Assembly: GCA_028289245.1 (NCBI GenBank)
Contig: JAQGGT010000006.1
Span: forward strand, 80,948-144,947
DNA: 64,000 nt
Direction of reading: 5' to 3'
From: Candidatus Saccharimonadota bacterium
GTDB lineage: Bacteria; Patescibacteriota; Saccharimonadia; Saccharimonadales; UBA4665
The notes beneath the pieces were generated by a model. That model ran no database searches and had not been told where the DNA came from. It saw only the letters and a program-made list of their open reading frames with translations. The translations under genes were made by a program, and so were the position numbers. The first letter of the stretch is position 1. Each line of letters opens with the position of its first letter. Shown in pieces: positions 1 to 64,000 of the stretch.

Positions 1-117
1 CAGGAGGCCGAAATTAGGCGACTGCACGAGCTCGCGGCCAGTAAACAGCCGTTGACGACTCGTGCCAAGAAGTCGCTCAAGCGTCGTGCCGGTAGGATTA
101 CTAAAAAAATTAAGTAG
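1..117 (+). CDS. C-terminal end of a protein cut by the window edge
   Basis: An open frame runs in from the window edge and ends at TAG (115-117), giving 38 residues. They are very basic and helical (many Lys, Arg and Glu), with a Lys/Arg-rich tail. Similar basic tails end the methyltransferase that follows, so this is probably another glycan-cluster enzyme with a cationic tail. Too little is visible to name a function. A 65-base gap separates it from the next gene. Confidence 0.55.
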   Translation, partial: QEAEIRRLHELAASKQPLTTRAKKSLKRRAGRITKKIK

Positions 118-182
118 CCAAAGGGCACGCGCATGGAAACGATTAGGCAAACAACCGAGCGAGCAGAACAGGCGATGGCGTC

Positions 183-1235
183 ATGAGTTTGATTAGCTAC
201 GCCCAGAACCGCGAGGACATCATATTGCACGCCATGCTAGGCTCGATCAAAAACGGTTTCTACATCGACGTTGGCGCCAACCACCCGGTCCATGAGTCGG
301 TTACCAAGTTGTTCTACGACCAAGGCTGGCACGGCATCAATGTTGAGCCATCGCATCGCTTGCACGCCCTCCTCGAACTGACACGGCCGCGTGACATCAA
401 TGTCAAAGTCGGCATTTCCGACAAAGATGCTACGTTGAGTTTCCGCGAATATCTTTCTGGGGACGGTCTGTCGACCTTCTCCAAAGAAACCCAGGCCGAG
501 TATGAAAAAAATAGTTTTTACAGCTTCTTTGCGCGCGAGTACGTTGATTACAAAGTGCCGGTAATTACCCTCAAGGAGTTGTGTACCATGCACGCCAAAG
601 AAACCCCGATTGATTTTATGAAAATAGATGTCGAGGGATATGAATACGAGGCAATTAGCGGCGGTGATTGGAAGCGATTCCGGCCAAAAATACTCTGTAT
701 CGAAGCCAACCACATCGTCAACGACTGGCATCCAATCCTGGAAAAAGCAAAATACCAAAAAGTGTTTTGGGATGGCCTCAATGAGTATTTTGTGGCTGTC
801 GAGCACGCTGCGATCCTCAAAGATTTTTCGTATGCCAACGCCATGTTTTTGGGCGAGCCGTTCGTAGACTGGTCGGAGCAAAAAATACGCGATAGTTTGC
901 ACATTGAGAATGCAGTCCTGCAATATCAGCTCGACAAAGCGGCTATCCAGCATCAAGCGGACGTGATAGCTTTGGCACCACCGGAGTCGAAAATCAAACA
1001 CACCCTCAAGCGGGTTGATCATAAGATTACCGCCCTGCTCGGAGAGCGCACAACCAGCCGTACGGCCAGCAATGTGCAGCCGGACATCACGAGCTTTGAT
1101 GATGTCGTCAAAGAGATTCGCTTGCAGTTGGCGGTTACGCAACCGCCGTCGCAAGTCTCAAAGCGCGCGGCACTCAGGGGCTATAGCAAGGCAAAGCTGG
1201 TAGCCCGTAAGGCCGCCAAGAAAGCTCGTTCGTGA
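183..1235 (+). CDS. FkbM-family SAM-dependent methyltransferase
   Basis: 350 residues. The N-terminal half is a class I methyltransferase of the FkbM type: a glycine-rich SAM-binding motif DVGANHP near residues 29-35 and the family signature KIDVEGYE near 146-153. FkbM proteins O-methylate sugars or polyketides; in this glycan cluster, sugar methylation is the likely role (inference). The C-terminal ~100 residues are a helical linker and a Lys/Arg/Ala-rich tail, which may hold the enzyme at the membrane or on a polymer. The ATG at 183 is used; the stop overlaps the next gene's GTG by 4 bases, so the two are translationally coupled. Confidence 0.85.
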   Translation: MSLISYAQNREDIILHAMLGSIKNGFYIDVGANHPVHESVTKLFYDQGWHGINVEPSHRLHALLELTRPRDINVKVGISDKDATLSFREYLSGDGLSTFSKETQAEYEKNSFYSFFAREYVDYKVPVITLKELCTMHAKETPIDFMKIDVEGYEYEAISGGDWKRFRPKILCIEANHIVNDWHPILEKAKYQKVFWDGLNEYFVAVEHAAILKDFSYANAMFLGEPFVDWSEQKIRDSLHIENAVLQYQLDKAAIQHQADVIALAPPESKIKHTLKRVDHKITALLGERTTSRTASNVQPDITSFDDVVKEIRLQLAVTQPPSQVSKRAALRGYSKAKLVARKAAKKARS

Positions 1236-2953
1236 GTCGGCCCCAGCTGATTATTGACGGCCAATTGCTGCAGACGACAGCCTGGGATCGTGGTATGGGC
1301 CATTATTGTCGCTCACTGCTGGCCGCCTACGCTGCACTTGACGTAGCTGACATAACGATTATTTTTAATGAGCACTTAGAGCTCTCCAATGAGCGTGCCG
1401 AAGCAATAAAACACCTCTTACCCCAGGCCACGGTGGCTCTGCTCGTGCTGCCAACTTTGAGCGGCGACATCCTAGCCTCCAAGCAAGCCGCTACCAAAGT
1501 ACTCGACGCCTTCGTGGCAAGCAGTTTTGGCGATCAGCCGGTGCACTTCTTAGAGCTACAACTCTTTACGTTCGACTACTGCGCGGCGTTTCCCACCAAA
1601 GCTCACAAACTAGTAATCTGTTACGACTTGATCCCCTTGCAACACTGGCAGATTTTCTCGGCGGTGTTCGCAGCACACATGTATCTGCCACACTTGACCT
1701 CGCTTATCGAGGCCGACGAAGTTCTCGCCATTTCCGAGACGACAAAGAATACGGCGGTTAACGAGCTGTCGCTTGATCCGGAGCGAGTCGTCAATCTCAA
1801 AGGGGCCTACATTCCCCGTACCGCCAGCGCGAGTTTTGACGGCTTGCCAAAAGATGTTCCGTTCATTTTGATGCCCACTGCCGACATGCCGCACAAAAAC
1901 AACCGAGCAGCCGTACAAGCCTTCGCAGAGTTTAACCGCGAGCTGGGCAACGTCTTCAAATTGGTCATTACGTCTCATTGTTCTGACGATACGCGGCGAC
2001 TGTTAGAGTGTTACAGTGACGACTTGATTTTTACCGGCAACGTCTCTGACGGGGAGCTAGAATACCTTTACGAGCAGTGTTCGGCACTTCTCTTCGTGTC
2101 GTCGATTGAAGGGCTCGGGCTGCCTATTCTCGAAGCCGTCCATCACCGCAAACCAGTCGTCTGTTCGTCGATTGAGGTGTTTCTAGAAATTTCTAAGCAA
2201 GCCTTTTACTACTGTGACCCAAGTGATCCGGCCAGTATTCAAGCGGCGCTGCGTACCGTGTTTGGCGACAGCGCTTGGCCCGAAAAACTAGCGTGTTACG
2301 CCGCCATCGAAGATGAGTTTAGCTGGCAACAAAGCGCTTTGCGTTTGCAAACGGCAATCGAAATGCCGGCGCCCCGTGAGCATCGCCGATCCCGCGCCGG
2401 ACTGCTCATAGGCATGCCACATCCAGCATCGACCAGCACGGAGTTAGGCCGCTTAGTACAGCGACTGATTCCTCAATTTGCGACCTATGCGGAGTTACAC
2501 GTGGCCACCGGCCGTGACGATTACGTAGACGAAGCTTCGGTTGCGCTGTTTGCGCCCTATTTTGCCGAAACCTACCTGGCGGCTCGGCCACCCAGCCAAC
2601 TGCCGGCCAAGGCGGTGTACTTTATCGACCACACCTCAGCCAGCGCCGATGTGGTTCGCCTCGCGCTGTTGCACCCTGGCCTGTGTTATGTCACCAAGCA
2701 CAGCGATAAAAAAATGCTCGGCTACCTCGCCGACAAGGGCTATATTACCAGTGATGTAGCCAAGGCCGCTGTTGGCATGGAAGGCTATAGTTTGACTCGG
2801 CTGCTGGAAGCGAGCGGAAACGTCGTGCAGGTGTTCGAGGTGGCCAGTCTGTGGCCGCCCGCCGAGGCGGGCAAGCCCAAAAAGAATGTAAAAGGTCCCC
2901 GTCAGTTCGTCGAGCGCGTAGTACGCGCTGTCGATGGCGAGGAACAGCCATGA
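1232..2953 (+). CDS. GT4-type (GT-B fold) glycosyltransferase, large
   Basis: 573 residues starting at a GTG that overlaps the previous stop by 4 bases. The middle carries the donor-binding half of a GT4 enzyme, including a PHKNN segment and the EGLGLPILEA version of the E-x7-E motif near residue 293. These enzymes move a nucleotide-activated sugar onto a lipid-linked or glycan acceptor at the inner membrane face. The last ~180 residues go beyond a usual GT4 domain and I do not recognise them. The stop overlaps the ATG of the next gene (ATGA). Donor and acceptor cannot be read from sequence. Confidence 0.82.
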   Translation: MSRPQLIIDGQLLQTTAWDRGMGHYCRSLLAAYAALDVADITIIFNEHLELSNERAEAIKHLLPQATVALLVLPTLSGDILASKQAATKVLDAFVASSFGDQPVHFLELQLFTFDYCAAFPTKAHKLVICYDLIPLQHWQIFSAVFAAHMYLPHLTSLIEADEVLAISETTKNTAVNELSLDPERVVNLKGAYIPRTASASFDGLPKDVPFILMPTADMPHKNNRAAVQAFAEFNRELGNVFKLVITSHCSDDTRRLLECYSDDLIFTGNVSDGELEYLYEQCSALLFVSSIEGLGLPILEAVHHRKPVVCSSIEVFLEISKQAFYYCDPSDPASIQAALRTVFGDSAWPEKLACYAAIEDEFSWQQSALRLQTAIEMPAPREHRRSRAGLLIGMPHPASTSTELGRLVQRLIPQFATYAELHVATGRDDYVDEASVALFAPYFAETYLAARPPSQLPAKAVYFIDHTSASADVVRLALLHPGLCYVTKHSDKKMLGYLADKGYITSDVAKAAVGMEGYSLTRLLEASGNVVQVFEVASLWPPAEAGKPKKNVKGPRQFVERVVRAVDGEEQP

Positions 2954-4323
2954 AAAGTCACTCATTAGTATATCGGGACTACGAGAGCGAATGGTACAGC
3001 CGTTGGTCCAAAGAGCTGAAGCAATATAAGGGCCATCTCGAAAATCACAGCTTGTATGCCAATAAGTTCTGGCAGAACGCTGTCATGGCCGAGATCCTCT
3101 GGGAGCACGGCCTGCTCACGGACGGGAAGCGTGGGCTTGGCTTTGGGGTTGGCGAAGAACGCCTGCCGGCATTATTTGCCAAGCACGGAGTAGCGATTAC
3201 AGCCACCGACCAAGACTTTACCACGCAGAAAGCCGGCTATTGGTCGGAACAAGAGCTGGCAACCGGTGTACAATCGCTCAACAAACTCAATATCTGCGAC
3301 GCGGAGGCGTTTAATAAACTGGTAGCCTATCGACCGGCTGACATGAAAAAAATTCCTCGTGCGCTGCAGAAGGCCGAGTATGATTTTTTGTGGTCTAACT
3401 GCGCCCTGGGCCACTTAGGATCAATTCCGGCCGGCTTGGAATTCATTGAGAATAGCCTTAAATGCCTTAAGCCCGGCGGCTGGGCCGTACACACTACCGA
3501 GCTTAATATCCTGTCCAATGACGAAACGGTAACTGGCGGCAGCACGGTGATCTTCCGGATCAAAGACGTTTACGAGTTGCAGAAAAAGCTGACCGACCAG
3601 GGCTATGTTGTCAGCCCGTTTAATCTCATGATGGGCGCCCAAAAGGCCGACAAGCGTATAAGCATGTGGCCGCAGTTCGGCAATGACTACTCCAAGATAC
3701 AGGTGATGGGCCACCTGGCCACCCAGATAGTACTAATTATTCAGCGCCCGATAAAGCCACGCAGCAAGGCTGCGCTGCTACGCCAAAAGTTGGCCATCGA
3801 ACAAGCCTATCAGCGCAACCGCCTGGTTCTACAAAATTACCGCCGATACGATCCAACTCTCAAGCTGATCTTGAAGAGCCAAAAAGCCTCGGTCAAAGAA
3901 ATTGTAGTGGCTCCCAAACGGACGGTCATCAACGTGACCATCCCTAAAGGCCAGTCGAAAGAAGTGGTTGTACCGTATACCAATCAATCTAAGATACCGC
4001 TCTTTAGTACCTTTGCCCGCTTGGGTAACAGTAACCCCATTGTCTTGGCGACTACCAATCATCCTGACCGGGCTTCGCCGTTTGCCGATAGCAGCTGGCT
4101 GGGCCGCAACCGCAACCGCCTGCCCCCCGAGTTTTGGCAGAAGAAGGCTAGCAAATACGTCATGGCTGACCACGTTTTACCCGGTGAAGCCTTTGCATTT
4201 AAGGCGACACTCAACGCCGCGGACGTACCCAAAGGTCGGTACGATGAAGATGTCTGCATCGTGCAAGAAAACGCCGGTTGGGTAGAGCATAGCGTCGTGC
4301 GCCTAGCCGTAACTGTCGTCTAA
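2950..4323 (+). CDS. Class I SAM methyltransferase with C-terminal beta-rich domain
   Basis: 457 residues from the ATG at 2950, which overlaps the upstream stop (ATGA); longer upstream reading lies inside the previous gene. The N-terminal ~260 residues form a Rossmann-type methyltransferase: GFGVGEE is the SAM-binding loop and a later ALGHLG segment resembles motif IV. Residues ~350-457 look like a beta-sandwich domain and could bind carbohydrate (inference). It is last in a three-gene coupled run with the FkbM enzyme and the GT4, so a role in decorating surface glycan is likely. The stop overlaps the convergent gene's stop region. Confidence 0.75.
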   Translation: MKSHSLVYRDYESEWYSRWSKELKQYKGHLENHSLYANKFWQNAVMAEILWEHGLLTDGKRGLGFGVGEERLPALFAKHGVAITATDQDFTTQKAGYWSEQELATGVQSLNKLNICDAEAFNKLVAYRPADMKKIPRALQKAEYDFLWSNCALGHLGSIPAGLEFIENSLKCLKPGGWAVHTTELNILSNDETVTGGSTVIFRIKDVYELQKKLTDQGYVVSPFNLMMGAQKADKRISMWPQFGNDYSKIQVMGHLATQIVLIIQRPIKPRSKAALLRQKLAIEQAYQRNRLVLQNYRRYDPTLKLILKSQKASVKEIVVAPKRTVINVTIPKGQSKEVVVPYTNQSKIPLFSTFARLGNSNPIVLATTNHPDRASPFADSSWLGRNRNRLPPEFWQKKASKYVMADHVLPGEAFAFKATLNAADVPKGRYDEDVCIVQENAGWVEHSVVRLAVTVV

Positions 4324-5675
4324 GACGAAACGGCGTCAGCAACTTGGGCGAAGGTTTTATCCCAGCTGGTGATTTTGTATTTGGCTTGGATCTCTGCTTC
4401 TTTGGCACGGCGGACGTCGACGGATAGGTATTTTTGGATCAACGCTAAGCAAGCCGGGGCGTCGTATGGTGAGAAGTATTCGATCAAGTCACCGGCAATC
4501 TCCGGCATTGATGAAGCATGCGAAGCAATGCAGACTTTGCCCTTGGCTAATGACTCGGCGACCGGTAAGCCCCAGCCCTCGTAGACCGATGGGTAGACGG
4601 TAAAGGCACAGTTTCCGTAGAGCCAGTCAACTTGTTCGTCGGAAAGGCCGTGCAGGATTTTTACGGAGTGTCGTAGTAACGGATCGTGCTGGAATTGGTA
4701 GATCACATCACCGGTATACCAGCCCCGGCTACCAATGATGACGAGGGTCGGCATTGGTAAATCACGCAGCTGCGCTTCTTTATAGGCGGCGTATAGCAGG
4801 GCGTGGTTTTTGCGGACTTCAATAGTGCCGACGCAGAGAATAAAGCTGCCCGGCTTCAGGCCGCTGGGGGCGTACTTATCCTCCAGCACCGTCAAGCCGT
4901 TGGGAGTATCACCGAGGCGAACAACGGTTGTTTTGGGGGTCTGGAGTAGCTCTTCTCGGCAGAAACGCGCTACGTCCTGCTTGGTCGATTTAGAAATGGC
5001 AATCACTCGGTCGGACAGCGCCAGCGCTTCGAACATGTACTTGGTGTAATTAGCCGGCAGTGGCTGCCCGAAAACTTGGGGCAAGAAGGTAGGGATCATG
5101 TCATACACCAAGTGGACAAGCTTAAACGGCTGGGCCGTTTTTTGATCACGGAGCACGTCGATAAAGGTCATCGTATCCCAAGGCTTTCCGAGTATCACGA
5201 CGATGTCGGCCTTTTGGAAGTGGACGGCCGGCGCGCCGGGCACCGCGGCACTAGAAATGACCTGGCGGCGGGGCTTGACCCGACTGCTGACACTATTGAA
5301 GGTTCGGTAGGCTTTTTTTAACTGCTCACGGCGCGCGGGCGTCAGCTGCTGCTTTACCCTGAACGGCAAGTTGTGGTAGGCCTTGAGCGATTGGGTGCGC
5401 AAAACGGCTTTTGGTGACGGACGGTGGAAGCCCGACGGGCGCTTGCCTGCCTCTGCTGGCATACGAGAGGCCAAAATAGTTTGGTTAATGGGGCCAAAAT
5501 CTACTTCGTAGAAATTCCGAGCTCGTTCATTGTAAGCAAAGAAGTGGACATCACTGATCTGCTCGTAAAAACGTAGTGACATTTCGTAGGTGACGCGCTG
5601 GGTACCGGTAAAATGGCCACTCCATACGCTCAGGTCGGTTACGTCAATCCAGATTTTTTGCTTTGCGTCGGTCAT
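4320..5675 (-). CDS. GT4-family glycosyltransferase
   Basis: 451 residues. The start at 5675 is chosen because it forms an ATGA overlap with the upstream gene's stop and gives a normal GT4 N-terminus. The C-terminal Rossmann domain has VGTIEVRKNH (donor phosphate region) and PSVYEGWGLPVAE, the E-x7-E motif typical of retaining GT4 enzymes. A basic, low-similarity insert lies around residues 90-140. It is second in a two-gene minus operon with another GT4. It probably adds one sugar in assembly of the surface polymer; specificity is unknown. Confidence 0.85.
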   Translation of the reverse strand: MTDAKQKIWIDVTDLSVWSGHFTGTQRVTYEMSLRFYEQISDVHFFAYNERARNFYEVDFGPINQTILASRMPAEAGKRPSGFHRPSPKAVLRTQSLKAYHNLPFRVKQQLTPARREQLKKAYRTFNSVSSRVKPRRQVISSAAVPGAPAVHFQKADIVVILGKPWDTMTFIDVLRDQKTAQPFKLVHLVYDMIPTFLPQVFGQPLPANYTKYMFEALALSDRVIAISKSTKQDVARFCREELLQTPKTTVVRLGDTPNGLTVLEDKYAPSGLKPGSFILCVGTIEVRKNHALLYAAYKEAQLRDLPMPTLVIIGSRGWYTGDVIYQFQHDPLLRHSVKILHGLSDEQVDWLYGNCAFTVYPSVYEGWGLPVAESLAKGKVCIASHASSMPEIAGDLIEYFSPYDAPACLALIQKYLSVDVRRAKEAEIQAKYKITSWDKTFAQVADAVSS

Positions 5676-6883
5676 AATTTTACGGCCTCTTCGACGAGTT
5701 GCTTCAGGGAGTAGTGCCACTGTACGGTTTGGGCTTGTAGCTCCTGGCTTTTGCTGCGCTTTTTGAGGGGCGTGATAAGTGCTTCGGTAATGGCTGCCCG
5801 GAATTTCTCGGGGGTATCGGCAATCCAAATATTTGGCAGCGTCAAGTGTGATTCATAGCCCCGAAAAGCAAACGTCGTGGCCACGATTTTCTTGCCGCTC
5901 AAAATGGCTTCAGCGGTCTTTAAGTTGGAGCCACCGCCCTTGACGATAGGCAGTAGTATCACGTCGCTGACCTCAAGCAGGCCGCTGAGCTGACTTTCGC
6001 TCAAGAAGCCGACGCTGATAGCCCGTTGCCAAAAAGTGCTGTCGAGCATGTTGTCGTAGTCGAAATATTGTTTGAGATGACGCCCGACACCGCCGGCTAG
6101 CACCAACCGAGTATTGGCCGGGAAAAAGCCCAAGCGGAGGCCGATCATCTGTTGCATGCCCTGCATGTTCGGCAGATGCGACGAGCCAATAAAGCTGGCG
6201 ATGGCATCGATGCCCTGTGCCTTGAACTGTTTGTGCCAGTAGGCCACGGCGGCCGGCGAGTGCGCCAGAGTGGCAATGCCATTCGAAGCCAGCACATAGC
6301 GTTTTGCGCCGAGAGACAAGTAGTATTCGCCGTCTTCTTTGCTCACCGCCGCGACGAGGTCGGCGTGCTGGGCTAGATCGGTCTCGACTTCTTCGATGAT
6401 GGCGAGGGCCTCAGCAACGTCGGTGTCGGCGGCGCCGGCGATCGTCATCACATCTTCTTTGATCACGGTCTCGATATTTTGTGAATTGTAAATAATTTTG
6501 GGCCGAATGCCCATGTCCTGAATAATCTGCCGCAGCCCAATGTACGGAAAGCATTGATCGACCTGAATGATATCGGGCTTATAACTACGGAGTAGCGCTT
6601 CGAGCTTGCGACGCAGGTCGGGGCTTTCGACCATGGCATTCCCGATACGAATGTCGCTGGTCAAGTGGTCGTGCAAGGCAGCGGTTGCCCATCTCCCGGT
6701 TAGGTAAATGTCATCGTGGTCGTAAACCGGATAGTGCTCGCGGACAAAAACAGCCACATATTTAACGCGCGCGAAGACTTTTTTGTATTCCTCGACAACG
6801 GCCGCCACACGTTTTTGGCCGCCATGGAGCGGGTCCTTGATAGGGTAACAACTGATAATGAGGACACGTTTATTGCTGTGCAT
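5672..6883 (-). CDS. GT4-family glycosyltransferase
   Basis: 403 residues. The N-terminus begins with a Rossmann strand followed by HGGQKR, the glycine-rich acceptor-side loop of GT-B enzymes. The donor half contains PIVKGGGSNLKTAEAI, where the E-x7-E motif is replaced by a GGGSNLKTAE variant seen in several GT4 subfamilies. An AGGAGGTAG-type ribosome site sits ~7 bases before the ATG, so this unit has a leader. It is coupled to the downstream GT4 by a 4-base overlap. Sugar specificity is not readable. Confidence 0.83.
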   Translation of the reverse strand: MHSNKRVLIISCYPIKDPLHGGQKRVAAVVEEYKKVFARVKYVAVFVREHYPVYDHDDIYLTGRWATAALHDHLTSDIRIGNAMVESPDLRRKLEALLRSYKPDIIQVDQCFPYIGLRQIIQDMGIRPKIIYNSQNIETVIKEDVMTIAGAADTDVAEALAIIEEVETDLAQHADLVAAVSKEDGEYYLSLGAKRYVLASNGIATLAHSPAAVAYWHKQFKAQGIDAIASFIGSSHLPNMQGMQQMIGLRLGFFPANTRLVLAGGVGRHLKQYFDYDNMLDSTFWQRAISVGFLSESQLSGLLEVSDVILLPIVKGGGSNLKTAEAILSGKKIVATTFAFRGYESHLTLPNIWIADTPEKFRAAITEALITPLKKRSKSQELQAQTVQWHYSLKQLVEEAVKL

Positions 6884-7028
6884 AAGGCTACCTCCTAGTA
6901 TATATGATTAGAAGATAGGATCGAATCATTTTTGATAATATGGCAAAAAGACGGCTCGCACGGCTGGCTAAAGCGCCCGGCGGCCGTGCTATTATTACAG
7001 CAGTAAATTGTTGGCGGAGGGCGAGGCA

Positions 7029-8444
7029 GTGAAGCAGGTATCGACAGTTCGAGGCATCGTTTCTAGACCCTGGGTGGTACCGGTTGTTTTGCTACTGGGC
7101 TGCTTCTTGGCGCTGAGCTATGTGCGTTTCCATGTCAATCACGCCGTGTCTGGTGACGAGCCACATTATCTTCTCATGGACTACAGCCTGGTCCACGACC
7201 ACGATCTCAACCTCAAAAATAATTTCCAACACCAAGATTACTGGAGCTGGTACCCTGGCCCGCTCAGCGAATCGCAACAGATTGGCGCCAGCCAAGAAAA
7301 AACTGACCGCTGGTATTCGATCCACGGCATCGGCTTGCCACTTTTGCTATTGCCCGGCTTCTTGCTTGGGCAGCAAAAAGGGGCGGCGATCGAGATGTTG
7401 TTGGTTGCCACGCTAACAATTTTCTTGCTCTGGCAGTGGGCCTGGCAAGTTAGTAAAGACCGGCGGGTGGCCTATATTTCCAGCGCCGCGTTGCTGATCT
7501 GCTATTTCTTTAATGGGCTGGCCGGCTATTTGTACCCCGATATGGTTATCGCCACCATAACGCTGGCCGGCTTGCTGGTAATCGAGCGGTACTATCGTAA
7601 CCTCTGGGCGCAAATTGGCCTCGGGGTATTGCTGGGCCTGCTCGTTCTGCTGCATTTTAAGGGGATTGTGGTGGCTGGCCCGCTGGTTCTGGCACTGACC
7701 TATAAAACCTGCCGCAATCAGCGCAAGCTGCCGTGGGCAGTCTTGATTGCCTTAGTGCCAATGGCCGTGTATTTCTTATGGTCAACGCTCCATTGGTACG
7801 GCGTATTAAACCCGACTAAGATTTATAGCAACGTCAACCTGCATGCCTCGCCGCCACACATTCTCTCGGCCGTGCTGTTTGACTCGATGCGCGGCCTGTT
7901 GGTAAATAATCCCTTGCTGCTGCTGGTCTTTGTCGGTCTACCACTGTGGTTCCGGGCGCACCGGGAAAGCTGCCTGATGGCGGTACTGGTCATTCTGCCC
8001 TCAGTGATGTTGCTGACGACCTTCAACCTCTGGCAAGGCGGCGACGCCCCGATTGGCCGTTACTCTTTCGATTTTGTGCCCATCCTGTTGCCAGCTGTCG
8101 GTATGGCCGTAGTGCGAATGCGTGCCCTATACCAAAAGATCATTGCCGGCCTGCTGTTTGCCGCCACCGCGTTAATTAGCCTAGATTTCTTACTCACCAA
8201 ACGTCCTTTTGTACGCAGTGATGTGCGCTCGCCGTTGTTCACGCAGCTGGAGCGACATTTCGGTATCGCCTTCGATCGGCTATTGCCAACATTCTCCGAA
8301 GCCACGACACTTGTCCATCGCTACGACTTTATCAAAGTCATCGCCGGTTACGTGCTGATAGCCTTAGCGCTGATATATGGCGCCTACCTGGCGGCTGAGC
8401 CAGTCCGCGTGCTACCGAAACCGGTCCGCAAAACGAAGGCCTAG
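7029..8444 (+). CDS. GT-C-like integral membrane glycosyltransferase
   Basis: About 471 residues if translation begins at the GTG (7029) behind the GGAGG at 7016-7020; a TTG at 7008 would add seven residues. Roughly ten hydrophobic segments follow. The first extracytoplasmic loop carries SGDEPHY, matching the acidic D-E motif of GT-C enzymes of the PMT/ArnT type, which use polyprenyl-phosphate sugars on the outer membrane face. The neighbouring DPM-like GT2 and GtrA proteins would supply and flip such donors, so this may be a terminal glycosylation enzyme. Family membership is moderately sure; substrate unknown. Confidence 0.7.
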   Translation: MKQVSTVRGIVSRPWVVPVVLLLGCFLALSYVRFHVNHAVSGDEPHYLLMDYSLVHDHDLNLKNNFQHQDYWSWYPGPLSESQQIGASQEKTDRWYSIHGIGLPLLLLPGFLLGQQKGAAIEMLLVATLTIFLLWQWAWQVSKDRRVAYISSAALLICYFFNGLAGYLYPDMVIATITLAGLLVIERYYRNLWAQIGLGVLLGLLVLLHFKGIVVAGPLVLALTYKTCRNQRKLPWAVLIALVPMAVYFLWSTLHWYGVLNPTKIYSNVNLHASPPHILSAVLFDSMRGLLVNNPLLLLVFVGLPLWFRAHRESCLMAVLVILPSVMLLTTFNLWQGGDAPIGRYSFDFVPILLPAVGMAVVRMRALYQKIIAGLLFAATALISLDFLLTKRPFVRSDVRSPLFTQLERHFGIAFDRLLPTFSEATTLVHRYDFIKVIAGYVLIALALIYGAYLAAEPVRVLPKPVRKTKA

Positions 8445-10204
8445 GGGTTTGTAACGTTGACGTTCTGCCAGGCGCTGCTGCCATTGACCCAGAAATTGGG
8501 GATACCGTCTTCGACCATTTCAAAGTCCTCGCGATATTTACCGGTCGGCGTGGTTGTTGTCGGGTAGGCAAGCGGGAACTGGAAGACGCCAATTTCACCC
8601 GGCCAGACGGTGTGTTGATCCGGTGTGAGCGTAGTGCCGTCGGCGGCATAGACGTGTGTAAAGACGGATACCGGGCGATTGCTGCCGAGCCAGCTACTCG
8701 AATCATAGAACATGCTGCTGCGGTTGATCGGCCAGGAGCCCATGAGCCGGGTACGCGGGTAATACGGCAGGGCGCTGGCATCGTCCTTCCAGAACTGTGA
8801 ACCGGTATTCTTGAAGCTGTAGGATAGGGTGCCCTTGTGCCCCGGGCTGACTGATGCCTCACCACTCTCCCCGGCAAAGGCTGCCTGGAACTGGTCTGGC
8901 ACAGTTATGGCCTGCCAAGCGGTACTGCCATTGACCCAGAAGTTCGGAATACCGTCTTCGACTAGTTCAAAGTTCTCAATGTAGGTGCCGCCGGCCATGC
9001 CGCTGGCGGGATATTTCATAGCAAATTGGAAGCGAGCAATTTGGCCGGGGAACACGGTATGCTGGTCGGCGGCCAGCGTTACGCCATCGCTCTCGAAGAC
9101 CTTACTAAAGACCGAAACAGGCCGGCTGGCACTCGTCCAGGTAGCGGGATCGTAGAAGTTGCTCGGGCGGTTGACGGGCCAGGTTGCCATCAGTCGCGTC
9201 ACGGGGTAGTAGGAGGGCGCGCTGGTGCTGTCCTTCCAGAACTGTGAACCGGTATTTTGGAAATCGAACCAAATTGTCGCCGGTGAGCCGTTGGTAACGG
9301 TGGCCGCTACCCCACTCTCGCCCATAAACGAAGCACTATACGGAATGCCGAAGGTGTTTCCGAACCAGTCGTTATAGAGACGCCAGAAGTTGCGATTGCC
9401 ATAGGCGCTGCAGCCATCGCCCGTGCCGTAGAGGTTATTCAGGGCGGCAGCATTGGGCTGGTAGGGCGTGTAATTATATAGTCCGGCGGTAGCCTGGTTT
9501 TGGAGGAAGACACTACTGCCACCACAGCTACTATTTGGGCTGTAGCTAATGGTGCGATTGGCGTTACGCTGGAAGTTAAACAACGTCGGTTTGGCGGCGT
9601 AAATTTTGTACTGGCGCGCGCCGTAGTAAATCTGGTTGAACAGCCCGCTGTAAGAGGCGTCGCACGACGCCGTGTCGGGGCAGCCGTAGCCGGTGGCGGC
9701 AGTGTACTGGTTGGGCCACGGCCAATCATCGGTGACAAGACCCTGTTCTTTTTGTAGGACAACTAATAAGACCTGAGGGCTCACACCACAGGCTTTGGCC
9801 ACGGTGTACAAAATGCCTGCCGCGCTGTAACGGCCGTAGGCGATAGCTTTGCAGTATTGGTCACCGCTGGAACCGTAGTAGTCCACCATAACGTCTTTGA
9901 GGCAGGTGTACGGTGCCGGAGCGCCGTTGGCCGCGCCCCACGCTGCGCGGGTGCTATAGCCGCTATGTCCGGATGGTTGCGTGCCGTTGGTATCGCAGCT
10001 CGGTACCTTGCTGTTCAAGAAGCCCTGGATAGTCGGGATGTCCATGCCGTCGCCATTAAAGAAAACATTATCATCGATAATACGGCCAGCCTGGAAGCTG
10101 CTGCCGGACAGCGCCGCGGCCTTGTGCGGATGCACCAAGCCTAACCCGGTAACGAGTGTAACAGCGGCTACGGAGCCAAGGAGGAAGAGACGAAGCTTGT
10201 TCAT
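8441..10204 (-). CDS. Secreted lytic-like protein with two Ig-like repeats
   Basis: 587 residues with a clear signal peptide (basic start, hydrophobic core, Ala-rich site near residue 31). Residues ~40-290 look like a lysozyme/transglycosylase-type domain: a helix with LQKEQGL puts a candidate catalytic Glu at residue 153, and several Cys residues could pair outside the cell. Two ~145-residue repeats follow (about 292-435 and 436-587), each with NTGSQFWKD, HTV(F/W)PG and VEDGIPNFWVNG. They resemble the NBR1-type Ig-like fold and probably bind wall or host surface. The ATG overlaps the upstream gene's stop (ATGA). Catalysis is inferred. Confidence 0.65.
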   Translation of the reverse strand: MNKLRLFLLGSVAAVTLVTGLGLVHPHKAAALSGSSFQAGRIIDDNVFFNGDGMDIPTIQGFLNSKVPSCDTNGTQPSGHSGYSTRAAWGAANGAPAPYTCLKDVMVDYYGSSGDQYCKAIAYGRYSAAGILYTVAKACGVSPQVLLVVLQKEQGLVTDDWPWPNQYTAATGYGCPDTASCDASYSGLFNQIYYGARQYKIYAAKPTLFNFQRNANRTISYSPNSSCGGSSVFLQNQATAGLYNYTPYQPNAAALNNLYGTGDGCSAYGNRNFWRLYNDWFGNTFGIPYSASFMGESGVAATVTNGSPATIWFDFQNTGSQFWKDSTSAPSYYPVTRLMATWPVNRPSNFYDPATWTSASRPVSVFSKVFESDGVTLAADQHTVFPGQIARFQFAMKYPASGMAGGTYIENFELVEDGIPNFWVNGSTAWQAITVPDQFQAAFAGESGEASVSPGHKGTLSYSFKNTGSQFWKDDASALPYYPRTRLMGSWPINRSSMFYDSSSWLGSNRPVSVFTHVYAADGTTLTPDQHTVWPGEIGVFQFPLAYPTTTTPTGKYREDFEMVEDGIPNFWVNGSSAWQNVNVTNP

Positions 10205-10767
10205 GGCGTTAGAGTCTCTGCTGATGAAATTCCGGTGGCAGTGCTCGAGTTGTAGCTGACGGTTACCGACCAGGGAGAGCTGCCAAGCGAGACATCGCTG
10301 AGGCTAATGGGCGTGCATTGGGTGTATGAGGCATTCTTAAAGCCGCTCGAAGTTCTAGTGATTGTCTGCGCTCCTTGGGTAAGGGTGGCGGTGCAGGTAC
10401 CATCGTCTTCGAATACGCCCGTAACATAGGCATTCACGGTGGTTTTATCGACGTAGGTGATGGTCGGCGTTACGGCTAAGCGGCCATCGCTATTAGTGGT
10501 CCGGGGGGTTTGGTCTTCGGCCTGCTTGGCGATGTCGTCTTTGTGCTGCTCGGACTCTTGTTTGTCGGTAGCTGTCGGGGGTGATAAATTGACAGTACTT
10601 TTAGGTTTACTGCCTTTCGTGCTACTTGTCATCACCGAATGGTGGTGTAGCTGGCCATAACCGATGCCGGCGAGGGCAATCACTAATACGACTGCCACTG
10701 CGATGAAGAAGGGCTTTTTATTCGGTGTAGACCGGGATTTTTTGGTTTGTTTGTTTTGACGTTGCAT
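10201..10767 (-). CDS. Membrane-anchored extracytoplasmic protein, unknown
   Basis: 188 residues from the ATG at 10767, preceded by a GGGAAA-type ribosome site; an upstream in-frame ATG would need an unlikely basic extension. A basic N-terminus (residues 1-18) leads into one membrane segment (~19-40), then a Ser/Thr/Lys-rich linker and a C-terminal beta-rich domain with two Cys that could form a disulfide. Topology is N-in, C-out. It is cotranscribed with the secreted Ig-repeat protein, so a role in its export or in surface attachment is possible. I do not recognise the family. Confidence 0.65.
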   Translation of the reverse strand: MQRQNKQTKKSRSTPNKKPFFIAVAVVLVIALAGIGYGQLHHHSVMTSSTKGSKPKSTVNLSPPTATDKQESEQHKDDIAKQAEDQTPRTTNSDGRLAVTPTITYVDKTTVNAYVTGVFEDDGTCTATLTQGAQTITRTSSGFKNASYTQCTPISLSDVSLGSSPWSVTVSYNSSTATGISSAETLTP

Positions 10768-10890
10768 AGACGATTTCCCTACTACTATTCTACCATGCAT
10801 TGTAAAGCCCCGCATGTTTATTGCACTACGATCTCGAAGGAATACTTACTACGTCCGCACCTGGCTGCGTGGTACTATGAACTAAAATCC

Positions 10891-12543
10891 ATGCAGTATC
10901 TTAGCAGTATTTTCAAGCAGCGGTTCGTTTATCGGCATTTACTGGTCTTAGTGTTGGCCATCGGCATCGGCGGCTACACGGCCGTCAGTATGAAGCAGGA
11001 CGTTAACTATGACCTCCTCAACTATCACTACAATAACCCTTACGCTTTACTCCACGGCCGAGTCGTCAAAGATCTTGGCATTGGCGAGTTGGAGAGCTAT
11101 CACAATCCGACTATCGACATCCCGGCCTATCTCGCCATTAATCACTTAACCCCGCGCAAAGCGGCCGGCGTGATCGGTATGATGCAGGGTGTCAACATCT
11201 GGGTGGTCTATGAGATCTGTCTGGTGATATTCCGACGGCTGAAGTTTCGGCTGCGGCGCGGTACCGTGCCGGCAATCTCGCTGGCGCTGGCCATTACCAG
11301 CTTTTATGGTGCGGCCAGTCTGTCGGAGGTTGGCAATACCATGGGCGACAATTTGGTGAGCATTCTGGTGCTGGCCGGTTTCTTATTAGTACTGAAAACT
11401 ATCGAAGAGGGTGCCACCACGCGCCGCAACACCGTCATGCGCCTCGTCGGTTACGGACTGCTCGGTGGCGCTATGGGTCTCAAGCTGACGAGCCTGATGT
11501 ACACAGTCGGTTTGGTGTGCGCTGACTTAGCGACAAGCTCGGGTGCACTGCTCCGCCGCGCCAAATACTTCGGCTTAAATATCCTCGCAGTCATTACCGG
11601 CATGCTCGCCGCCGCCGGATTCTGGTACGTGCGCTTACTGTTCTGGTTTGGGAGCCCGATTTTTCCCTTTTATAACCACTACTTCCGCTCCAAATATTAT
11701 CCGCCGATTAATTTCACCGATAAGCGTTGGCTGCCCATAAACACCGACAAAACTATCATGCGGCCGTTCGACTTCATGCACAAACAGTCGATCGCTTCCG
11801 AGCTGCCATTCCGCGATCCGCGAGTGGCTTTTCTGATCATCGCCGGACTAGTTCTGTTGGTGGTAACACTCATTCGGTTGTACCGCCAGCACGGTACCAA
11901 ATGTAAGTTGTACTATGGTTCGTTATCCAAAGTACATCTGGCACTATGGGTTTTTATTGTCGTTTCTTACGTGATGTGGCTCAAGCAATTCGGTTACTAC
12001 CGCTACCTGATACCGGTAGAGTTACTCGCGCTGCCCGGCATTGCCCTCGCTTGTTATCAGGTCATCAAAAAGTTCATTCCGGCGACTATCGTGATTGCGG
12101 CACTTTGCATATATATCACCACCCAGACAGTCGCCATCGACTGGGGCCGCGTGCCGTGGCAAACCACGTACTTTGGCGTCCAGAAGAGCGACTTCACCGA
12201 ATTGAAAGGTGCCACCATACTCGTCGGCGGCTACGCGCCCATCGGCTTTATGGTGCCCTACTTCCCGACCAGCAGCCAGACGATTCGCGTCGAAAGCGAC
12301 CTCACCTCGCCAGCGACCGGCACGGTCGCCATGCAAAACTTGTTACACAAAGCTATCGAAAAACGCCAGCAACAAAAGACGCCGTTCTATGCTATTTACG
12401 CCGACGAAGAGGCAGCTCATCTCGACCAAACGTTCCGCATCTTCGGCTATACTCGCGGCAGTTGTACGGTGGTACCGGCCTACGTCCGGCAGAATAATCC
12501 GTCCAAAATACGGTTGTGCCACTTACTGCCGGTCCAGCAGTAA
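10891..12543 (+). CDS. Polytopic membrane protein, GT-C-like
   Basis: 550 residues from ATG 10891, where hydrophobic segment 1 begins soon after. About ten membrane segments are visible. The first external loop has QDVNYDLLNYHYNNPYALLHGR, written here only as its key residues D, N-Y-D and N-Y-H-Y, which resembles acidic first loops of GT-C glycosyltransferases. The last ~100 residues are soluble. A possible -10 (TACTAT, 10871-10876) sits just upstream, implying little or no leader. It lies among glycan genes; the assignment as a lipid-sugar-using transferase is tentative. Confidence 0.6.
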   Translation: MQYLSSIFKQRFVYRHLLVLVLAIGIGGYTAVSMKQDVNYDLLNYHYNNPYALLHGRVVKDLGIGELESYHNPTIDIPAYLAINHLTPRKAAGVIGMMQGVNIWVVYEICLVIFRRLKFRLRRGTVPAISLALAITSFYGAASLSEVGNTMGDNLVSILVLAGFLLVLKTIEEGATTRRNTVMRLVGYGLLGGAMGLKLTSLMYTVGLVCADLATSSGALLRRAKYFGLNILAVITGMLAAAGFWYVRLLFWFGSPIFPFYNHYFRSKYYPPINFTDKRWLPINTDKTIMRPFDFMHKQSIASELPFRDPRVAFLIIAGLVLLVVTLIRLYRQHGTKCKLYYGSLSKVHLALWVFIVVSYVMWLKQFGYYRYLIPVELLALPGIALACYQVIKKFIPATIVIAALCIYITTQTVAIDWGRVPWQTTYFGVQKSDFTELKGATILVGGYAPIGFMVPYFPTSSQTIRVESDLTSPATGTVAMQNLLHKAIEKRQQQKTPFYAIYADEEAAHLDQTFRIFGYTRGSCTVVPAYVRQNNPSKIRLCHLLPVQQ

Positions 12544-12544
12544 A

Positions 12545-13486
12545 CTACTTTTGACAGACTAAGAAGAGGTTTTCGGGGATGGCGTCGCTTTCGGCAGCGA
12601 TGCCGTTATCGAGTAGGATGTCATGAAAACCGACGCCGGCTTGCTTCATTTGTACTTTGACTCCGACGCGCGTGATGGTATCAAAAAGGGGCCGCGGCGT
12701 CATATCGCGGATTGTGCGGTAGGCTAGGTTGACGGTGTGGGTGCGTAATTTTGTGTGGGGTTTGAATCGATCAATGCTACCCTTAAAAATTTTGTAAAAT
12801 GTCGGGTTAACCAGGGCATCAATCCGGGTATTACGCTTGCCAAACGTCTGCTCACCGAGGGCTTTGAGTTCCGGCATGCGGAACTCATGTTCGTGTGGTG
12901 GCACGAGACGATACTGGGGGTCCTCGGTAGGGTTAAGCGCGTACAGCTCTTGGCATTTGCGGCGTTCTGGCGTGCCCACAAACATGTAGCCGCCGTCTTT
13001 CAGTAGGCGCTTGGCTTCTGCAACGAAATCCACTGCCTGTTCGGCGGTAACGTGCTCGATAACATGCGACGAAATTACGAAGTCAAAGTAGCCGCTCTTC
13101 AACGAGGTGTCCTGGGCGGTAACATGCTTGAAGTTTACGCCGTGCTCGCCGTACGCTTTGGCCGCGTAGGCCACACCCTCGGCTGAATAGTCGATGCCCC
13201 AGACTTCGAGCTCGGGGAAGAGCGTCTTGAGATAGGTGAGCGGCCGTCCGGAGCCTGAGCCGAGCTCGATGAGCCGCATGCCTTTTTGGGGTTTGATGGC
13301 GGTCAAGTAGCGAATAATCGCCATGTAAACGGGCAAAATAACGCCGTAGTGCATGATCGGCGTGCGAATTTCTGAACCTGCGCCTTCGCGAGCAACTTCG
13401 GCCGGGACCGGTTCGATGGGTGTGCGCTCAGACCAGTCCCAATACTTTTCGGCTTCGTCGTGAAATGATGAATAGCTGATCTTCTG
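12545..13486 (-). CDS. Class I SAM-dependent methyltransferase
   Basis: 313 residues from ATG 13486, which follows a GGGGAG ribosome site; a longer start at 13507 would bypass it. Motif I is LIELGSGSGRPL and the post-I acidic residue is in VWGIDYS; SSHVIEHV is motif IV of the UbiE/COQ5 or Methyltransf_11 group. It probably methylates a sugar or lipid carrier in glycan assembly. Upstream, between 13487 and 13612, an inverted repeat (AGT-ACCG / CGGT-ACT) forms a small leader hairpin behind a TATTAT -10 box on the minus strand. Confidence 0.8.
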   Translation of the reverse strand, partial: QKISYSSFHDEAEKYWDWSERTPIEPVPAEVAREGAGSEIRTPIMHYGVILPVYMAIIRYLTAIKPQKGMRLIELGSGSGRPLTYLKTLFPELEVWGIDYSAEGVAYAAKAYGEHGVNFKHVTAQDTSLKSGYFDFVISSHVIEHVTAEQAVDFVAEAKRLLKDGGYMFVGTPERRKCQELYALNPTEDPQYRLVPPHEHEFRMPELKALGEQTFGKRNTRIDALVNPTFYKIFKGSIDRFKPHTKLRTHTVNLAYRTIRDMTPRPLFDTITRVGVKVQMKQAGVGFHDILLDNGIAAESDAIPENLFLVCQK

Positions 13487-13612
13487 CATAATCTCCCCAT
13501 TACTCATTACTGGCCCGCATAAGTCACCGGACGGTAACTTCTAGCTCAACATATAATACCAAAAAATCGAGCAATGATAAGGCCGTCGGGCAACGTAAAT
13601 GTTGTACTGCTA

Positions 13613-14494
13613 CTAAGACAGCGGCACGTCGGCCAAAATGTCATCGAGCGTTTCTGGTGCCAAGTTAAGGCGCGCCAAATCTGCCGCCGTGTCGACGGCG
13701 ATTAATTTCTTGAGGCCCATGACGTTATCACGGTTAACCCCTAAGGGCAGGTGCAGAAACTCGACCACACCAGCCGCCGCCAGCAGCGCCCACAGCGGCA
13801 GTGGCACAAATAATACGCGGGTATGCGAGGCGTCTGCCAGAGCTTTGTAAAACTGCTTATAGCTATACACCTCGACGCTCGCTACGGTTACCACGCCCGA
13901 GACTCCCCGTTGAACGGCACTGGCAATGGCCTCACCGATTTTGGTCGGACTGACCGGCTGCAGCGGCTGGTGGCCGCCACCGAGCAACGGGGCGAGGTGC
14001 TTCGATTTCATAAACTGCACCATAGCTTGCACGATGCCGCCGTTGCCTACTACCAGGCCGGGCCGTATCGATAGATCGCCCGGTGCAGTAAATAACTTCT
14101 CAATCGTGAATTTCTGTTTGCCATAGGATGATTGGGCTGCCTCGTGGGAAGACATACTAGAGATAAATATTGTCTTAGCCACGCCAGCTTGGCGGCTAGC
14201 TTGCAGTAGCTTTTCCGCACCGCTGACGTTAGCCTGAAAGGCGTTAGGGTTGGTTTTGTCCTGTTTAACGTAGGCGGCATGTACGACCACATCAACGCCC
14301 TGGAATACCGCCGCATCTAACGGCTCCAGCAAGTTGTAAGCCGCGTAGCGCACCCCTTTTCGGGCAGGCTGAGATTCAGGTTTGCGAACCAGGGCGACTA
14401 CCGACCAACCCTGCGCAGCAAAGTACGAGACCAACGCACTGCCTACGAAACCATTGGCGCCTGTGATGGCGATCGTCGAGGGCTTTTTAGCCAT
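13613..14494 (-). CDS. NAD(P)-dependent epimerase/dehydratase (extended SDR)
   Basis: 293 residues. GANGFVGSAL at the N-terminus is the dinucleotide-binding GxxGxxG motif of extended SDRs. SS is followed by SYGKQKFTIEK, which gives the YxxxK catalytic pair. Such enzymes epimerise or reduce nucleotide sugars. The start at 14494 lies inside the end of the upstream gene (8-base overlap), so the pair is coupled. Together with the GMC-type oxidoreductase upstream it could form an oxidise-then-reduce sugar modification route (inference). Confidence 0.8.
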   Translation of the reverse strand: MAKKPSTIAITGANGFVGSALVSYFAAQGWSVVALVRKPESQPARKGVRYAAYNLLEPLDAAVFQGVDVVVHAAYVKQDKTNPNAFQANVSGAEKLLQASRQAGVAKTIFISSMSSHEAAQSSYGKQKFTIEKLFTAPGDLSIRPGLVVGNGGIVQAMVQFMKSKHLAPLLGGGHQPLQPVSPTKIGEAIASAVQRGVSGVVTVASVEVYSYKQFYKALADASHTRVLFVPLPLWALLAAAGVVEFLHLPLGVNRDNVMGLKKLIAVDTAADLARLNLAPETLDDILADVPLS

Positions 14495-16100
14495 TCTTGG
14501 CAACACTCTCAGCTACGATGTGGGCGTTGGCCATTAACGAAAAGGTGAGGCCTGGGGCCGGCAGGTAGTTGAAGCCCGAGCTGTCGGCTACGTAGACGGT
14601 TCGTGTGCCGTGCAGCCGGCCCGACTCGGCCAAGGTAAATGGTTCGTCGGTAGCGCTATAGGGAAGGGTGCCGGCATAGTGAATGCTCGAACCGTATCCC
14701 GGGTCAAGTTTTTTGAGGCTATAGGTGCCCATCTTACGCATAGCGCGAATCAGTTGGCGCTCGCGCTGGGAGCAGACTGCTTTCTCGGCATCGCTCAACT
14801 CATAATTAACATGCAACGCATCACCGGTTGGCGAACTCCCGGTCTGCATAAGTTCCAAGAACTTAGTGTCACTATGCTTGTCCGGGTGGTGAATACCCAT
14901 GATAACAATACTAGAGAGCAGGTACTGCATCAGGATGCGGGCGTCGACAAAATTGAGCGGTACGTGACGAACGATGCGGAACAGCATGAGCGATTGGTAA
15001 CTGTACAGTGACGCCACCGAAGCGTCGCTATTGGTATGATCGGCATCATAAAACAGCGATAACTGCGTAAAGCCGAGTTTTTTCGGTTCGGCGGCTTTAC
15101 CAAAGAAACGCGGTTGAACACTCGGCACGTATGTATAAGGATTGCACAGTAAAGGAAGGCGTGTACTGCCGCTGCCGAGCGAGCGCAACACGATGCGGGC
15201 CGTGCCAAGCGTACTGCTGGCTAGGATCAGCTTGCGGCAGTAAAAACTAACGGTTTTATCGGTAGTGATGTCCAGGCATTTTAGCTCGGTGTAATCTTTT
15301 TTCTCGTGAAAGCTGAGTACCAGCTTGTTGCCAATATACGTAAAGTTTGGCCGTTGTTTGAGGCGATTGACCGTGATCCAAGGGCGCCAAGCACTCTGGT
15401 CGTTATCGGAGTAGAAGTCCATATCGTGGTAGGCGTAACCTTTGCGGCCGTCGCGATCCTTGGTAATCAAACCGAGGGGCGTGCGGCCTAAGTGGAAACC
15501 CTGCTTATTGAACTTCTGGCGCTTGGCCTCGTACTTCTCGTAGATATAGCGGTGATTGCGGTCCATGGCGGGAGATGGCTGGTAGCGTTTAAGGTTGCCG
15601 ATAGTGTAACGGGTAGCGTCGTCGTCGGTGGCACTGATACCGATGCGGTCACTGACCGTTTGATAGGCAGCGTGCATTTTGGCCGAGTCAAGACCGGCTG
15701 CTTTGAGGTCGGCTTCGGAGTACTTCCAGCACTGCAGGCCCCAGCCGATACCAAGCCCACCATAGCCGAGGCTTTCTAGGGGCGAAAAGGTGGTCGAATC
15801 CATGGGGATATAGGTGTCGACGCCAGCCAGGATGTGTTTACGGGTTGGGGTAATTTGCTCGCCCTTACCGACGGCACCCCAGACCACGCCGCTGGCCTTG
15901 TCGCCAATGAGGTAGCGATATTGCTCAGGATCATCCTGGCGCAGCTGCAAGAAGTCGCCATCGGGAATTGTCGGGGCTGACGGTTCGCGCTCAATCCCCA
16001 CGTCGAGCATGGTAACGTGCAGACCTTTGTCAACGAGCGTCTGGGCAGCCATGGCTCCTGAGCAGCCCGACCCAACGATCAAGTAGTCATAAATAGTCAT
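14487..16100 (-). CDS. FAD-dependent GMC-type oxidoreductase
   Basis: 537 residues. The N-terminus has VGSGCSGAMAA, the FAD-binding GxGxxG fold, followed by an acidic residue that would bind the ribose. The C-terminus contains VADSSGFNYLPAPGLTFSLMANA, shown by its key GFNYLP and LTxxLMANA residues, equivalent to the GMC C-terminal motif. The family oxidises alcohols and sugars with FAD. It is first translated after a small coupled gene (ATGA overlap at 16097-16100) and is followed by an SDR, suggesting modification of a cluster sugar or polyprenol. Exact substrate unknown. Confidence 0.75.
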   Translation of the reverse strand: MTIYDYLIVGSGCSGAMAAQTLVDKGLHVTMLDVGIEREPSAPTIPDGDFLQLRQDDPEQYRYLIGDKASGVVWGAVGKGEQITPTRKHILAGVDTYIPMDSTTFSPLESLGYGGLGIGWGLQCWKYSEADLKAAGLDSAKMHAAYQTVSDRIGISATDDDATRYTIGNLKRYQPSPAMDRNHRYIYEKYEAKRQKFNKQGFHLGRTPLGLITKDRDGRKGYAYHDMDFYSDNDQSAWRPWITVNRLKQRPNFTYIGNKLVLSFHEKKDYTELKCLDITTDKTVSFYCRKLILASSTLGTARIVLRSLGSGSTRLPLLCNPYTYVPSVQPRFFGKAAEPKKLGFTQLSLFYDADHTNSDASVASLYSYQSLMLFRIVRHVPLNFVDARILMQYLLSSIVIMGIHHPDKHSDTKFLELMQTGSSPTGDALHVNYELSDAEKAVCSQRERQLIRAMRKMGTYSLKKLDPGYGSSIHYAGTLPYSATDEPFTLAESGRLHGTRTVYVADSSGFNYLPAPGLTFSLMANAHIVAESVAKNG

Positions 16101-16501
16101 GAGCGCTTTGCCCCTAATGCCACGACTAAGAGCATGCCGAGGATTGTTTTACACACGGCCCGCACACAAGCCAGACCAACCACGAGAAAGTACAGCGGCG
16201 GCCGCTCTAGGGGCACGAATGACTGGTAATATTCCGGGCTGGCCTCCAGGATCGCCAGCATGAGGTACAGGCGGCGGCGAACCTCGGAGTAAGGCTTGAG
16301 CAGCGGCAAGGCCGCGTCGACCAAGCCGAGCAGTGACGGGTGGCGGTCTACCAATGCCAGTAGGCGAGTATCCTTGGCGTCAAGCGGTACTTTTTGGGCC
16401 AGGGCCTGCCGGTAGAGTTGGATGGCGTGTGGCGTTGGGTCGGCATGCACTAAATACTGCGCAAAGCGCTGGGCTTGGAGCGTGAGCTGGTCATCTGCCA
16501 T
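16097..16501 (-). CDS. Small protein coupled to the GMC oxidoreductase
   Basis: 134 residues, mostly helical, with one likely membrane segment near the C-terminus (~103-127). Its stop overlaps the GMC oxidoreductase start by 4 bases. Small helical partners next to GMC dehydrogenases (for example gluconate 2-dehydrogenase subunit 3) act as electron-transfer or maturation subunits; size and position fit that idea, but I see no diagnostic motif. Treated as a hypothetical partner protein. Confidence 0.6.
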   Translation of the reverse strand: MADDQLTLQAQRFAQYLVHADPTPHAIQLYRQALAQKVPLDAKDTRLLALVDRHPSLLGLVDAALPLLKPYSEVRRRLYLMLAILEASPEYYQSFVPLERPPLYFLVVGLACVRAVCKTILGMLLVVALGAKRS

Positions 16502-16533
16502 GCGGACCCTTCTTGTTATCGCGACTGTCTAGA

Positions 16534-17262
16534 TTATCGCTTAGTATTGTAATAAATAATATCCCAAACTGCTTCAATCCCGTCACTAAAACGAATTTTT
16601 TTGCCCTCACTCTTGCTCCGTCCGTAGTACGAGACGCTGGTTTCGCAGATCTTGAGTTTCTCTTTTTGCTTGGCGATGAGGGCAACGATCTCCGGGTTGA
16701 AGCCAAAGCGCTTAGAACGCAGGCGTGGGGCGGTGGCTCGAATCCAGTCACCATCGAACATGATGTAGCAGGTGTGGATGTCGCTGACGTAGAGGCCGCT
16801 CAGCAAGGCCGATAGGCGGGTCATAAACTTGTTGGCGATGGTATTAACCAAGTAGACGACGCGGCGCGGCTGGCCACCGGAGAAGCGCGAGCCAAAGACG
16901 ATGTCTGAGCGATCTTCGCGAAAGATGTCGAGCATACGATTGTAGTCACGTGGGTCATATTCCCGATCGGCGTCTTGTACGACTACCACATCGCCGCTGG
17001 ATTCCAGAAAGCCACGCTTGAGGGCCGCTCCTTTGCCCTGATTCTTAGGTTGCGCGATGGCTCGCACTTCGGCGTGTTGTTTGGCCAACTGGTTGGCGAT
17101 TTGAAGTGAGTTATCGGTCGAACGGTCGTCGACAATGATGACTTCTTTGCGGGTCTTACCAGTGTCGGCTGCTAAAACCTCTTCTACGATTAATTTGAGA
17201 GTGCGCTCTTCGTTGTAGCAAGGTATAATAATCGATAGCTTACGCAAAGTCCTTATGTCCAT
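16534..17262 (-). CDS. GT2 glycosyltransferase, DPM1/polyprenyl-P-mannose synthase type
   Basis: 242 residues, a single GT-A domain without C-terminal membrane segments. It has IIPCYNEE at the N-terminus, VDDRSTD, then QDADREYDP, whose DAD is the metal- and donor-binding DxD. This is the layout of dolichol-phosphate mannose synthase-like enzymes that charge a polyprenyl phosphate with mannose or glucose. A divergent GtrA gene, the usual flippase partner, starts across an 8-base overlap. With GDP-mannose made by the next two plus-strand genes, GDP-mannose is a plausible donor. Confidence 0.82.
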   Translation of the reverse strand: MDIRTLRKLSIIIPCYNEERTLKLIVEEVLAADTGKTRKEVIIVDDRSTDNSLQIANQLAKQHAEVRAIAQPKNQGKGAALKRGFLESSGDVVVVQDADREYDPRDYNRMLDIFREDRSDIVFGSRFSGGQPRRVVYLVNTIANKFMTRLSALLSGLYVSDIHTCYIMFDGDWIRATAPRLRSKRFGFNPEIVALIAKQKEKLKICETSVSYYGRSKSEGKKIRFSDGIEAVWDIIYYNTKR

Positions 17263-17695
17263 AAATACTCCACAATTTATAACTAGAGTGTACCACAGGG
17301 TATTTGCTTATAATTTTGCTCGTTTTATCGCAATTGGCGCCATTGGCTTTGTGGTGAACTATATTGTCTTGGTATTGCTGTTCGATATATTGAGCCTCCC
17401 TATCCTGCTGTCCCAGATAATCGGCGCTGAGATCGCCCTCCTGTCGACGTTTACCGGCAATAATTTCTGGGCTTTTAAGGATCACTCGCATATTTCGGTT
17501 CGCCGCAAACTCGTCAAATACAATGCCACGGCCGGGCTTGGTATCATTTTGACAGCCATATTAGTAACGGTGCTCGTCAATCACGCCCATCTGTATTACG
17601 GACTCGCCTTGGTTATCTCATCTTGTGCCGGACTAGTGTGGAATTACACGCTGAATACGCTGTTAATTTTTAAGAAAAGCCCCCAACACCTCTAG
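17255..17695 (+). CDS. GtrA-family membrane protein
   Basis: 146 residues with four membrane segments and the family pattern F-x-x-G near segment 1, NFxWxF after segment 2 and a C-terminal short positive tail. GtrA proteins are thought to flip polyprenyl-phosphate sugars made by a neighbouring DPM-like GT2. Here that GT2 is divergently encoded with an 8-base overlap of the two starts. A second GtrA copy lies at 25809. Confidence 0.85.
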   Translation: MSINTPQFITRVYHRVFAYNFARFIAIGAIGFVVNYIVLVLLFDILSLPILLSQIIGAEIALLSTFTGNNFWAFKDHSHISVRRKLVKYNATAGLGIILTAILVTVLVNHAHLYYGLALVISSCAGLVWNYTLNTLLIFKKSPQHL

Positions 17696-17751
17696 CTTGC
17701 AGCCGCGAACGGCTCTTGCAAAAATGCAGTCCATATTGCCCGGAAGTTTGG

Positions 17752-17757
17752 TATTAT
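17752..17757 (+). promoter_or_regulatory. -10 box, leaderless start of manC
   Basis: TATTAT lies 7 bases before the ATG at 17765, so transcription should begin at or within a base or two of the start codon. No ribosome-binding site could fit. This is one of sixteen cases in the window. Confidence 0.55.
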
Positions 17758-17764
17758 AGGGGTA

Positions 17765-18799
17765 ATGATCGCAGTTATTATTGCGGGAGGGTCAGGTACC
17801 AGGCTCTGGCCGCTGTCGACTCCCACTTACCCAAAACACCTGCTGAAAATAAACGGCGATGATCTGTCGCTCATGCAACGGACGTATGAGCGCGCTAAAG
17901 CCTTGGCCGATAAAGTCTATGTGGTCTCCGAGGCCAGCCATATCCACCACGTCAAAGACCAGTTACCCGATTTACCTGACGAAAACTTTATCGTCGAGCC
18001 GGCCCGGCGCGGTACAGCCAGTTGTATCGTGGCGGCACTGGTAAGGATCGGCAAAACCGCTCCGGATGACGAACCGATCGCTTTCTTGTCGGCCGACCAT
18101 TACATCCGTGATAAACGCGGCTTTGTTCATAGCTTAAAGATCGCCGCTAGTACGGCCAAAAGCGAAGGACGAATCGTGCTCGTGGGCATCGAACCCGACC
18201 ACCCAGCGACCGGTTTCGGCTACATTCAAAAGGGTAAACTACTGAATGATAACAACTACGTTTTTAATGTTCACTCCTTTAAAGAAAAACCCGATTTTGA
18301 CACGGCCCAAAAATATTTCGAGAGCGGCGATTACCTCTGGAACGCCAGCTACTTCGTCGGCTGTATTCGCGTCTTTAAAACGGCCATGCGGGCTAACGCG
18401 CCCGAACTACTAGCCAATTATGAGAAGCTCGATGCGGCCAGCGACCAGGAGTTTGAGCAGGTCTACCTGGGCTTCGAAAATATTTCCATCGACTACGCGC
18501 TGATCGAAAAGGTCACCGACCTGCTGGTCGTACCGGCTTCATTCGACTGGATGGATCTCGGCTCATTCGCTGACCTAGCTAAAGCCATCGGCGGCGACAA
18601 GGCCGGCAATCACCGCTTTGGCCCAAACATCGAAACTGAAGATGCCGTCAGCACCTTCGTGCACAACTACGAAGACAAGCCCATCGCCGTCATCGGCCTC
18701 GATCACGTGGTGGTCATAAACACGCCCCACGGCCTGCTTATCGTCCGCAAAGATATGTCCCAAAAAGTTGGCGATGTCAGCAAGCGCTTCAAGAAATAA
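17765..18799 (+). CDS. manC: Mannose-1-phosphate guanylyltransferase
   Basis: 344 residues. The N-terminal pyrophosphorylase signature GGSGTRLWPLS is at residues 8-18, followed by FIVEPARRGTA and FKEKPDF, all typical of GDP-mannose pyrophosphorylases. It makes GDP-mannose from mannose-1-phosphate and GTP in the cytoplasm. Length fits the single-domain type without the phosphomannose isomerase half. The next gene supplies mannose-1-phosphate. Transcription appears leaderless. Confidence 0.88.
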   Translation: MIAVIIAGGSGTRLWPLSTPTYPKHLLKINGDDLSLMQRTYERAKALADKVYVVSEASHIHHVKDQLPDLPDENFIVEPARRGTASCIVAALVRIGKTAPDDEPIAFLSADHYIRDKRGFVHSLKIAASTAKSEGRIVLVGIEPDHPATGFGYIQKGKLLNDNNYVFNVHSFKEKPDFDTAQKYFESGDYLWNASYFVGCIRVFKTAMRANAPELLANYEKLDAASDQEFEQVYLGFENISIDYALIEKVTDLLVVPASFDWMDLGSFADLAKAIGGDKAGNHRFGPNIETEDAVSTFVHNYEDKPIAVIGLDHVVVINTPHGLLIVRKDMSQKVGDVSKRFKK

Positions 18800-18808
18800 C
18801 GGAGGATC

Positions 18809-19561
18809 ATGAAAAAAGTTATTGCTTTTGACCTTGACGACACCTTAGCGATTACCAAATCGCCTATCGATGACCGCATGGCGGTGTTACTGACGCAACT
18901 CCTCGATCACTTTGACGTCTGCGTAATCTCGGGCGGCGCCTTTCCGCAGTTCAAAAAACAGATCATCGACCGTTTGATCGCCACGCCCCGCCAACTAGCT
19001 CGCATGCATCTCATGCCGACCTGCGGTACGCGGTACTACCGTTATGACGAAGTGACCGAGGAATGGGCCCAGCAATATGCTGAGGATTTGACGAGCGCCC
19101 AGAAGAAAGCCATCATTGCGGCGCTAGAATCAGGCGCTAAGCAGCTCGGGTATTGGGAAGCCAACCCGGCAGGCGATATTATCGAAGATCGCGGCAGCCA
19201 AGTTACCTACTCGGCCGTCGGCCAGCAAGCCACACCGGAGGCCAAGTATGCCTGGGATCCCAGCGGCGTTAAAAAGCGAAAGCTGCAGAAACTGGTCGCG
19301 GATATGTTACCTGACCTCGAAGTCCGGGCCGGGGGCAGCACCTCGATTGATGTGACGCGCATTGGTATCGACAAAGCCTACGGTATTACCAAACTCATCG
19401 AGGCACTGACCATCGACAAAAATGAGGTACTATTCTTTGGCGACCGTCTCGAGCCAGGCGGCAATGATTACCCTGTTAAAGCGATGGGGGTGGATACCGT
19501 TGAAGTCACTCGGTGGACCGATACGGCCTTGGCGCTTGAGGCAATTCTGCATGTCATCTAG
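18809..19561 (+). CDS. HAD-superfamily phosphomannomutase, eukaryote-like type
   Basis: 250 residues. FDLDDTL near the N-terminus (Asp8 nucleophile, Asp10) and GDRLEPGGNDYPV near the C-terminus match the HAD IIB alpha-phosphomannomutase family (PMM1/PMM2-like), not the usual bacterial ManB/AlgC fold. It should turn mannose-6-phosphate into mannose-1-phosphate for the ManC next door (9-base gap with a GGAGG site). The pairing gives a two-step GDP-mannose route. A more general sugar phosphatase is possible but the GGNDYPV ending and context favour mutase. Confidence 0.8.
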   Translation: MKKVIAFDLDDTLAITKSPIDDRMAVLLTQLLDHFDVCVISGGAFPQFKKQIIDRLIATPRQLARMHLMPTCGTRYYRYDEVTEEWAQQYAEDLTSAQKKAIIAALESGAKQLGYWEANPAGDIIEDRGSQVTYSAVGQQATPEAKYAWDPSGVKKRKLQKLVADMLPDLEVRAGGSTSIDVTRIGIDKAYGITKLIEALTIDKNEVLFFGDRLEPGGNDYPVKAMGVDTVEVTRWTDTALALEAILHVI

Positions 19562-20069
19562 TATGAGTGACGAAGATATTGCCAAAGCTGCCGAGCTACT
19601 CGCCCGGTTTGAGCCGGGCTTTTTGCCGTATCCGGTGTTTGAGCAGATTGCCCGCTTAGTGGCGCTCCCAATACTCGAGTTTGTGCCGCTGCGTGCGCAC
19701 AACGGCGTTATTGAGGTACTACTGATTGCTCGCCCCGAAGACGACGCATACTGGCCCGGATTGCTGCACACGCCGGGCACGGTCATCCGGGCCACTGACG
19801 TCCATACCGAAGACATGCAAAACTGGCCAGCAATTGACCGAATTTTGCACGATGAACTACAGGATACTGAGGTCGGCGCACCGCGTTATGTCGGCAGTAT
19901 TTTACATAACAGCAAGCGCGGCGCCGAACAGGCCCAGCTGTATTGGGTGGAAGTTATTGGCGAGCCGAAAGTCGGCAATTTTTATAACGTTAAGGCGCTT
20001 CCGGATGGGCTGATTGACTCACAGGTAGCGTTTATCGTCGAAGCCGCCCGCCAATTCCAGCAGCGCTAG
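19551..20069 (+). CDS. Nudix-fold-like protein with degraded catalytic box
   Basis: 172 residues from ATG 19551 (overlapping the previous stop by 11 bases); ATG 19563 is an alternative. The pattern of strands and an HxxGxxxR-like middle region suggests a Nudix fold, with GTVIR at the place where the Nudix box should begin. The box itself lacks the REUxEE glutamates that bind metal, so catalysis is doubtful. It could bind a nucleotide sugar without cutting it. The fold assignment is tentative. Confidence 0.5.
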   Translation: MSSSMSDEDIAKAAELLARFEPGFLPYPVFEQIARLVALPILEFVPLRAHNGVIEVLLIARPEDDAYWPGLLHTPGTVIRATDVHTEDMQNWPAIDRILHDELQDTEVGAPRYVGSILHNSKRGAEQAQLYWVEVIGEPKVGNFYNVKALPDGLIDSQVAFIVEAARQFQQR

Positions 20070-21890
20070 CTACTCGACGGTTACAGATTTGGCAAGGTTA
20101 CGCGGGCGGTCGACATTGAAGCCACGAGCGACCGCTACATGGTAGGCAAACAGCTGGGTAGCAATGGAGATCAGCAGCGGCTGGGTTTGTTCAAGCGTTG
20201 GTGGCAAGTAAATGACGTCGTCGGCTAGCTGAGCAATTGCTTCGTTGCCTTCGGTGGCGAGGGCAATAACCGGGCCGCTCCGAGCGCGGATTTCCTGGAT
20301 GTTGGACATGGTTTTTTCGAGCAGTGGTGAGTCGGTAGCGATAGCAAAGGTGGGGAAGTTCTCGTCGATCATAGCCAGCGGGCCGTGCTTCATCTCGCCG
20401 GCAGCATAGCCTTCGGCGTGAATGTAGGACACTTCTTTGAGCTTGAGGGCACCTTCTAGGGCGCACGGATAGCCATAGTGGCGGCCGATGAACAAGAAGT
20501 CGCGCGCTGGGGCGTACTTTTCGGCAATTACCTTAATCTGATCGCTCAGGGCCAGCACAGCGGCGGCCTTATCAGGGAGTGATACGAGCTCTTTGAGCAG
20601 TGGCTTATAGTCTTTGGTTGAACCATTTGATAGGTGCAGGGCAATGAGCGCCAAGACCGTCACCTGGGCGATAAAGGCCTTTGTACTGGCTACTGCCTGT
20701 TCGGGGCCGGCGTGGCAGTAGACGCCGGCGTCGGTCATACGGGCGATGGTGCTGCCCGGAGCGTTGACGATGCCGAGGCGCAGGACGCCATAATCTTTGA
20801 CCTTGTCGAGCGCGGCAATTGTGTCGGCGGTCTCGCCGGACTGTGAGACGGCCAAAATAGCCGTGCCGCGCGAGAACGGTTCGGAGCGGTACTTGAACTC
20901 GCTGGCCTGCTGAACCTCTACCGGAATACCGGCCAGCTCCTCAATGAGATATTCGCCAACTAAGCCAGCATAAAACGAGGTGCCGCAGGCCACGATGACA
21001 ATCCGGTCGATGTAGCGCAGCTGGGCGACGACGTTGTCGAGACCGCCGAGCTTTACGATGCCCTCGTTGGCCAGCACTCGGCCGCGGATAGCCGACTGGA
21101 TGGTTTGTGGCGCTTCGTTGATCTCCTTGATCATGAAGTGTTCGTAATGGCCTTTTTGAGCGTCCTCACTCTCGAGGTCGAGTAATTCAACTTCGGGAAT
21201 CGTCGGCGAGTCGGACTCGAGGTTGGTAACGGCGAGGTCACCGGTGGTAATACGAGCCACATCGAAATCGTTGAGGTAAATCACTTTTTTGGTGTGCTGG
21301 ATCAGCGCGGTTGGATCGGAAGCCAGAATGTACTCGTTGTCACCAACGCCAATCACCAGCGGACTGCTGAGACGAGCGGCGTACAGCGTGTCCGGCTCGT
21401 GGCTGGAGACGACGGCGATGGCATAGGCGCCGCGCAGGTCGCGCAGGGCGGTATGAAAGGCGCTCTCGATCGATTTCGTCTGTTTGAAGTAGTAGTCGAT
21501 AAGGTGCGGAATAACTTCGGTGTCTGTTTCTGACTTAAATTCGTAGCCTGCCTGTTGCAGCTTGGTGCGTAATTGTTCGTGGTTTTCGATGATACCGTTG
21601 TGGACGATGGCGATACTGCCGTCGGCACTGGAATGTGGGTGGGCATTGGTGATACTCGGCGCGCCGTGAGTCGCCCACCGAGTGTGGCCAATAGCCAGCA
21701 TCGCCGACGAATCTTCGAGGATTTTACTGAGGTCGGCGACTTGGCCTACCTGACGGGTAGTAGTTATGCGGCCGTCCGTTACGGTGCTGACTCCGGCCGA
21801 GTCATAGCCTCGATACTCCAGCGCTTGCAAGCCTTGCATGACGATGGGCGTTGCCGGACGCTCGCCAATAAAACCAACTATTCCACACAC
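20070..21890 (-). CDS. glmS: Glutamine-fructose-6-phosphate aminotransferase
   Basis: 606 residues, full length. It starts at GTG 21890 with an AGGAG site about 9 bases upstream; after Met removal Cys1 (CGIVGF) is the glutaminase nucleophile. Two SIS domains follow, with SQSGETADT and the C-terminal NLAKSVTVE ending that closes GlmS active sites. It converts fructose-6-phosphate and glutamine to glucosamine-6-phosphate, feeding peptidoglycan and surface glycan. It ends one base after the convergent gene's stop. Confidence 0.95.
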   Translation of the reverse strand: MCGIVGFIGERPATPIVMQGLQALEYRGYDSAGVSTVTDGRITTTRQVGQVADLSKILEDSSAMLAIGHTRWATHGAPSITNAHPHSSADGSIAIVHNGIIENHEQLRTKLQQAGYEFKSETDTEVIPHLIDYYFKQTKSIESAFHTALRDLRGAYAIAVVSSHEPDTLYAARLSSPLVIGVGDNEYILASDPTALIQHTKKVIYLNDFDVARITTGDLAVTNLESDSPTIPEVELLDLESEDAQKGHYEHFMIKEINEAPQTIQSAIRGRVLANEGIVKLGGLDNVVAQLRYIDRIVIVACGTSFYAGLVGEYLIEELAGIPVEVQQASEFKYRSEPFSRGTAILAVSQSGETADTIAALDKVKDYGVLRLGIVNAPGSTIARMTDAGVYCHAGPEQAVASTKAFIAQVTVLALIALHLSNGSTKDYKPLLKELVSLPDKAAAVLALSDQIKVIAEKYAPARDFLFIGRHYGYPCALEGALKLKEVSYIHAEGYAAGEMKHGPLAMIDENFPTFAIATDSPLLEKTMSNIQEIRARSGPVIALATEGNEAIAQLADDVIYLPPTLEQTQPLLISIATQLFAYHVAVARGFNVDRPRNLAKSVTVE

Positions 21891-21902
21891 AGGGGCGTTC
21901 TC

Positions 21903-22997
21903 CTATTTGCTATGCTCTTTTATAACATTTTTTATGTTTTTAGTAAAGGAAGCGACGGAATACTGTTGGGCGTGTTCGGCGATGGCCTCGTAATTAAAAT
22001 TCTTGGTTTGGGCGATCTCGAGGGCTTCCACGAGGCTACTGACTTCCTGTTTCTTAAAAAACAGGCCGGTCTTGCCCGGAATAATGGTGTCTAGGGCGCC
22101 GCCTTTTTCGTAGGCAATGACTGGCGTGCCAGCTCCCATAGCCTCCACGGCCACGATGCCAAAATCATCTTGGCCGGGGAAGATGAAACCCAGGGCAGTC
22201 TGAAAATGGTTGACGATGTCAAAATCACTGACATTCGTTAAGAAAGTAACATTGCGGCCGGCCATCTTCTCGAGCTTGCGGTGGTCGGGGCCATTGCCGA
22301 TGACAATCAGTGGCACCTTGAGTTCGGTGCAAGCGGCCACGGCTAAATCAACTCGCTTGTAGGGCGTTTGGCGACCGGCAATTACAAAGCCGTGCCGCGG
22401 CTCGGGCTTGCCACGTTGCCGGAAGCGCTCGGTATCGACGGGTGGGAAGACCACGGTTGAATCACGGCGATAAAACTTTTTGATCATGGCTTGGGTGTGG
22501 GCTGAGTTGGCCAGCATGATATCTGGCTGGGTGGCGGCTTGGCGATCCCAGCGTTTGAGCGGACCAATCAGCAGGCGCAAGCCGAGTTTGGCCAGCCAGT
22601 TGGTACCACGCGGAAAGCCAGGGTTAGCCATGTACTCGTCGTAGCGTATCCAGTAGTAATGCGTCGGCGAGTGACAATAACAGATGTGCGTAGTGTCCGG
22701 GCCGGTTTTGACGCCTTTGGCTTCGGCACCGCTGCTAGAAATGACTAAGTCGTACTCGCTGAGATCGAGCCGGTTAAATGTCCAGGCCCGTAGCAGCGGC
22801 AAGAACTTTTTGAGGCTCTTAGGCAACTTTTGGAGCCAAGTCGTGCGCACATCGGCATCTTTGAACCAGTCGATCTTACTCGGATCGTACTGGGAGGTAT
22901 AAATAGGCGCGTCAGGGTACATCCGGTGTAGCTCAAGCACGACGCGCTCGGCTCCCCCGATCCCTAGTAACCAATCGCAGACAATGGCAACTTTCAT
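21903..22997 (-). CDS. GT4 mannosyltransferase-like (WbaZ-type)
   Basis: 364 residues. The N-terminus has GIGGAERVV, the acceptor-side loop of GT-B enzymes; CYCHSPTHYYW is typical of the WbaZ/MtfB group. The donor half has AGRQTPYKR and GQDDFGIVAVEAMGAG, the E-x7-E region. Members of this group commonly use GDP-mannose, which the neighbouring pmm/manC genes make. It is coupled by a 4-base overlap to the polyprenyl-phosphate sugar transferase upstream, so it may add the second sugar of the repeat unit. Confidence 0.85.
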   Translation of the reverse strand: MKVAIVCDWLLGIGGAERVVLELHRMYPDAPIYTSQYDPSKIDWFKDADVRTTWLQKLPKSLKKFLPLLRAWTFNRLDLSEYDLVISSSGAEAKGVKTGPDTTHICYCHSPTHYYWIRYDEYMANPGFPRGTNWLAKLGLRLLIGPLKRWDRQAATQPDIMLANSAHTQAMIKKFYRRDSTVVFPPVDTERFRQRGKPEPRHGFVIAGRQTPYKRVDLAVAACTELKVPLIVIGNGPDHRKLEKMAGRNVTFLTNVSDFDIVNHFQTALGFIFPGQDDFGIVAVEAMGAGTPVIAYEKGGALDTIIPGKTGLFFKKQEVSSLVEALEIAQTKNFNYEAIAEHAQQYSVASFTKNIKNVIKEHSK

Positions 22998-24436
22998 GAG
23001 CGTGTTCCCTTATGGAACAGCACCACCCACACAGTTTTAATGATAATTACGATATCGCCCCAAAAACTCCAGTTCTGGACGTAGTACAGGTCAAGATTAC
23101 GGCGCTGCTCAAAGCTTAAGTCATTAACGCCGGAAATTTGGGCTAGGCCCGTAAGACCGGATTTGACGCTGAGGATCAGACTCTTTTGGGCGTATTTTTC
23201 GAGTTCAAACGGCACGAGGGCCCGCGGACCAACCAAACTGATGTCACCGCGAAAAACGTTAAATAACTGAGGTAATTCGTCGAGGCTAAACTTGCGTAAA
23301 AAACGCCCGATGCCGCTAATGCGCGGGTCATTGTCGATATGGTCACCGTTTTCTCGATAAGGTTTGATGAGCTCCGGCTTGCCCATTTTGGTGAAGGCTT
23401 CTTCGGGCGTCAGGCCATTATATTTGATGCGAAACGACCGGAACTTATAGATCTGCACCGGTGTATCGTAGCGGCTGAGACGTTCCTGCCGGAGCAAAAC
23501 CGAACCGCCATCGGATAATTTGACAGCCAGCGCGATCAGCAGCATAAACGGTGAGGTTAGAATCAGAAAAACTAGGCTGGCTATGACATCAAAACTGCGC
23601 TTAACCACCTGTCCCCAACCTATTAGGGGCGTTTGGTGGACGGCAATTATTGGCACTGAATGAAACAGATCAACTTCTAGGTTTCCAACGAATAGCTCGC
23701 TGTTGCCAGGCACGAAACGGTAGGCGACATGGTGTTGCTGGGCAAAGGTTAAAACCTCGTCGTTGTCGGCCGTAGAGGGGTAGAGCTCAGTCTGGATAAT
23801 AGTGTGCAGCTGCATGTCCTTGGCATTGGCCGCGGCGGCCGCAAAACTAGGGAACTCAGTCTCAATCACGCCACGTTTGAGGGGGTGTTTGATACCGCCT
23901 ACCACCCCTACGACCCGGTAACCGGTGATGCTCGTCTGGGACAGGGAATCGACCAGTAGATGAGTGGTACGCGTGTCACCAACGATCAGGACGTTATTAA
24001 CGCCAACGCCGTAGCTAAATAGCTCACGCCGTACGCCGCGGATAATCGTTCGAAAGACGAATACGAAGAAGGCTGCCAGCAAGAAGCCGTAGACCGTAAC
24101 TAGCCGAGCTGGAAAGATGGTGACATTAGCGATGTAGCTATAACTTATAGCGAAGAGAATGCCGATAAACGAACCGACAATTATCCGGCCCAGTTCGCTA
24201 AAGCGCTTCTCATAGACTCGAGAGCTGTACAGCCCTAGGAGACCAAACATCAAGATCCAAAAAGGGAGCAGCGTTACCAGGACGCCGATGTAGGTAGAGG
24301 CCGAAACGTCAGCGCTTAAAATGCGGCTGCTGACCGAAACGCGCAGAATGTACGCTACGGAAAGGGCGGCGGTAAGTGCCAGGAAGTCTCCGATAATGAG
24401 AAAGACGTTGTAGACGACGGTGGCATTGTTTCGCAT
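22994..24436 (-). CDS. Polyprenyl-phosphate sugar-1-phosphate transferase (WbaP/WcaJ type)
   Basis: 480 residues. Four N-terminal membrane segments, a CoA-binding-like central domain, a re-entrant helix (~280-300), then the catalytic domain: KRSFDVIAS, FRSFR, DPRISGIGRFLRKFSLDELPQL (key residues DPR, RFLR, DELPQ) and GDISLVGPR. It loads the first sugar phosphate onto undecaprenyl phosphate and starts repeat-unit synthesis at the membrane. It heads a two-gene operon with the GT4 at 21903. The initiating sugar cannot be told. Confidence 0.92.
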   Translation of the reverse strand: MRNNATVVYNVFLIIGDFLALTAALSVAYILRVSVSSRILSADVSASTYIGVLVTLLPFWILMFGLLGLYSSRVYEKRFSELGRIIVGSFIGILFAISYSYIANVTIFPARLVTVYGFLLAAFFVFVFRTIIRGVRRELFSYGVGVNNVLIVGDTRTTHLLVDSLSQTSITGYRVVGVVGGIKHPLKRGVIETEFPSFAAAAANAKDMQLHTIIQTELYPSTADNDEVLTFAQQHHVAYRFVPGNSELFVGNLEVDLFHSVPIIAVHQTPLIGWGQVVKRSFDVIASLVFLILTSPFMLLIALAVKLSDGGSVLLRQERLSRYDTPVQIYKFRSFRIKYNGLTPEEAFTKMGKPELIKPYRENGDHIDNDPRISGIGRFLRKFSLDELPQLFNVFRGDISLVGPRALVPFELEKYAQKSLILSVKSGLTGLAQISGVNDLSFEQRRNLDLYYVQNWSFWGDIVIIIKTVWVVLFHKGTRS

Positions 24437-24493
24437 GGTTAGTAGTGTCTATTATACCCCCCGCGCCTTTTTCCTATATACTAACTACAACTT

Positions 24494-25831
24494 ATGAAAG
24501 CGTCAGCCTTCAAGTACACAATTCTCTCAGCCGTAGCAACAATGGTGATGCTCGTGCTCGTCCTTATGCCGTTCCATGCCTTTCTGACTGTATGGCTGGC
24601 GAGCCATTTTGGCCATTACACCGCCCTGCGCCTCTGGAAAGAGCTGATATTAGTGGCGGCCGGACTCGGCGTAGTTTATTTAATGCTGACCGACCATAAA
24701 ATCCGCACCCATACATTATCACGACGGCTGGTATGGCTGATTGCGGCCTATGCCGTGCTCCAGGTGGCTATTGGGCTGATAGTCTGGCATAACGGCGATG
24801 TTACCACTAAGGCTTTACTCTACGGCTGGCTAGTGGATCTGCGTTTTCTGGTATTCTTCTTGATTTGTTGGGCAGTGGCGCTACGAACCGCTCGGCTGCA
24901 AGCTAATTGGTTTAATTTGTTGATTTTTCCGGCGCTGGCGGTGGCGCTGATTGCCGTTTTGCAGGCTACCGTCTTGCCACATGATGTACTACGCCACTTT
25001 GGCTATGGCCCCGCGACTATCGAGCCCCTAGAAACTATTAATCACAACCAGCATTATTTGCGCGTTATGTCGACGCTTCGTGGCGCCAACCCCCTCGGCG
25101 CTTACTTGATACTACCAATCACGGCCTTGGTCATCGGCCTCTGTAAAAACCGACGAAGCTGGCGGTTGTGGTTGGGGCTAGTGCTCTGTACCCTCGCATT
25201 GTACTTTAGTCATTCGCGGAGTGCGTTTCTCGGCGCCCTATTGGCGGCCGGCATCGTGCTGGCGTTGAATGTACGCTCCAAGCTCGGCAAGCAGCTGCTG
25301 GCCGCAGGCGCGGGCGTGGTGGTGGTGCTCGCAGTCATCCTTAGTCTGGCGCTTCATAACAATGCCGATTTCCAAAATGTCGTCTTACACACGCAAACTA
25401 ACTCCAGCTCGCCACAGAGCTCAAATGATGGACACGTTGCGGCTTTGAAGAGTGGCCTGCATGACATTCGTCATCGGCCCTTTGGCGCCGGACCCGGTAC
25501 GGCTGGGCCGGCCAGCATCTATAACGACGGTAAGGCCAGAATTGCCGAGGATTACTTTATACAACTGGGCCAGGAAGTCGGCATTGTCGGCATGCTCCTG
25601 TTTATCATCATCAACGCCGGCATTGGCTATCTGCTGTGGCTGCGCCGCCAAAGCCCGCTGGCTATGTGCCTGTTGGCGAGTTTGATTGGCCTTACGCTCG
25701 TCAATTGTTTATTGCACGCCTGGGCCGACGACACCGTAGCCTACGTCTGGTGGGGATTGGCCGGTATGGCCATGGCGACATTGCCGATTACAGAAACCAA
25801 AACAACTCGTGGCAAAAAGCAAGCGCACTAA
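24494..25831 (+). CDS. O-antigen ligase/polymerase family membrane protein
   Basis: 445 residues with about eleven membrane segments and a large outside loop late in the protein. FSHSRSAFLG is the conserved Wzy_C/WaaL signature and the loop holds RHRPFGAGPGTAG. Family members join or polymerise lipid-linked glycans outside the membrane. In a cell without an outer membrane, polymerisation or transfer to a wall acceptor is more likely than lipid A ligation. Its end overlaps the second GtrA gene by 23 bases. Confidence 0.82.
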   Translation: MKASAFKYTILSAVATMVMLVLVLMPFHAFLTVWLASHFGHYTALRLWKELILVAAGLGVVYLMLTDHKIRTHTLSRRLVWLIAAYAVLQVAIGLIVWHNGDVTTKALLYGWLVDLRFLVFFLICWAVALRTARLQANWFNLLIFPALAVALIAVLQATVLPHDVLRHFGYGPATIEPLETINHNQHYLRVMSTLRGANPLGAYLILPITALVIGLCKNRRSWRLWLGLVLCTLALYFSHSRSAFLGALLAAGIVLALNVRSKLGKQLLAAGAGVVVVLAVILSLALHNNADFQNVVLHTQTNSSSPQSSNDGHVAALKSGLHDIRHRPFGAGPGTAGPASIYNDGKARIAEDYFIQLGQEVGIVGMLLFIIINAGIGYLLWLRRQSPLAMCLLASLIGLTLVNCLLHAWADDTVAYVWWGLAGMAMATLPITETKTTRGKKQAH

Positions 25832-26231
25832 CCAGGACCGCTTACGGCAATTTGCTAAGTATATGGCTGGCGGCAGCCTCTATTTCTGGAGTGGCTACGC
25901 TATCTTTGCCGTTACCTATAGCGGTCTGGGCTGGTCGTGGATAGGGGCAAAAATGATGGCCGATGCCGTCGGCTGGACGTTGAACTATCTAGTACAGCGT
26001 TACTGGGCGTTTATACCTGATGGCCGCCACCTGAGCGAAATAGAACACGTCGGTCGCTATATCAGCATAGAAAGCGTGGGCTTTGTGCTGGATTACTTGA
26101 TCATCGGTATCCTTAATCACTTCGGCCTTTCACCGTACATTGGATTTTTTATTTCGGCTGGCTTCTTTACCGTATGGAGCTACCTCTGGTACAAATATTG
26201 GGTTTTCCCTCAGCCCAAAAGCGTGGCATAA
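25809..26231 (+). CDS. GtrA-family membrane protein, second copy
   Basis: 140 residues from GTG 25809, inside the end of the O-antigen ligase gene. Four membrane segments are present, with NYLVQRYWAF after segment 2 and a YKYWVF end, as in GtrA proteins. It probably assists translocation of a polyprenyl-linked sugar. The nearest polyprenyl-phosphate sugar synthase in the window is at 16534. Confidence 0.78.
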   Translation: MAKSKRTNQDRLRQFAKYMAGGSLYFWSGYAIFAVTYSGLGWSWIGAKMMADAVGWTLNYLVQRYWAFIPDGRHLSEIEHVGRYISIESVGFVLDYLIIGILNHFGLSPYIGFFISAGFFTVWSYLWYKYWVFPQPKSVA

Positions 26232-26241
26232 TGCTTGTGTT

Positions 26242-26709
26242 ATGAACGAAAAGCAAACACCATCCGTCTCGGCTGTCCGGCCAACCAAAAAACAGCGTGA
26301 ACTCCTCGGCTTTATCGAGAAGTTTATTGGCGAGCACGGTTACAGCCCTAGCTACCGCGAAGTTATGCGCGGTCTGGACTACACGTCGGTGGCTACCGTC
26401 GCGCTGCATATCAACAGCCTTATCAAACGCGGTCATCTGCGCAAACGCGAGAACTCAGCCCGCTCGCTCGAAGTCGTCCAGGCTGATCTGCCGACGACCA
26501 TCACTACCAACGAGATTGCGCCCGGTGAAGAAAAATGGTTGGTCGAGAAGATCGAACACGCCTTTACCCAGGCCGAGCAGGCCGTCGCCGAAGCTGTCGA
26601 TATCGACAACCTCTATGTGCTGGTTGGGGCGCTCAAAGTCCTTGGTCTGGACGGCGCGGCCCAAAGCTTTATTCCGCGTTTGAGCGGCTTAAAGCAGGCT
26701 GCCAAGTAG
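26242..26709 (+). CDS. LexA-type DNA-binding protein lacking the protease domain
   Basis: 155 residues. Residues ~12-75 match the LexA N-terminal winged helix: TKKQRELLGFI, then YSPSYREV (recognition helix start) and a wing ending in LRKRENSARSLEV. The normal S24 autocleavage domain (Ala-Gly site, Ser/Lys dyad) is absent; a short helical C-terminus replaces it. It could be a repressor that is not inactivated by RecA, or one dependent on another signal. A CATAAT box 9 bases upstream implies a leaderless or nearly leaderless message. It is followed 1 base later by the next gene. Confidence 0.72.
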   Translation: MNEKQTPSVSAVRPTKKQRELLGFIEKFIGEHGYSPSYREVMRGLDYTSVATVALHINSLIKRGHLRKRENSARSLEVVQADLPTTITTNEIAPGEEKWLVEKIEHAFTQAEQAVAEAVDIDNLYVLVGALKVLGLDGAAQSFIPRLSGLKQAAK

Positions 26710-26710
26710 C

Positions 26711-27385
26711 ATGTATCGGGCAGGCCTGAAGCAACGTCGTCGACGCCGCTGGCCCATCTGGACAGCGCTGCTATTGGTGCTGGTACTGATCGGTGGCGTA
26801 CTATGGGTGCCCAAGCACCTCAGCGCTCATACCCAGATCACCCAATCAAAAGCCGTAGTTACCACAGTGGTAGCCGACGATGGCGCCAAAAAAACTTTTG
26901 ACGAAACCGATTTTAGCTTTAAGCTACCCATCGATTGGGTCAAACTGCCAGCCGTCCCCAGCCAGTATCATATGTATCGCTATAGTAGTGGCGGCAAGAC
27001 CGCTGGTATGCAAGTTATGGAAGTCTATGAGGACACGATTCCGGCTAAGTATGCCGTCAATAACATGGTGGTAGTGCAGGGCGGCGGTACCGGCATCGCC
27101 GTCGAAGGCGAAGTTTCCGACAACTGTGCCCAGTTCACCAAAGATGCTACCAGCACCAACAATGATGGCATTCTGGCAAAATGGCAGGGAGTCGACTTCC
27201 TCTGTGACCTCGGCAACCAGTCGCGCAACGTGGCCGGTACTAGCTCCCTCGGCAATCTTAATAGCGTCGCCGTTAAGTCCACTACCGGCATCGAACACAA
27301 ATTCTTTTTTAGCTATACCGACAGTGGCATTAACCCCAAATTTAGTGTTTTTGTGGCTGCCCTTAACAGCTTCGGCATGAAGTAA
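26711..27385 (+). CDS. Membrane-anchored extracytoplasmic protein, unknown
   Basis: 224 residues. A strongly basic start (KQRRRRRW) leads into one membrane helix (~15-35); the rest is outside, beta-rich, with a region resembling PsbP/lipoprotein-like folds around FSFKLPIDWVKLP and two Cys that could pair. It is co-transcribed with the LexA-like gene (1-base gap). I do not recognise the function. Confidence 0.68.
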   Translation: MYRAGLKQRRRRRWPIWTALLLVLVLIGGVLWVPKHLSAHTQITQSKAVVTTVVADDGAKKTFDETDFSFKLPIDWVKLPAVPSQYHMYRYSSGGKTAGMQVMEVYEDTIPAKYAVNNMVVVQGGGTGIAVEGEVSDNCAQFTKDATSTNNDGILAKWQGVDFLCDLGNQSRNVAGTSSLGNLNSVAVKSTTGIEHKFFFSYTDSGINPKFSVFVAALNSFGMK

Positions 27386-27398
27386 ATACTACTATATC

Positions 27399-27411
27399 TA
27401 GCGTAAGCGCT
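27399..27411. promoter_or_regulatory. AGCGTAAGC motif, copy 1
   Basis: TAGCGTAAGCGCT lies about 30 bases before the cobalamin riboswitch. The 9-base core AGCGTAAGC also occurs before genes at 35756, 39647 and 47672. Likely an operator; the binding protein is unknown. Confidence 0.4.
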
Positions 27412-27430
27412 GACTGCTACACTACTAGAA

Positions 27431-27540
27431 CTTAACAACTTCACGCTGGAATCCCGTGCAATTCGGGAACTGTGCCGCAACGGTAAGCTCGCCTGTTAAC
27501 AGAGATAGAGCAAGTCCGATACAGCTATAAGCCTCTCGAG
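27431..27540 (+). ncRNA. Cobalamin riboswitch
   Basis: The segment holds the conserved core of cobalamin riboswitches in order: GGAAUCCCGUGCAAUUCGGG (P4-P5 region), then CUGUGCCGCAACGGUAA, and later AGUCCGAUAC. The spacing and the GGAA / GCCGCAAC / AGUC elements match the B12-box class. A hairpin region around 27531-27545 partly overlaps the AAGGAG ribosome site of the next gene, suggesting translation is shut when cobalamin binds (inference). P2-P3 are short, as in compact AdoCbl/aquocobalamin variants. Confidence 0.85.
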
Positions 27541-27552
27541 CAAGGAGCACTC

Positions 27553-29013
27553 ATGGTCGGCACGGCCGAATTAGAACAAATACAAATTGATAATCAATTC
27601 TATGAGATTACCGGGGATTTTTTTGAAGAGGAGTATACACGCCCACCAGAGCTAGAGGTATATGGTCGCTCGTTCAGCACGGTCCACCGGCTTGGTGTGT
27701 TGATGGTCGGAGCCACCATCAACGAGTCCACCAAGAGTCCTGAAGCCGACCAAGCACGTGTCGAATTTTGTACCTCTGTAGAAGAGGGCTTTGGAACCGA
27801 TATGGAACTTGGTGGCGGGCTAGAGGTTCGTGATTTTGACACGCGCCACGTTGTTGGTGGGAAGGTTATGGCTAAGGACCTCAAGACAGCGGTCTCTGAT
27901 ATGACAAACGCCGGACTTATCTGTGCGCAGGAAACGGTCAAAAAAGATGAACGCTTCCGGCCGCAACTCATCCGATCCAAATGGGATCATGAGAACGCCA
28001 TCATAGTCGACGAAATGGCTCGCGGCGAGACGGGTTACAACACCCGTATCGCCGTCAGCCCGTTCCCCGAAGAAGCGGCCGCCGAAAGCGGCGACGAATA
28101 CTGGCGAACTATTGGCTACGTGCCACACCTGAAGCGTGGCTTTGTGCAGATGTATCACGCGACCGAAGCCGGTGAGGTCGTTGCTGGGTCGCTGTCATTT
28201 GACGGCAGTAATAAAGATCGGCTGCGCGCAGTGTTTGCCAAGCATAACGTCATAATACCCGAAACAGAAGTCACCGATAACTGGCTGCAGTACGCGGTGA
28301 CGGAAACGCTGTCCGAAGACCAAGCCAAGGCACTGGCCATGGACATTGCCGATCAAGCCAAAGATCCCGGATACGTTAAGTCGACCAATACGGTGGATGT
28401 CACGCGTGAGTATCGAACGGTTATGGATACCGTCTTTGAGAATTCATATGTCCATGCCTGCGAGTCACTGGCTCGAGGCTCCCAAACCCCCGGTGCTCGC
28501 AAGCTCATTTTTGAACTAGCCGATAACGCACAGCATTTTAACGATCGCTATGCTGACGCACTCTACAGTATGTGCGCTAACGAGCAGAAATTTAACGATG
28601 AGGACATGGCCGTGCTGCACGACCTGCTGGTGTATTCAACCATCGAGATGATGCGCGCCCTGCACCTTGATAAAAAACGGATAGCCGGCCATACAGAACA
28701 GCGCACCCCGTCGAGTGTAGCTTATCTTCAGTCGCTCGATGCCGTCGCCTTTCAGCACACGCTGGGTGATTTTGCTGCCGCGGGAGCCCAGAATAATCGT
28801 GTGTACTCAGCCTGCGGTCTATCGATTGCGGTTGGCGAGGCGGCTGCTATTGGTGAACAAGGCGTTTTTGGCGGGACTGAAGGCCTAACATTGCCACGTG
28901 AAGATAGGTATGGCTCGCTTGAATTCAAGTGCCCGAAAGGCCACACTAACACCCGACCACATGGCAAGCTGATTGAGAACTGTCGAATCTGCGGCACGAG
29001 CGTACGCTGTTAG
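27553..29013 (+). CDS. Unknown protein under cobalamin riboswitch control, C-terminal zinc-binding tail
   Basis: 486 residues, soluble. The ATG follows an AAGGAG site 5 bases upstream. I do not recognise the family. Residues ~1-380 are mixed alpha/beta with no known motif. The last ~40 residues have CPKGHTNTRP, then CRICGTSVRC, giving four or five Cys plus His that look like a zinc ribbon. Synonymous base use differs slightly from neighbours (fewer C-ending codons at the start). The riboswitch implies a link to cobalamin: uptake, a B12-dependent enzyme, or a B12-free alternative to one. No B12 enzyme or transporter gene is visible nearby. Confidence 0.8.
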   Translation: MVGTAELEQIQIDNQFYEITGDFFEEEYTRPPELEVYGRSFSTVHRLGVLMVGATINESTKSPEADQARVEFCTSVEEGFGTDMELGGGLEVRDFDTRHVVGGKVMAKDLKTAVSDMTNAGLICAQETVKKDERFRPQLIRSKWDHENAIIVDEMARGETGYNTRIAVSPFPEEAAAESGDEYWRTIGYVPHLKRGFVQMYHATEAGEVVAGSLSFDGSNKDRLRAVFAKHNVIIPETEVTDNWLQYAVTETLSEDQAKALAMDIADQAKDPGYVKSTNTVDVTREYRTVMDTVFENSYVHACESLARGSQTPGARKLIFELADNAQHFNDRYADALYSMCANEQKFNDEDMAVLHDLLVYSTIEMMRALHLDKKRIAGHTEQRTPSSVAYLQSLDAVAFQHTLGDFAAAGAQNNRVYSACGLSIAVGEAAAIGEQGVFGGTEGLTLPREDRYGSLEFKCPKGHTNTRPHGKLIENCRICGTSVRC

Positions 29014-29056
29014 CGGTATAATAGAACGGTGAATACGTCGACTAAATACTGCGAGG

Positions 29057-29662
29057 GTGGCCTGCTTGACCGCTAAACGAATCGGCATTTATGCTGGCAC
29101 ATTCGACCCGGTCCATGCCGGCCACATTAGCTTTGCGCTCCAAGCCATGGAAGCGGCCCAGCTGGACTGGATTTATTTCATGCCGGAGCGCCGGCCCCGC
29201 CACAAGCCTGGCGTCGAGCACTATGCCCACCGCGTCGCCATGATCACTCGGGCCGCCCAACCGCACCCCAAGTTCCGGGTGCTTGAGCTGGTTGACATCA
29301 GTTTTAGCGTCGACCGGACGTTGCCTAAACTGCTGCAAAAATTCCCCAAAGCCCAGCTGGTGTTTCTATTTGGTTCGGACGTTATCGCGATGCTGCCGCA
29401 GTGGCCGCATGTCCGCCGCCTGTTGGAGATGAGTGAGTTAGTGATCGGTGTTCGTGCCGAGGCCGATGCCGCCCAGCTGCAGCAGCAAATCAGCGATTGG
29501 ACCTATCAGCCGATTGCCGTCACTATGTTCCCGAGCTTTGCCTCGGACATCAGCTCCAGCCAAATTCGCGCCGGACTACGCGACCAAAAGCCGGTGAAGG
29601 GGTTGTTGCACAGCGTGGCCCGCTACAGCAACCGGCACTGGCTATACGTATCTGTTAAATGA
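29057..29662 (+). CDS. nadD: Nicotinate-nucleotide adenylyltransferase
   Basis: 201 residues from GTG 29057. GTFDPVHAGH (residues 13-22) is the nucleotidyltransferase alpha/beta motif and SDISSSQIRAGL near the end is the ISSTxIR-type motif; both bind ATP. The enzyme adenylates nicotinate mononucleotide in NAD synthesis. A TATAAT at 29017-29022 could drive it with a short leader. A 15-codon GTG-started frame at 29029 overlaps its start in another frame and may be chance. Confidence 0.85.
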   Translation: MACLTAKRIGIYAGTFDPVHAGHISFALQAMEAAQLDWIYFMPERRPRHKPGVEHYAHRVAMITRAAQPHPKFRVLELVDISFSVDRTLPKLLQKFPKAQLVFLFGSDVIAMLPQWPHVRRLLEMSELVIGVRAEADAAQLQQQISDWTYQPIAVTMFPSFASDISSSQIRAGLRDQKPVKGLLHSVARYSNRHWLYVSVK

Positions 29663-29682
29663 GCCTTGGCAGCCGCTAGCCA

Positions 29683-29711
29683 TTGACAAGCACAAGCATT
29701 ATTGCTATAAT
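29683..29711 (+). promoter_or_regulatory. Near-consensus sigma-70-type promoter
   Basis: TTGACA (29683-29688) and TATAAT (29706-29711) are separated by exactly 17 bases. This is the best promoter match in the window. Transcription should start near 29718, about 110 bases before the small ORF at 29828, leaving a structured leader. Confidence 0.8.
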
Positions 29712-29778
29712 GAAACTACAAATAGGGTCCAGTGCTAATTGGCCAACCCGTTTGAGACAAAAAATAAAATAAAGGGAC

Positions 29779-29818
29779 GGTCGGCAGCAATTACCTTTGA
29801 GGTGAGTTGCCGTTGACC
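29779..29818 (+). ncRNA. Long leader hairpin upstream of a 30-residue ORF
   Basis: The two arms (29779-29795 and 29801-29818) can pair over about 16 positions with one mismatch, one bulge and a TTTGA loop. It lies 9 bases before the ATG at 29828. It has no U-run after it, so it is not an ordinary terminator. It may control translation of the small ORF or be the main product, a structured RNA. Confidence 0.6.
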
Positions 29819-29827
29819 GAAGGTGTT

Positions 29828-29920
29828 ATGTCAGTCAAGATCAAGTTTATTGAAAGCCGGGCGGAGCCTGTGCCAGTGCATGTGGAGCGCCCGACCTGGC
29901 GACAGTTTTTGGAGTATTAG
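29828..29920 (+). CDS. Small ORF, 30 residues, unknown
   Basis: Starts ATG 29828, ends TAG 29920. The product is MSVKIKFIES followed by an acidic/Pro-rich stretch and a TWRQFLEY end. It lies behind a near-perfect promoter and a long hairpin, which argues against chance. There is an AAGG directly before the GTT-ATG start. No recognised family; its 3' end is 3 bases before the convergent DsbA-like gene's stop. Confidence 0.5.
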   Translation: MSVKIKFIESRAEPVPVHVERPTWRQFLEY

Positions 29921-29923
29921 CGC

Positions 29924-30589
29924 TTACTGCGCAGGTGTTGCGGAGGTGGTTGTGGTAGTCGAGACGCCTTGTTTAGTCAGTTCGGCGTCGATGACTTGCT
30001 TGAACGAATCGGTGCTGTTGCCGATGTCGACCTGCTTACCATTGACGAAAAAGGTTGGCGTGCCGGTGATGCCGAGCTTGTCGCCGGCCGCGAGGTCGGC
30101 GTTGATCAGGTCGTTGACACTCGCGCCCTTGTAGTCGGCCTGGAACTTGGTGGTGTCGAGCTTGAGCGTTTGGGCGAGCAGCAGGAACTGGTCGCTTGGG
30201 CTGGTGTCGTTTACCCAGGTGCGGCTTTCGTAGAGCAGGTCGTGCATTTCCCAGAACTTACCCTGTTTGTCGGCAGCTTCAGCGGCTCGGGCAGCGGCAA
30301 AAGCGTTTTGGTGGATGCTGGTAAGCGGGAAGTTGCGGAATTGGAACTTAATCTTGTCTTTGTAGGTGCTGGTGACCTGTTGCAAGGTGGGGAAGTACTG
30401 CAAGCAGTACGGGCACTGGTAGTCTCCATATTCTACGAGTGTAACTTTGGCGTCGGCAGGACCCTCGATATGACTGGTAGGCTTGGTGGTGCTGCTAACT
30501 TTTTTGTCTGATTTATTACCAGAAAATACGGCGACACCGGCAAAGGCCAAGACGATGACCGCAATAACTATCCAAAACTGCTTTGACAT
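29924..30589 (-). CDS. DsbA-family thiol-disulfide oxidoreductase, membrane-anchored
   Basis: 221 residues from ATG 30589, which has a GAGGAG site upstream. One membrane anchor (~5-23), Ser/Thr/Lys linker, then a thioredoxin fold with the active site CPYC (Cys59, Cys62) and the cis-proline loop GTPTFFVN. The alpha-helical insert and length fit the DsbA/BdbD group (Thioredoxin_4). It should oxidise Cys pairs in exported proteins such as the Cys-rich secreted proteins in this window. The C-terminus is a Thr/Ala tail. Confidence 0.88.
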   Translation of the reverse strand: MSKQFWIVIAVIVLAFAGVAVFSGNKSDKKVSSTTKPTSHIEGPADAKVTLVEYGDYQCPYCLQYFPTLQQVTSTYKDKIKFQFRNFPLTSIHQNAFAAARAAEAADKQGKFWEMHDLLYESRTWVNDTSPSDQFLLLAQTLKLDTTKFQADYKGASVNDLINADLAAGDKLGITGTPTFFVNGKQVDIGNSTDSFKQVIDAELTKQGVSTTTTTSATPAQ

Positions 30590-30708
30590 GACTGTCGTAC
30601 TCCTCGTTGATTTGCTACGTTTCAGTATACAGTATGAGATTCGGCTTAGAGGATGCTGGCAAAGCGGAGGCTTCAAAAATAGCCGTAATCAGTATATGAT
30701 GTCAAGTA

Positions 30709-31764
30709 ATGACCACCTTTATTTTTGCAGTTCTGTTTTTGGCAATCGCCGTTGGCAGTGTGGTGGTGCGCAAAACCTATTATTTTCTGCCCGCCAAAGA
30801 GTTAAAGCGCCAGGCGGCCCACGACCCGGTGGCGGCCCGCTTTTATGGCGCCGTGGCCTATGGCAGCAGTTTGCGGGCGTTGCTATGGGGTGTCACGCTA
30901 GTTTCGAGCACCGTTGGCGTGCTGTTGCTCGCTAAGGGGGCGCCGTTTTGGTTGAGTTTATTGCTGGTTGTGGTGCTGCTGTGGTCGGTGTTTTCTTGGC
31001 TGCCGGCTACCCGGGTCACCGGTGTCGGGGCGCGGCTGACGGCCATCGTAACGCCCGGGCTAGTTTGGGTACTGGAGCGGCTGTATCCGCTACTGAGCCG
31101 CGGCGCCGAGAAGATCGAGAAGCGCTACGCCAGCCGTAGCACCGGAATTTACGAACGCAGTGACATCCTGGAGCTGATCGAGCAGCAAGCTGAGCAAGAT
31201 GACAGCCGTCTAAGCATCGAAGAGCTGGCGATTATTCAGCGAGCCCTGACTTTTGGCGACTACGAAGTCCACGATATTATTACGCCGCGGGCCCAGGTCA
31301 AGACCGTCCTGGCCAATGACACGGTCGGCCCGATCTTGATCGACGAGATTCACCAGTCGGTATCGCCGTTTGTATTGGTGCTCGACAAGCCAAAGGGCGA
31401 CGTCGTGGGCTGTGTGATTGTCCAGCAGCTCGGTATTCACAGCGAAGGCCTGGTGAGCGACCACATGCACAATCAGGTCTATTACGTCCACGAAAGCGAC
31501 ACGCTACGCGAAGCGCTGCACGCCTTTTTTGTGACTAACTGCCCGATGTTTGTGGTCGTCAACAGCCACGAAGAATACGTCGGTATTGTGACCATGGAAG
31601 CGGTGGTGCGTCAGTTACTCGGCCATCTGCCCGGTGAAGAATTTGAGCAGTATGCCGACCGCGCTGCCGTGGCCGCCCGCTACCCGCGCGTCAAGCCGGC
31701 CACCAAGAAACCGGCCAAAAAAGCAGAAAAAGCCGCCGAAGATGGCTCAGAGGTGGTAAAATAA
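30709..31764 (+). CDS. CNNM/CorC-like membrane protein with tandem CBS domains
   Basis: 351 residues. Two or three N-terminal membrane segments (to ~110), then a cytoplasmic region beginning GIYERSDILELIEQQ, RALTFGDYEVHDIITPRAQV (the CBS-preceding signature of CorC/HlyC proteins), two CBS motifs to ~310 and a Lys/Ala/Pro-rich tail. The family is linked to Mg or Co efflux. The usual DUF21 domain is shorter or divergent here and the C-terminal CorC_HlyC domain is missing. TATGAT lies 8 bases before the ATG, so it is likely leaderless. Confidence 0.72.
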   Translation: MTTFIFAVLFLAIAVGSVVVRKTYYFLPAKELKRQAAHDPVAARFYGAVAYGSSLRALLWGVTLVSSTVGVLLLAKGAPFWLSLLLVVVLLWSVFSWLPATRVTGVGARLTAIVTPGLVWVLERLYPLLSRGAEKIEKRYASRSTGIYERSDILELIEQQAEQDDSRLSIEELAIIQRALTFGDYEVHDIITPRAQVKTVLANDTVGPILIDEIHQSVSPFVLVLDKPKGDVVGCVIVQQLGIHSEGLVSDHMHNQVYYVHESDTLREALHAFFVTNCPMFVVVNSHEEYVGIVTMEAVVRQLLGHLPGEEFEQYADRAAVAARYPRVKPATKKPAKKAEKAAEDGSEVVK

Positions 31765-31783
31765 CTCCAACAAGGAGTTTCCC

Positions 31784-33097
31784 ATGAGAGTTTTAAGTTC
31801 AGACGTCGCCTCCCACATCGGTGAGCGTATTCGCGTCGAAGGTTGGTTACACAAAAAGCGCCTCTTGGGTGGCATGACGTTTATTAACGTCCGCGACCGT
31901 CGCGGCGTTGTCCAAATTGTTATTAAAGACAAAGACGAAGTCGAAAAGCTGCGCGGCCTGCAGATCGGCACGGTGTTGGCCGTCGAAGGCCAAGTTGTCG
32001 ACGAGCCACGGGCTCCCGGTGCCGCCGAGTTGCGCGACGCTAGTCTGGAAGTGCTGGTGCCTGTCACTGACGAGCCACCGATCGAGATTGACAAGCCCAT
32101 TCAGCACAAAGCTGAAAATCTTGACACGCTTTTCGAGTACCGCGTGCTGAACATTCGCAACTTGCAGGAGCAAAAAATCTTCAAAATCCGTGGCGACCTG
32201 ACCCGCTACATTCGCGAGTTCTTAACCGACCAAGAGTTCGTTGAGATCGACACACCCAAGTTTCTCGCCGAAGCCACCGAGGGTGGCGCCGAAGTCTTTA
32301 AGCTCGATTATTTTGGCAAAGAAGCTACGCTGGCCCAGAGCCCGCAGTTCTACAAGCAGATCATGGTCGGCGCCTATGAGCGCGTCTACGAAATCGGTCA
32401 CAGCTACCGCGCCGAGCCAAGTGCCACCACTCGCCACTTAACCGAGCTGACGATGCTCGATATCGAGATGGGCTTCGTGAAGGATCACGACGAAGTTCTC
32501 GACATGGTCGGCAACATGACCCAGTACACGCTTAAAAAAGTGTATGAGCACCGAGCGGCCGACCTCAAGAGTCTCAACGCCCCCGAGTTGCTACTACCGG
32601 AAGACGGTAAAATTCCGCGCTTTACCATTGCCCAAATCCACGAAATGTACACCAAGGCCACTGGGACCGACGTCACCGACGAAAAAGACTTAATCCCCGA
32701 CGAAGAACGCTGGATCTGCGACTACGCCCGCAAAGAATTGAAGAGTGACTTGGTTTTTGCAACCGAATTCCCGATCGAAGCTGCTAAGTTCTACCACAAG
32801 GTGGACGTCGAGAAGGGCGTAACCATGTGGGCCGACCTGCTGTTCCGCGGTCTAGAAATCGCTACTTGCCCACTCCGCGAAAACAACTACGATAAGATGA
32901 TCGAACAAATGACCAAGGCTGGCCTCGACGTCACTCACGAAGGCTTCAAGTATTACCTACAAGCCTTCAAATACGGCCTGCCGCAACATGGCGGCTGCGG
33001 CTTTGGCATCGACCGCCTGGTCGAAAAGACCATCGGCCTCAGCAACGTCAAAGAAGCCACGCTGTTCCCGCGCGATATTAACCGCCTCACGCCCTAA
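31784..33097 (+). CDS. aspS: Aspartyl-tRNA synthetase, archaeal-type
   Basis: 437 residues: an OB-fold anticodon-binding domain (to ~105), then a class II catalytic core with motif 2 YRAEPSATTRHLTE and motif 3 GCGFGIDRL. It lacks the ~100-residue GAD insertion of bacterial AspRS, so it belongs to the archaeal/eukaryotic type, frequent in CPR bacteria. Archaeal-type AspRS may be non-discriminating and also charge tRNA-Asn, which would need GatCAB (not in this window). The ATG follows a CAAGGAG site. Confidence 0.93.
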   Translation: MRVLSSDVASHIGERIRVEGWLHKKRLLGGMTFINVRDRRGVVQIVIKDKDEVEKLRGLQIGTVLAVEGQVVDEPRAPGAAELRDASLEVLVPVTDEPPIEIDKPIQHKAENLDTLFEYRVLNIRNLQEQKIFKIRGDLTRYIREFLTDQEFVEIDTPKFLAEATEGGAEVFKLDYFGKEATLAQSPQFYKQIMVGAYERVYEIGHSYRAEPSATTRHLTELTMLDIEMGFVKDHDEVLDMVGNMTQYTLKKVYEHRAADLKSLNAPELLLPEDGKIPRFTIAQIHEMYTKATGTDVTDEKDLIPDEERWICDYARKELKSDLVFATEFPIEAAKFYHKVDVEKGVTMWADLLFRGLEIATCPLRENNYDKMIEQMTKAGLDVTHEGFKYYLQAFKYGLPQHGGCGFGIDRLVEKTIGLSNVKEATLFPRDINRLTP

Positions 33098-33114
33098 CGC
33101 CGAAAGGATGTACC

Positions 33115-33351
33115 ATGCAAGACGACGAAACCCCGACCATCAATTTTAATCTCGATGTCAGCAAAGTGCCGGTGCTATTCTCCGGCGCTTACTTAATCAG
33201 CTCCGACGACAACTCGATGACCATCAACTTTGCCCAGCCAACCATCGACGGCAGTCAGCAAAACATCGTGGCCCGCGTCGCCATGACGCTGCCCCAAGCC
33301 AAAGAACTGCTCCAAACCCTCAACGACCACATCGAAAAATTTGAGATTTAG
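33115..33351 (+). CDS. DUF3467-family small protein
   Basis: 78 residues behind a GAAAGGATG site. The pattern (a short strand ending in VLFSGAYLISS, then IVARVAMTLPQAKELLQTL and a KFE end) matches DUF3467, a small family of unknown function found in many bacteria and archaea. It directly follows aspS and probably shares its transcript. Confidence 0.72.
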   Translation: MQDDETPTINFNLDVSKVPVLFSGAYLISSDDNSMTINFAQPTIDGSQQNIVARVAMTLPQAKELLQTLNDHIEKFEI

Positions 33352-33986
33352 CTCGGCGTGTTCTCGAGGGCCCGCCAGAGGTACCAACTGGCGACGGTTT
33401 CGTAGGGGTGCCAACCGTTGACGGCGGCGATTTCGGTGACCTGTGCTGGGGTTGGGGCGTCTTCGAAGCCGTAAAGCTTGCGGACGGCGTTGCGGACGCC
33501 GAGGTCGCCGGTCGGCAGGACATCAAGCCGGCCCATGCAGAACATCAGGAACATGTGGACCGTCCACTCGCCGACACCTTTGACGTCGGTGAGTTCTTCG
33601 ATAATTTGGGCGCTTGACTTGGCCTCGATATCGTAAAAGTCGATTCGGCCGTCGAGGACGTGCTCGGCCAGGTCGACGATGTAGCGGGCTTTAGCATTGC
33701 TGAGGCCGACGCTGCGCAGCTCGTCGTGTGACTTTTCCAAAATCTGCCCCGGCGCCGGATAACTTTCGCTGCCAAACAGCTCGCAGAACCGCTTCTTAAT
33801 AGATGCGGCGGCTTTGACGCTCAGCTGCTGGCCGATAATCGAATTTACTAAGGCGCCGTAATAATCGCCGTGCGGCTGGATGGTGCAGGGGCCGTACTGG
33901 TCGATAGCGGCGGCTAGCCGCGGGTCAGCGGCCCGCAAGTGGGCAGTGGCCGCGAGCAGTTGTTGTTGGTAGCCGGTGGTCTCCAT
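33348..33986 (-). CDS. AlkA-type DNA-3-methyladenine glycosylase (HhH-GPD)
   Basis: 212 residues. SIIGQQLSVKAA, the helix-hairpin-helix KGVGEWTVHMFLMF and LPTGDLGVRNA, whose Asp is the catalytic residue, match the AlkA/Mpg1 group. It would excise alkylated purines in base-excision repair. It lacks the N-terminal TBP-like domain of E. coli AlkA, like short archaeal and Bacillus versions. Its stop overlaps the DUF3467 gene by 4 bases (convergent). Confidence 0.87.
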   Translation of the reverse strand: METTGYQQQLLAATAHLRAADPRLAAAIDQYGPCTIQPHGDYYGALVNSIIGQQLSVKAAASIKKRFCELFGSESYPAPGQILEKSHDELRSVGLSNAKARYIVDLAEHVLDGRIDFYDIEAKSSAQIIEELTDVKGVGEWTVHMFLMFCMGRLDVLPTGDLGVRNAVRKLYGFEDAPTPAQVTEIAAVNGWHPYETVASWYLWRALENTPS

Positions 33987-34041
33987 GGACCTCTAGTATG
34001 CGCCCAATTGTCCACCGACGGCAATCCGTTATACTGTGGTT

Positions 34042-34815
34042 ATGATTACCAAGCTGCTCATCGTCAACGCCGCCGTGCTGTTGGTATATATGTCAGCTTG
34101 GTTTGCCGTCGCCTACAAACTCAAGCGTATCGATGTCGTCGATGCTGCCTGGGGCAGCGGTTTTGCGCTGGTCGGCTGGGTCAGCTTGATCCTGGAGCCC
34201 AGTGGCCGTAGTTTGGTCATCGCCATTCTGACGACACTGTGGAGCAGCCGCTTAACGCGACATATCGCACAAAGACTGCGCAAAAAACGTGATCCACGTT
34301 ACGAAGATAGTAGCAGTAAGTGGAAGGGCAACTTCTGGCGCCGCGCTTACTTGTCGATTTATCTGCTACAAGGAGCCTTGGTCTGGCTGATCTCGTTGCC
34401 GATTATGATCGCCGCCGGCGAGCTGCGCGATGTGGCCACGATCGGCTTCTACGCCACGGCCGGCACGATTATCTGGGCCATTGGTGCTGGCTTTGAGGCC
34501 GTGGCCGACAAACAATTACATGATTTTGTGGCTGACCCCGCCAATAAGGGGAAGGTCATGGACAAAGGCCTCTGGGCCTACAGCCGCCACCCGAATTACT
34601 TCGGTGAGCTTGTATTGTGGTACGGCATCGCCGTCTTTAGTTTTCCGTCGGCGCACTGGTATGTAGCGTTTATTGGGCCGATTGTGCTCAGTCTGACGAT
34701 TATTTTTGTCTCCGGCATTCCGCCGATCGAGCGTCGCCGCAAAAATGATCCGGCGTACCAGGAATATGCAAAGCGAGTTAGTCCGCTGGTGCCGCTACCG
34801 AAGATCAGTCACTAG
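34042..34815 (+). CDS. DUF1295/steroid-reductase-like membrane protein
   Basis: 257 residues from ATG 34042; TATACT (34030-34035) is only 6 bases upstream, so the message is likely leaderless and the GTG at 34036 unused. Six or seven membrane segments and the family end: GLWAYSRHPNYFGELVLWYGI and SGIPPIERRR (key residues YSRHPNYFGE). DUF1295 proteins share the fold of steroid 5-alpha reductases and isoprenylcysteine methyltransferases; function in bacteria is not established. Confidence 0.82.
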   Translation: MITKLLIVNAAVLLVYMSAWFAVAYKLKRIDVVDAAWGSGFALVGWVSLILEPSGRSLVIAILTTLWSSRLTRHIAQRLRKKRDPRYEDSSSKWKGNFWRRAYLSIYLLQGALVWLISLPIMIAAGELRDVATIGFYATAGTIIWAIGAGFEAVADKQLHDFVADPANKGKVMDKGLWAYSRHPNYFGELVLWYGIAVFSFPSAHWYVAFIGPIVLSLTIIFVSGIPPIERRRKNDPAYQEYAKRVSPLVPLPKISH

Positions 34816-34905
34816 CGAGGCTTTGCTTGGGATGGTACAATAGATGACAATCAGTAACTACCTAGTGCTTACTAATTATATTGAACAGGCATCTTTCACC
34901 TCACA

Positions 34906-34932
34906 TTGACCGCTCCTGTAGCCTCTTATAAT
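34906..34932 (+). promoter_or_regulatory. Promoter of the secreted lysozyme-like gene
   Basis: TTGACC (34906-34911) and TATAAT (34927-34932) are 15 bases apart. The leader is about 50 bases and can form a GTTAG/CTAAC hairpin before the AAGGAG site. Another -10-like TACAAT occurs at 34838, so the region may hold two promoters. Confidence 0.5.
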
Positions 34933-34988
34933 CACGTTAGCAAACACTTCGTCGCTGATACTAACAATTTAAAATAGAAGGAGAGCCT

Positions 34989-35657
34989 ATGCGCCCACGC
35001 GCCGAGGCTTTGCCAGCTATTTATAACACTGCCGTCGCGCTGTCACTTGTGACATCGATGGGCGGGTTTGTTGTAAGTAGCGTCGAAGCCGCCGACCAAG
35101 ACCAAATTAATCACACTACTCACGCTGGTGTTTACCAACCCGAAGTATACGGTGGGATGGCTAAACCCGCCGAAGAATTAGCGCAAGAACGCTTTGCATT
35201 AGACCTAAGCCGGGCCTCACGTTCCGGCCTGCGTGCTCCACTACCATTGCCATCCCCGACCGATATTCCGCAGATGGTGCCCACGCCAGTTGCCCCGCCG
35301 GTTGAAGCGCCACACGTAGCACCTACGACCCACCCGCCGCGACCCCACCCTCCAGAGGTCGCCGCCCATCCAGCCGATATAATGTCGGCCGCCGGTATTG
35401 CTCCGGCAGACTTTGCCTTTGTGGATTATATTATTAGCCATGAGGGAGGCTGGGAAGGGGTCGCCAAACACAACAAAGGTGGTAGTGGTGCCTACGGCAT
35501 CTGCCAAGCACTACCTGGCGAAAAGATGGCCTCTGCTGGCGCCGATTGGCAGACCAACCCTGTCACGCAACTCACGTGGTGTAACCAGTATGCCCTCGGT
35601 CGCTACGGTAGCTGGGCGGCGGCGCATGCCTTCTGGATCAGGCATAACTGGTGGTAG
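34989..35657 (+). CDS. Secreted APF-like lysozyme/transglycosylase
   Basis: 222 residues. A hydrophobic signal segment (~14-37) ends near VEAAD, followed by a Pro/His-rich linker and a C-terminal ~80-residue lysozyme-like domain: SHEGGWEG holds the likely catalytic Glu, then GAYGICQALPGEKMASAG, WCNQYALGRYGSW and a HNWW end (key residues GAYGxxQ, ALPGxKMASAG). This is the domain of aggregation-promoting factor proteins and related wall hydrolases. For an epibiotic cell it could act on its own or a host wall (inference). Confidence 0.83.
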   Translation: MRPRAEALPAIYNTAVALSLVTSMGGFVVSSVEAADQDQINHTTHAGVYQPEVYGGMAKPAEELAQERFALDLSRASRSGLRAPLPLPSPTDIPQMVPTPVAPPVEAPHVAPTTHPPRPHPPEVAAHPADIMSAAGIAPADFAFVDYIISHEGGWEGVAKHNKGGSGAYGICQALPGEKMASAGADWQTNPVTQLTWCNQYALGRYGSWAAAHAFWIRHNWW

Positions 35658-35690
35658 CCGACAAAGCCCGAATGACTGTAAAATATTTTA

Positions 35691-35738
35691 CTCTTGACCG
35701 CTTACGCTTAAGGCGTAAAATAAAAGGTAAGAGTCACT
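35691..35738 (+). promoter_or_regulatory. Promoter with AGCGTAAGC motif inside a two-tier hairpin
   Basis: TTGACC (35694-35699) and TAAAAT (35716-35721) frame a 16-base spacer that carries GCTTACGCTTA, the reverse of the AGCGTAAGC motif (copy 2), and its partial inverted copy GGCGTAA. The outer arms ACTCTT(G)ACC and GGTAAGAGT also pair. As DNA it looks like an operator between -35 and -10; as RNA it would resemble a terminator for the lysozyme gene. Confidence 0.45.
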
Positions 35739-35755
35739 AACATAAAAAGGGTTTT

Positions 35756-35827
35756 ATGAGTTTATACATCGCATCACGACGCCGCTTCCACGCTTTAGCA
35801 CTGAACATGCTCCAGCGCTTGGCCTAG
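35756..35827 (+). CDS. Small ORF, 23 residues, basic
   Basis: ATG 35756 to TAG 35827, starting after AAAAAGGG. The product is short and basic (ASRRRFHALALN core) with a hydrophobic end. It sits alone between two genes, behind a promoter-like sequence with the recurrent AGCGTAAGC motif. Could be a leader peptide or a small membrane-binding protein; support is modest. Confidence 0.35.
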   Translation: MSLYIASRRRFHALALNMLQRLA

Positions 35828-35862
35828 TTATTTAAGCTGCAGTCGCAGCTAATCAAAACACC

Positions 35863-37947
35863 ATGGCAGAAAAGAAAATTCCAATTAGTGCTTCACCGTC
35901 TGACGAAAACGTCGAAGAGCGGGTTGATGCCATCATGGAAGATGAAACGTCGTCAGTGTCTGGAGAGCCACGCAAGATCAACGTCAGTAAGTACCAACCA
36001 TCGGCTAAGCTAACTACGGGAGTTCGAACCGCTCCGGAAGTACCGGGCAAAAAGTCTAAGGCGGCTGAACCGGCCACGGCCGATGACAGTAGCAGCGACA
36101 ATGCGCCGGCTGAGGCTGCCGGCAGTGTCACAATTGATCAATTATTCAAAGCTGCTGCCGACGAAGATGGCGCCACGCCGCTCGACGATAAAAAGACCGA
36201 CGAAGCGATCGACGAGATCGCCGCTACCGATAGCGATGATTTGTTAGCGGCCGAAGATGAGGCCAAAAAGACCGGCTCCAAGCGGCCGCTCGTAACGGGT
36301 GGCAAGAGGCGTTTTTTTAAGCGCAAACTGTTCTGGGCGGCTGTGGTTATCGTACTGTTGGCGATTATTTTTGGCTTGCCGGTTACACGCTATAAAGCTG
36401 TTGGCCTGGTAGTCAAGAAGTCGGTGACCGTGACGGTGATCGACAACAGTACAAAGCAACCGGTCAGCGACGCGACGCTAACCATTGGCAGCAAATCCAT
36501 TACTACAAATGCCAAGGGCGTAGCCACCATCAAATCCGGCGTTGGCTCGCACGACGTTTCGATTAGCAAACAGTACTATGCTCCCGCCGACCAAGCAGTC
36601 TTTATTGGTATCTTGAGTGCCGCCAATGCTCGCATTAGCTTGACGCCAACCGGTCGCCAAGTGCCGGTGACGGTTGTCGACAAAGTAAGCGGCCAGCCGC
36701 TAGCCGGCGCGGAGATTCATATCCTGAATACCAGTGCCAAGACCAATGCCAAGGGTAAGGCCACTATAGTCCTGCCCGCCAAAAGTGCCAAACTGAGCGC
36801 CAAGTTTAGCGCCAAAGGTTATAATGATCTTAGTGGCCAAGTAGAAGTTACCGCCAGCGTCGTCGCTGCTAATACCTTTGCGGTGGTCCCGACCGGCCAG
36901 GTCTACTTCTTGTCGAACCAAAACGGCACCATCGATGTCGTCAAGAGCAACCTTGATGGAAGCGAGCCAAAAACCGTCCTCAAGGGCACCGGCAAAGAAG
37001 ACCGCAACGACACCGTGCTGCTCGCCGCTCGTGACTGGAAGTACGTCGTACTTAAAGCCAAGCGCGATACCGATCAGGCAGCGATGTATCTCATCGACAC
37101 TAGCACCGATAAAGTTACCGAATTTGACTCCGGTAGCGCCAGCTTTACACCCATCGGTTGGTACGGTCACGACTTTATGTACGATGTCGCTCGCGATACG
37201 GTGCCGACCAGCCAAAATGGTCATGAAGTTATCAAGAGCTACGACGCTGACCGTAGTCAACTCAATCAACTCGACGCGACGCAGGTCGACGCCGACAAAG
37301 CGGGCACCGCCGGGGCGCTGTATCAAAGTTTCTACAACTTCTATATCTTAAATAACCAGCTCGTCTATAGTGTTCAGTGGTACAGCAGCACCAGCAGTGG
37401 TGGCTTGAGCGCCAAAACTGACGTTATTCGCAGCGTCCAACCCAATGGCCAAAGTAAAAAAGACCTGCACAGTGAGAACGCTGGCTCGGTCAGCTACATC
37501 TCTGCCGCCTTGGCAGCTCCACAGGAAGCCTACTTTGGGTTCGCGGTCTACAGCACGAGCACCAGTGGCTACAGCACGACCTACGTCGAATACGCCAACC
37601 AAACTGCCAAAGTCACGACCGATATCTCCGACTCAGATTTTACCAAGGGTTACCCGACTTATCTGCTGTCACCTTCGGGCAAGAAAAGCTTGTGGAGCGA
37701 GCAGCGCAACGGCAAAGCCACACCGCTGATAGGTGACGACAGCGCCCAAAACGGCCAACCGCAAACCAGCCTGATCGGTTACAGCGCCTATGGCTGGTTC
37801 AGCGACGACTACGTCCTGCTTACCAAGAACGGCAGCGAACTGTACATCGCCTCGGCAACTAACCCCAAGTCTGCCATCAAACTGGCTGACTACTACAAGC
37901 CGGACCACAGCTTCGCTGGCTATGGTTACGGCTACGGCGGCCTCTAG
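35863..37947 (+). CDS. Large membrane-anchored protein with carboxypeptidase-regulatory-like repeats
   Basis: 694 residues. Residues 1-145 are acidic, low-complexity and cytoplasmic; one membrane helix lies at ~160-180. Outside are two CarboxypepD-regulatory/PEGA-like repeats (VTVIDNSTKQPVSDATLTI and VTVVDKVSGQPLAGAEIHI starts, ~188-335), then a ~350-residue beta-propeller-like region (YFLSNQNG, repeated W/Y blades) and a YGYGYGG tail. It has no enzyme motif. It looks like a structural or sensory surface protein. The start ATG 35863 lacks a strong ribosome site. Confidence 0.68.
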   Translation: MAEKKIPISASPSDENVEERVDAIMEDETSSVSGEPRKINVSKYQPSAKLTTGVRTAPEVPGKKSKAAEPATADDSSSDNAPAEAAGSVTIDQLFKAAADEDGATPLDDKKTDEAIDEIAATDSDDLLAAEDEAKKTGSKRPLVTGGKRRFFKRKLFWAAVVIVLLAIIFGLPVTRYKAVGLVVKKSVTVTVIDNSTKQPVSDATLTIGSKSITTNAKGVATIKSGVGSHDVSISKQYYAPADQAVFIGILSAANARISLTPTGRQVPVTVVDKVSGQPLAGAEIHILNTSAKTNAKGKATIVLPAKSAKLSAKFSAKGYNDLSGQVEVTASVVAANTFAVVPTGQVYFLSNQNGTIDVVKSNLDGSEPKTVLKGTGKEDRNDTVLLAARDWKYVVLKAKRDTDQAAMYLIDTSTDKVTEFDSGSASFTPIGWYGHDFMYDVARDTVPTSQNGHEVIKSYDADRSQLNQLDATQVDADKAGTAGALYQSFYNFYILNNQLVYSVQWYSSTSSGGLSAKTDVIRSVQPNGQSKKDLHSENAGSVSYISAALAAPQEAYFGFAVYSTSTSGYSTTYVEYANQTAKVTTDISDSDFTKGYPTYLLSPSGKKSLWSEQRNGKATPLIGDDSAQNGQPQTSLIGYSAYGWFSDDYVLLTKNGSELYIASATNPKSAIKLADYYKPDHSFAGYGYGYGGL

Positions 37948-38786
37948 CGTTTGGCAGCAGGTTTCAGATCGATAATGGCCATGCGGCCATCGGTGTGTAG
38001 GTAGCCACGCAGGGCACGATTGTTAAGTCGAGTGGGCTTTTGCAGCTTGAGACTGGTGACTTTTTTGACGACTTTCGCGGCGCGGAGTTGGCTAACGATC
38101 AGCTCGCGTTCTTGGTTGGTGTCGGGGTGGATCATGTGGGTGATCTGCAAGTTGTGCTTAATCGGCGCAAGGCCCGCGTCGAGCGAGGCCGCGCCCACCC
38201 AGAGTAAATTGTCTCCCTGGACGTGGGTCTTGCGGTGATGCCAGTGGATGCTGGCTACCGACAACTGCTTGCTGTCAGTAAAAGTAGTCGCCCAAAACCG
38301 GACGTGGTGGCGATTGGTGCCGCTTTTGAGGGCGATCTCAAACGCCAAGTCCTGCCGTCGCCCAAACAGATACAGGTGGCTCATCGGCGCCGTCGGATAG
38401 GGCTCTTCAAAAACAAAGCTGTATAGCTGATGCACCAGTGCTCGCAAGGTCCGCGGATCGGCCGTCTGCCAGCCGGCGGCTTCCATGGCTTGTAGCAGCT
38501 GGCGGCGCGTGCCGACGATGCCGATGTTGAGCGGATCGGAGGCAAAGCCATCCGGCGTCACGCAGTACAACGGCAAGTGCTTGGCTGGTAGAAAAATCCG
38601 CACGACGCGAATCAAAAATGGTACCAGCACATAGGCGCCGAGCACCCAAGTAGCTAAAATGGCGAAACCCAGCGGCAGCCGCTGGTCAAAATAGGGAAAG
38701 ATATTGCGGACCGAGATGTAGGCTATGATTATGCCGGGAACCAGCACGATAAAACGTTTTAAGAAGCGCACGCTATAATTAAGCAT
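37944..38786 (-). CDS. LssY_C-domain membrane protein
   Basis: 280 residues from ATG 38786, set by a TATGAT -10 box 7 bases upstream (leaderless); an ATG at 38813 would lie before the promoter. Two membrane segments (~10-55) are followed by the LssY C-terminal domain: DPLNIGIVGTRRQL, AAGWQTAD, HLYLFGRRQDLAFE, HHVRFW, WVGAASLDAG and ITHMIHPDTNQER (separate short motifs). The domain's role is unknown; it often goes with PAP2 phosphatases in membrane-lipid genes. The divergent MutY-like gene starts 20 bases away. Confidence 0.78.
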   Translation of the reverse strand: MLNYSVRFLKRFIVLVPGIIIAYISVRNIFPYFDQRLPLGFAILATWVLGAYVLVPFLIRVVRIFLPAKHLPLYCVTPDGFASDPLNIGIVGTRRQLLQAMEAAGWQTADPRTLRALVHQLYSFVFEEPYPTAPMSHLYLFGRRQDLAFEIALKSGTNRHHVRFWATTFTDSKQLSVASIHWHHRKTHVQGDNLLWVGAASLDAGLAPIKHNLQITHMIHPDTNQERELIVSQLRAAKVVKKVTSLKLQKPTRLNNRALRGYLHTDGRMAIIDLKPAAKR

Positions 38787-38805
38787 CGAGCTAATCATAT
38801 CACCT

Positions 38806-39615
38806 ATGGACACCCGCGACTTCCAACAAATCGTTTATGACTATTATCACGACGAGGGGCGGCATGATTTGCCGTGGCGCCAGGCCGGCCCAGACGGTAA
38901 GTTTGACCCATACCGGATCATGGTGAGCGAGATTATGCTGCAACAGACACAGGTTGGGCGAGTGATTCCAAAGTTTGCGGTATTTTTGACGGCCTTTCCA
39001 ACGGTGCAGGCCTTGGCGGCCGCGCCACTCGGCGACGTTTTGGCGCAGTGGAGTGGACTGGGATATAACCGTCGAGCCAAGTTTCTGCACCAGACTGCTC
39101 AGCGAGTCGTCACTGATTACAACGGCGTTTTTCCGAGCACTCAAGCTGACCTAACGGCGTTGCCGGGCATCGGCGTCAACACTGCCGGCGCCATCATGGC
39201 CTATGCGCACAACGTGGCAGTAGTGTTTATCGAAACCAACATTCGCACCGTCTATATCCACCACTTTTTTGGCGATGAGACTGCGGTGCCGGAACCAGCC
39301 ATTCGGCAGCTGGTTGCCGAGACGCTCGACCAGCAGCAGCCCCGCGACTGGTACTGGGCGCTGATGGATTACGGCTCGTTTCTCAAACGTTCGGTCGGCA
39401 ACCTTAGCCGTAGTAGCGCCGCCTACCACCCGCAGTCCAAATTTGAAGGCTCGCGGCGTCAAGTCCGGGGTAAGGTTATCCGCCAGCTTACAGCGAGCGC
39501 GGCAACGTTCGATGAGTTACAGGCCAGTATTAGCGATGAGCGGCTGGAGGTGGTCCTAGCTGAGTTGGTAGCCGAGGCGCTGATTCGCCGCGATGGCTCT
39601 CGTTACGTACTCTAA
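38806..39615 (+). CDS. MutY-like adenine glycosylase without iron-sulfur cluster
   Basis: 269 residues. HDLPWR, VSEIMLQQTQV, GLGYNRRAKFLH and the helix-hairpin-helix LPGIGVNTAGAI match MutY/EndoIII. At the place of MutY's catalytic LDGNVKRV the protein has IETNIRTV, so Asp is replaced by Glu. The four-Cys iron-sulfur motif is entirely missing (no Cys cluster after GSFLKRS), as is the C-terminal MutT-like 8-oxoG domain; a short winged-helix-like tail ends it. Cluster-less MutY relatives are known. It probably still acts in base-excision repair, but its base specificity is uncertain. Confidence 0.75.
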   Translation: MDTRDFQQIVYDYYHDEGRHDLPWRQAGPDGKFDPYRIMVSEIMLQQTQVGRVIPKFAVFLTAFPTVQALAAAPLGDVLAQWSGLGYNRRAKFLHQTAQRVVTDYNGVFPSTQADLTALPGIGVNTAGAIMAYAHNVAVVFIETNIRTVYIHHFFGDETAVPEPAIRQLVAETLDQQQPRDWYWALMDYGSFLKRSVGNLSRSSAAYHPQSKFEGSRRQVRGKVIRQLTASAATFDELQASISDERLEVVLAELVAEALIRRDGSRYVL

Positions 39616-39616
39616 A

Positions 39617-39638
39617 CGCTTACGCTTTATGATAAAAT
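39617..39638 (+). promoter_or_regulatory. AGCGTAAGC motif copy 3 with leaderless -10 box
   Basis: ACGCTTACGCTTT (39617-39629) is the reverse of the AGCGTAAGC motif. TAAAAT (39633-39638) follows, 8 bases before ATG 39647, so the motif sits between -35 and -10 and the message should be leaderless. Confidence 0.45.
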
Positions 39639-39646
39639 AAGCCTAT

Positions 39647-39958
39647 ATGGAATCTGCTCCCGTCCCGGCACCACCGGAAACCCCAGATGAGCCCGCTGCA
39701 GCACCAGCTCCGCAAGCTGCGCCGGTGGATGATGACGCGGTGCATCAAGCGCCGGCTGCTGAACCGTCTGAAGCCGCCGAGGAGCCAGTCTCCGAACAGC
39801 AGCCTGCCGCCGCTGAAGCGGCTCCGGCCCAGCAAAAAGCACCCCAGCTCCCCAAAGATCCCAAAACCGGGGTTGGGCTGGCGATTACTGCCACCGTCAT
39901 CATCGTCTTGGTGCTCGCCGGTCTAGCAACCTACGCCTACCTGCAGTCCTCAAAATAG
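39647..39958 (+). CDS. Small tail-anchored Ala/Pro-rich protein
   Basis: 103 residues. Residues 1-75 are Pro, Ala, Glu-rich and disordered; residues ~77-98 form one membrane helix followed by a short outside tail. No catalytic motif. Such acidic/Pro-rich anchors are common in Saccharibacteria-like genomes; function unknown. It has a leaderless start and an AGCGTAAGC motif in its promoter. Confidence 0.6.
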   Translation: MESAPVPAPPETPDEPAAAPAPQAAPVDDDAVHQAPAAEPSEAAEEPVSEQQPAAAEAAPAQQKAPQLPKDPKTGVGLAITATVIIVLVLAGLATYAYLQSSK

Positions 39959-39994
39959 TGGCGCCGTCGTCGGTGATGCGCTACAGTATTGCTG

Positions 39995-40549
39995 ATGTCA
40001 GATAATCATAGTGACCAGATACGAAAGCCCGGCGCCGTTGGCGTTATCGCTACCGACACGGTGTATGGACTGGTGGCCTGTGCGGCCGACCAAGCTGCCG
40101 TGGCCCGACTGTACCAGCTGAAGCGCCGCGAAGCCAAGCCGGGGACGATAATCGCCGCTAGTATCGATCAGTTGGAGCAGCTGGGCATCAAGCGTCGTTA
40201 CCTAACGGCCGTAGAGCAGTTCTGGCCCGGCGCCGTTAGTGTCGTCGTTCCATGTGGCCCCGAGCTCGAGTATCTGCACCAGGGTGCCCGTAGCTTGGCT
40301 GTGCGCATCCCGGACGATCAGCCGTTGCGCCAGATCCTCGAACAAACGGGCCCGTTGCTTACCAGCAGCGCCAACCACCCCGGCGAGCCCACCAGCACCA
40401 CCATCGACCAAGCCAAAGCTTACTTCGGCGACCAAGTCGACTACTACCACGATGGTGGTGATCTCAGTAACCGCCAGCCATCAACCATTATTCGCATCGT
40501 CGATGACGCTATCGAAATCTTGCGCCAAGGCGCCGCCATCATAAAGTAA
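39995..40549 (+). CDS. tsaC: L-threonylcarbamoyladenylate synthase (TsaC/Sua5 family)
   Basis: 184 residues from ATG 39995, 7 bases after TACAGT (leaderless). ATDTVYGLVA, a KRR motif, and LLTSSANHPGEPT are the YrdC-domain hallmarks (threonine, bicarbonate and ATP binding). It makes threonylcarbamoyl-AMP for the t6A37 tRNA modification. It is the short TsaC type, without the C-terminal Sua5 domain. It is followed at 9 bases by MazG. Confidence 0.87.
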   Translation: MSDNHSDQIRKPGAVGVIATDTVYGLVACAADQAAVARLYQLKRREAKPGTIIAASIDQLEQLGIKRRYLTAVEQFWPGAVSVVVPCGPELEYLHQGARSLAVRIPDDQPLRQILEQTGPLLTSSANHPGEPTSTTIDQAKAYFGDQVDYYHDGGDLSNRQPSTIIRIVDDAIEILRQGAAIIK

Positions 40550-40558
40550 AGGAGCAAT

Positions 40559-40888
40559 ATGCAATTTAGTGAATACCAAACAGCCGCCTTGCGCACCGGC
40601 CGCGGCAAAGACGCCAAAGACGAACTGGTTCACCTCGTGCTTGGCTTGGTCGGCGAAGCCGGCGAGATCGCCGAAAAATTCAAAAAATGGGTCCGCGACC
40701 TCGACTCTGACGAGTCCAGAATCGACCGTGCCGATATCACCAAGGAACTCGGCGACGTGTTGTGGTACGTCGCCGTCCTAGCCGACTACCTCGACATCAA
40801 CCTCGACGATGTGGCCACTAAAAACATTGCCAAACTAGCCGACCGCCAAAAGCGCGGTGCCATCAAAGGCTCAGGAGACGACCGATGA
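40559..40888 (+). CDS. MazG-like nucleotide pyrophosphohydrolase
   Basis: 109 residues behind an AAAGGAG site. GEAGEIAEKFKKW and KELGDVLWYV give the ExxE..ExxD metal-binding pattern of single-domain MazG enzymes, which hydrolyse (d)NTPs to monophosphates. Its stop overlaps the Nudix gene (ATGA). Part of a nucleotide-cleaning group. Confidence 0.85.
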   Translation: MQFSEYQTAALRTGRGKDAKDELVHLVLGLVGEAGEIAEKFKKWVRDLDSDESRIDRADITKELGDVLWYVAVLADYLDINLDDVATKNIAKLADRQKRGAIKGSGDDR

Positions 40889-41337
40889 CCGACTATAAAT
40901 ATGACACCGCTGCGCCTTACATCGCGTCCTATGTACTACTGCGTCGCGACAACACCATAGCCTTTGTGCTGCGCCGTAACACCCAGTGGATGGATGGCTA
41001 CTACAGCCTACCATCCGGCAAAGTCGAAAAGATGGAGGCGTTCTCGGCGGGCGCTATACGTGAAGCCAAGGAAGAGGTCGGCGTGACTATCGCCCCCGAA
41101 GATTTGCGGCCGGTACTAACCATGCACCGCGAAGGCGGCGACACCCAATGGGTTGACGTCTATTTCGAAGTTGATAAGTGGGAAGGTGAGCCGGTCAACG
41201 CCGAGCCACATGTTCACAGTGAGCTCGCCTGGCTCGATCTCGATAACCTGCCCGAAAATGTGATTCCTTCAGTGGTTGTGGCGCTCGAGCACATCAAAGC
41301 TGGCACCCATTTTGCTGAATTAGGCTGGCCCAACTAG
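40885..41337 (+). CDS. Nudix hydrolase
   Basis: 150 residues with an intact Nudix box: GKVEKMEAFSAGAIREAKEE-VGV (G-x5-E-x7-REUxEExGU). It should cleave a nucleoside diphosphate linked to another group. The N-terminal YVLLRRDNTIAFVLRR strand pair fits MutT-like enzymes. Coupled to MazG by a 4-base overlap, supporting a role in sanitising the nucleotide pool. Confidence 0.88.
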   Translation: MTDYKYDTAAPYIASYVLLRRDNTIAFVLRRNTQWMDGYYSLPSGKVEKMEAFSAGAIREAKEEVGVTIAPEDLRPVLTMHREGGDTQWVDVYFEVDKWEGEPVNAEPHVHSELAWLDLDNLPENVIPSVVVALEHIKAGTHFAELGWPN

Positions 41338-41768
41338 GTTGTTTGGCGGCTGCGGATAGTGCTCAAAAACGTGCTAATGGCATGCTCGGCACTGGTGGGA
41401 GTAGAGTATTCGAAGATAGTGGCGCTCGGGCTACCGGCAATCATGGCCGATAATTTACGCTCGCCCTCAGGGCGGAATAAGCAGAGTATAGGTTTGCCCA
41501 TTTCCTGGGCTTTGGCGATCTCATAGCCGACACCGAGCGAGGGATTTGTTACCTCGGCGATCAAGGCATCGGCCTGGCCAATCCAGCGAACGTCGTTGCT
41601 CCAGATGTCACCAGCCGGCTTGTCCATGCCCGCCACCGTAAGTTTTTTATCAGCAAAAATTTCTGTCAGCACTTCAGCGTATTTTTTAACTACCGTCACT
41701 AAGTTACCATAGATTTCAGCGTCATCACGGCCACCCCTGATAGAACAGGCAAAATAGACCTTTTTCAT
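41334..41768 (-). CDS. DNPH1/Rcl-like 2'-deoxynucleoside 5'-phosphate N-hydrolase
   Basis: 144 residues from ATG 41768, which overlaps the upstream stop (ATGA). FACSIRGGR at the N-terminus, WLIQADALIAEVT-like central strand and SLGVGYEIAKA (Glu of this motif is catalytic in Rcl), then ILCLFRP and LSAMI, follow vertebrate DNPH1/Rcl closely. These enzymes cut the glycosidic bond of deoxynucleoside monophosphates. It lies opposite the MazG-Nudix pair (convergent, 4-base overlap), extending the nucleotide-cleaning set. A plain nucleoside deoxyribosyltransferase is less likely. Confidence 0.78.
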   Translation of the reverse strand: MKKVYFACSIRGGRDDAEIYGNLVTVVKKYAEVLTEIFADKKLTVAGMDKPAGDIWSNDVRWIGQADALIAEVTNPSLGVGYEIAKAQEMGKPILCLFRPEGERKLSAMIAGSPSATIFEYSTPTSAEHAISTFLSTIRSRQTT

Positions 41769-43066
41769 GAGGCGAACTCGCGCCGCAGCCATTCGTCGAG
41801 GCTGTTGCCGCCCCCACCGGCCATGCACACTACCATGTCACCGGCGTCGAGGTGATTCTGGATGGTGGTGCGGAGCATTTCGTCGCGCTCAGCGGCCACC
41901 GCAAATGATGAATCGCTCAAATAACTGATTAGCTCGGCAGGAGCCAGTACCGGCTGGGCCGGATCTTCGCGCGCCAAGTAACTGGGGATCCAGTACAGCC
42001 GCGCAGCGCCGTCAAAGCAGTCTTTATACTCTTCCTTGAGATAATGCTGACGGCGATTGGTTAACGGCTCGTAGACCACCACCAAATCCTGGCCACTTTC
42101 GTCGGCCATTTCGCGGGCCACGCTCATGGCGCCACGGATTTTCTCGGGCGTGTGGGCGTAGTCGCTAAATAAGTTGGGGGCGATCTGTTCCATCCGCCGT
42201 TGCAGGCCAGGGAAGCGGTTGACGTGCTCGACCAGCTCGTTAAGCTTGGCGCCCGTAATTTTGTGCACTGCTTGCATGGCCAGCCAGGCGTCGTGCCGGT
42301 TGTACAGACCTTTGAGCGTTAGGCGCTGCAGCGCTTCGTCATCGGGGCTGAACAGCTTGATATCGTTGTCTAAGCCCTCCAGCCCTAAGTATTCGGCGTC
42401 GTCTTGCCACAGAAGGCTGCACTGACTCTGATTGATAAAGTCGCGAAAAGCCTGCTGATATTCTTCGCGGGTCGGAAAGATCTCGTGATGGTCCCACGAC
42501 ACGCCGGTAATTACACTCAATGCCGGTTCGTAAGCCAAGAAATTGCGGTCAAATTCATCAGCTTCATAGACAAAATACTGACTATCAACGGTGTACTCGC
42601 CCATGTCTCCAAACGACGTTTTGGCCGGTAGCAGGTAACTTATCGGTGCCTTGAGCTGCTTAAAGAGCCAAACCGTCATCGCCGTGGTAGTTGTTTTACC
42701 GTGGGTACCGGCTATGGCGACCATTTTCAGATCATTTTCTAGCAGTAGTTGGTTAAGCAGCTCATCGCGTTTGCTGGTCTTGATGTCCTGCTCGGCGCAA
42801 AACTGTAGCTCGGGCGAACTTTCGGGGTGCTCCAAAGCCACTGCCGAGCTGTAGACCAACCAGTCGATTGGGGTGGCATCGTGCACCGCGGCGATAGCTT
42901 CGCGGGTCTGGCCGATGTGAATGTTAGTAATACCGTGCGTGCGTAAGTACTGAATATACTGCGAATCTTGTTTGTCCGACCCCGACACCGTGTAGCCGGC
43001 CTGCTGGGCTATCTGGGCCAGCGGCCCGATACCCGCACCACCAATTGCCGAAAAATAAATATGCAT
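41765..43066 (-). CDS. murC: Mur ligase, UDP-N-acetylmuramate-alanine ligase type
   Basis: 433 residues from ATG 43066, set by TATACT 7 bases upstream (leaderless). The N-terminal GGAGIGPLA loop binds UDP, IAGTHGKTTTT is the ATP-binding loop, and YEADEFDRNFL and WDHHE follow MurC. It lies outside a dcw cluster and is coupled to the DNPH1-like gene. Length and motifs fit MurC; Mpl (muropeptide ligase) is an alternative because the two share these motifs. Confidence 0.8.
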   Translation of the reverse strand: MHIYFSAIGGAGIGPLAQIAQQAGYTVSGSDKQDSQYIQYLRTHGITNIHIGQTREAIAAVHDATPIDWLVYSSAVALEHPESSPELQFCAEQDIKTSKRDELLNQLLLENDLKMVAIAGTHGKTTTTAMTVWLFKQLKAPISYLLPAKTSFGDMGEYTVDSQYFVYEADEFDRNFLAYEPALSVITGVSWDHHEIFPTREEYQQAFRDFINQSQCSLLWQDDAEYLGLEGLDNDIKLFSPDDEALQRLTLKGLYNRHDAWLAMQAVHKITGAKLNELVEHVNRFPGLQRRMEQIAPNLFSDYAHTPEKIRGAMSVAREMADESGQDLVVVYEPLTNRRQHYLKEEYKDCFDGAARLYWIPSYLAREDPAQPVLAPAELISYLSDSSFAVAAERDEMLRTTIQNHLDAGDMVVCMAGGGGNSLDEWLRREFAS

Positions 43067-43129
43067 AGACATAAGTATATACCACCGATTAGTCGCTGCC
43101 CGGCCTGCTGCGATATAATCATAACCAAG

Positions 43130-43720
43130 ATGTTTGCAAAACTCCTAAAACTGTCGCCGCTGCCGCTTTTCGTGGCCCTTGTCGTGAGCCTGCTCGTCTG
43201 CGGCTTCTCCTTGCGCCACAACAACGAGCACATGCTCAAGCTCCGCGACGCTGTCTACAGCGCCGACAAAGCCGGCAGCGACGTCACCGTGCCGCTGCAA
43301 AGCCTCCAGGCCTATGTTACCACCCACATGAACACCAACCTCGATACCGGCGTTTATCCGCCAATCCAGCTCAAATACACCTACGACCGCCTCGTCCAGG
43401 CCCAAGGTGCCGCCACCACTGCCCAAAACAGCCAAAACTCCCAGGTCTACGTCGACGCCCAAAAAGCCTGCGAGGCCGCCATCCCCACCGGCTTTTCCGG
43501 CCGTGGCCGCGTTGGCTGTATCGAAGACTATGTCAGCAAGCACACCACCACCTCCCCCGTCGGCGCGACCATCCCCGACGCCCTCTACAAGTTCAGTTTC
43601 GTCTCGCCGCGCTGGTCCCCCGACCTCGCCGGCTGGTCCGTCGTCGCCAGCGCCGTTCTGGCGGTGCTGCTGCTCATCTCCCTAGTCATCCGCTTCGCCA
43701 CCCGCAGCAAACACTCATAA
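43130..43720 (+). CDS. Two-segment membrane protein, unknown
   Basis: 196 residues from ATG 43130, which lies 10 bases after TATAAT. Membrane segments at ~10-27 and ~165-188 flank an external helical domain with two Cys (KACEAA and GRVGCIED) that may pair. The overall shape resembles helical sensor-type domains, but no cytoplasmic output domain is present. Function unknown. Confidence 0.65.
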   Translation: MFAKLLKLSPLPLFVALVVSLLVCGFSLRHNNEHMLKLRDAVYSADKAGSDVTVPLQSLQAYVTTHMNTNLDTGVYPPIQLKYTYDRLVQAQGAATTAQNSQNSQVYVDAQKACEAAIPTGFSGRGRVGCIEDYVSKHTTTSPVGATIPDALYKFSFVSPRWSPDLAGWSVVASAVLAVLLLISLVIRFATRSKHS

Positions 43721-43765
43721 AGTAGCGATACGGTATAGTTGCCGCCGTTTGGTATCATTAACAGT

Positions 43766-44356
43766 ATGAGTAGATTAGACGACCTCAAACAAAGAGTTGA
43801 AACCTTATACAATGAGAAACAACCAGATAGGGCCGCCTGGGCTGACTGGCTCTACGATAACCATGTGCTCTATGTGGCAACTAAGGCAAGAGAATTGGCC
43901 CAAAAATATGGTGCTGATGTAGAACTTGCTGAAGTTGCTGCACTGCTGCACGATATCGCGGATTGCACTATGAAGCGTGAGGATCCGGGCCACGAGGCGA
44001 AGAGTTTACAACTCGCCGCTCAGCTTATGCGTGAATCCGGCTATTCCGATGAAGAGATTGAGCTAACAGTAAATGACGCCATTCGGTACCATAGTTGCCA
44101 TGGTGAAGCGCGTCCAAAGAGTGCAGAAGGGCTTGTGCTAGCCACCGCGGACTCACTCGCTCATCTCAAAACCGATTTCTATATCTTCGCTACCTGGACT
44201 ATGGGCAAAGACAGTACCCTAGCAGAAATAAAGGAATGGGTATTAAAAAAAATTGAAAGAGACCTCAATAATAAAATCTCCTTCGACGCCGAACGTGAAG
44301 ATGCTCGCCCAGACCACGACATCATAAAAGAACTTTTCAGTCGCCCAAGCAGATAA
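43766..44356 (+). CDS. HD-domain phosphohydrolase
   Basis: 196 residues. HVLYVATKA, then ALLHDIADC (the HD pair), IRYHSCHG and TADSLAHL match HD-domain metal-dependent phosphohydrolases of the small YfbR/uncharacterised type. Its base composition is more A/T-rich than most neighbours. TATCAT 7 bases before ATG implies a leaderless message. Substrate unknown. Confidence 0.82.
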   Translation: MSRLDDLKQRVETLYNEKQPDRAAWADWLYDNHVLYVATKARELAQKYGADVELAEVAALLHDIADCTMKREDPGHEAKSLQLAAQLMRESGYSDEEIELTVNDAIRYHSCHGEARPKSAEGLVLATADSLAHLKTDFYIFATWTMGKDSTLAEIKEWVLKKIERDLNNKISFDAEREDARPDHDIIKELFSRPSR

Positions 44357-44365
44357 GCCCTCACT

Positions 44366-44382
44366 AGCCGGCTTTAAGCTGG
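44366..44382 (+). repeat. Hairpin before the 28 bp inverted repeat
   Basis: GCCGGC-TTTAA-GCTGGC forms a 6-bp hairpin about 10 bases before the left arm of the large inverted repeat. The hairpin-then-arm order is the same as in the leaders of the ribozyme-ended genes. Confidence 0.35.
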
Positions 44383-44394
44383 CGCGAACTCGGC

Positions 44395-44497
44395 CCAAGC
44401 AAGCAACTAGGTAAGCGGAATATGGCGCCAGCCGCGAGTGGAGGGCGGCAGAATCCGCCCGTACGAGTTTATTCCGCTTACCTAGTTGCTTGCTTGG
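44395..44497. repeat. Perfect 28 bp inverted repeat with structured 47-base loop
   Basis: Arms at 44395-44422 and 44470-44497 are perfect reverse complements, beginning CCAAGCAAGCAACTAGG. The 47-base loop contains a second perfect hairpin, GGGCGG-CAGAAT-CCGCCC (44443-44460). No ORF is inside and no target duplication is seen. The CAAGCA start of the arm recurs in the clamp arms of the ribozyme-ended genes. Could be a small mobile element, a structured RNA or a 3' end stabiliser of the HD gene transcript. Confidence 0.75.
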
Positions 44498-44514
44498 CAT
44501 CAGTCGAGCCAACT

Positions 44515-44543
44515 AAAAAAGACCTCCGGAGAGGTCTTTTTAG
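44515..44543. terminator. Bidirectional intrinsic terminator
   Basis: AAAAAAGACCTC-CGGA-GAGGTCTTTTT: a perfect stem with a tetraloop and A/T runs on both sides. It lies between two convergent genes (43766 plus and 44558 minus) and should stop transcription from both directions. Confidence 0.85.
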
Positions 44544-44557
44544 ACTATCAAGCTACA

Positions 44558-45190
44558 TTAGCGAGTAGTAGTGGTAGTGTTAGCACCAGCGTTGCTGTTG
44601 GTGTTGGTAGTACCTTGAACGTTGTTCGTGGTGCTGGCGGCAGTAGTGTCGCTACACTTCTGACCGTTCGGGTTTTGCTGCTGGAAGGTCTTAACGGCCT
44701 TGGCAACTTGACCAGTGTCCTGCAAGTTTTCCCAGAAGGTAACTTGTGAGCGGTTGATGACCATCTTGTCGTACGGTGAGTGTAATTCACAACCGAGCTT
44801 GACGAGCGAAACGCTCGTGTTTGCGTTGGTTGCGGTTGTACCCGTGCTAGATGTCTGTAGGTAGTAAATGTTGTTTACAACAAAGTACTTGCTGTTTAGT
44901 TCGGTCACTTTACCGAAGTAAACCTGACCAGTGCTCAGGAAGACTGCCTGAAGCTTTGATGTATCGACGAGCTTTTGCTCACCGTTGTCACTCTCGGTTC
45001 CAGTCTTGGTTGCGACTACGAAGATGACCAAAATAAGTAAGATAGCAACGACGACTGCTGAAACAACAGCAGCGATACGTCCTAATTTACTGTCACTGCT
45101 TTGATTGCTTTTGCGGCTAGAACCACTAGCTGCTGCCGGTGCTGCACCTGGTGCGGCATTCTGCGGCTGGGTACGGGTTGAAAAATCCAT
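44558..45190 (-). CDS. Membrane-anchored protein with extracytoplasmic domain, unknown
   Basis: 210 residues. An Ala/Ser-rich N-terminus (1-36), one membrane segment (~37-60), then an outside domain with LVDTSKLQAVFLSTGQVYFGKV and YYLQTSS and a single conserved-looking Cys pair, ending in an Asn/Thr-rich low-complexity tail. The VFLSTGQVYFGKV segment recurs in many CPR proteins to my knowledge, function unknown. Convergent with the HD gene across a shared terminator. Confidence 0.66.
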   Translation of the reverse strand: MDFSTRTQPQNAAPGAAPAAASGSSRKSNQSSDSKLGRIAAVVSAVVVAILLILVIFVVATKTGTESDNGEQKLVDTSKLQAVFLSTGQVYFGKVTELNSKYFVVNNIYYLQTSSTGTTATNANTSVSLVKLGCELHSPYDKMVINRSQVTFWENLQDTGQVAKAVKTFQQQNPNGQKCSDTTAASTTNNVQGTTNTNSNAGANTTTTTR

Positions 45191-45248
45191 ATTCTCGCTA
45201 ACTCCACCTTTATACTTTTTATGGTTACCACAGTAGTGTAATACAGGC

Positions 45249-45273
45249 GAAATGCTTATGCAATAAGCATTTC
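45249..45273. promoter_or_regulatory. 11 bp perfect palindrome between divergent genes
   Basis: GAAATGCTTAT-GCA-ATAAGCATTTC sits 59 bases before the minus gene (44558-45190) and 86 bases before the plus-strand -35 box. Its position between divergent units suggests an operator for both. Confidence 0.5.
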
Positions 45274-45358
45274 CGTGATTACTGAGGATAACAGCGGTTA
45301 CTCTCTGGCGGCGGCGCTAAATTGAAGCTCGAATAGAGCTGTAAGGAGGGATTTAGGG

Positions 45359-45388
45359 TTGACAATCAAAATCGCACCAGAGTATGTT
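45359..45388 (+). promoter_or_regulatory. Promoter of the 65-residue protein
   Basis: TTGACA (45359-45364) and TATGTT (45383-45388), 18 bases apart. A ~33-base leader with GGGAGAG precedes ATG 45428, so this highly organised small gene uses a conventional ribosome site. Confidence 0.6.
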
Positions 45389-45427
45389 AGGGGTACATCA
45401 TCAACGATAAGAGAGGGAGAGTCAGAA

Positions 45428-45625
45428 ATGGCATACAAGCACACTAACTCTAAAGGTGTTACGTACTACTTAAATTCTAAGGCAGTCGTATTACGCGGTG
45501 GCAAAGAACAGACAATCTATTACTTCAGCAAAGACGAGCGCCCAGAAGCTACTGACCTGCCAGCAGGCTACGAAGTCAACGAAAACCCACGCAACGGTTT
45601 CTTGACCATCAAGCGCACCAAATAA
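45428..45625 (+). CDS. Small conserved-looking protein, 65 residues
   Basis: ATG 45428 is chosen because it follows GGGAGAG and the promoter; reading from 45359 would begin at the -35 box. The protein has short strands ending KGVTYYLNSKAVVLRGGKEQTIYYF and a DLPAGYEVNENPRNGF turn (motifs separated by charge-rich stretches). I believe similar short proteins are common in Saccharibacteria, but no function is known. It has its own promoter and terminator, suggesting high expression. Confidence 0.72.
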   Translation: MAYKHTNSKGVTYYLNSKAVVLRGGKEQTIYYFSKDERPEATDLPAGYEVNENPRNGFLTIKRTK

Positions 45626-45643
45626 TTACGGTTACGTAATACC

Positions 45644-45676
45644 TAACACCCCGTGCGTAGCGCCGGGGTGTTTTTT
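45644..45676 (+). terminator. Intrinsic terminator
   Basis: AACACCCC and GGGGTGTT form an 8-bp stem around a 12-base loop and run into TTTTTTA. It ends the 65-residue protein's transcript, before the ABC exporter promoter. Confidence 0.85.
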
Positions 45677-45717
45677 ATTTGTTTACTAAGCTACTCTGGC
45701 GAGGGTATAGTAGAGTG

Positions 45718-46476
45718 ATGAGTAAAACGATCCTATCTGTAAAAGACCTCACAAAGGTTTACGACGACAAAGCCGTAGTTGACGGCATTTCTTTTGAAGT
45801 AAAAGAGGGCGAGATCTTCGGTATTCTCGGCCCTAACGGCGCCGGCAAAACCACCACGCTCGAAATGATCGAGACCATGCGATCGATAGATGGTGGCGCC
45901 GTAACGGTTGATGGCCTTGATGTTGCCAGCCAGCCCAGTGCTGTCAAGCGCATCATTGGTGTCCAGCCCCAAGCCGCTGCCTTTCAGGAAAAAACCAAAC
46001 TTACCGAAATTATTGAGCTGTTTTCGGCCGCCTACGGCGAAAAGGTCGATCCGTTGGAATTTCTCAGGGACGTTAATTTGGATGAAAAAGCCAACGCCTA
46101 CGCCGAGCAATTGTCTGGCGGTCAAAGGCAGCGTCTCAGCATTGCCGCGGCACTAGTGCACAGTCCCAAGGTCTTTTTTATGGATGAGCCGACCACTGGT
46201 CTCGATCCCCAGGCCCGCCGCAACCTCTGGGAGCTAACCCGCGATGTCCAAAAGCGTGGCGTCACCGTCCTGCTGACCACGCACTACCTCGACGAAGCCG
46301 AAACCCTCTGCGACCGCGTCGCCATCATGGATCACGGCAAAATCATTGCGCTCGATACGCCTAAAAATCTCATTAAGCAGCTGCTTCAACGGGGCTTTAC
46401 TAAGAAGGAAACCGTCCAACAGGCCAACCTGGAAGACGTCTTTATCGATCTAACCGGCAAGGGGCTGAGGGATTAA
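45718..46476 (+). CDS. ABC exporter ATP-binding protein
   Basis: 252 residues from ATG 45718, 6 bases after TATAGT (leaderless). Walker A GPNGAGKTTT, signature LSGGQRQRL and Walker B FFMDEPTTGLD are all intact. The short C-terminal region matches DrrA/CcmA-like ATPases. It energises the permease that follows by a 1-base gap. Substrate (drug, lipid or polymer) unknown. Confidence 0.9.
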   Translation: MSKTILSVKDLTKVYDDKAVVDGISFEVKEGEIFGILGPNGAGKTTTLEMIETMRSIDGGAVTVDGLDVASQPSAVKRIIGVQPQAAAFQEKTKLTEIIELFSAAYGEKVDPLEFLRDVNLDEKANAYAEQLSGGQRQRLSIAAALVHSPKVFFMDEPTTGLDPQARRNLWELTRDVQKRGVTVLLTTHYLDEAETLCDRVAIMDHGKIIALDTPKNLIKQLLQRGFTKKETVQQANLEDVFIDLTGKGLRD

Positions 46477-46477
46477 T

Positions 46478-47590
46478 ATGAATAAGCAACTATTTACTGT
46501 TTGGACCTTTACGCGCATCAACACCAAGCGTTTTTTCCGTGATAAGTTAGCCATTTTCTTTAGCATTTTGTTCCCGCTGATTTTCCTATTTGTCTTTGGT
46601 GGCTTGTCGGGCGGTGGCGATAACGGCGTCAGTTTTAATGTGGCCGTCCTGAACCAGTCCGGTAGCCAATACTCTAAACAATTTGTCAGCCAGCTCGAGA
46701 AGGGCAAGGTCTTTAAGGTGGATAAAGGCATTACCACCCAAGCCCAGGCCAACGATAAAATGGCCAAAAGTCAGCTCGATGGCACCATTGTACTCAAGCC
46801 CGGCTTTGGCGATACCGTCAAGGGCCAAAACCACCCCAGCGGCAAAGCTGAGGTTATCTATACTCAAAACGATGCCTCGGCCGGTACTACCCTCACCTCC
46901 GTACTGAATGCCACGTTTACCGATATCAATGCCAAATACGTCAAGGCCGAAGCGCCGTTCACCGTCTCCGGTACCCAGACCAATGAGCGCTCCCTGAGCT
47001 CCTTCGACTACACCTTTGCTGGTCTGCTCGGCTTCTCGATCATCGGCATCGGTATTTTTGGCCCAATCAACGTCTTCCCGGAGCTCAAAAAGCAGGGCGT
47101 TCTCCGCCGTTTGCACACCACGCAGTTGCGTGTCTGGCAGTTCTTTATGTCCACCATGTTTAGCCAAGCCGCCATCGGCCTAGTGTCGATTGCCATTCAG
47201 TTTGCAGTGGCCATCGGCATCTTCCACCTAAAGGTCGTCGGCAATTACCTGGAAATCATTCCATTCATCGTGCTCAGCATCTTCCTAATTCTCGGCATTG
47301 GTCTAGCTGTCGGTGGGTGGGCCCAAAACGAGCGCCAAGCTGCGCCACTGGGTAACGTGATAGTCTTCCCGATGCTATTTTTGTCCGGCACTTTCTTCCC
47401 ACGCTTCCTCATGCCCTCGTGGCTGCAGCACGTCACTACTTTCCTGCCGCTCACTCCCGTTATTGACGGCCTCCGCCTGCTCACCACCGAGGGCAAGCAC
47501 CTGGTTGATCTTGGACCGCAACTGGGGCTGATGGGGCTGTGGCTTCTCGTAATTTACGCCATCGCCTTCCGGGTTTTTCGCTGGGAATAA
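46478..47590 (+). CDS. ABC-2 type exporter permease
   Basis: 370 residues. One membrane segment near the N-terminus (~25-45), a ~130-residue external domain, then five segments, the ABC2_membrane_3 layout. LLFLSGTFFPRFLMP-type motif near the fifth segment is typical. It pairs with the upstream ATPase and forms a homodimer or heterodimer exporter. Confidence 0.87.
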   Translation: MNKQLFTVWTFTRINTKRFFRDKLAIFFSILFPLIFLFVFGGLSGGGDNGVSFNVAVLNQSGSQYSKQFVSQLEKGKVFKVDKGITTQAQANDKMAKSQLDGTIVLKPGFGDTVKGQNHPSGKAEVIYTQNDASAGTTLTSVLNATFTDINAKYVKAEAPFTVSGTQTNERSLSSFDYTFAGLLGFSIIGIGIFGPINVFPELKKQGVLRRLHTTQLRVWQFFMSTMFSQAAIGLVSIAIQFAVAIGIFHLKVVGNYLEIIPFIVLSIFLILGIGLAVGGWAQNERQAAPLGNVIVFPMLFLSGTFFPRFLMPSWLQHVTTFLPLTPVIDGLRLLTTEGKHLVDLGPQLGLMGLWLLVIYAIAFRVFRWE

Positions 47591-47643
47591 CCTGCTTACC
47601 GGTGCTTTCTTACAACGATTATCTCTGGTAATGGGTTGTAAAA

Positions 47644-47664
47644 TAAGCGTAAGCGTGGTATAAT
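47644..47664 (+). promoter_or_regulatory. AGCGTAAGC motif copy 4 within a -35/-10 spacer
   Basis: TTGTAA (47636-47641) and TATAAT (47659-47664) enclose TAAGCGTAAGCGTGG. The motif occupies the 17-base spacer, and ATG 47672 is 7 bases after the -10 box (leaderless). A regulator bound here would block polymerase. Confidence 0.5.
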
Positions 47665-47671
47665 ACACAGT

Positions 47672-48151
47672 ATGAGTCCCGCCCCCGAATTCGACCAGCC
47701 ACCACTTTTTGAAACGCCTGAGCCAGCGACGGTTGTTGAGACGCCCCTTGCGCTTGCGCCGACAGAGTTGGCCCTCCGTCCAGAGGATGGTCGGCTCGGT
47801 GGTGATTATGAACAAGCCGAGGCCGAGCGCCACGTCGCCATTGCTGAAACCCGCGGCGACGATCTGCGCAAGGAGCAGACCGGTCGTACCTCAGCGATTA
47901 TCTTGGCCGCCACCGGCACTCGCGAGATTGGTCGCGTTCGTCGCGCTGACAAACGCCCTGTCGCCAAGCAGATGAGCCGCGAAGAAGCCAACGCCCGAGC
48001 TCGGGAGATTGAGAACGAGCTGTATCACAAAAATACCGGTGTAGTAGAGCGGACGGACGCGCAACGGGCGGGTCACAACGCTAATTACAAGAAGTACAGC
48101 GACGAGTGGGCTAAAATTCGTGAAGAACGGCATAAGCTTAGTGGCCGCTAG
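47672..48151 (+). CDS. Hypothetical acidic/charged protein
   Basis: 159 residues, highly charged, no membrane segment. N-terminal ~45 residues are Pro/Glu-rich; the rest is helical, including REEANARAREIENELY. No known domain. It overlaps the next gene and appears to form a two-gene unit with it. Function unknown. Confidence 0.6.
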   Translation: MSPAPEFDQPPLFETPEPATVVETPLALAPTELALRPEDGRLGGDYEQAEAERHVAIAETRGDDLRKEQTGRTSAIILAATGTREIGRVRRADKRPVAKQMSREEANARAREIENELYHKNTGVVERTDAQRAGHNANYKKYSDEWAKIREERHKLSGR

Positions 48152-49448
48152 GCGGGCCGAGCCCGGCGAAGGGCAGATTGACATCATTACGGCCCAGTTC
48201 TCTGAGCCGGGGATGGCTTCGGTGGACCTGCAAGAGCAGGCCCGCTTTTTAGCCGAGACAACGGTGCACTTTGACACGGTCGCTCAGAGCGCGCCGTTTT
48301 TACGGGCCGCCGCCAACCCGACGGTGGCTACCGGCCTGGAGCGCCGTTACGGCAAAAATGCCGCCAATGTTATCAACGGCTTTCAAGCTCGTCACGACGA
48401 GGCCCTGGCCGCTGCCCGTGAGTCTTTCGCGAGCGGCTTTGGCCGCTACGCCCTACTCGACAGCGGACTGATCGAAGCAGACCAGCTAGACGACTTTATT
48501 GCGCCCGAATTTGAGCGCTTTCAGGCCCAGTTCCAGGGCGAAACTCGTGCCACCAAACGCGAAGCCTACCGCTACTATCTAGCCGATCGCCTCGAGGCGG
48601 AGGCTAAACCCCAGCAGATCACTGACCCGGAGGTGCCGCCGCGCGTTATCAGTCTCACTGGCCGAGTTACTTTGGCGCACATGCTGCGGCCAGAATTCAT
48701 TGGCAAAAGCCGCGAAGAAGTTGCTATGGTTGGGCCCGAGCAGGCTCGAGCTTACACGCCGCAGCGCTTGCACGGTGCATTGTTTGGCCAAACCCGTCGT
48801 GACCATAACGCCATCCCGTACGTGCTCGACGGCGAGAGCCGCCGTCGCTACGTAACGCTCACCCAAAGCGAATGGAAGATTGTGATGCGTGCCACCCCAG
48901 AGTATGTGGCCCAGACCGGCATCAACGATACCATCAATAAGCTGCGCCACCCCGACGCAGCGACCACCGGCGACCAATTAGACGAAGACGCGCCTCGCCG
49001 CTCGGGAGTCCACACCGTGGAGCGCTATCACGATGGTATGCAGGCTTACCATGACGAAGTCCTACAGCCCTCCATTGGATTGATCGACCGCTTTTTGGAA
49101 GCATCGCGTTACGGCGGTGGTTTGGCCCGGTTTGGTAACGAAGCCAATGCCCGTCAGAGCCTGAACATGCTGCAAACATTCGTACTTGGCGATATGTACT
49201 GGGCGGTGGCCGGTCAAGATGTGTATAGCCCGCTGCGAACCGCGCGCAACATTGAAAAGGCTACTGAGTTTGCCATCTACGCACCACCCGAGCCACGAGT
49301 CCGGCTCAAAAATTTCCAGGCATTGTTGGGGTTAGCTCGCACTTGGTATGGCGCCCGCTCCGATCTGTATAGCGGCCGCATTCACCAAGCCAACGCCTAT
49401 TTGGCGCATCACATGAACGAGGACGAGCGTGCTGCCCGAACTGCCTAA
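48120..49448 (+). CDS. Hypothetical soluble protein, 442 residues
   Basis: Start is uncertain: GTG 48120 (32-base overlap with the previous gene) or GTG 48141 (11-base overlap); neither has a good ribosome site, which is common here. The protein is mainly helical and rich in Arg, Glu and Ala with no transmembrane segment. No motif recognised. It overlaps the dus gene by 20 bases, so the three genes share a transcript. Confidence 0.62.
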   Translation: MKNGISLVAARRAEPGEGQIDIITAQFSEPGMASVDLQEQARFLAETTVHFDTVAQSAPFLRAAANPTVATGLERRYGKNAANVINGFQARHDEALAAARESFASGFGRYALLDSGLIEADQLDDFIAPEFERFQAQFQGETRATKREAYRYYLADRLEAEAKPQQITDPEVPPRVISLTGRVTLAHMLRPEFIGKSREEVAMVGPEQARAYTPQRLHGALFGQTRRDHNAIPYVLDGESRRRYVTLTQSEWKIVMRATPEYVAQTGINDTINKLRHPDAATTGDQLDEDAPRRSGVHTVERYHDGMQAYHDEVLQPSIGLIDRFLEASRYGGGLARFGNEANARQSLNMLQTFVLGDMYWAVAGQDVYSPLRTARNIEKATEFAIYAPPEPRVRLKNFQALLGLARTWYGARSDLYSGRIHQANAYLAHHMNEDERAARTA

Positions 49449-50439
49449 ACCTTTTTTTGTCTTGGCACCGATGGACGACGTGACGGACACCGTGTTTCGG
49501 CAGATTGTGGCTGGCACGGCCGCGCCGGATTTGTTTTTTACGGAGTTTGTAAACGTTGATGGCTTGCAGTCGGTCGGACGACCGAAGTTATTAAAGAAGT
49601 TGCGATTTGTGCCGAGCGAGACACGCCTGGTGGCCCAGCTGTGGGGGCTCAAGCCGGAGAACTTTAAGGCAGTGGCCGCGCAAATCGCTAGCGGCGAGCT
49701 GGCCCGCGAACTCGGCTTACCGGAGGGCTGCAATTTCGTTGGCGTCGACCTAAACATGGGCTGCCCGGCCAAAAGCGAAGTCCAGAACGGCGCCTGCAGC
49801 GCGCTGATCAAGCTCGAGAACCGCGACCTGGCCAGTGATATCATCGAGGCGACCCGCGAGGGGCTAGCCGGCCGCTTGCCGCTAAGCGTCAAAACCCGCC
49901 TGGGTTTTACCGAAGTCGATATGACGTGGTTTGAATTTTTGCTCGGCAAACAGCTCGATAGTATTACGGTCCACGGCCGCACCCGTCGCGAAATGAGTAA
50001 GGTGCCGGCGCACTGGGATCTAATCGGCGAGGTCGTTACGCTGCGCAACAGGCTAGGTGCCAAGACGCTGATCGTTGGCAACGGCGACGTCATGACGCGC
50101 CAGCAGGGCAGTGCATTAGCTGCGACGCACGGCCTTGACGGCATTATGATTGGCCGCGGCATCTTCCAGGATCCGTATGTGTTTGCGACTAACAGCCCAT
50201 GGCCCGAGCAGACCGCAGCAGCCCGCGTTCGGCTCTATCGCCAACAGGTGCAGCTCTTCAAAGACACTTGGCAGAACCGCGAACGCAATATTCTCAGCCT
50301 TAATCGCTTCTGCAAGGTCTATGTCAATGGTTTTGACGGCGCCAAAGAACTGCGCGAGCGGCTGATGGCGTGCACTAATGCCGAAGATTCACTGGCCATC
50401 ATGGATGAAGCGCTGACTGTGGCAGAACTTACAGCGTAG
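49429..50439 (+). CDS. dus: tRNA-dihydrouridine synthase
   Basis: 336 residues from GTG 49429. APMDDVTDTVFR binds FMN, NMGCPAK holds the catalytic Cys, and VHGRTRRE and IGRGIF follow the Dus family. It reduces uridine to dihydrouridine in the tRNA D-loop with FMN and NADPH. It overlaps the preceding gene by 20 bases. Confidence 0.92.
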   Translation: MLPELPKPFFVLAPMDDVTDTVFRQIVAGTAAPDLFFTEFVNVDGLQSVGRPKLLKKLRFVPSETRLVAQLWGLKPENFKAVAAQIASGELARELGLPEGCNFVGVDLNMGCPAKSEVQNGACSALIKLENRDLASDIIEATREGLAGRLPLSVKTRLGFTEVDMTWFEFLLGKQLDSITVHGRTRREMSKVPAHWDLIGEVVTLRNRLGAKTLIVGNGDVMTRQQGSALAATHGLDGIMIGRGIFQDPYVFATNSPWPEQTAAARVRLYRQQVQLFKDTWQNRERNILSLNRFCKVYVNGFDGAKELRERLMACTNAEDSLAIMDEALTVAELTA

Positions 50440-50490
50440 TCGACACAGTTTGCTATAATTCGGCCATAAGCCCGTAACAGAGGAGCATGT

Positions 50491-51141
50491 ATGGATGCAG
50501 CCGGCAGTGCAGATTTACAGGAAGCGATTGAGCGTGCACCCTATGAAGGGGTGTTTGATCCGACCGGTCTACATCACGAGTTTAGCAGCGGCATGCACGG
50601 CCAAAAGCTCGATCTGGACAAAATTCCGACCGACAGCCCGCTGTACTACAACTGGATCAGTTCTATCTCTAATTTTCTGTATAGCGAGTACGACGAGCTG
50701 CCGCAGGCAGTAGTGGGCGTGGCCCGAGGTACTAATCGGGTGGCCCTGAGTGTCGCCGAGCGGCTACAACATCAAACGGAGATTATTGGCGTCGAGTCCA
50801 CCAAGGCGCCGGATGGCCGGGTGTACCTGAGCGCCTACGCCAGCAAATTATTATTTGAAGCTGAACCGCAGTCACTGGTAGTCGTGGAGGACGTGGCCAC
50901 CTCTGGCTACAATGCCGGTTTGGTTGCCAGCGCCGCTCAACGGCTGCACATCCCCCGCGTGTCAGTGCTCAACACCTGGCAGCGCCGCCCGCAGCTCGAG
51001 CGGCTTGCTGAAGCCGGCATCCCCTATAAATCGATGATTCATGAATATTTGCCGACCTATTCGGCCGAGGATTGCGCCCGGACGGGTTTCTGTGCTCAAG
51101 GCTGGCGGCTGATTCCCTACCCGCGCGCTGTCAGCGCCTAA
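50491..51141 (+). CDS. Phosphoribosyltransferase family protein
   Basis: 216 residues from ATG 50491, with an AGAGGAG site 6-8 bases upstream and TATAAT further upstream (a leadered message). VVVEDVATSG is the PRPP-binding loop of type I phosphoribosyltransferases. The N-terminal helix and the C-terminal Cys pair (EDCARTGFC) are unusual; orotate or purine PRTase relatives are likely. Substrate not assigned. A TGC-rich ending could bind metal. Confidence 0.78.
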   Translation: MDAAGSADLQEAIERAPYEGVFDPTGLHHEFSSGMHGQKLDLDKIPTDSPLYYNWISSISNFLYSEYDELPQAVVGVARGTNRVALSVAERLQHQTEIIGVESTKAPDGRVYLSAYASKLLFEAEPQSLVVVEDVATSGYNAGLVASAAQRLHIPRVSVLNTWQRRPQLERLAEAGIPYKSMIHEYLPTYSAEDCARTGFCAQGWRLIPYPRAVSA

Positions 51142-51151
51142 TTTTGGGCAC

Positions 51152-51278
51152 AAAAAAAGCAGAGAGGGGCAGGACGGCGAAAGATGTGAGTCGCTACGTG
51201 ACAACAATCTGCGCCGAACCTCGACCCATCTCTGCTTGAGGCGGCTGGCCGATGTAAAAATGGACAGCAGCCTTAAGC
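51152..51278 (-). ncRNA. Putative structured ncRNA with its own promoter and terminator
   Basis: On the minus strand, TATAAT (51285-51290) should start a ~127-base RNA. It has hairpin 1 (AGGCUGCUGUCC pairing with GGCCAGCCGCCU, two mismatches) and then a long rod: AAGCAGAGA pairs with TCTCTGCTT, with inner helices GGG/CCC, AGG/CCT, CGGCG/CGCCG and AGAT/ATCT separated by small internal loops. The closing stem runs into seven U residues, as in a terminator. No ORF. It lacks the SRP GGAA-loop motif and the 6S central bubble, so I cannot assign a known class. Confidence 0.6.
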
Positions 51279-51363
51279 AGTAGTATTATATAATCGTGAT
51301 TTTGTCACCTGTAGTTTAATGCAATCGCGCTTTATACAAGCGTGTATTTTGTGTGATAAAATA

Positions 51364-51394
51364 CTTGACATTGTTTGTCAAGAAAGTGTATAAT
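51364..51394 (+). promoter_or_regulatory. Promoter with palindrome over the -35 box
   Basis: TTGACA (51365-51370) and TATAAT (51389-51394), spacer 18. CTTGACA-TTGTT-TGTCAAG (51364-51382) is a perfect palindrome over the -35 box, likely a repressor site. Transcription would start near 51401 and meet a terminator within 40 bases. Confidence 0.7.
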
Positions 51395-51410
51395 TCAAGT
51401 TGCTAAATCG

Positions 51411-51444
51411 AAACGGTCATCTTCGGATGGCCGTTTTACTTTTT
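51411..51444 (+). terminator. Intrinsic terminator right after a promoter
   Basis: AAACGGTCATC-TTCG-GATGGCCGTTT: an 11-bp stem (one G-U pair) with a UUCG tetraloop, then TTACTTTTT. It would end the transcript from the 51365 promoter after about 45 bases. It also lies just past the stop of the minus-strand NYN gene. Confidence 0.75.
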
Positions 51445-52045
51445 AAAGAGGTATTGCTCTGTGCTGGGCTACCGATTCAAGGTTGTACAGGTTGATGCCG
51501 CCGTCTTTATCAAGCTGTTTCAATTTGCCCGATGTCAGCAAGCTAGCAGGGTATTTGAGTGGCGAGAATACCTGTACCTTTTTATGCAACTGGGACACCA
51601 CAAATTCGTATAAATAAGTAAAGTCGCCATCTCCCGAGAACACGATGACTTCATCGCACTCATCCGTAAGGCAGGTTCGCGTGACGTCAACCGTCAATTC
51701 GGCGTCGCAGTTTGCCTTAGACTTGTCGCGTAAATGCTCCTCGTGAATAAAATGGGTTTTGCACTCGGGGCAGTCAACCTCTATATCAACAACTTTGCCT
51801 TCGAACACCTGTACCGGCTTGACCTTCATCTCGTAGCCCAAGTTCGACAAGCCCTTATACTTGTTTGCCCGTGCCGTGTCACCGTCGACGAGACCGACGT
51901 ATAAGAAAACCTTCTTGACGTTCTTTTTATTTTTTAGCCACCAGTAAAACTTTACGTAATCGACATTCTTGTAACCCATCGCCCGAAAGGCTTTGAAGAG
52001 GTTCTCGCCGTCGATGAAGGCATACACGGTTTGCTGGTTAGTCAT
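51443..52045 (-). CDS. NYN-domain (LabA/DUF88-like) protein with zinc-binding insert
   Basis: 200 residues. FIDGENLF and EVIVFSGDGDF give the Asp residues of the NYN/PIN-like nuclease fold; the C-terminus ends in PSSLL-like PAS-LLTSGKL. Between them (~90-125) an insert with CPECKTHFIHEEH and later Cys residues looks zinc-binding, unusual for this family. Probably an RNA-binding or RNA-cutting protein. TATAAT is 8 bases before ATG (leaderless) and GCACAA-AAGC-TTGTGC (52061-52076) is a likely operator just upstream of the -10 box. Confidence 0.8.
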   Translation of the reverse strand: MTNQQTVYAFIDGENLFKAFRAMGYKNVDYVKFYWWLKNKKNVKKVFLYVGLVDGDTARANKYKGLSNLGYEMKVKPVQVFEGKVVDIEVDCPECKTHFIHEEHLRDKSKANCDAELTVDVTRTCLTDECDEVIVFSGDGDFTYLYEFVVSQLHKKVQVFSPLKYPASLLTSGKLKQLDKDGGINLYNLESVAQHRAIPL

Positions 52046-52060
52046 TGTCGGCTATTATAG

Positions 52061-52076
52061 CACAAAAGCTTGTGCG
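52061..52076. promoter_or_regulatory. Palindrome upstream of the NYN gene
   Basis: GCACAA-AAGC-TTGTGC is a perfect 6-bp inverted repeat lying directly upstream of the minus-strand TATAAT (52054-52059), the position of a spacer operator. Confidence 0.5.
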
Positions 52077-52141
52077 GTATGAGTTTTTGTTGCAGAATAA
52101 GTCTAAGCATAACCGTTGTAAAGTCTGTGATTGTTGGTAGT

Positions 52142-52196
52142 GTTCGTTTCGCTCTCGCTAGAGCTCATCGGTACGACTCAAAATTCGTAGACGAAC
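52142..52196 (-). ncRNA. Hammerhead ribozyme A (type III), core changed at one base
   Basis: Read on the minus strand: stem III GUUCGU/ACGAAC, cleavage triplet GUC (between 52190 and 52189), stem I UACGA/UCGUA closed by an 8-base loop, core CCGAUGA, stem II GCUCU-AGCG-AGAGC, then GAAA. All elements are in the hammerhead order. The usual CUGAUGA reads CCGAUGA here, so U4 is C, which is expected to weaken cleavage. It lies ~80 bases past the stop of the gene at 52279-52878 and right after the clamp arm 52199-52212. Confidence 0.85.
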
Positions 52197-52198
52197 AA

Positions 52199-52212
52199 AC
52201 AAGCAAACAAGA
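52199..52212 (-). repeat. 3' clamp arm of the Nfu-like gene
   Basis: On the minus-strand RNA this reads TCTTGTTTGCTTGT and is perfectly complementary (14 bp) to the 5' leader arm at 52912-52925. It lies 2 bases before the hammerhead stem III. A small hairpin (CACGG-TTG-CCGTG) and GCAAC-AGGA-GTTGC lie between it and the gene stop. Confidence 0.75.
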
Positions 52213-52278
52213 GAAACAACGGGAAAACACACGGCAACCGTGACCCATGCAACTCCTGTTGCTTGCTTGCCCGGTGTG

Positions 52279-52878
52279 CTAGTTGCTCCAGTGCCAGGGT
52301 TCATTCGCGAACTGCCGCAGGTGCAGGCCGGGGGTATCCGGCGGGGGCGGGGGAAGCAGGCCGCCGAGGGGGCGCTGGGGCTGCTCGTGGGGGCTGACCG
52401 CCTGGCCGACGACGGTTTCCCGTGAGGGGAGCTGGTCGCGGAGCCCGATCTGGTCTTCGAGCGTCCTGAAGCTGCTGAGCTGGCTGAGGTCGAAGACCTC
52501 GTCGGTGTCGCTGAGCATGTCCTCCAGCTTCGGCAGGGCGACCATGATGAAGTCGTCCGTCTCGTGGCCGGTGTAGCGGGTGATGGCTTGCACGATGAGC
52601 GGTTCGACGTCGGACCAGTTGCTGGCGAAGTCGATGGTGACGCTCACCATGTGCGGCTCGATGACCAGGATGCTGATCCCGGGGATCTCCTCGAGCCAGG
52701 TGATGAGCGGCTGGACCTCGCTGCCGGCACGAGGCTGGTTGGGCTTGTAGGGCAACTGGCCGCCTTCGCTGCCGAAGACGCTCTTGTAGTAGCCGTCGCT
52801 GATCTTGAGGCCGAGCTGGTAGTCGCGGGTCTGGCCGATGATGCCGGTGCTGACTGCGACGAGGAGCTTGTTGCTCAT
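52279..52878 (-). CDS. Nfu N-terminal-like domain protein on a hammerhead-ended transcript
   Basis: 199 residues behind a CTGGAGTC site. LITWLEEIPGISILVI followed by MVSVTIDFASNWSDVEPLI resembles the Nfu/NifU N-terminal domain (GV-xxV...I-V-T-W..L-p-I), though the Fe-S-binding CxxC domain is absent. A Pro-rich stretch (PPPPPD) and a short tail follow. Codons are strongly C/G-ending and unlike neighbours, suggesting transfer. Its mRNA has a 5' arm pairing with a 3' arm beside hammerhead A. The Nfu assignment is tentative; the RNA architecture is clear. Confidence 0.7.
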   Translation of the reverse strand: MSNKLLVAVSTGIIGQTRDYQLGLKISDGYYKSVFGSEGGQLPYKPNQPRAGSEVQPLITWLEEIPGISILVIEPHMVSVTIDFASNWSDVEPLIVQAITRYTGHETDDFIMVALPKLEDMLSDTDEVFDLSQLSSFRTLEDQIGLRDQLPSRETVVGQAVSPHEQPQRPLGGLLPPPPPDTPGLHLRQFANEPWHWSN

Positions 52879-52911
52879 GATGACTCCAGGGTTGTGGGTG
52901 GGGTGTCTCGA

Positions 52912-52925
52912 TCTTGTTTGCTTGT
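52912..52925 (-). repeat. 5' leader clamp arm of the Nfu-like gene
   Basis: On the minus-strand RNA this reads ACAAGCAAACAAGA, fully complementary to the arm at 52199-52212. Upstream in the leader is a small hairpin GGAG-TCAT-CTCC, mirroring the hairpin-then-arm order of the other ribozyme-ended genes. Confidence 0.75.
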
Positions 52926-53025
52926 GAGGTGCTTTGGAGATGACTCCTAAACGGTATTATTTTACGATAAATATGCTAATAAGTCAAAGCTCGCCAGTAG
53001 CGGCAGCCTGGGCTACAATATGAGG

Positions 53026-53949
53026 ATGATTATTGCCGAACATCTTTCGAAGCGCTACAAGAAGAAGATGGCCGTCGATGATGTGTCGTTTGAGGTGGCT
53101 ACCGGCAAAGTTACCGGTTTCCTCGGTCCAAACGGCGCCGGCAAGTCGACCACCATGCGCCTGATGCTCGGCCTCGATAATGGCAGCGGCCACACGACCT
53201 TTGATGGCAAAGCCCTGCGCGAGTACGCCCAGCCCTCCAAAGTGGTCGGCATTTTGCTGGAGGCCAAAGCCTTTCATCCCACGCGCAGCGCGCGCAACCA
53301 CTTGCGGGTGCTGGCGGCGGCTGGCGGCATTGCCGACTCGCGGGTCGAGGAAGTGCTGGCCACCGTTGGCCTGTCGGACGTTATTAAGAAAGGGCCGGGC
53401 AAGTTCTCACTTGGTATGAGTCAGCGCCTGGGCATTGCCGCCGCCATCCTCGGCAACCCAAAATATTTGATACTCGACGAGCCGGCCAACGGTCTCGACC
53501 CAGAAGGCATCGCTTGGCTGCGGCAATTCATCAAAGATTACGCCGATCAAGGCAACGCCGTGTTTGTTTCTAGCCACTTACTGAGCGAAATGGGGCAGAT
53601 GGCCGACAACTTAATCGTCATTGGCAAGGGCAAATTAATTGCCGATACTTCTATCGAGGCGCTGCTAACCGGCAGCGAGCACGCCAGTGTCTATGTGCGT
53701 AGTTCCAAACTATCGCAGCTCGAAAAGCTAGTGTTGGGCCAGAAACTGACAGCCGTGAAGCAAGATGGCGGCCTCCTCATTAGCGGTACATCCACCGACA
53801 ACGTTGGCAAGTTAGCCTTTGCCGGCGGCCTACCGATTTTGGAATTAACCAACAAAACCGCCTCATTAGAAGACGTTTTCCTGGAGTTGACCCAAAACGA
53901 GAGCGAGTATCACGCCCGGTCTACGACCAAGAAAGGCGGCGCCAAATGA
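53026..53949 (+). CDS. ABC transporter ATP-binding protein
   Basis: 307 residues from ATG 53026, 6 bases after TACAAT; ATG 53020 is also possible. Walker A GPNGAGKSTT, Walker B YLILDEPANGLD are intact; the signature reads FSLGMSQRL, a BcrA/NatA-type variant of LSGGQ. Overlaps its permease by 4 bases. It probably exports a peptide, ion or antibiotic, but the substrate is unknown. Confidence 0.9.
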   Translation: MIIAEHLSKRYKKKMAVDDVSFEVATGKVTGFLGPNGAGKSTTMRLMLGLDNGSGHTTFDGKALREYAQPSKVVGILLEAKAFHPTRSARNHLRVLAAAGGIADSRVEEVLATVGLSDVIKKGPGKFSLGMSQRLGIAAAILGNPKYLILDEPANGLDPEGIAWLRQFIKDYADQGNAVFVSSHLLSEMGQMADNLIVIGKGKLIADTSIEALLTGSEHASVYVRSSKLSQLEKLVLGQKLTAVKQDGGLLISGTSTDNVGKLAFAGGLPILELTNKTASLEDVFLELTQNESEYHARSTTKKGGAK

Positions 53950-54689
53950 TTCCTAGTTTCAAATCTGAATTTCGTAAGTTACTGACGGTCCGCACTACCT
54001 ACGGCATCAGCCTGGTGTCGCTCGCTTTGACGGCCTTTTTCTGCTTGTACGTGTTTGGTTACAAGGGCAACGGTGCAGGTGCCTTGACGGCCCTCAGTTT
54101 CCACCAGTTGTTGTCCGACGGCGCCAGCATCGGCGCGCTCTTTGGGGCCATCGTATCGGCCTTGCTCGTGGCCCACGAGTATCGCTACAACACTATCATG
54201 TATACCCTTACGACCAATGTCCATCGCACCCGCGTCTTGGCTGCTAAGTTTGGCGCCATCGTGATCTACGCCGTGCTGTTTGGCCTGGCCTCGACGCTGG
54301 TGGCGCTGGGCTCTTTCTGTATTGGGGTGCTACTGCGCGGTGCCAGCCTGCCATACCAAGATTTTAACGTTTGGCTGGACACAGCCCGGCTGATCTTTAG
54401 CTTCATCGCGTATGCGATTATTACGGGCATTATTGCGGTGATTGCGCGCAGTATCGTAGTAGCAATTGTGGCCCTCTTCCTGCTTCCCACGACCATCGAA
54501 CCACTGCTGACGCTGCTGCTCCGAGACAACGGGAAGTACCTGCCATTCAACGCCATCAATAGCGTCCAAGGTGCCATGAGCAGTAACAGTGCGTTGACAC
54601 CCGGCGCAGCCTTTTGGGTGTCGTGTTTGTACCTAGCGATCGGGCTGTTTGTAGCCTGGTTGCTATTTACGCGCCGCGACGCCAACTAG
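53946..54689 (+). CDS. ABC-2 type permease
   Basis: 247 residues with six membrane segments (ABC2_membrane_4-like, as in BcrB/NatB). HEYRYNTI in the first cytoplasmic loop is typical. It is coupled to the ATPase by a 4-base overlap. Together they form a two-component exporter. Confidence 0.85.
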   Translation: MIPSFKSEFRKLLTVRTTYGISLVSLALTAFFCLYVFGYKGNGAGALTALSFHQLLSDGASIGALFGAIVSALLVAHEYRYNTIMYTLTTNVHRTRVLAAKFGAIVIYAVLFGLASTLVALGSFCIGVLLRGASLPYQDFNVWLDTARLIFSFIAYAIITGIIAVIARSIVVAIVALFLLPTTIEPLLTLLLRDNGKYLPFNAINSVQGAMSSNSALTPGAAFWVSCLYLAIGLFVAWLLFTRRDAN

Positions 54690-54690
54690 T

Positions 54691-54856
54691 TTCCGCTTCG
54701 CCTCGAAACTCTAAGGCTTAGAGCTGCAGGGTAAAGCGGAAGAGCCGGTGCGGTGCATCGCTGGAGGCGACGACGACACGGGCTCTTCCTAGGAGATTGG
54801 TGGCTCTTCTGGGCCAGAGTGATGCCGACGCGCGGCGTTACCTGTCACTCGCAAGT
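54691..54856. ncRNA. Structured non-coding region between two genes
   Basis: This 166-base stretch can form several strong helices: TTCCGCTT/AAGCGGAA (54691-54698 and 54734-54741) enclosing CTCTAA-GGC-TTAGAG; GGAAGAGCC/GGCTCTTCC (54738-54746 and 54781-54789), which overlaps the first and may be an alternative; and GCCG-ACGCG-CGGC within a GTGA/TCAC stem (54821-54848). It is the 3' flank of the clamp-flanked gene at 54861 on the minus strand and of the ABC operon on the plus strand. I cannot find a hammerhead core in it on either strand. Confidence 0.5.
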
Positions 54857-54868
54857 CTGTCTAGCCAA
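54857..54868 (-). repeat. 3' clamp arm of the adhesin-like gene
   Basis: CTGTCTAGCCAA (plus strand) spans the gene's stop codon and is perfectly complementary to the leader arm at 55538-55549. Confidence 0.6.
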
Positions 54869-55526
54869 TCCGTAGAACGGTGATCTCACCAAACCTGGCA
54901 CTGCGCTCAAAGGGTGGCTGCCTGACGTGATCAACAGTTATGCTGCCGGTACCCAGGTTGGTGAGCGAGGCTTCGAGCGCGGAGGCGCCGACCGTAATCG
55001 TGCCGCTGCTGCTGACCAGAGCCAGTAGTTCCACCAGATCACCGCTTTCGATGTTGATGGCGCCGGTTCCACGATTGATTACCGTAGCATTGCCGTCAGC
55101 AATTGCCACCGACAGGCTGCCATTTCCGTGCAGCGTTAGCTCGACGTTGGCCATGTGCCCGGCCTTGATTGTGCCGCCGTAGAGCTGAGCCTTAAGATCG
55201 CCTTTTACATCGCCGATGATCGCTTGACCAGCGGTGTTACTGCTGATGTTGATGGCGGTTCCGAGCGGTACGCGAGCGGTTAACCGGCTGGTGTGAAGGC
55301 TGCGTCGGTGGTAACCGGTGGCGGTGCTCCAAAAGCGTAGTACGCCGGTGTGCGTGCAATAGTGGAGGATGTCGGCTAGGCCCGAAGCAGTGCCGGTCAG
55401 GGTCACCTCGATGCCCGTGAGTTGGTCGTGCGGTTCGATGCTAATGTCGGCATCTAAATTGCGTAGCTCCAAGCCAGTAGCTTGATACCACTGATGTCCT
55501 TGGTTCAACCGAGCGCGGGCGGTCAT
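54861..55526 (-). CDS. Beta-helix-like (DUF4097/head-GIN type) protein
   Basis: 221 residues behind an AGGAG site. Repeated short strands with G-x-I/V-x-V patterns (GTGAINIESGDL, SSSGTITVGASAL, GTGSITVD) resemble the DUF4097/head-GIN right-handed beta-helix used in adhesion or anti-sigma contexts. No signal peptide or membrane segment is visible. Flanking 12-bp inverted repeats (54857-54868 and 55538-55549) put it in the same 5'-3' clamp class as the ribozyme-ended genes. Confidence 0.62.
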   Translation of the reverse strand: MTARARLNQGHQWYQATGLELRNLDADISIEPHDQLTGIEVTLTGTASGLADILHYCTHTGVLRFWSTATGYHRRSLHTSRLTARVPLGTAINISSNTAGQAIIGDVKGDLKAQLYGGTIKAGHMANVELTLHGNGSLSVAIADGNATVINRGTGAINIESGDLVELLALVSSSGTITVGASALEASLTNLGTGSITVDHVRQPPFERSARFGEITVLRIG

Positions 55527-55537
55527 GGTGCTCCTAG

Positions 55538-55549
55538 TTGGCTAGACAG
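55538..55549 (-). repeat. 5' leader clamp arm of the adhesin-like gene
   Basis: TTGGCTAGACAG (plus strand) is the reverse complement of 54857-54868. It lies a few bases upstream of the gene's AGGAG site, so pairing with the 3' end would also affect ribosome access. Confidence 0.6.
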
Positions 55550-55644
55550 GTACGATTAGAGAACATCTCAAATCTATCGGGAATGTAGCATAAAAGTATT
55601 CTAAGATCAAGACAGAACTCATTCAGTCACCCCTGTTAAAGATA

Positions 55645-55679
55645 CTTAGTGTTGACAAAACACTAAGCAGGTGTATAGT
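55645..55679 (+). promoter_or_regulatory. Promoter of the phosphatase-kinase operon with palindromic operator
   Basis: TTGACA (55652-55657) and TATAGT (55674-55679), spacer 16. CTTAGTGTT-GACAA-AACACTAAG (55645-55667) is a perfect 9-bp palindrome over the -35 box, the place of a repressor site. The design matches the promoter at 51365. Confidence 0.75.
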
Positions 55680-55686
55680 CAAAGTT

Positions 55687-55845
55687 AGCTTGACAAAAAG
55701 CAGGCGAACAACCGTTCCGACCTGCTAGTTCAAGCCGGCCAAATTTCTCGCTCTTAGCTTGAGAAACGGCCAAGTAGCAGGCGACTCTCATGTGAGACGC
55801 TCGTAACTTAACAATTGGAATCACACACCACAAAGGAGGTGAGAC
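55687..55845 (+). promoter_or_regulatory. Structured 5' leader of the phosphatase-kinase operon
   Basis: About 160 bases with hairpins AGCAGG/CCTGCT (55699-55726), GGCC-TTTCTC/GAGAAA-GGCC (55737-55771) and TCTCA-TG-TGAGA, ending in AAAGGAGG. TGGAATCACAC (55816-55826) and GGAGG (55835-55839) can pair with GTGTGATTCCA (60459-60469) and CCTCC (60443-60447) in the 3' region before hammerhead D. That pairing would hide the ribosome site; a local hairpin in the 3' partner competes with it. Confidence 0.5.
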
Positions 55846-56673
55846 ATGTCTCACCAAGAAGTGCAAATCGCCTACGGCAGTACGATTGGCCGCGATCACC
55901 GAGCAGTGCCCAAGAATTGTCAGGATGACCTCCGCGTCGTTCGGACAGAGCAGTGCACTATCGGCATTGTCGCCGACGGCTGCGGCAGCGGTGCACACAG
56001 TGAAGTCGGTGCGCAAATTGGCGTTCGAGTCCTCGCAGAGTGCCTCGAAGCCGAAGTGCGTGACCGAAGCGGTTCAGACATTCGCTGGCCCCGCGTGCAA
56101 CAGCACGTGTTGGCAACGTTGGATGTGCTAGCGCGCCAGATGGGCGGCAACTACCGTCAGGTGGTTGAGGAATACTTCCTGTTTACGATTGTCGGCGTCC
56201 TGCTTACGGACAAAGACGCGACGTTCTTCGCCCTGGGCGACGGCGTCATTATCGTCAACGGATATGAGCTGACGCTTGGCCCGTTCGAAGGCAACAAGCC
56301 GCCGTATCTCGGCTATGGTTTGCTGCTGCCGGACGTGGATATCGAGCCCGACCTCGTGCAATTCCGCACCGTCTGCTGGCTGCCACTCAAAGCAGTGCAG
56401 CATTTTCTGATTGGCAGCGATGGGGTCCAAGATCTCATCGACGCCGAGACGAAGTGCTTGCCGGGACTGGCCGAGCCAGTTGGCAGCATTGCCGGTTTTT
56501 GGGAACGTGACCGTTATTTCGGCGCCAACCACGAACTGCTCAATCGCCAACTCAAGCTCATCAGCCGCGACTGGCCCAAGCGCGACCCGCAACCCGGCCT
56601 CCTGCCCGACGACACCAGCATGATTGTCGGTCGCAAAGCGCCGCCACCCGACCCCCAGACAACTGAGGAGTAA
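55846..56673 (+). CDS. PP2C-family Ser/Thr phosphatase
   Basis: 275 residues behind an AAAGGAGG site. NCQDDLRVV supplies the first metal-binding Asp and VADGCGSGAHSEVGA is the PP2C DG motif; TFFALGDGVI is the third metal site. It would dephosphorylate partners phosphorylated by the kinase that follows. The small, stand-alone form is like E. coli YegK and TerY-associated PP2C enzymes. Coupled to the kinase gene by a 3-base gap. Confidence 0.82.
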   Translation: MSHQEVQIAYGSTIGRDHRAVPKNCQDDLRVVRTEQCTIGIVADGCGSGAHSEVGAQIGVRVLAECLEAEVRDRSGSDIRWPRVQQHVLATLDVLARQMGGNYRQVVEEYFLFTIVGVLLTDKDATFFALGDGVIIVNGYELTLGPFEGNKPPYLGYGLLLPDVDIEPDLVQFRTVCWLPLKAVQHFLIGSDGVQDLIDAETKCLPGLAEPVGSIAGFWERDRYFGANHELLNRQLKLISRDWPKRDPQPGLLPDDTSMIVGRKAPPPDPQTTEE

Positions 56674-56676
56674 ACT

Positions 56677-58548
56677 ATGCCGACCGTGTATGTACGCGGC
56701 GTTCCGCACAAACTCCCGGCCAAGTCATTGATCGGGAAGGGCGGCGAAGCCGACATCTACAAGCTGGACGATTCGCGGGTGCTCAAGCTCTACAAGCGCC
56801 CCACCGACCCGGATTACACCGGCAACTTGGTGGCGCAACAGGGAGCCAGCAACCGCATCAAGGAGCAGCAGGTCAAACTGCCGCGCTTCCCGAAGGGACT
56901 GCCGCCGAATGTTGTATCGCCGATTGATTTGGCGCACGACAAGACGGGCGGCGAGATCGTGGGCTACACCATGAACTACCTGGACGGAATGGAAGTACTG
57001 CTGCGCTATGGCGACAAGCAGTACCGCGAGCAGGGCGGCATCGATGGCAATAGTGTGGTGGCAGTGTTTCGGTCGTTGCATCAGCTGGTCACGCAAGTGC
57101 ACGCAGCCCAAGTCGTCATTGGCGACTTCAACGACCTGAACGTGCTGGTTGACGGCCAACGCCAGGTTCACTTGGTGGACGCCGACAGCATGCAGTTTGG
57201 CCCGTTTTTCTGCCAAGCCTACACCACCCGGTTTGTCGATCCGTTGCTGTGCGACCGAACGGCGCTGCAGCTCATACAACCGCACAGCCCGAGGTCAGAT
57301 TGGTACGCCTATCTGATCATGCTGTGCCAGAGTTTGCTGTACACCGGGCCTTACGGCGGCGTGCACCGGCCCCCATCCGGCAAGCGCCTCCAGCACGACG
57401 ACCGCGTCCTGCAACGGCTGACGTTCTTTAACCCGGACGTCATCTACCCCAAGCCGGCCATCCCGTATGGCAGCTTGCCGGATGAGCTGTTGCAGTACTT
57501 GCACCGAGTGCTTGAGCAAGATGCGCGGGAAGTCTTTCCGCTCCGACTGCTCGACAACACTCGCTGGACAACCTGCACCAATTGCAGCGCGCTCCACGCC
57601 CGGTCGGTCTGCCCCAACTGCGCCAAGCCCGGCGCCGTCAAGCAGACTACGGTGGTACGCGGTACCGTTACGGCCACGCGCGTCTTCCAGACGCCAACCG
57701 GCCGGATTCTGCACGCTGCCTTCCAAGGCGGTAAGCTGCGGTATCTGTACCACGAAGCCGATACCTTCCGCCGTGAAGACGGCCGGACGGTACTGCCAGG
57801 TGCGCTCGACCCGGAACTGCGGTTTCGCATCAATGGTGCCACGAGCTTGCTCGGTAAGCGCGATCGTTTGATCGTGCTCGACCCAGCAGCACCGGCGCCA
57901 GAGATCGTACCCACCGAAGCCTATCGGAAACTGGCGATGTTCGATGCCAATGAGTACCACCGCTACTGGATTCAGAGCGGTCAGCTCGTGCGCAACGATA
58001 CACTCGGCAGTTTCTACATCGGCGACGTTTTGTCGGACCAGACATTGTTTTGGGTCGGCAAGCGCTTCGGGTTTGGGTTTTACCAAGCCGGACAATTGCT
58101 GCGGGCATTCGTGTTCGACGCTACCAAGCGCCAGCTCAACGACCGTGTGGCGATCGACAGCCTGGCCGGCCAGTTGGTAGACGCAACCTGCGTCTTTGCC
58201 GACGACCGCGCCTGGTTCATGGTCTCCACGCAGACCGGCGGGCAACTGCTCAACCGGTGCTTCGTCATCAACGCTCGAGGCGACGTGCTGGCGACCGCGA
58301 CCGCTCAGCAAGGAGACAACTCCTGGCTGGCCGGCGGCATCCGTGGACACCTCGCAATGGGCGATGCGCTGTACGCGGCCACCGATGACGGCATTGTCCG
58401 GCTGGCTACCGACAACGGCACGGTCGTCGTGGAACGCACGTTCCCCGACACCGAACCGTTTGTCAGCACGGCCAGCCAGCTGGTTCCTTCTCCGGAGGGA
58501 ATTTACGCGGTCTCCACCCGGGAGATCACGTTGCTCAAAATCCGCTAG
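56677..58548 (+). CDS. Protein kinase with zinc ribbon and beta-propeller-like C-terminus
   Basis: 623 residues. Residues ~1-290 form an atypical protein kinase: GKGGEADIYKL glycine loop, VLKLYKR lysine, VIGDFNDLNVLVD catalytic loop (Asp and Asn present, HRD reduced to GDF) and LVDADSMQFG in place of DFG. A zinc ribbon CTNC-CPNC lies at ~299-315. The remaining ~300 residues look like beta-propeller blades. This layout resembles E. coli YegI and kinases of TerY-P systems. It is the central partner of the PP2C and vWA genes here. Confidence 0.78.
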   Translation: MPTVYVRGVPHKLPAKSLIGKGGEADIYKLDDSRVLKLYKRPTDPDYTGNLVAQQGASNRIKEQQVKLPRFPKGLPPNVVSPIDLAHDKTGGEIVGYTMNYLDGMEVLLRYGDKQYREQGGIDGNSVVAVFRSLHQLVTQVHAAQVVIGDFNDLNVLVDGQRQVHLVDADSMQFGPFFCQAYTTRFVDPLLCDRTALQLIQPHSPRSDWYAYLIMLCQSLLYTGPYGGVHRPPSGKRLQHDDRVLQRLTFFNPDVIYPKPAIPYGSLPDELLQYLHRVLEQDAREVFPLRLLDNTRWTTCTNCSALHARSVCPNCAKPGAVKQTTVVRGTVTATRVFQTPTGRILHAAFQGGKLRYLYHEADTFRREDGRTVLPGALDPELRFRINGATSLLGKRDRLIVLDPAAPAPEIVPTEAYRKLAMFDANEYHRYWIQSGQLVRNDTLGSFYIGDVLSDQTLFWVGKRFGFGFYQAGQLLRAFVFDATKRQLNDRVAIDSLAGQLVDATCVFADDRAWFMVSTQTGGQLLNRCFVINARGDVLATATAQQGDNSWLAGGIRGHLAMGDALYAATDDGIVRLATDNGTVVVERTFPDTEPFVSTASQLVPSPEGIYAVSTREITLLKIR

Positions 58549-58572
58549 TCCTACGCCTAGAAAGGCATCGTC

Positions 58573-59613
58573 ATGTCACTGTCCCTGCCCGTAAACTACG
58601 ACCCGGCCAACGTCGTCAACGACGCCCGCTGGATCGACTACGCCGCCACCCAGGCCGCCGCCATCGACTGGCGCCGGCAGCACGGGCTCAAGGCCGCTGC
58701 CACCGATCGCACCAAGATCGGTGTGCTCGGGATCGACGTCCAGAACACGTTCTGCCACCCGCAGGGTGAGCTGTACGTGGGAGGTCACTCCGGCACGGCG
58801 GCTGTCGACGACAGCATCCGGCTGGTGGAGTTCGGCTACCGCAACCTGGACGTCATCACGACGTTCCACTGCACGCTGGACACCCACCGGGCCTACGCCG
58901 TGTTCCACCCGTCGTTCCTGGTGAACGACAAGGGCGAGCACCCCGGGCCCTTCACCATGGTCACCAACAAGGAGGTCACCGAAGGGGTCTGGCAAGCCAG
59001 CCCGTTCATGACCTCGGCCCTGGGGATCAACCTGATGGCCGCTCAGAAGCACCTGGCCCACTACACCGCTGAGCTCGAGAAGGCCGGCCGTTACGCGCTG
59101 ACCATCTGGCCGTACCACGGCATGCTCGGCGACAAGGGCCACAACCTGGTGAGCGGTCTGGCCGAGCTGGCGTTCTTCCACGGCATCGCCCGCGGAGCGC
59201 AGCCCGGCTTCGAGGTCAAGGGGACGCACCCGTTGGTCGAGAACTACTCGGTCCTCGGCCCGGAAGTCACCCAGCTGTTCAACGGCACGCCCGTACCCCG
59301 CAACACGCAGTTCATCAAGCAGCTGCTGGAGTACGACGTGCTGGTCATCGGCGGGCAGGCCAAGAGCCACTGTGTGGCTTGGACCATCGACGACCTGCTG
59401 CGGGACATCCTTTCCAAGGACCCGGAGCTGGCCAAGAAGGTCTACCTGCTGGAGGACTGCACCACGTCCATCGTCGCCAAGGACCCGAACGGCAACACCA
59501 TCTACGACTACGGTCCGGATGCTGATGCCGCGTTCGACAAGTTCAAGAACGCCGGCATGCACGTCGTTAAGTCCACCGATCCCATCGCCAGCTGGCCCAA
59601 CATCCAGCTCTAG
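58573..59613 (+). CDS. Nicotinamidase/isochorismatase-like cysteine hydrolase
   Basis: 346 residues, longer than the usual ~200. GIDVQNTF holds catalytic Asp55 and KSHCVAWT the nucleophile Cys267. Between them the metal/substrate region differs from PncA and a long insert is present. It may deamidate nicotinamide or act on another amide; NAD metabolism would link to nadD, but that is speculation. Base use is strongly C/G-ending and unlike the two genes before it, suggesting capture from an actinobacterium-like source. It sits in the phosphatase-kinase-vWA operon. Confidence 0.75.
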   Translation: MSLSLPVNYDPANVVNDARWIDYAATQAAAIDWRRQHGLKAAATDRTKIGVLGIDVQNTFCHPQGELYVGGHSGTAAVDDSIRLVEFGYRNLDVITTFHCTLDTHRAYAVFHPSFLVNDKGEHPGPFTMVTNKEVTEGVWQASPFMTSALGINLMAAQKHLAHYTAELEKAGRYALTIWPYHGMLGDKGHNLVSGLAELAFFHGIARGAQPGFEVKGTHPLVENYSVLGPEVTQLFNGTPVPRNTQFIKQLLEYDVLVIGGQAKSHCVAWTIDDLLRDILSKDPELAKKVYLLEDCTTSIVAKDPNGNTIYDYGPDADAAFDKFKNAGMHVVKSTDPIASWPNIQL

Positions 59614-59629
59614 CTCGAAGGAGCACGCC

Positions 59630-60430
59630 ATGAGCAACACCACCACTGCCGATCTGTCGGCACTGCTCGGTTCTGCTGGTCTCACCCCTGAGGCCACGCA
59701 GTCCATGCAGCTCACCGTCGACACGCTCGGTCCGGCCATCCAGGCTGGGCTCGGCACGATCAGCCTCGACGACATCACCACGGCCGAAGTGCTGCTGGTG
59801 ACGTTCGTCATCGACGACAGCGGTTCGATCAGCTACGCCAACAACATCCAGCTGGTCTGCACCGGTCACAACCTGGTCTTGGACGCCCTCCAGGCTTCCA
59901 AGCAGTCGGCCGAAGTGCTGACCAGCTGCCGCTTCTTGAACTACGGCGCGTTCTACCCGTACGTCACCATCCCTGGTGCCACGCGGTTGGACACGTCGAA
60001 CTTCCTGCCACGAGGAGCCACCCCGCTCTTCGACCAGGTCGCCATCGCCCTCACCGGCGTGGCCACCAAGATGGCGGAGTTCGAGAACGGCGGCGTGTCG
60101 GCCCGGGCGGTTACGGTCATCGTCAGCGACGGCGGCAACAACTCGTCCACGACGCACCGCCACCCGAAGTCCATCAAGTCCATCGTCGACGGTCTACTCG
60201 CCACCGAGCAGCACATCGTCGCCGGCGTGGGCGTGGACGACGGCCACACCGACTTCCACCAGGTCTTCGGTGACATGGGCATCCGCCCCGAATGGATCCT
60301 CACTCCTGGCAACACGCCCAGTGAGATCCGACGCGCCTTCCAGGTTGTCAGCCAGTCCGCAGTGCGGGCCAGCCAGGCAGCCGGCGCGGCTTTCAGCACT
60401 GTCGCTATGGGTGGCTTTGGCCAACCCTGA
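59630..60430 (+). CDS. von Willebrand A-domain protein, TerY-like
   Basis: 266 residues from ATG 59630 behind GAAGGAG. VIDDSGSIS is the MIDAS DxSxS motif, and VIVSDGGNNS supplies the last metal-site Asp; FQVVSQSAVRAS near the end recalls TerY proteins. In TerY-P and YegL systems such a vWA protein works with a kinase and a PP2C phosphatase in a stress or surface-signalling complex. Codon use matches the preceding hydrolase (foreign). It is the last gene before the structured RNA and hammerhead D. Confidence 0.8.
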   Translation: MSNTTTADLSALLGSAGLTPEATQSMQLTVDTLGPAIQAGLGTISLDDITTAEVLLVTFVIDDSGSISYANNIQLVCTGHNLVLDALQASKQSAEVLTSCRFLNYGAFYPYVTIPGATRLDTSNFLPRGATPLFDQVAIALTGVATKMAEFENGGVSARAVTVIVSDGGNNSSTTHRHPKSIKSIVDGLLATEQHIVAGVGVDDGHTDFHQVFGDMGIRPEWILTPGNTPSEIRRAFQVVSQSAVRASQAAGAAFSTVAMGGFGQP

Positions 60431-60474
60431 GACAGAGCTCTCCCTCCGCAAGTGAGCCGTGTGATTCCACACTC

Positions 60475-60564
60475 GTGTAGCTCCGCGCTACACACAAACG
60501 ATAAAGATGTGCTGTGCTTCGCGCACACCAGATTCCCCACCAGGGAATCAACATCTTTATCGTT
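60475..60564 (+). ncRNA. Structured RNA directly upstream of hammerhead D
   Basis: Hairpin GTGTAGC-TCCGC-GCTACAC (60475-60493), then arms AACGATAAAGATGT (60497-60510) and ACATCTTTATCGTT (60551-60564), a perfect 14-bp helix enclosing TGTGC/GCACA and GATTCCC-CACCA-GGGAATC hairpins. The right arm ends 2 bases before ribozyme stem III. It repeats in miniature the hairpin-arm-insert-arm-ribozyme order of the three gene-bearing copies. Confidence 0.8.
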
Positions 60565-60565
60565 A

Positions 60566-60634
60566 CGGCTCCATGCGTTTGGCGCATGCTGACGAGTCCA
60601 CCCGCAATTCACCGGGTAGTAAGGACGAAAGCCG
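60566..60634 (+). ncRNA. Hammerhead ribozyme D (type III), plus strand
   Basis: Stem III CGGCU/AGCCG, cleavage triplet CUC (after 60571), stem I CATGCG-TTTGG-CGCATG, core CTGACGA (60589-60595), stem II GTCC/GGAC extended by ACCCG/CGGGT with an AGTAA bulge, then GAAA (60627-60630). All conserved hammerhead core bases are present; position 7 is C, which is tolerated. It lies on the strand of the PP2C-kinase-hydrolase-vWA operon, 136 bases after its last stop. Confidence 0.92.
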
Positions 60635-60657
60635 AAAACTCAGATAAATAATAAGTG

Positions 60658-61635
60658 CTAGGCCAAGATTTGATAGGTATCAAGACTGCCCCACCAGACG
60701 TCCAGGTTTCCGCCGGGTAATTTTTTGCCGGTCTCATCTTTGATCGTCAGCTGCTCGCCTTTCACCACCATTGGCAGGTAACCGAGTTCCTTCTCCCCAT
60801 TGTCAATCGCACTCAAGCTCACCTTGCGGCCGCCGCGGATAGCTAGCTCGTGCTTATTAGGCTGACCTAGCCATGAATCTAGTTTGACGACGGCCGTGCC
60901 GGCTGCCGGATCAGTAACAGTGAAGGTAATGGTGCGCTCTAACGTCGGGCGGAGGAAGGTCCCCGAGTAGTGGATTTTCGAGCTAGGTGGCAATTGACCG
61001 TTGCCTTGCTTGGCAAAGTAGATGGTGAATTCGTCGTTTGGCTGCAACCGAGACAGAGGTAGGCGCTGGGTGGTAGCCGTTTCTTTCAGAATAGCACCCG
61101 CTCGCGCCTTGAGCGCTTTACGTTCCTGCTCGCGAGCTTCTTTGGCTCGCATTTTCTCGGCCTGCTTCACCTTTTCGGCTTCCACTAGCTCCTGCTTGGC
61201 CTCGGCTTCGAGCTGTTTGCAAGCTTCTTTCACGATCAGCTTCGAGCCGGTCTTGGTTAGCTCGGCCAGACGCTGTGCTCGGTATCCGTCAGCCTCGTTG
61301 GTCATAAAATTCTCGAGGATTTTCTTGGCGGCCAGCTCCACTTCGGGTTGCAGCTCGGCGTCGATACGCTTTTTCTCAGTTTTGATAAGACTTTTAGCGC
61401 GTTCATCGGCCAGATCATCAATTCGCTCGGCCATGTACTCTTCTTGGCGGGCGGTGACGGCCTTCGCGATAATCCCCTGTACGCTCTCAGTCGGGTCACC
61501 AAACATCTGCTGAACCTGGTCACGGGTTTCTTGAAAAACCTGGTAGATCGGGTCCCCCTTAATAGTCTCGATCTCGTCTTGCGCATCGGCAAGCTGAGCC
61601 TCGAGTGCCTCTATTCGTTCACGGCGACCAAACAT
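60658..61635 (-). CDS. Coiled-coil protein with beta-rich C-terminal domain
   Basis: 325 residues, starting 8 bases after TAAAGT (leaderless). Residues ~1-190 are a long Lys/Glu/Ala coiled coil, with repeated EAEAKQELVEAEKVKQAEK-like heptads; the rest is a beta-domain with YSGTFLRPT and RGGRKVSLSAID. No enzyme motif. Possibly a scaffold or cytoskeletal element next to the kinase operon; unrelated to it in composition. Confidence 0.68.
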   Translation of the reverse strand: MFGRRERIEALEAQLADAQDEIETIKGDPIYQVFQETRDQVQQMFGDPTESVQGIIAKAVTARQEEYMAERIDDLADERAKSLIKTEKKRIDAELQPEVELAAKKILENFMTNEADGYRAQRLAELTKTGSKLIVKEACKQLEAEAKQELVEAEKVKQAEKMRAKEAREQERKALKARAGAILKETATTQRLPLSRLQPNDEFTIYFAKQGNGQLPPSSKIHYSGTFLRPTLERTITFTVTDPAAGTAVVKLDSWLGQPNKHELAIRGGRKVSLSAIDNGEKELGYLPMVVKGEQLTIKDETGKKLPGGNLDVWWGSLDTYQILA

Positions 61636-61717
61636 AGACTATTACTTTAAACTAAATATCATAAAAATACAAGAGAATCTCACCGAGACAGTTAGGACGA
61701 AAACCAGTACATCGCAA

Positions 61718-61993
61718 CTATTGGCTCAGCAAGCTGTTGTTGCCATTGGGTGCGGTGCCGCTGGCACTCGGCGCGGTGTCTCCAGTAGCCCCGGTACGAG
61801 ACTTAACGTTATCGGGAGTAGTGGTCTGGCTACTAGATTTTGTTGGACTCGACGTAGTGTTAGTAGTATCGGAACCGCGCACCAATCGAGTCGTGATAAT
61901 TATGCCGCCAACTACCAGTATAAAAACAATGATCAATGTCACCACTAGTATTGGTAGGGCGATAAAGCGCTTTGCCGGTGTCGAATCAGTCAT
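61718..61993 (-). CDS. Small membrane-anchored Ser/Thr-rich protein
   Basis: 91 residues from ATG 61993, set by TATGGT 7 bases upstream. One membrane helix (~11-35) and a Ser/Thr/Pro-rich, disordered outside tail. No domain. Similar anchors occur throughout the window. Confidence 0.6.
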   Translation of the reverse strand: MTDSTPAKRFIALPILVVTLIIVFILVVGGIIITTRLVRGSDTTNTTSSPTKSSSQTTTPDNVKSRTGATGDTAPSASGTAPNGNNSLLSQ

Positions 61994-62094
61994 GGTATGT
62001 ACCATAGCGCCATATTATTTCTTAAGCAGTTAAGAATGTCACTGTGGGACAAGGCTGGGGCAGCTATAGTAAAACCACTAAATAAGGAAGCGGC

Positions 62095-62226
62095 ATGACA
62101 CTATTAGAGCAGTTCCCCGAGCTTAACCCTGGCCAAATACAAATGCTGACCCGCTACATTCAGGAGCGTGAGCAGCAAGCCATTCAGAACTATAAACAAT
62201 CACGCCGGAATACAGCACAAAAATAA
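62095..62226 (+). CDS. Small protein, 43 residues, helical
   Basis: ATG 62095 with AAGGAAG 6 bases upstream and TATAGT at 62065-62070. The product is mostly helical and polar: MTLLEQFPELNPGQIQML, then a Gln/Arg-rich helix. The start reads like a short helix-turn-helix or dimerisation element. The ribosome site and the length without stop codons support it. It lies directly before ribozyme B, on the opposite strand. Confidence 0.55.
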   Translation: MTLLEQFPELNPGQIQMLTRYIQEREQQAIQNYKQSRRNTAQK

Positions 62227-62235
62227 GTAGTTTCA

Positions 62236-62290
62236 GTTCGTTTCGTCCTGTTTGGACTCATCAGTACGACTCACAATTCGTAGACGAACA
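62236..62290 (-). ncRNA. Hammerhead ribozyme B (type III)
   Basis: Minus strand: stem III GUUCGU/ACGAAC, triplet GUC (cleavage between 62283 and 62282), stem I UACGA/UCGUA with an 8-base loop, core CUGAUGA (62258-62264), stem II GUCC-AAACA-GGAC, GAAA (62241-62244). This is a full consensus hammerhead. It lies ~95 bases past the stop of the gene at 62387-62689 and directly after the clamp arm 62291-62305. Confidence 0.95.
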
Positions 62291-62305
62291 TGACAAGCAG
62301 ACAGA
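62291..62305 (-). repeat. 3' clamp arm next to ribozyme B
   Basis: TGACAAGCAGACAGA on the plus strand; the minus-strand RNA is perfectly complementary over 15 bases to the leader at 62773-62787. One base separates it from the ribozyme's stem III. Confidence 0.85.
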
Positions 62306-62386
62306 ATAAAAACAAAAGGAATACACGGCAGCGGCCATGACAACCTAGCGTTTGTATTCTCTCCACTTGTCATGTGCGCCGATCAG

Positions 62387-62689
62387 CTACAGGCCCTTAG
62401 CCGCGCCACCACCAAAGGCACCGATGCCGAGCAGGAAGCCGAAGTTGTACCAGCCATGCTGGTTGGGCGTCTGGTACATGGTGTACTTGTCCTTGAACAG
62501 ACTCACGATGAAGTCCGGAAGGGCGAAGAAGCCGTGGACCAAGCCCCACCAGAAGTTGGTGTGAGCGGTGGGAACCGGACGCGGTGAGTAGTCCTGAAGG
62601 TACCAAATGAACACCAGGACGTAGGCCACGACGATGACGAGACCGACGAGTCCGACACTGACAGAAGTAGTGCGTCGGTGGGTTGACAT
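62387..62689 (-). CDS. Small two-segment membrane protein on a hammerhead-ended transcript
   Basis: 100 residues from ATG 62689 behind a TGGAGA site. Two membrane segments (~12-32 and ~78-96) with an external loop containing HTNFWWGLVHGFF and a GGGAAKG end. C/G-rich codons unlike nearby genes. No recognised family. The leader between the clamp arm and the ribosome site has two more perfect hairpins (GTAGGGCTA/TAGCCCTAC and CTTGGAA-TGG-TTCCAAG). Confidence 0.65.
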   Translation of the reverse strand: MSTHRRTTSVSVGLVGLVIVVAYVLVFIWYLQDYSPRPVPTAHTNFWWGLVHGFFALPDFIVSLFKDKYTMYQTPNQHGWYNFGFLLGIGAFGGGAAKGL

Positions 62690-62772
62690 GATTTCTCCAG
62701 ACCTCGTACTTGGAACCATTCCAAGTAGGGCTAGCAGCACTTTCCGCCAAAATGCTCATAGCCCTACTCGGA

Positions 62773-62787
62773 TCTGTCTGCTTGTCA
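62773..62787 (-). repeat. 5' leader clamp arm, gene B
   Basis: Reverse complement of 62291-62305. It sits directly after a leader segment also found in gene C's leader (62788-62815 resembles 63416-63443), which contains a GAGC/GCTC hairpin. Confidence 0.85.
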
Positions 62788-62863
62788 AAATGCATCCGGA
62801 GCGGTGGGCTCAACAGAATAGCCACAATATAGAATAAAAATGACAAGTACGCAATGAGGTAGC

Positions 62864-62916
62864 GTTCGTTTCGCTCTACTGGAGCTCTTCAGTACGACTT
62901 ATATTCGTAGACGAAC
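62864..62916 (-). ncRNA. Hammerhead ribozyme C (type III)
   Basis: Minus strand: stem III GUUCGU/ACGAAC, triplet GUC (cleavage between 62910 and 62909), stem I UACGA/UCGUA with a 7-base loop, core CUGAAGA (position 7 is A, tolerated), stem II GCUC-CAGUA-GAGC, GAAA. It ends the transcript of the gene at 62963-63367 and lies before the leader of gene B. Confidence 0.93.
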
Positions 62917-62917
62917 A

Positions 62918-62933
62918 TGACAAGCAAGGATAG
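62918..62933 (-). repeat. 3' clamp arm next to ribozyme C
   Basis: TGACAAGCAAGGATAG on the plus strand, perfectly complementary over 16 bases to the leader arm 63400-63415 of the same transcript. Confidence 0.85.
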
Positions 62934-62962
62934 GGGATAGAATACGGAACTCCGTATCCCGC

Positions 62963-63367
62963 TCAGCCTCGCTTGTCTAGATTCGTCTGCGCTACTACGT
63001 GGTAGGGGAAAACCCATTCGTAGGCAATAACGAGAGCCGTCGGTACTAAGGCCCCATCGGCGAGCATGGTTGCGAATAACCAGGTGCTGTTGGTCTCGTC
63101 GCGTGAGCCGATCCAGCCGACCAAACCTGTCACCAGCACATAGATACACAGTACGATGAGCCGCCTGGAGAGCGAAAAGCTGGCGGTCGACCAAAGCAGT
63201 GCACCGGACACGAGGATGAGCGGTACCGCTAAGATCGCGCAGGTCGCGGGGTCGTGGTAAAGCGTTGAGTCAATTGGTACGAGCGAACACAGCAAGCCTA
63301 GTAGCATGGCACAGTAACCGAGCATTCGAGCGTTCTTGCCGTATTCTGAGCGAGTGATGCTGGTCAT
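62963..63367 (-). CDS. Four-segment membrane protein on a hammerhead-ended transcript
   Basis: 134 residues, ATG 63367 behind an AAGGA site. Four membrane segments (~15-35, 42-62, 68-90, 100-122) with short loops and a positive C-terminus. No family recognised. It is the middle member of the tandem B/C ribozyme modules. Composition is less extreme than that of the Nfu-like gene. Confidence 0.65.
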   Translation of the reverse strand: MTSITRSEYGKNARMLGYCAMLLGLLCSLVPIDSTLYHDPATCAILAVPLILVSGALLWSTASFSLSRRLIVLCIYVLVTGLVGWIGSRDETNSTWLFATMLADGALVPTALVIAYEWVFPYHVVAQTNLDKRG

Positions 63368-63399
63368 GACGGTTGTCCTTAATAGGAGGGAGGAGAGTT

Positions 63400-63415
63400 C
63401 TATCCTTGCTTGTCA
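63400..63415 (-). repeat. 5' leader clamp arm, gene C
   Basis: Reverse complement of 62918-62933. It follows a leader segment shared with gene B (GTTGAGCC, GATGCAT and TTTGACAAGC elements). Confidence 0.85.
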
Positions 63416-63485
63416 AAATGCATCTGGAGCGGTGGCTCAACAGAACAAGCCTATAGTGTCATAAAAGCCTATAGATATCAATAAG

Positions 63486-63923
63486 TTAGCTGATGCGAAC
63501 GCTGTCGGTGCTTGGGTCAACCATGGCCAGCGCTGCTTCGTTAAAGAGAATGCCGGCCCAGGCTTCGCCATCGGTCTGGACATTAGCGAAAACTGTTTCG
63601 TGCTCGGTGACATAGCGAACCAGGTTAATTTTGCCTTCCCGGGTGTTGGGAAAGACCGGGCTGATTGGCGTGCCTTCGGTAGTGGTTTCGTAGGCGGCTA
63701 CGCCGAGCTTGTCTTCGGGTACATCCGAGATGTCTGGCATATACCAAGTCTCGAGTTCTTCTCGACTTTGAAGCGTGCCATCTTCGAGGAAGTCTTGAAT
63801 CTCTTCTTCAGTGTAGCTGCCACGAGGCAAGAGCGGCACGTGAAAGCCTTGTTCATTTTTAGGATGCTCCCAATCAAGAGCGACCACACGGGCTTCGCGG
63901 TTGGAGATAAAGAAAGTAGACAT
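63486..63923 (-). CDS. Hypothetical soluble protein
   Basis: 145 residues, acidic, no membrane segment. A textbook leaderless promoter precedes it on the minus strand: TTGACT, 17 bases, TATAGT, 6 bases, ATG. The protein has short strands and a YTEEEIQDFLEDG helix. No known motif. It lies outside the ribozyme modules and shows no clamp arms. Confidence 0.65.
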   Translation of the reverse strand: MSTFFISNREARVVALDWEHPKNEQGFHVPLLPRGSYTEEEIQDFLEDGTLQSREELETWYMPDISDVPEDKLGVAAYETTTEGTPISPVFPNTREGKINLVRYVTEHETVFANVQTDGEAWAGILFNEAALAMVDPSTDSVRIS

Positions 63924-64000
63924 ATTACTACTATACTCTATATTACGTGATTAGTCAATGTCAGGGCTGTCTTTGTCCTTTTTGTGAACGAAGTGTAACG

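Follow-up and report, generated by a model that had tools for sequence, protein, structure and literature searches.

Ribozyme-ended genes B, C, and D in the window have complementary ends

The locus studied here raises the question of whether an mRNA that ends in a predicted self-cleaving ribozyme would have its 5' and 3' ends paired to each other, and what such pairing could do. The window, which is the whole 64-kb stretch of DNA that was analysed, contains the hammerhead units A, B, C, and D. A preliminary description had proposed that in B and C the bases directly before ribozyme stem III are perfectly complementary to the 5' leader of the same gene, and this is exact in position and in pairing: the arms of B (62291-62305 with 62773-62787) are complementary at 15 of 15 positions and those of C (62918-62933 with 63400-63415) at 16 of 16. 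We searched the entire 64-kb window for exact inverted repeats at least 12 bases long that span 200-2600 bases. Of the 20 found, that of C (16 bases) is the longest and that of B (15 bases) the second; three 14-base repeats come next, one of which consists of the arms of unit D (52199-52212/52912-52925). Units B, C, and D all lie on the minus strand. By sequence, B and C each form a transcription unit of their own, composed of a -10-like box, a short hairpin, the 5' arm, one small gene, the 3' arm, and a hammerhead with stem III open. The features of the units are as follows.

62826-62831, minus strand: B, -10-like box TATATT, read from the sequence; predicted start site just before or at the hairpin
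62795-62817, minus strand: B, 5' leader hairpin TCTG-TT-GAGC..GCTC-CGGA, of the same form as in other units
62773-62787, minus strand: B, 5' clamp arm TGACAAGCAGACAGA
62720-62772, minus strand: B, long leader hairpin between arm and gene, from a computed fold
62387-62686, minus strand: B, gene for a 99-aa protein matching phrog_30702 (unknown function; E 2.4e-9), with a weak DUF6524 match below the cut-off
62351-62380, minus strand: B, local competitor strand, a weakened copy of the 5' arm right after the stop codon
62291-62305, minus strand: B, 3' clamp arm, adjoining ribozyme stem III
62234-62291, minus strand: B, type III hammerhead ribozyme, predicted cut between 62283 and 62282
63450-63455, minus strand: C, -10-like box TATAGG, read from the sequence
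63423-63444, minus strand: C, 5' leader hairpin TCTG-TT-GAGC..GCTC-CAGA
63400-63415, minus strand: C, 5' clamp arm TGACAAGCAAGGATAG
62963-63367, minus strand: C, gene for a 134-aa protein
62965-62987, minus strand: C, local competitor strand, inside the last codons of the gene
62918-62933, minus strand: C, 3' clamp arm
62862-62918, minus strand: C, type III hammerhead, predicted cut between 62910 and 62909
52931-52952, minus strand: D, 5' leader hairpin, after a -10-like TAAAAT at 52959-52964
52912-52925, minus strand: D, 5' clamp arm ACAAGCAAACAAGA (minus-strand reading, 52925 to 52912)
52279-52878, minus strand: D, gene for a 199-aa protein, weak Nfu_N match (E 5.5e-4), below the cut-off
52199-52212, minus strand: D, 3' clamp arm
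52140-52198, minus strand: D, hammerhead with core CCGATGA instead of CUGANGA (U4 changed), possibly inactive
60497-60637, plus strand: A, hammerhead (60563-60637) and a purely local 14-bp stem (60497-60510 with 60551-60564)

Unit D (52140-52964, minus strand) keeps its clamp although its hammerhead core is changed and its ribozyme is possibly dead. Unit A (60475-60640, plus strand) follows a gene that we take to be VWA-like, and its 14-bp local stem encloses two small hairpins.

A family of predicted type III hammerheads

The 1.22-Mb genome was scanned with a pattern for hammerhead cores, with the reversed pattern as a control, and 42 core-like matches were found versus 11 for the reversed pattern. 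In stretches of this genome, 25 complete hammerheads could be parsed that have a CUGANGA...GAAA core and in which stem III is open while the other two stems, I and II, are closed. A covariance model, R1, was built from 24 copies of this genome including B and C; unit A was omitted for its long stem II. R1 scores B at 66.8 bits, C at 62.8 bits, and D, which is outside the training set, at 60.4 bits. A Rfam search of the window gives no family at its gathering score: RF00008 matches B at 45.0 bits (E 9.4e-8), just under the gathering score of 48.5, and the C hammerhead has no RF00008 match in the Rfam listing up to E 5. By fold, the predicted ribozymes of B and C are type III hammerheads. In the R1 alignment (24 sequences, without unit A), 99.2% of the cells in 15 pairs are paired and 13 of the 15 pairs show changes on both sides, and one of five covariation measures, the number of further pair types, fails to exceed shuffles (24 versus 26.4). 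Self-cutting by these hammerheads is predicted from the sequence.

R1 detects 29 hammerheads in the genome of the window (E 0.01 or better) and none in the five other genomes of the genus. At least one match is also present in 22 of 60 genomes with this genome counted (E 0.001) and, at E 1e-6, in 90 of a sample of 392 genomes from the order and in 37 of a sample of 379 from the phylum; these three counts were made with stricter filters than the count for the genome of the window. This genome is likely that of a Saccharibacterium, as the closest named relative of a protein of the window, at 81% identity, comes from a Candidatus Saccharimonadales bacterium. The ribozyme pattern has seven matches in unrelated genomes, about the chance expectation, and none in the viral_contigs set, on which ground a virus source was rejected. 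At G000:C4:82740-82882 (L044/L152), two convergent hammerheads have a common terminator-like hairpin between them, so that each ribozyme would sever the terminator.

The arms of clamped units match each other and covary between genomes

The clamp score is the best Watson-Crick match that the 29 bases adjoining stem III have in the upstream region, and dinucleotide shuffles served as the control; one unit (G047:C17:369) was left out, and 90 of 91 units were kept. A score of at least 12 is reached by 31 of the 88 units whose upstream sequence is long enough, versus 0.25 expected from shuffles, and a score of at least 10 by 48 of 88 versus 4.9 expected, so that about 5 of the 48 clamped units are expected by chance. 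The other 40, which the preliminary description missed, have no clamp at a score of at least 10, and the clamp is therefore not required for every ribozyme. Unit A is among the 40: no long-range partner above a score of 9 was found for it between 54001 and 60460.

Units of the same genome have TGACAAGC in common, which makes an exchange of upstream regions among units a fairer control than shuffling. In all 84 units with at least 1400 bases upstream, taken without selection, the mean score is 9.99 with the unit's own upstream region and 7.48 (sd 0.13) with those of other units (z 19), and the excess is present both in the 28 units of this genome (z 8.6) and in the 56 units of other genomes (z 15.7). 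An earlier swap (590 versus 299.8, sd 12.7) was biased, its 48 units having been picked for a good match of their own. The results bear out the statement in the preliminary description that each arm pairs with its own partner even where sequences differ: very different arms, such as GATAGGTGTTTGT, TAACAAAGTAGT, GACAAAAGAAAGTGTGA, and AGTTGGATATAT, each remain complementary to their own partner.

That description had also suggested looking for covariation of the arms in homologous modules from other genomes, and such covariation was found. One gene, present in 2 of 246 genomes of the order, is common to G000:C4 and G023:C15 (37% identical) and has a ribozyme and a clamp in both genomes; the two arms differ, TGACAAGTAAACAGAGA and TTAATAAGTAGACTC, and pair with their own tails at 17 of 17 and 15 of 15 positions, respectively. 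The pairing pattern marks the clamp as a conserved RNA pairing whose arms covary between genomes. The few differences within the clamp itself (25 over 626 positions in 45 units) show no wobble bias, with 5 of the wobble type and 10 of the mirror type.

Three units (C6:141699, C6:143186, and C1:259856) had been assigned a leader other than the nearest in the arm-pairing, shuffle, and local-fold sets. The own leader of C6:141699 pairs with one G·U, and nearer leaders lie at 144275 for C6:143186 and at 260547 for C1:259856. These three units were dropped from the clamp and second-helix swaps, the start-codon distances, the count of clamp differences, and the stem III costs, and were kept in the biased swap, the local-fold counts, the leader fold z, the stop-codon distances, and the two-state energies. 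A second long-range helix was rejected as a general feature because of its weak swap signal (z -3.0 for all units and -1.6 for this genome); single units show one.

The leader upstream of the 5' arm

The 5' arm follows a hairpin that often has the form P1-TT-P2 (CTTTG TT GAG..CTC CAAAG and similar). When the 39 bases at the arm are folded, the mean z over 48 units is -1.7, with 29 of them below -1, and the hairpin variants TCTG/CAGA, TTTG/CAAA, and TTCG/CGAA preserve the pairs, as read from the sequences. An alignment of leader sequences placed the hairpin poorly. In many units, a -10-like box is seen by eye a few bases upstream of the hairpin, and the hairpin would therefore be the 5' end of the RNA. 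This agrees with the earlier proposal of an mRNA that begins with a small hairpin. Transcripts starting downstream of the 5' arms, which had been named as evidence against the clamp, are not indicated either, as the predicted starts lie upstream of the arms. The long leaders in L032, L034, L038, L106, L115, and L124 share, by reading, a second hairpin ACAARGTGAG..CTCAYYTTGTGT.

A start codon was picked by rule for 43 of the 45 units, and it lies downstream of the start of the arm by 20-299 bases, with a median of 124. Three units have a distance of 20-23 bases, and in a few the likely ribosome-binding site falls in or at the arm.

A weakened local strand as a predicted competitor for the 3' arm

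A second strand that can pair with the 3' arm is found between this arm and the stop codon, and it resembles the 5' arm in weakened form. In 16 of 28 units, 4-18 bases separate the stop codon from this local strand; over all 28 the values run from -25 to 58. Comparison of the pairing of each tail with its own and with swapped local strands gives a z of -19 over 89 units, and the effect is similar in the 29 units of this genome (z -12.3) and in the 60 units of other genomes (z -12.4); the last 9 bases alone show a weak complementarity to the local strand (z -2.7). Among the 120 differences of the local strand from a perfect complement, 68 are of the wobble type (G·U) and 8 of the mirror type (A·C), a count limited to 710 positions in the 32 units with a clear local match. 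The tail, as read from these pairings, has a near-perfect distant partner and a weakened copy of that partner nearby. The G·U tuning of the local strand could instead serve to avoid long perfect DNA palindromes.

In 29 of the 48 clamped units, the local fold holds at least 70% of the clamp strand, and in the other 19 it holds less than 70% of the arm. At least 5 of the 7 stem III bases are also in the local fold in 16 of the 48. In unit C, the local strand lies inside the last codons of the gene, and a ribosome there would therefore uncover it.

The two states were compared by computed energies in the 16 clamped units of this genome. With the cost of loop closing excluded, the two-state energies lie within 5.4 kcal/mol of each other in 13 of the 16 units, and in C6:32496 the local state is favoured by 11 kcal/mol; the counts of stem III pairs in the clamp state include pairs that do not belong to stem III. 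Without the clamp, the stem III pairs are absent from the lowest-energy fold in 13 of the 16. When the 3' arm is occupied, the cost of forming stem III drops in 13 of 13 units of this genome, from a median of 6.1 to 1.8 kcal/mol (from 4.7 to 1.7 in B and from 6.1 to 3.1 in C), a drop that arises partly by construction, since the removal of a competitor cannot but favour stem III. Even then, the true stem III is in the lowest-energy fold in only 2 of 13 units (81674 and D); B and C are among the units whose stem III strand remains paired locally, with up to 5.0 kcal/mol needed to free it, in fold models that omit the tertiary contacts of the hammerhead.

Clamps without ribozymes and the genes between the arms

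A pattern for the leader has 35 matches, of which 10 were read: two belong to ribozyme units, five are clamped without a ribozyme, and three have no partner. The five units, all of this genome (the first unit of L187, and L188, L190, L191, and L193), have the leader and a clamp of 12-16 bases with no ribozyme match, and in L188 the clamp is followed by a terminator-like hairpin and a T run. With five clamped units that have no ribozyme, the clamp cannot serve solely to switch ribozymes, and it must do something by itself; protection of the ends fits both these ribozyme-less clamps and the changed core of D. The preliminary description missed these units, as it did the G·U-weakened local competitor.

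Homologues of the B gene are present in 3 of 392 genomes of the order, the genome of the window included, and those in G001 and G157 are 51% and 47% identical, respectively. Neither of these two genomes has an R1 match, and an inverted repeat of at least 11 bases flanking the B homologue is absent from both within about 600 bases upstream and 500 bases downstream; in G001, the copy has an ATG only a few bases past its -10-like box. These comparisons indicate that the module goes with the context of the gene and not with the gene. In G001, a dusB-like gene ends 55 bases from an ABC-transporter-like gene, and between the two the genome of the window has an NYN-like gene and unit D (50424-53014; L092); the names NYN, dusB, and ABC transporter are our presumptive assignments, made by reading the sequences.

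The cargo is diverse. Among 90 units, only seven pairs have similar cargo at E 0.001, of which one is an artefact of a leader that its two units share and two are under 20 residues long. The C protein matched only itself in 5.8 billion proteins, and Pfam and PHROGs gave almost nothing for the cargo proteins tried, which are about 60-306 aa long by rough calling. The D cargo (52279-52878, minus strand) and the cargo of G000:C6:32496 weakly resemble the N-terminal domain of Nfu/NifU, with E values of 5.5e-4 and 0.02, below the cut-off. In all, about 29 mostly unrelated stretches of this genome end in a predicted hammerhead, and about half of them would be clamped to their own predicted start.

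Proposed mechanism and alternative explanations

From the arms, their covariation, the hammerhead fold, and the G·U-weakened second strand for the 3' arm, all of which are present in the sequence, we infer the start sites, the ribozyme activity, an order of events, and a protection of the product. Our preferred reading, to which we give an even chance, is that the clamp displaces the local hairpin, probably switching self-cutting on, and that the ends are paired in the cut mRNA. Transcription would start at the leader hairpin, and the nascent tail would fold first onto the weakened local strand, which in the overlap units of this genome would also cover most of the stem III strand and hold the ribozyme off. 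The better-matching 5' arm would then displace the local strand, stem III would form, and the ribozyme would cut. The product would be a linear mRNA that begins with a hairpin, finishes in a 2',3'-cyclic phosphate, and has its two ends kept together by a helix of roughly 10-17 base pairs, and it would not be ligated by RtcB, which is missing from the 20 genomes searched; the paired ends, the hairpin, and the cyclic phosphate would together be likely to protect it from exonucleases. Because the 5' arm would be needed to free stem III, cutting would take place mainly on messages that still have their own 5' end. We also put forward, tentatively and as a possibility on the unlikely side, that the whole is a transferable module of Saccharibacteria in which a leader (start-site hairpin and arm) and a tail (weakened local strand, arm, and hammerhead) are attached to unrelated orphan genes and make self-cutting conditional on an intact 5' end of the message itself.

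If this is true, the ribozyme would sense mRNA integrity, and bacterial mRNAs would form closed loops without protein. A 5' arm that switches the ribozyme on would mean, in a group of bacteria with small genomes, a protein-free joining of mRNA ends, with cutting mainly of two-ended messages. The 29 copies in one genome and further copies in relatives, all of a common architecture, offer a concrete and cheap test, namely whether the 5' arm switches the ribozyme, and the module could provide a design for RNA devices to be used in laboratory strains.

The ribozyme might instead always cut, with the local hairpin and the clamp both burying the new 3' end and giving a long-lived mRNA without any switch. 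The clamps that occur without a ribozyme (five units) or with a changed core (D) speak for protection of this kind, as do the local hairpins that exist where the arm is not overlapped and the local helix that, in 8 of the 29 units with overlap, extends right up to the cut and takes in the final base ahead of it. We nevertheless judge it somewhat unlikely as the whole explanation, since it leaves unexplained why the 3' strand can pair in either of two ways that exclude each other, with a near-perfect partner or with a G·U-weakened one, and why 16 of 48 units have their stem III covered by the local strand. The tail might also repress translation by folding back on the leader and hiding the ribosome-binding site, as in icaR or hok, with cutting or refolding freeing translation. 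Regulation of translation by 5'-3' pairing is described for icaR (PMC3868564), and the three units with a start codon 20-23 bases from the start of the arm would suit such a role. In the majority of units the arm misses the start codon (median 124 bases, 43 of 45 units), on which ground we reject hiding of the ribosome site as a general role, and we hold fold-back repression to be improbable; leader structure beyond the arm could still hide the site.

It is very improbable, in our view, that the units are a small mobile element with the arms as its terminal inverted repeats in the DNA. Such an element would account for the patchy distribution of the units (none in the five other genomes of the genus versus 29 in this one) and for the stretch with unit D and the NYN-like gene that is missing at the matching place in G001. 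Against it, one arm has the promoter and leader hairpin on its outer side and the other has the ribozyme there, the arms vary between units of the same genome, the downstream flanks have no common sequence by eye, and the wobble-type differences of the local helix suggest RNA pairing, though the clamp's own differences do not. Least probable of all is ligation of the cut mRNA into a circle, the outcome that the preliminary description had linked to RtcB. The clamp would bring the two ends close, and this would favour a circle. RtcB needs a 5'-OH end, which a primary transcript does not have, and the predicted 5' end here is a start site and not a ribozyme product. RtcB itself was sought in 20 of the 22 genomes with a ribozyme among the set of 60, the two weakest (G012 and G022) having been left out; it is missing from all 20, and we reject circularisation by this ligase.

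Comparison with known systems

In the type I toxin mRNAs hok, with its fold-back inhibition, and AapA1, with its long-range interaction, the 5' and 3' ends pair and 3' processing alters the fold; these systems involve processing by exonucleases, very short toxins, and antisense RNA. In the units described here, the ribozyme and not an exonuclease would make the end, and the cargo of about 60-306 aa is unlike a very short toxin. Retrozymes and viroid-like circular RNAs use type III hammerheads with two cuts and circularisation. The type III hammerhead is common to them and to the present units, which have one cut each and occur in genomes without RtcB (0 of 20); retrozymes are described in PMC6155905. 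A transposon with terminal inverted repeats is likewise not what is found, as the arms differ within a genome and both promoter and ribozyme stand outside them.

Hammerheads beside small non-conserved genes have been described before in bacteria. For those in prophages, processing into single-gene mRNAs has been proposed, and circular or spliced products were sought and not detected (PMC3088659, PMC6155905). The purpose of bacterial hammerheads is called an open question in PMC6155905. The known bacterial type III hammerheads (RF00008) by small non-conserved genes share with the present ones the same core, the three stems, and the open stem III; the available parts of these accounts do not mention 5'-3' complementarity, a leader hairpin, or a competing strand, features that recur across units here. 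The icaR mRNA of Staphylococcus aureus, whose 3' UTR pairs with its own 5' UTR, resembles the clamp units in this respect (PMC3868564). It is a single gene with a short motif over the Shine-Dalgarno region, and its abstract mentions no ribozyme, whereas dozens of genes are involved here and the arm is, with a few exceptions, away from the likely ribosome-binding site (median of 124 bases between the start of the arm and the start codon, 43 units).

Searches of open-licence papers found none on hammerhead or self-cleaving ribozymes in Patescibacteria, Saccharibacteria, or the candidate phyla radiation, and no report of a hammerhead combined with a 5'-3' clamp. Hammerheads near small genes and the 5'-3' pairing of a single mRNA are each known; their combination, for which these searches gave no report, is what the units described here present, and a ribozyme switched by the 5' arm would go further.
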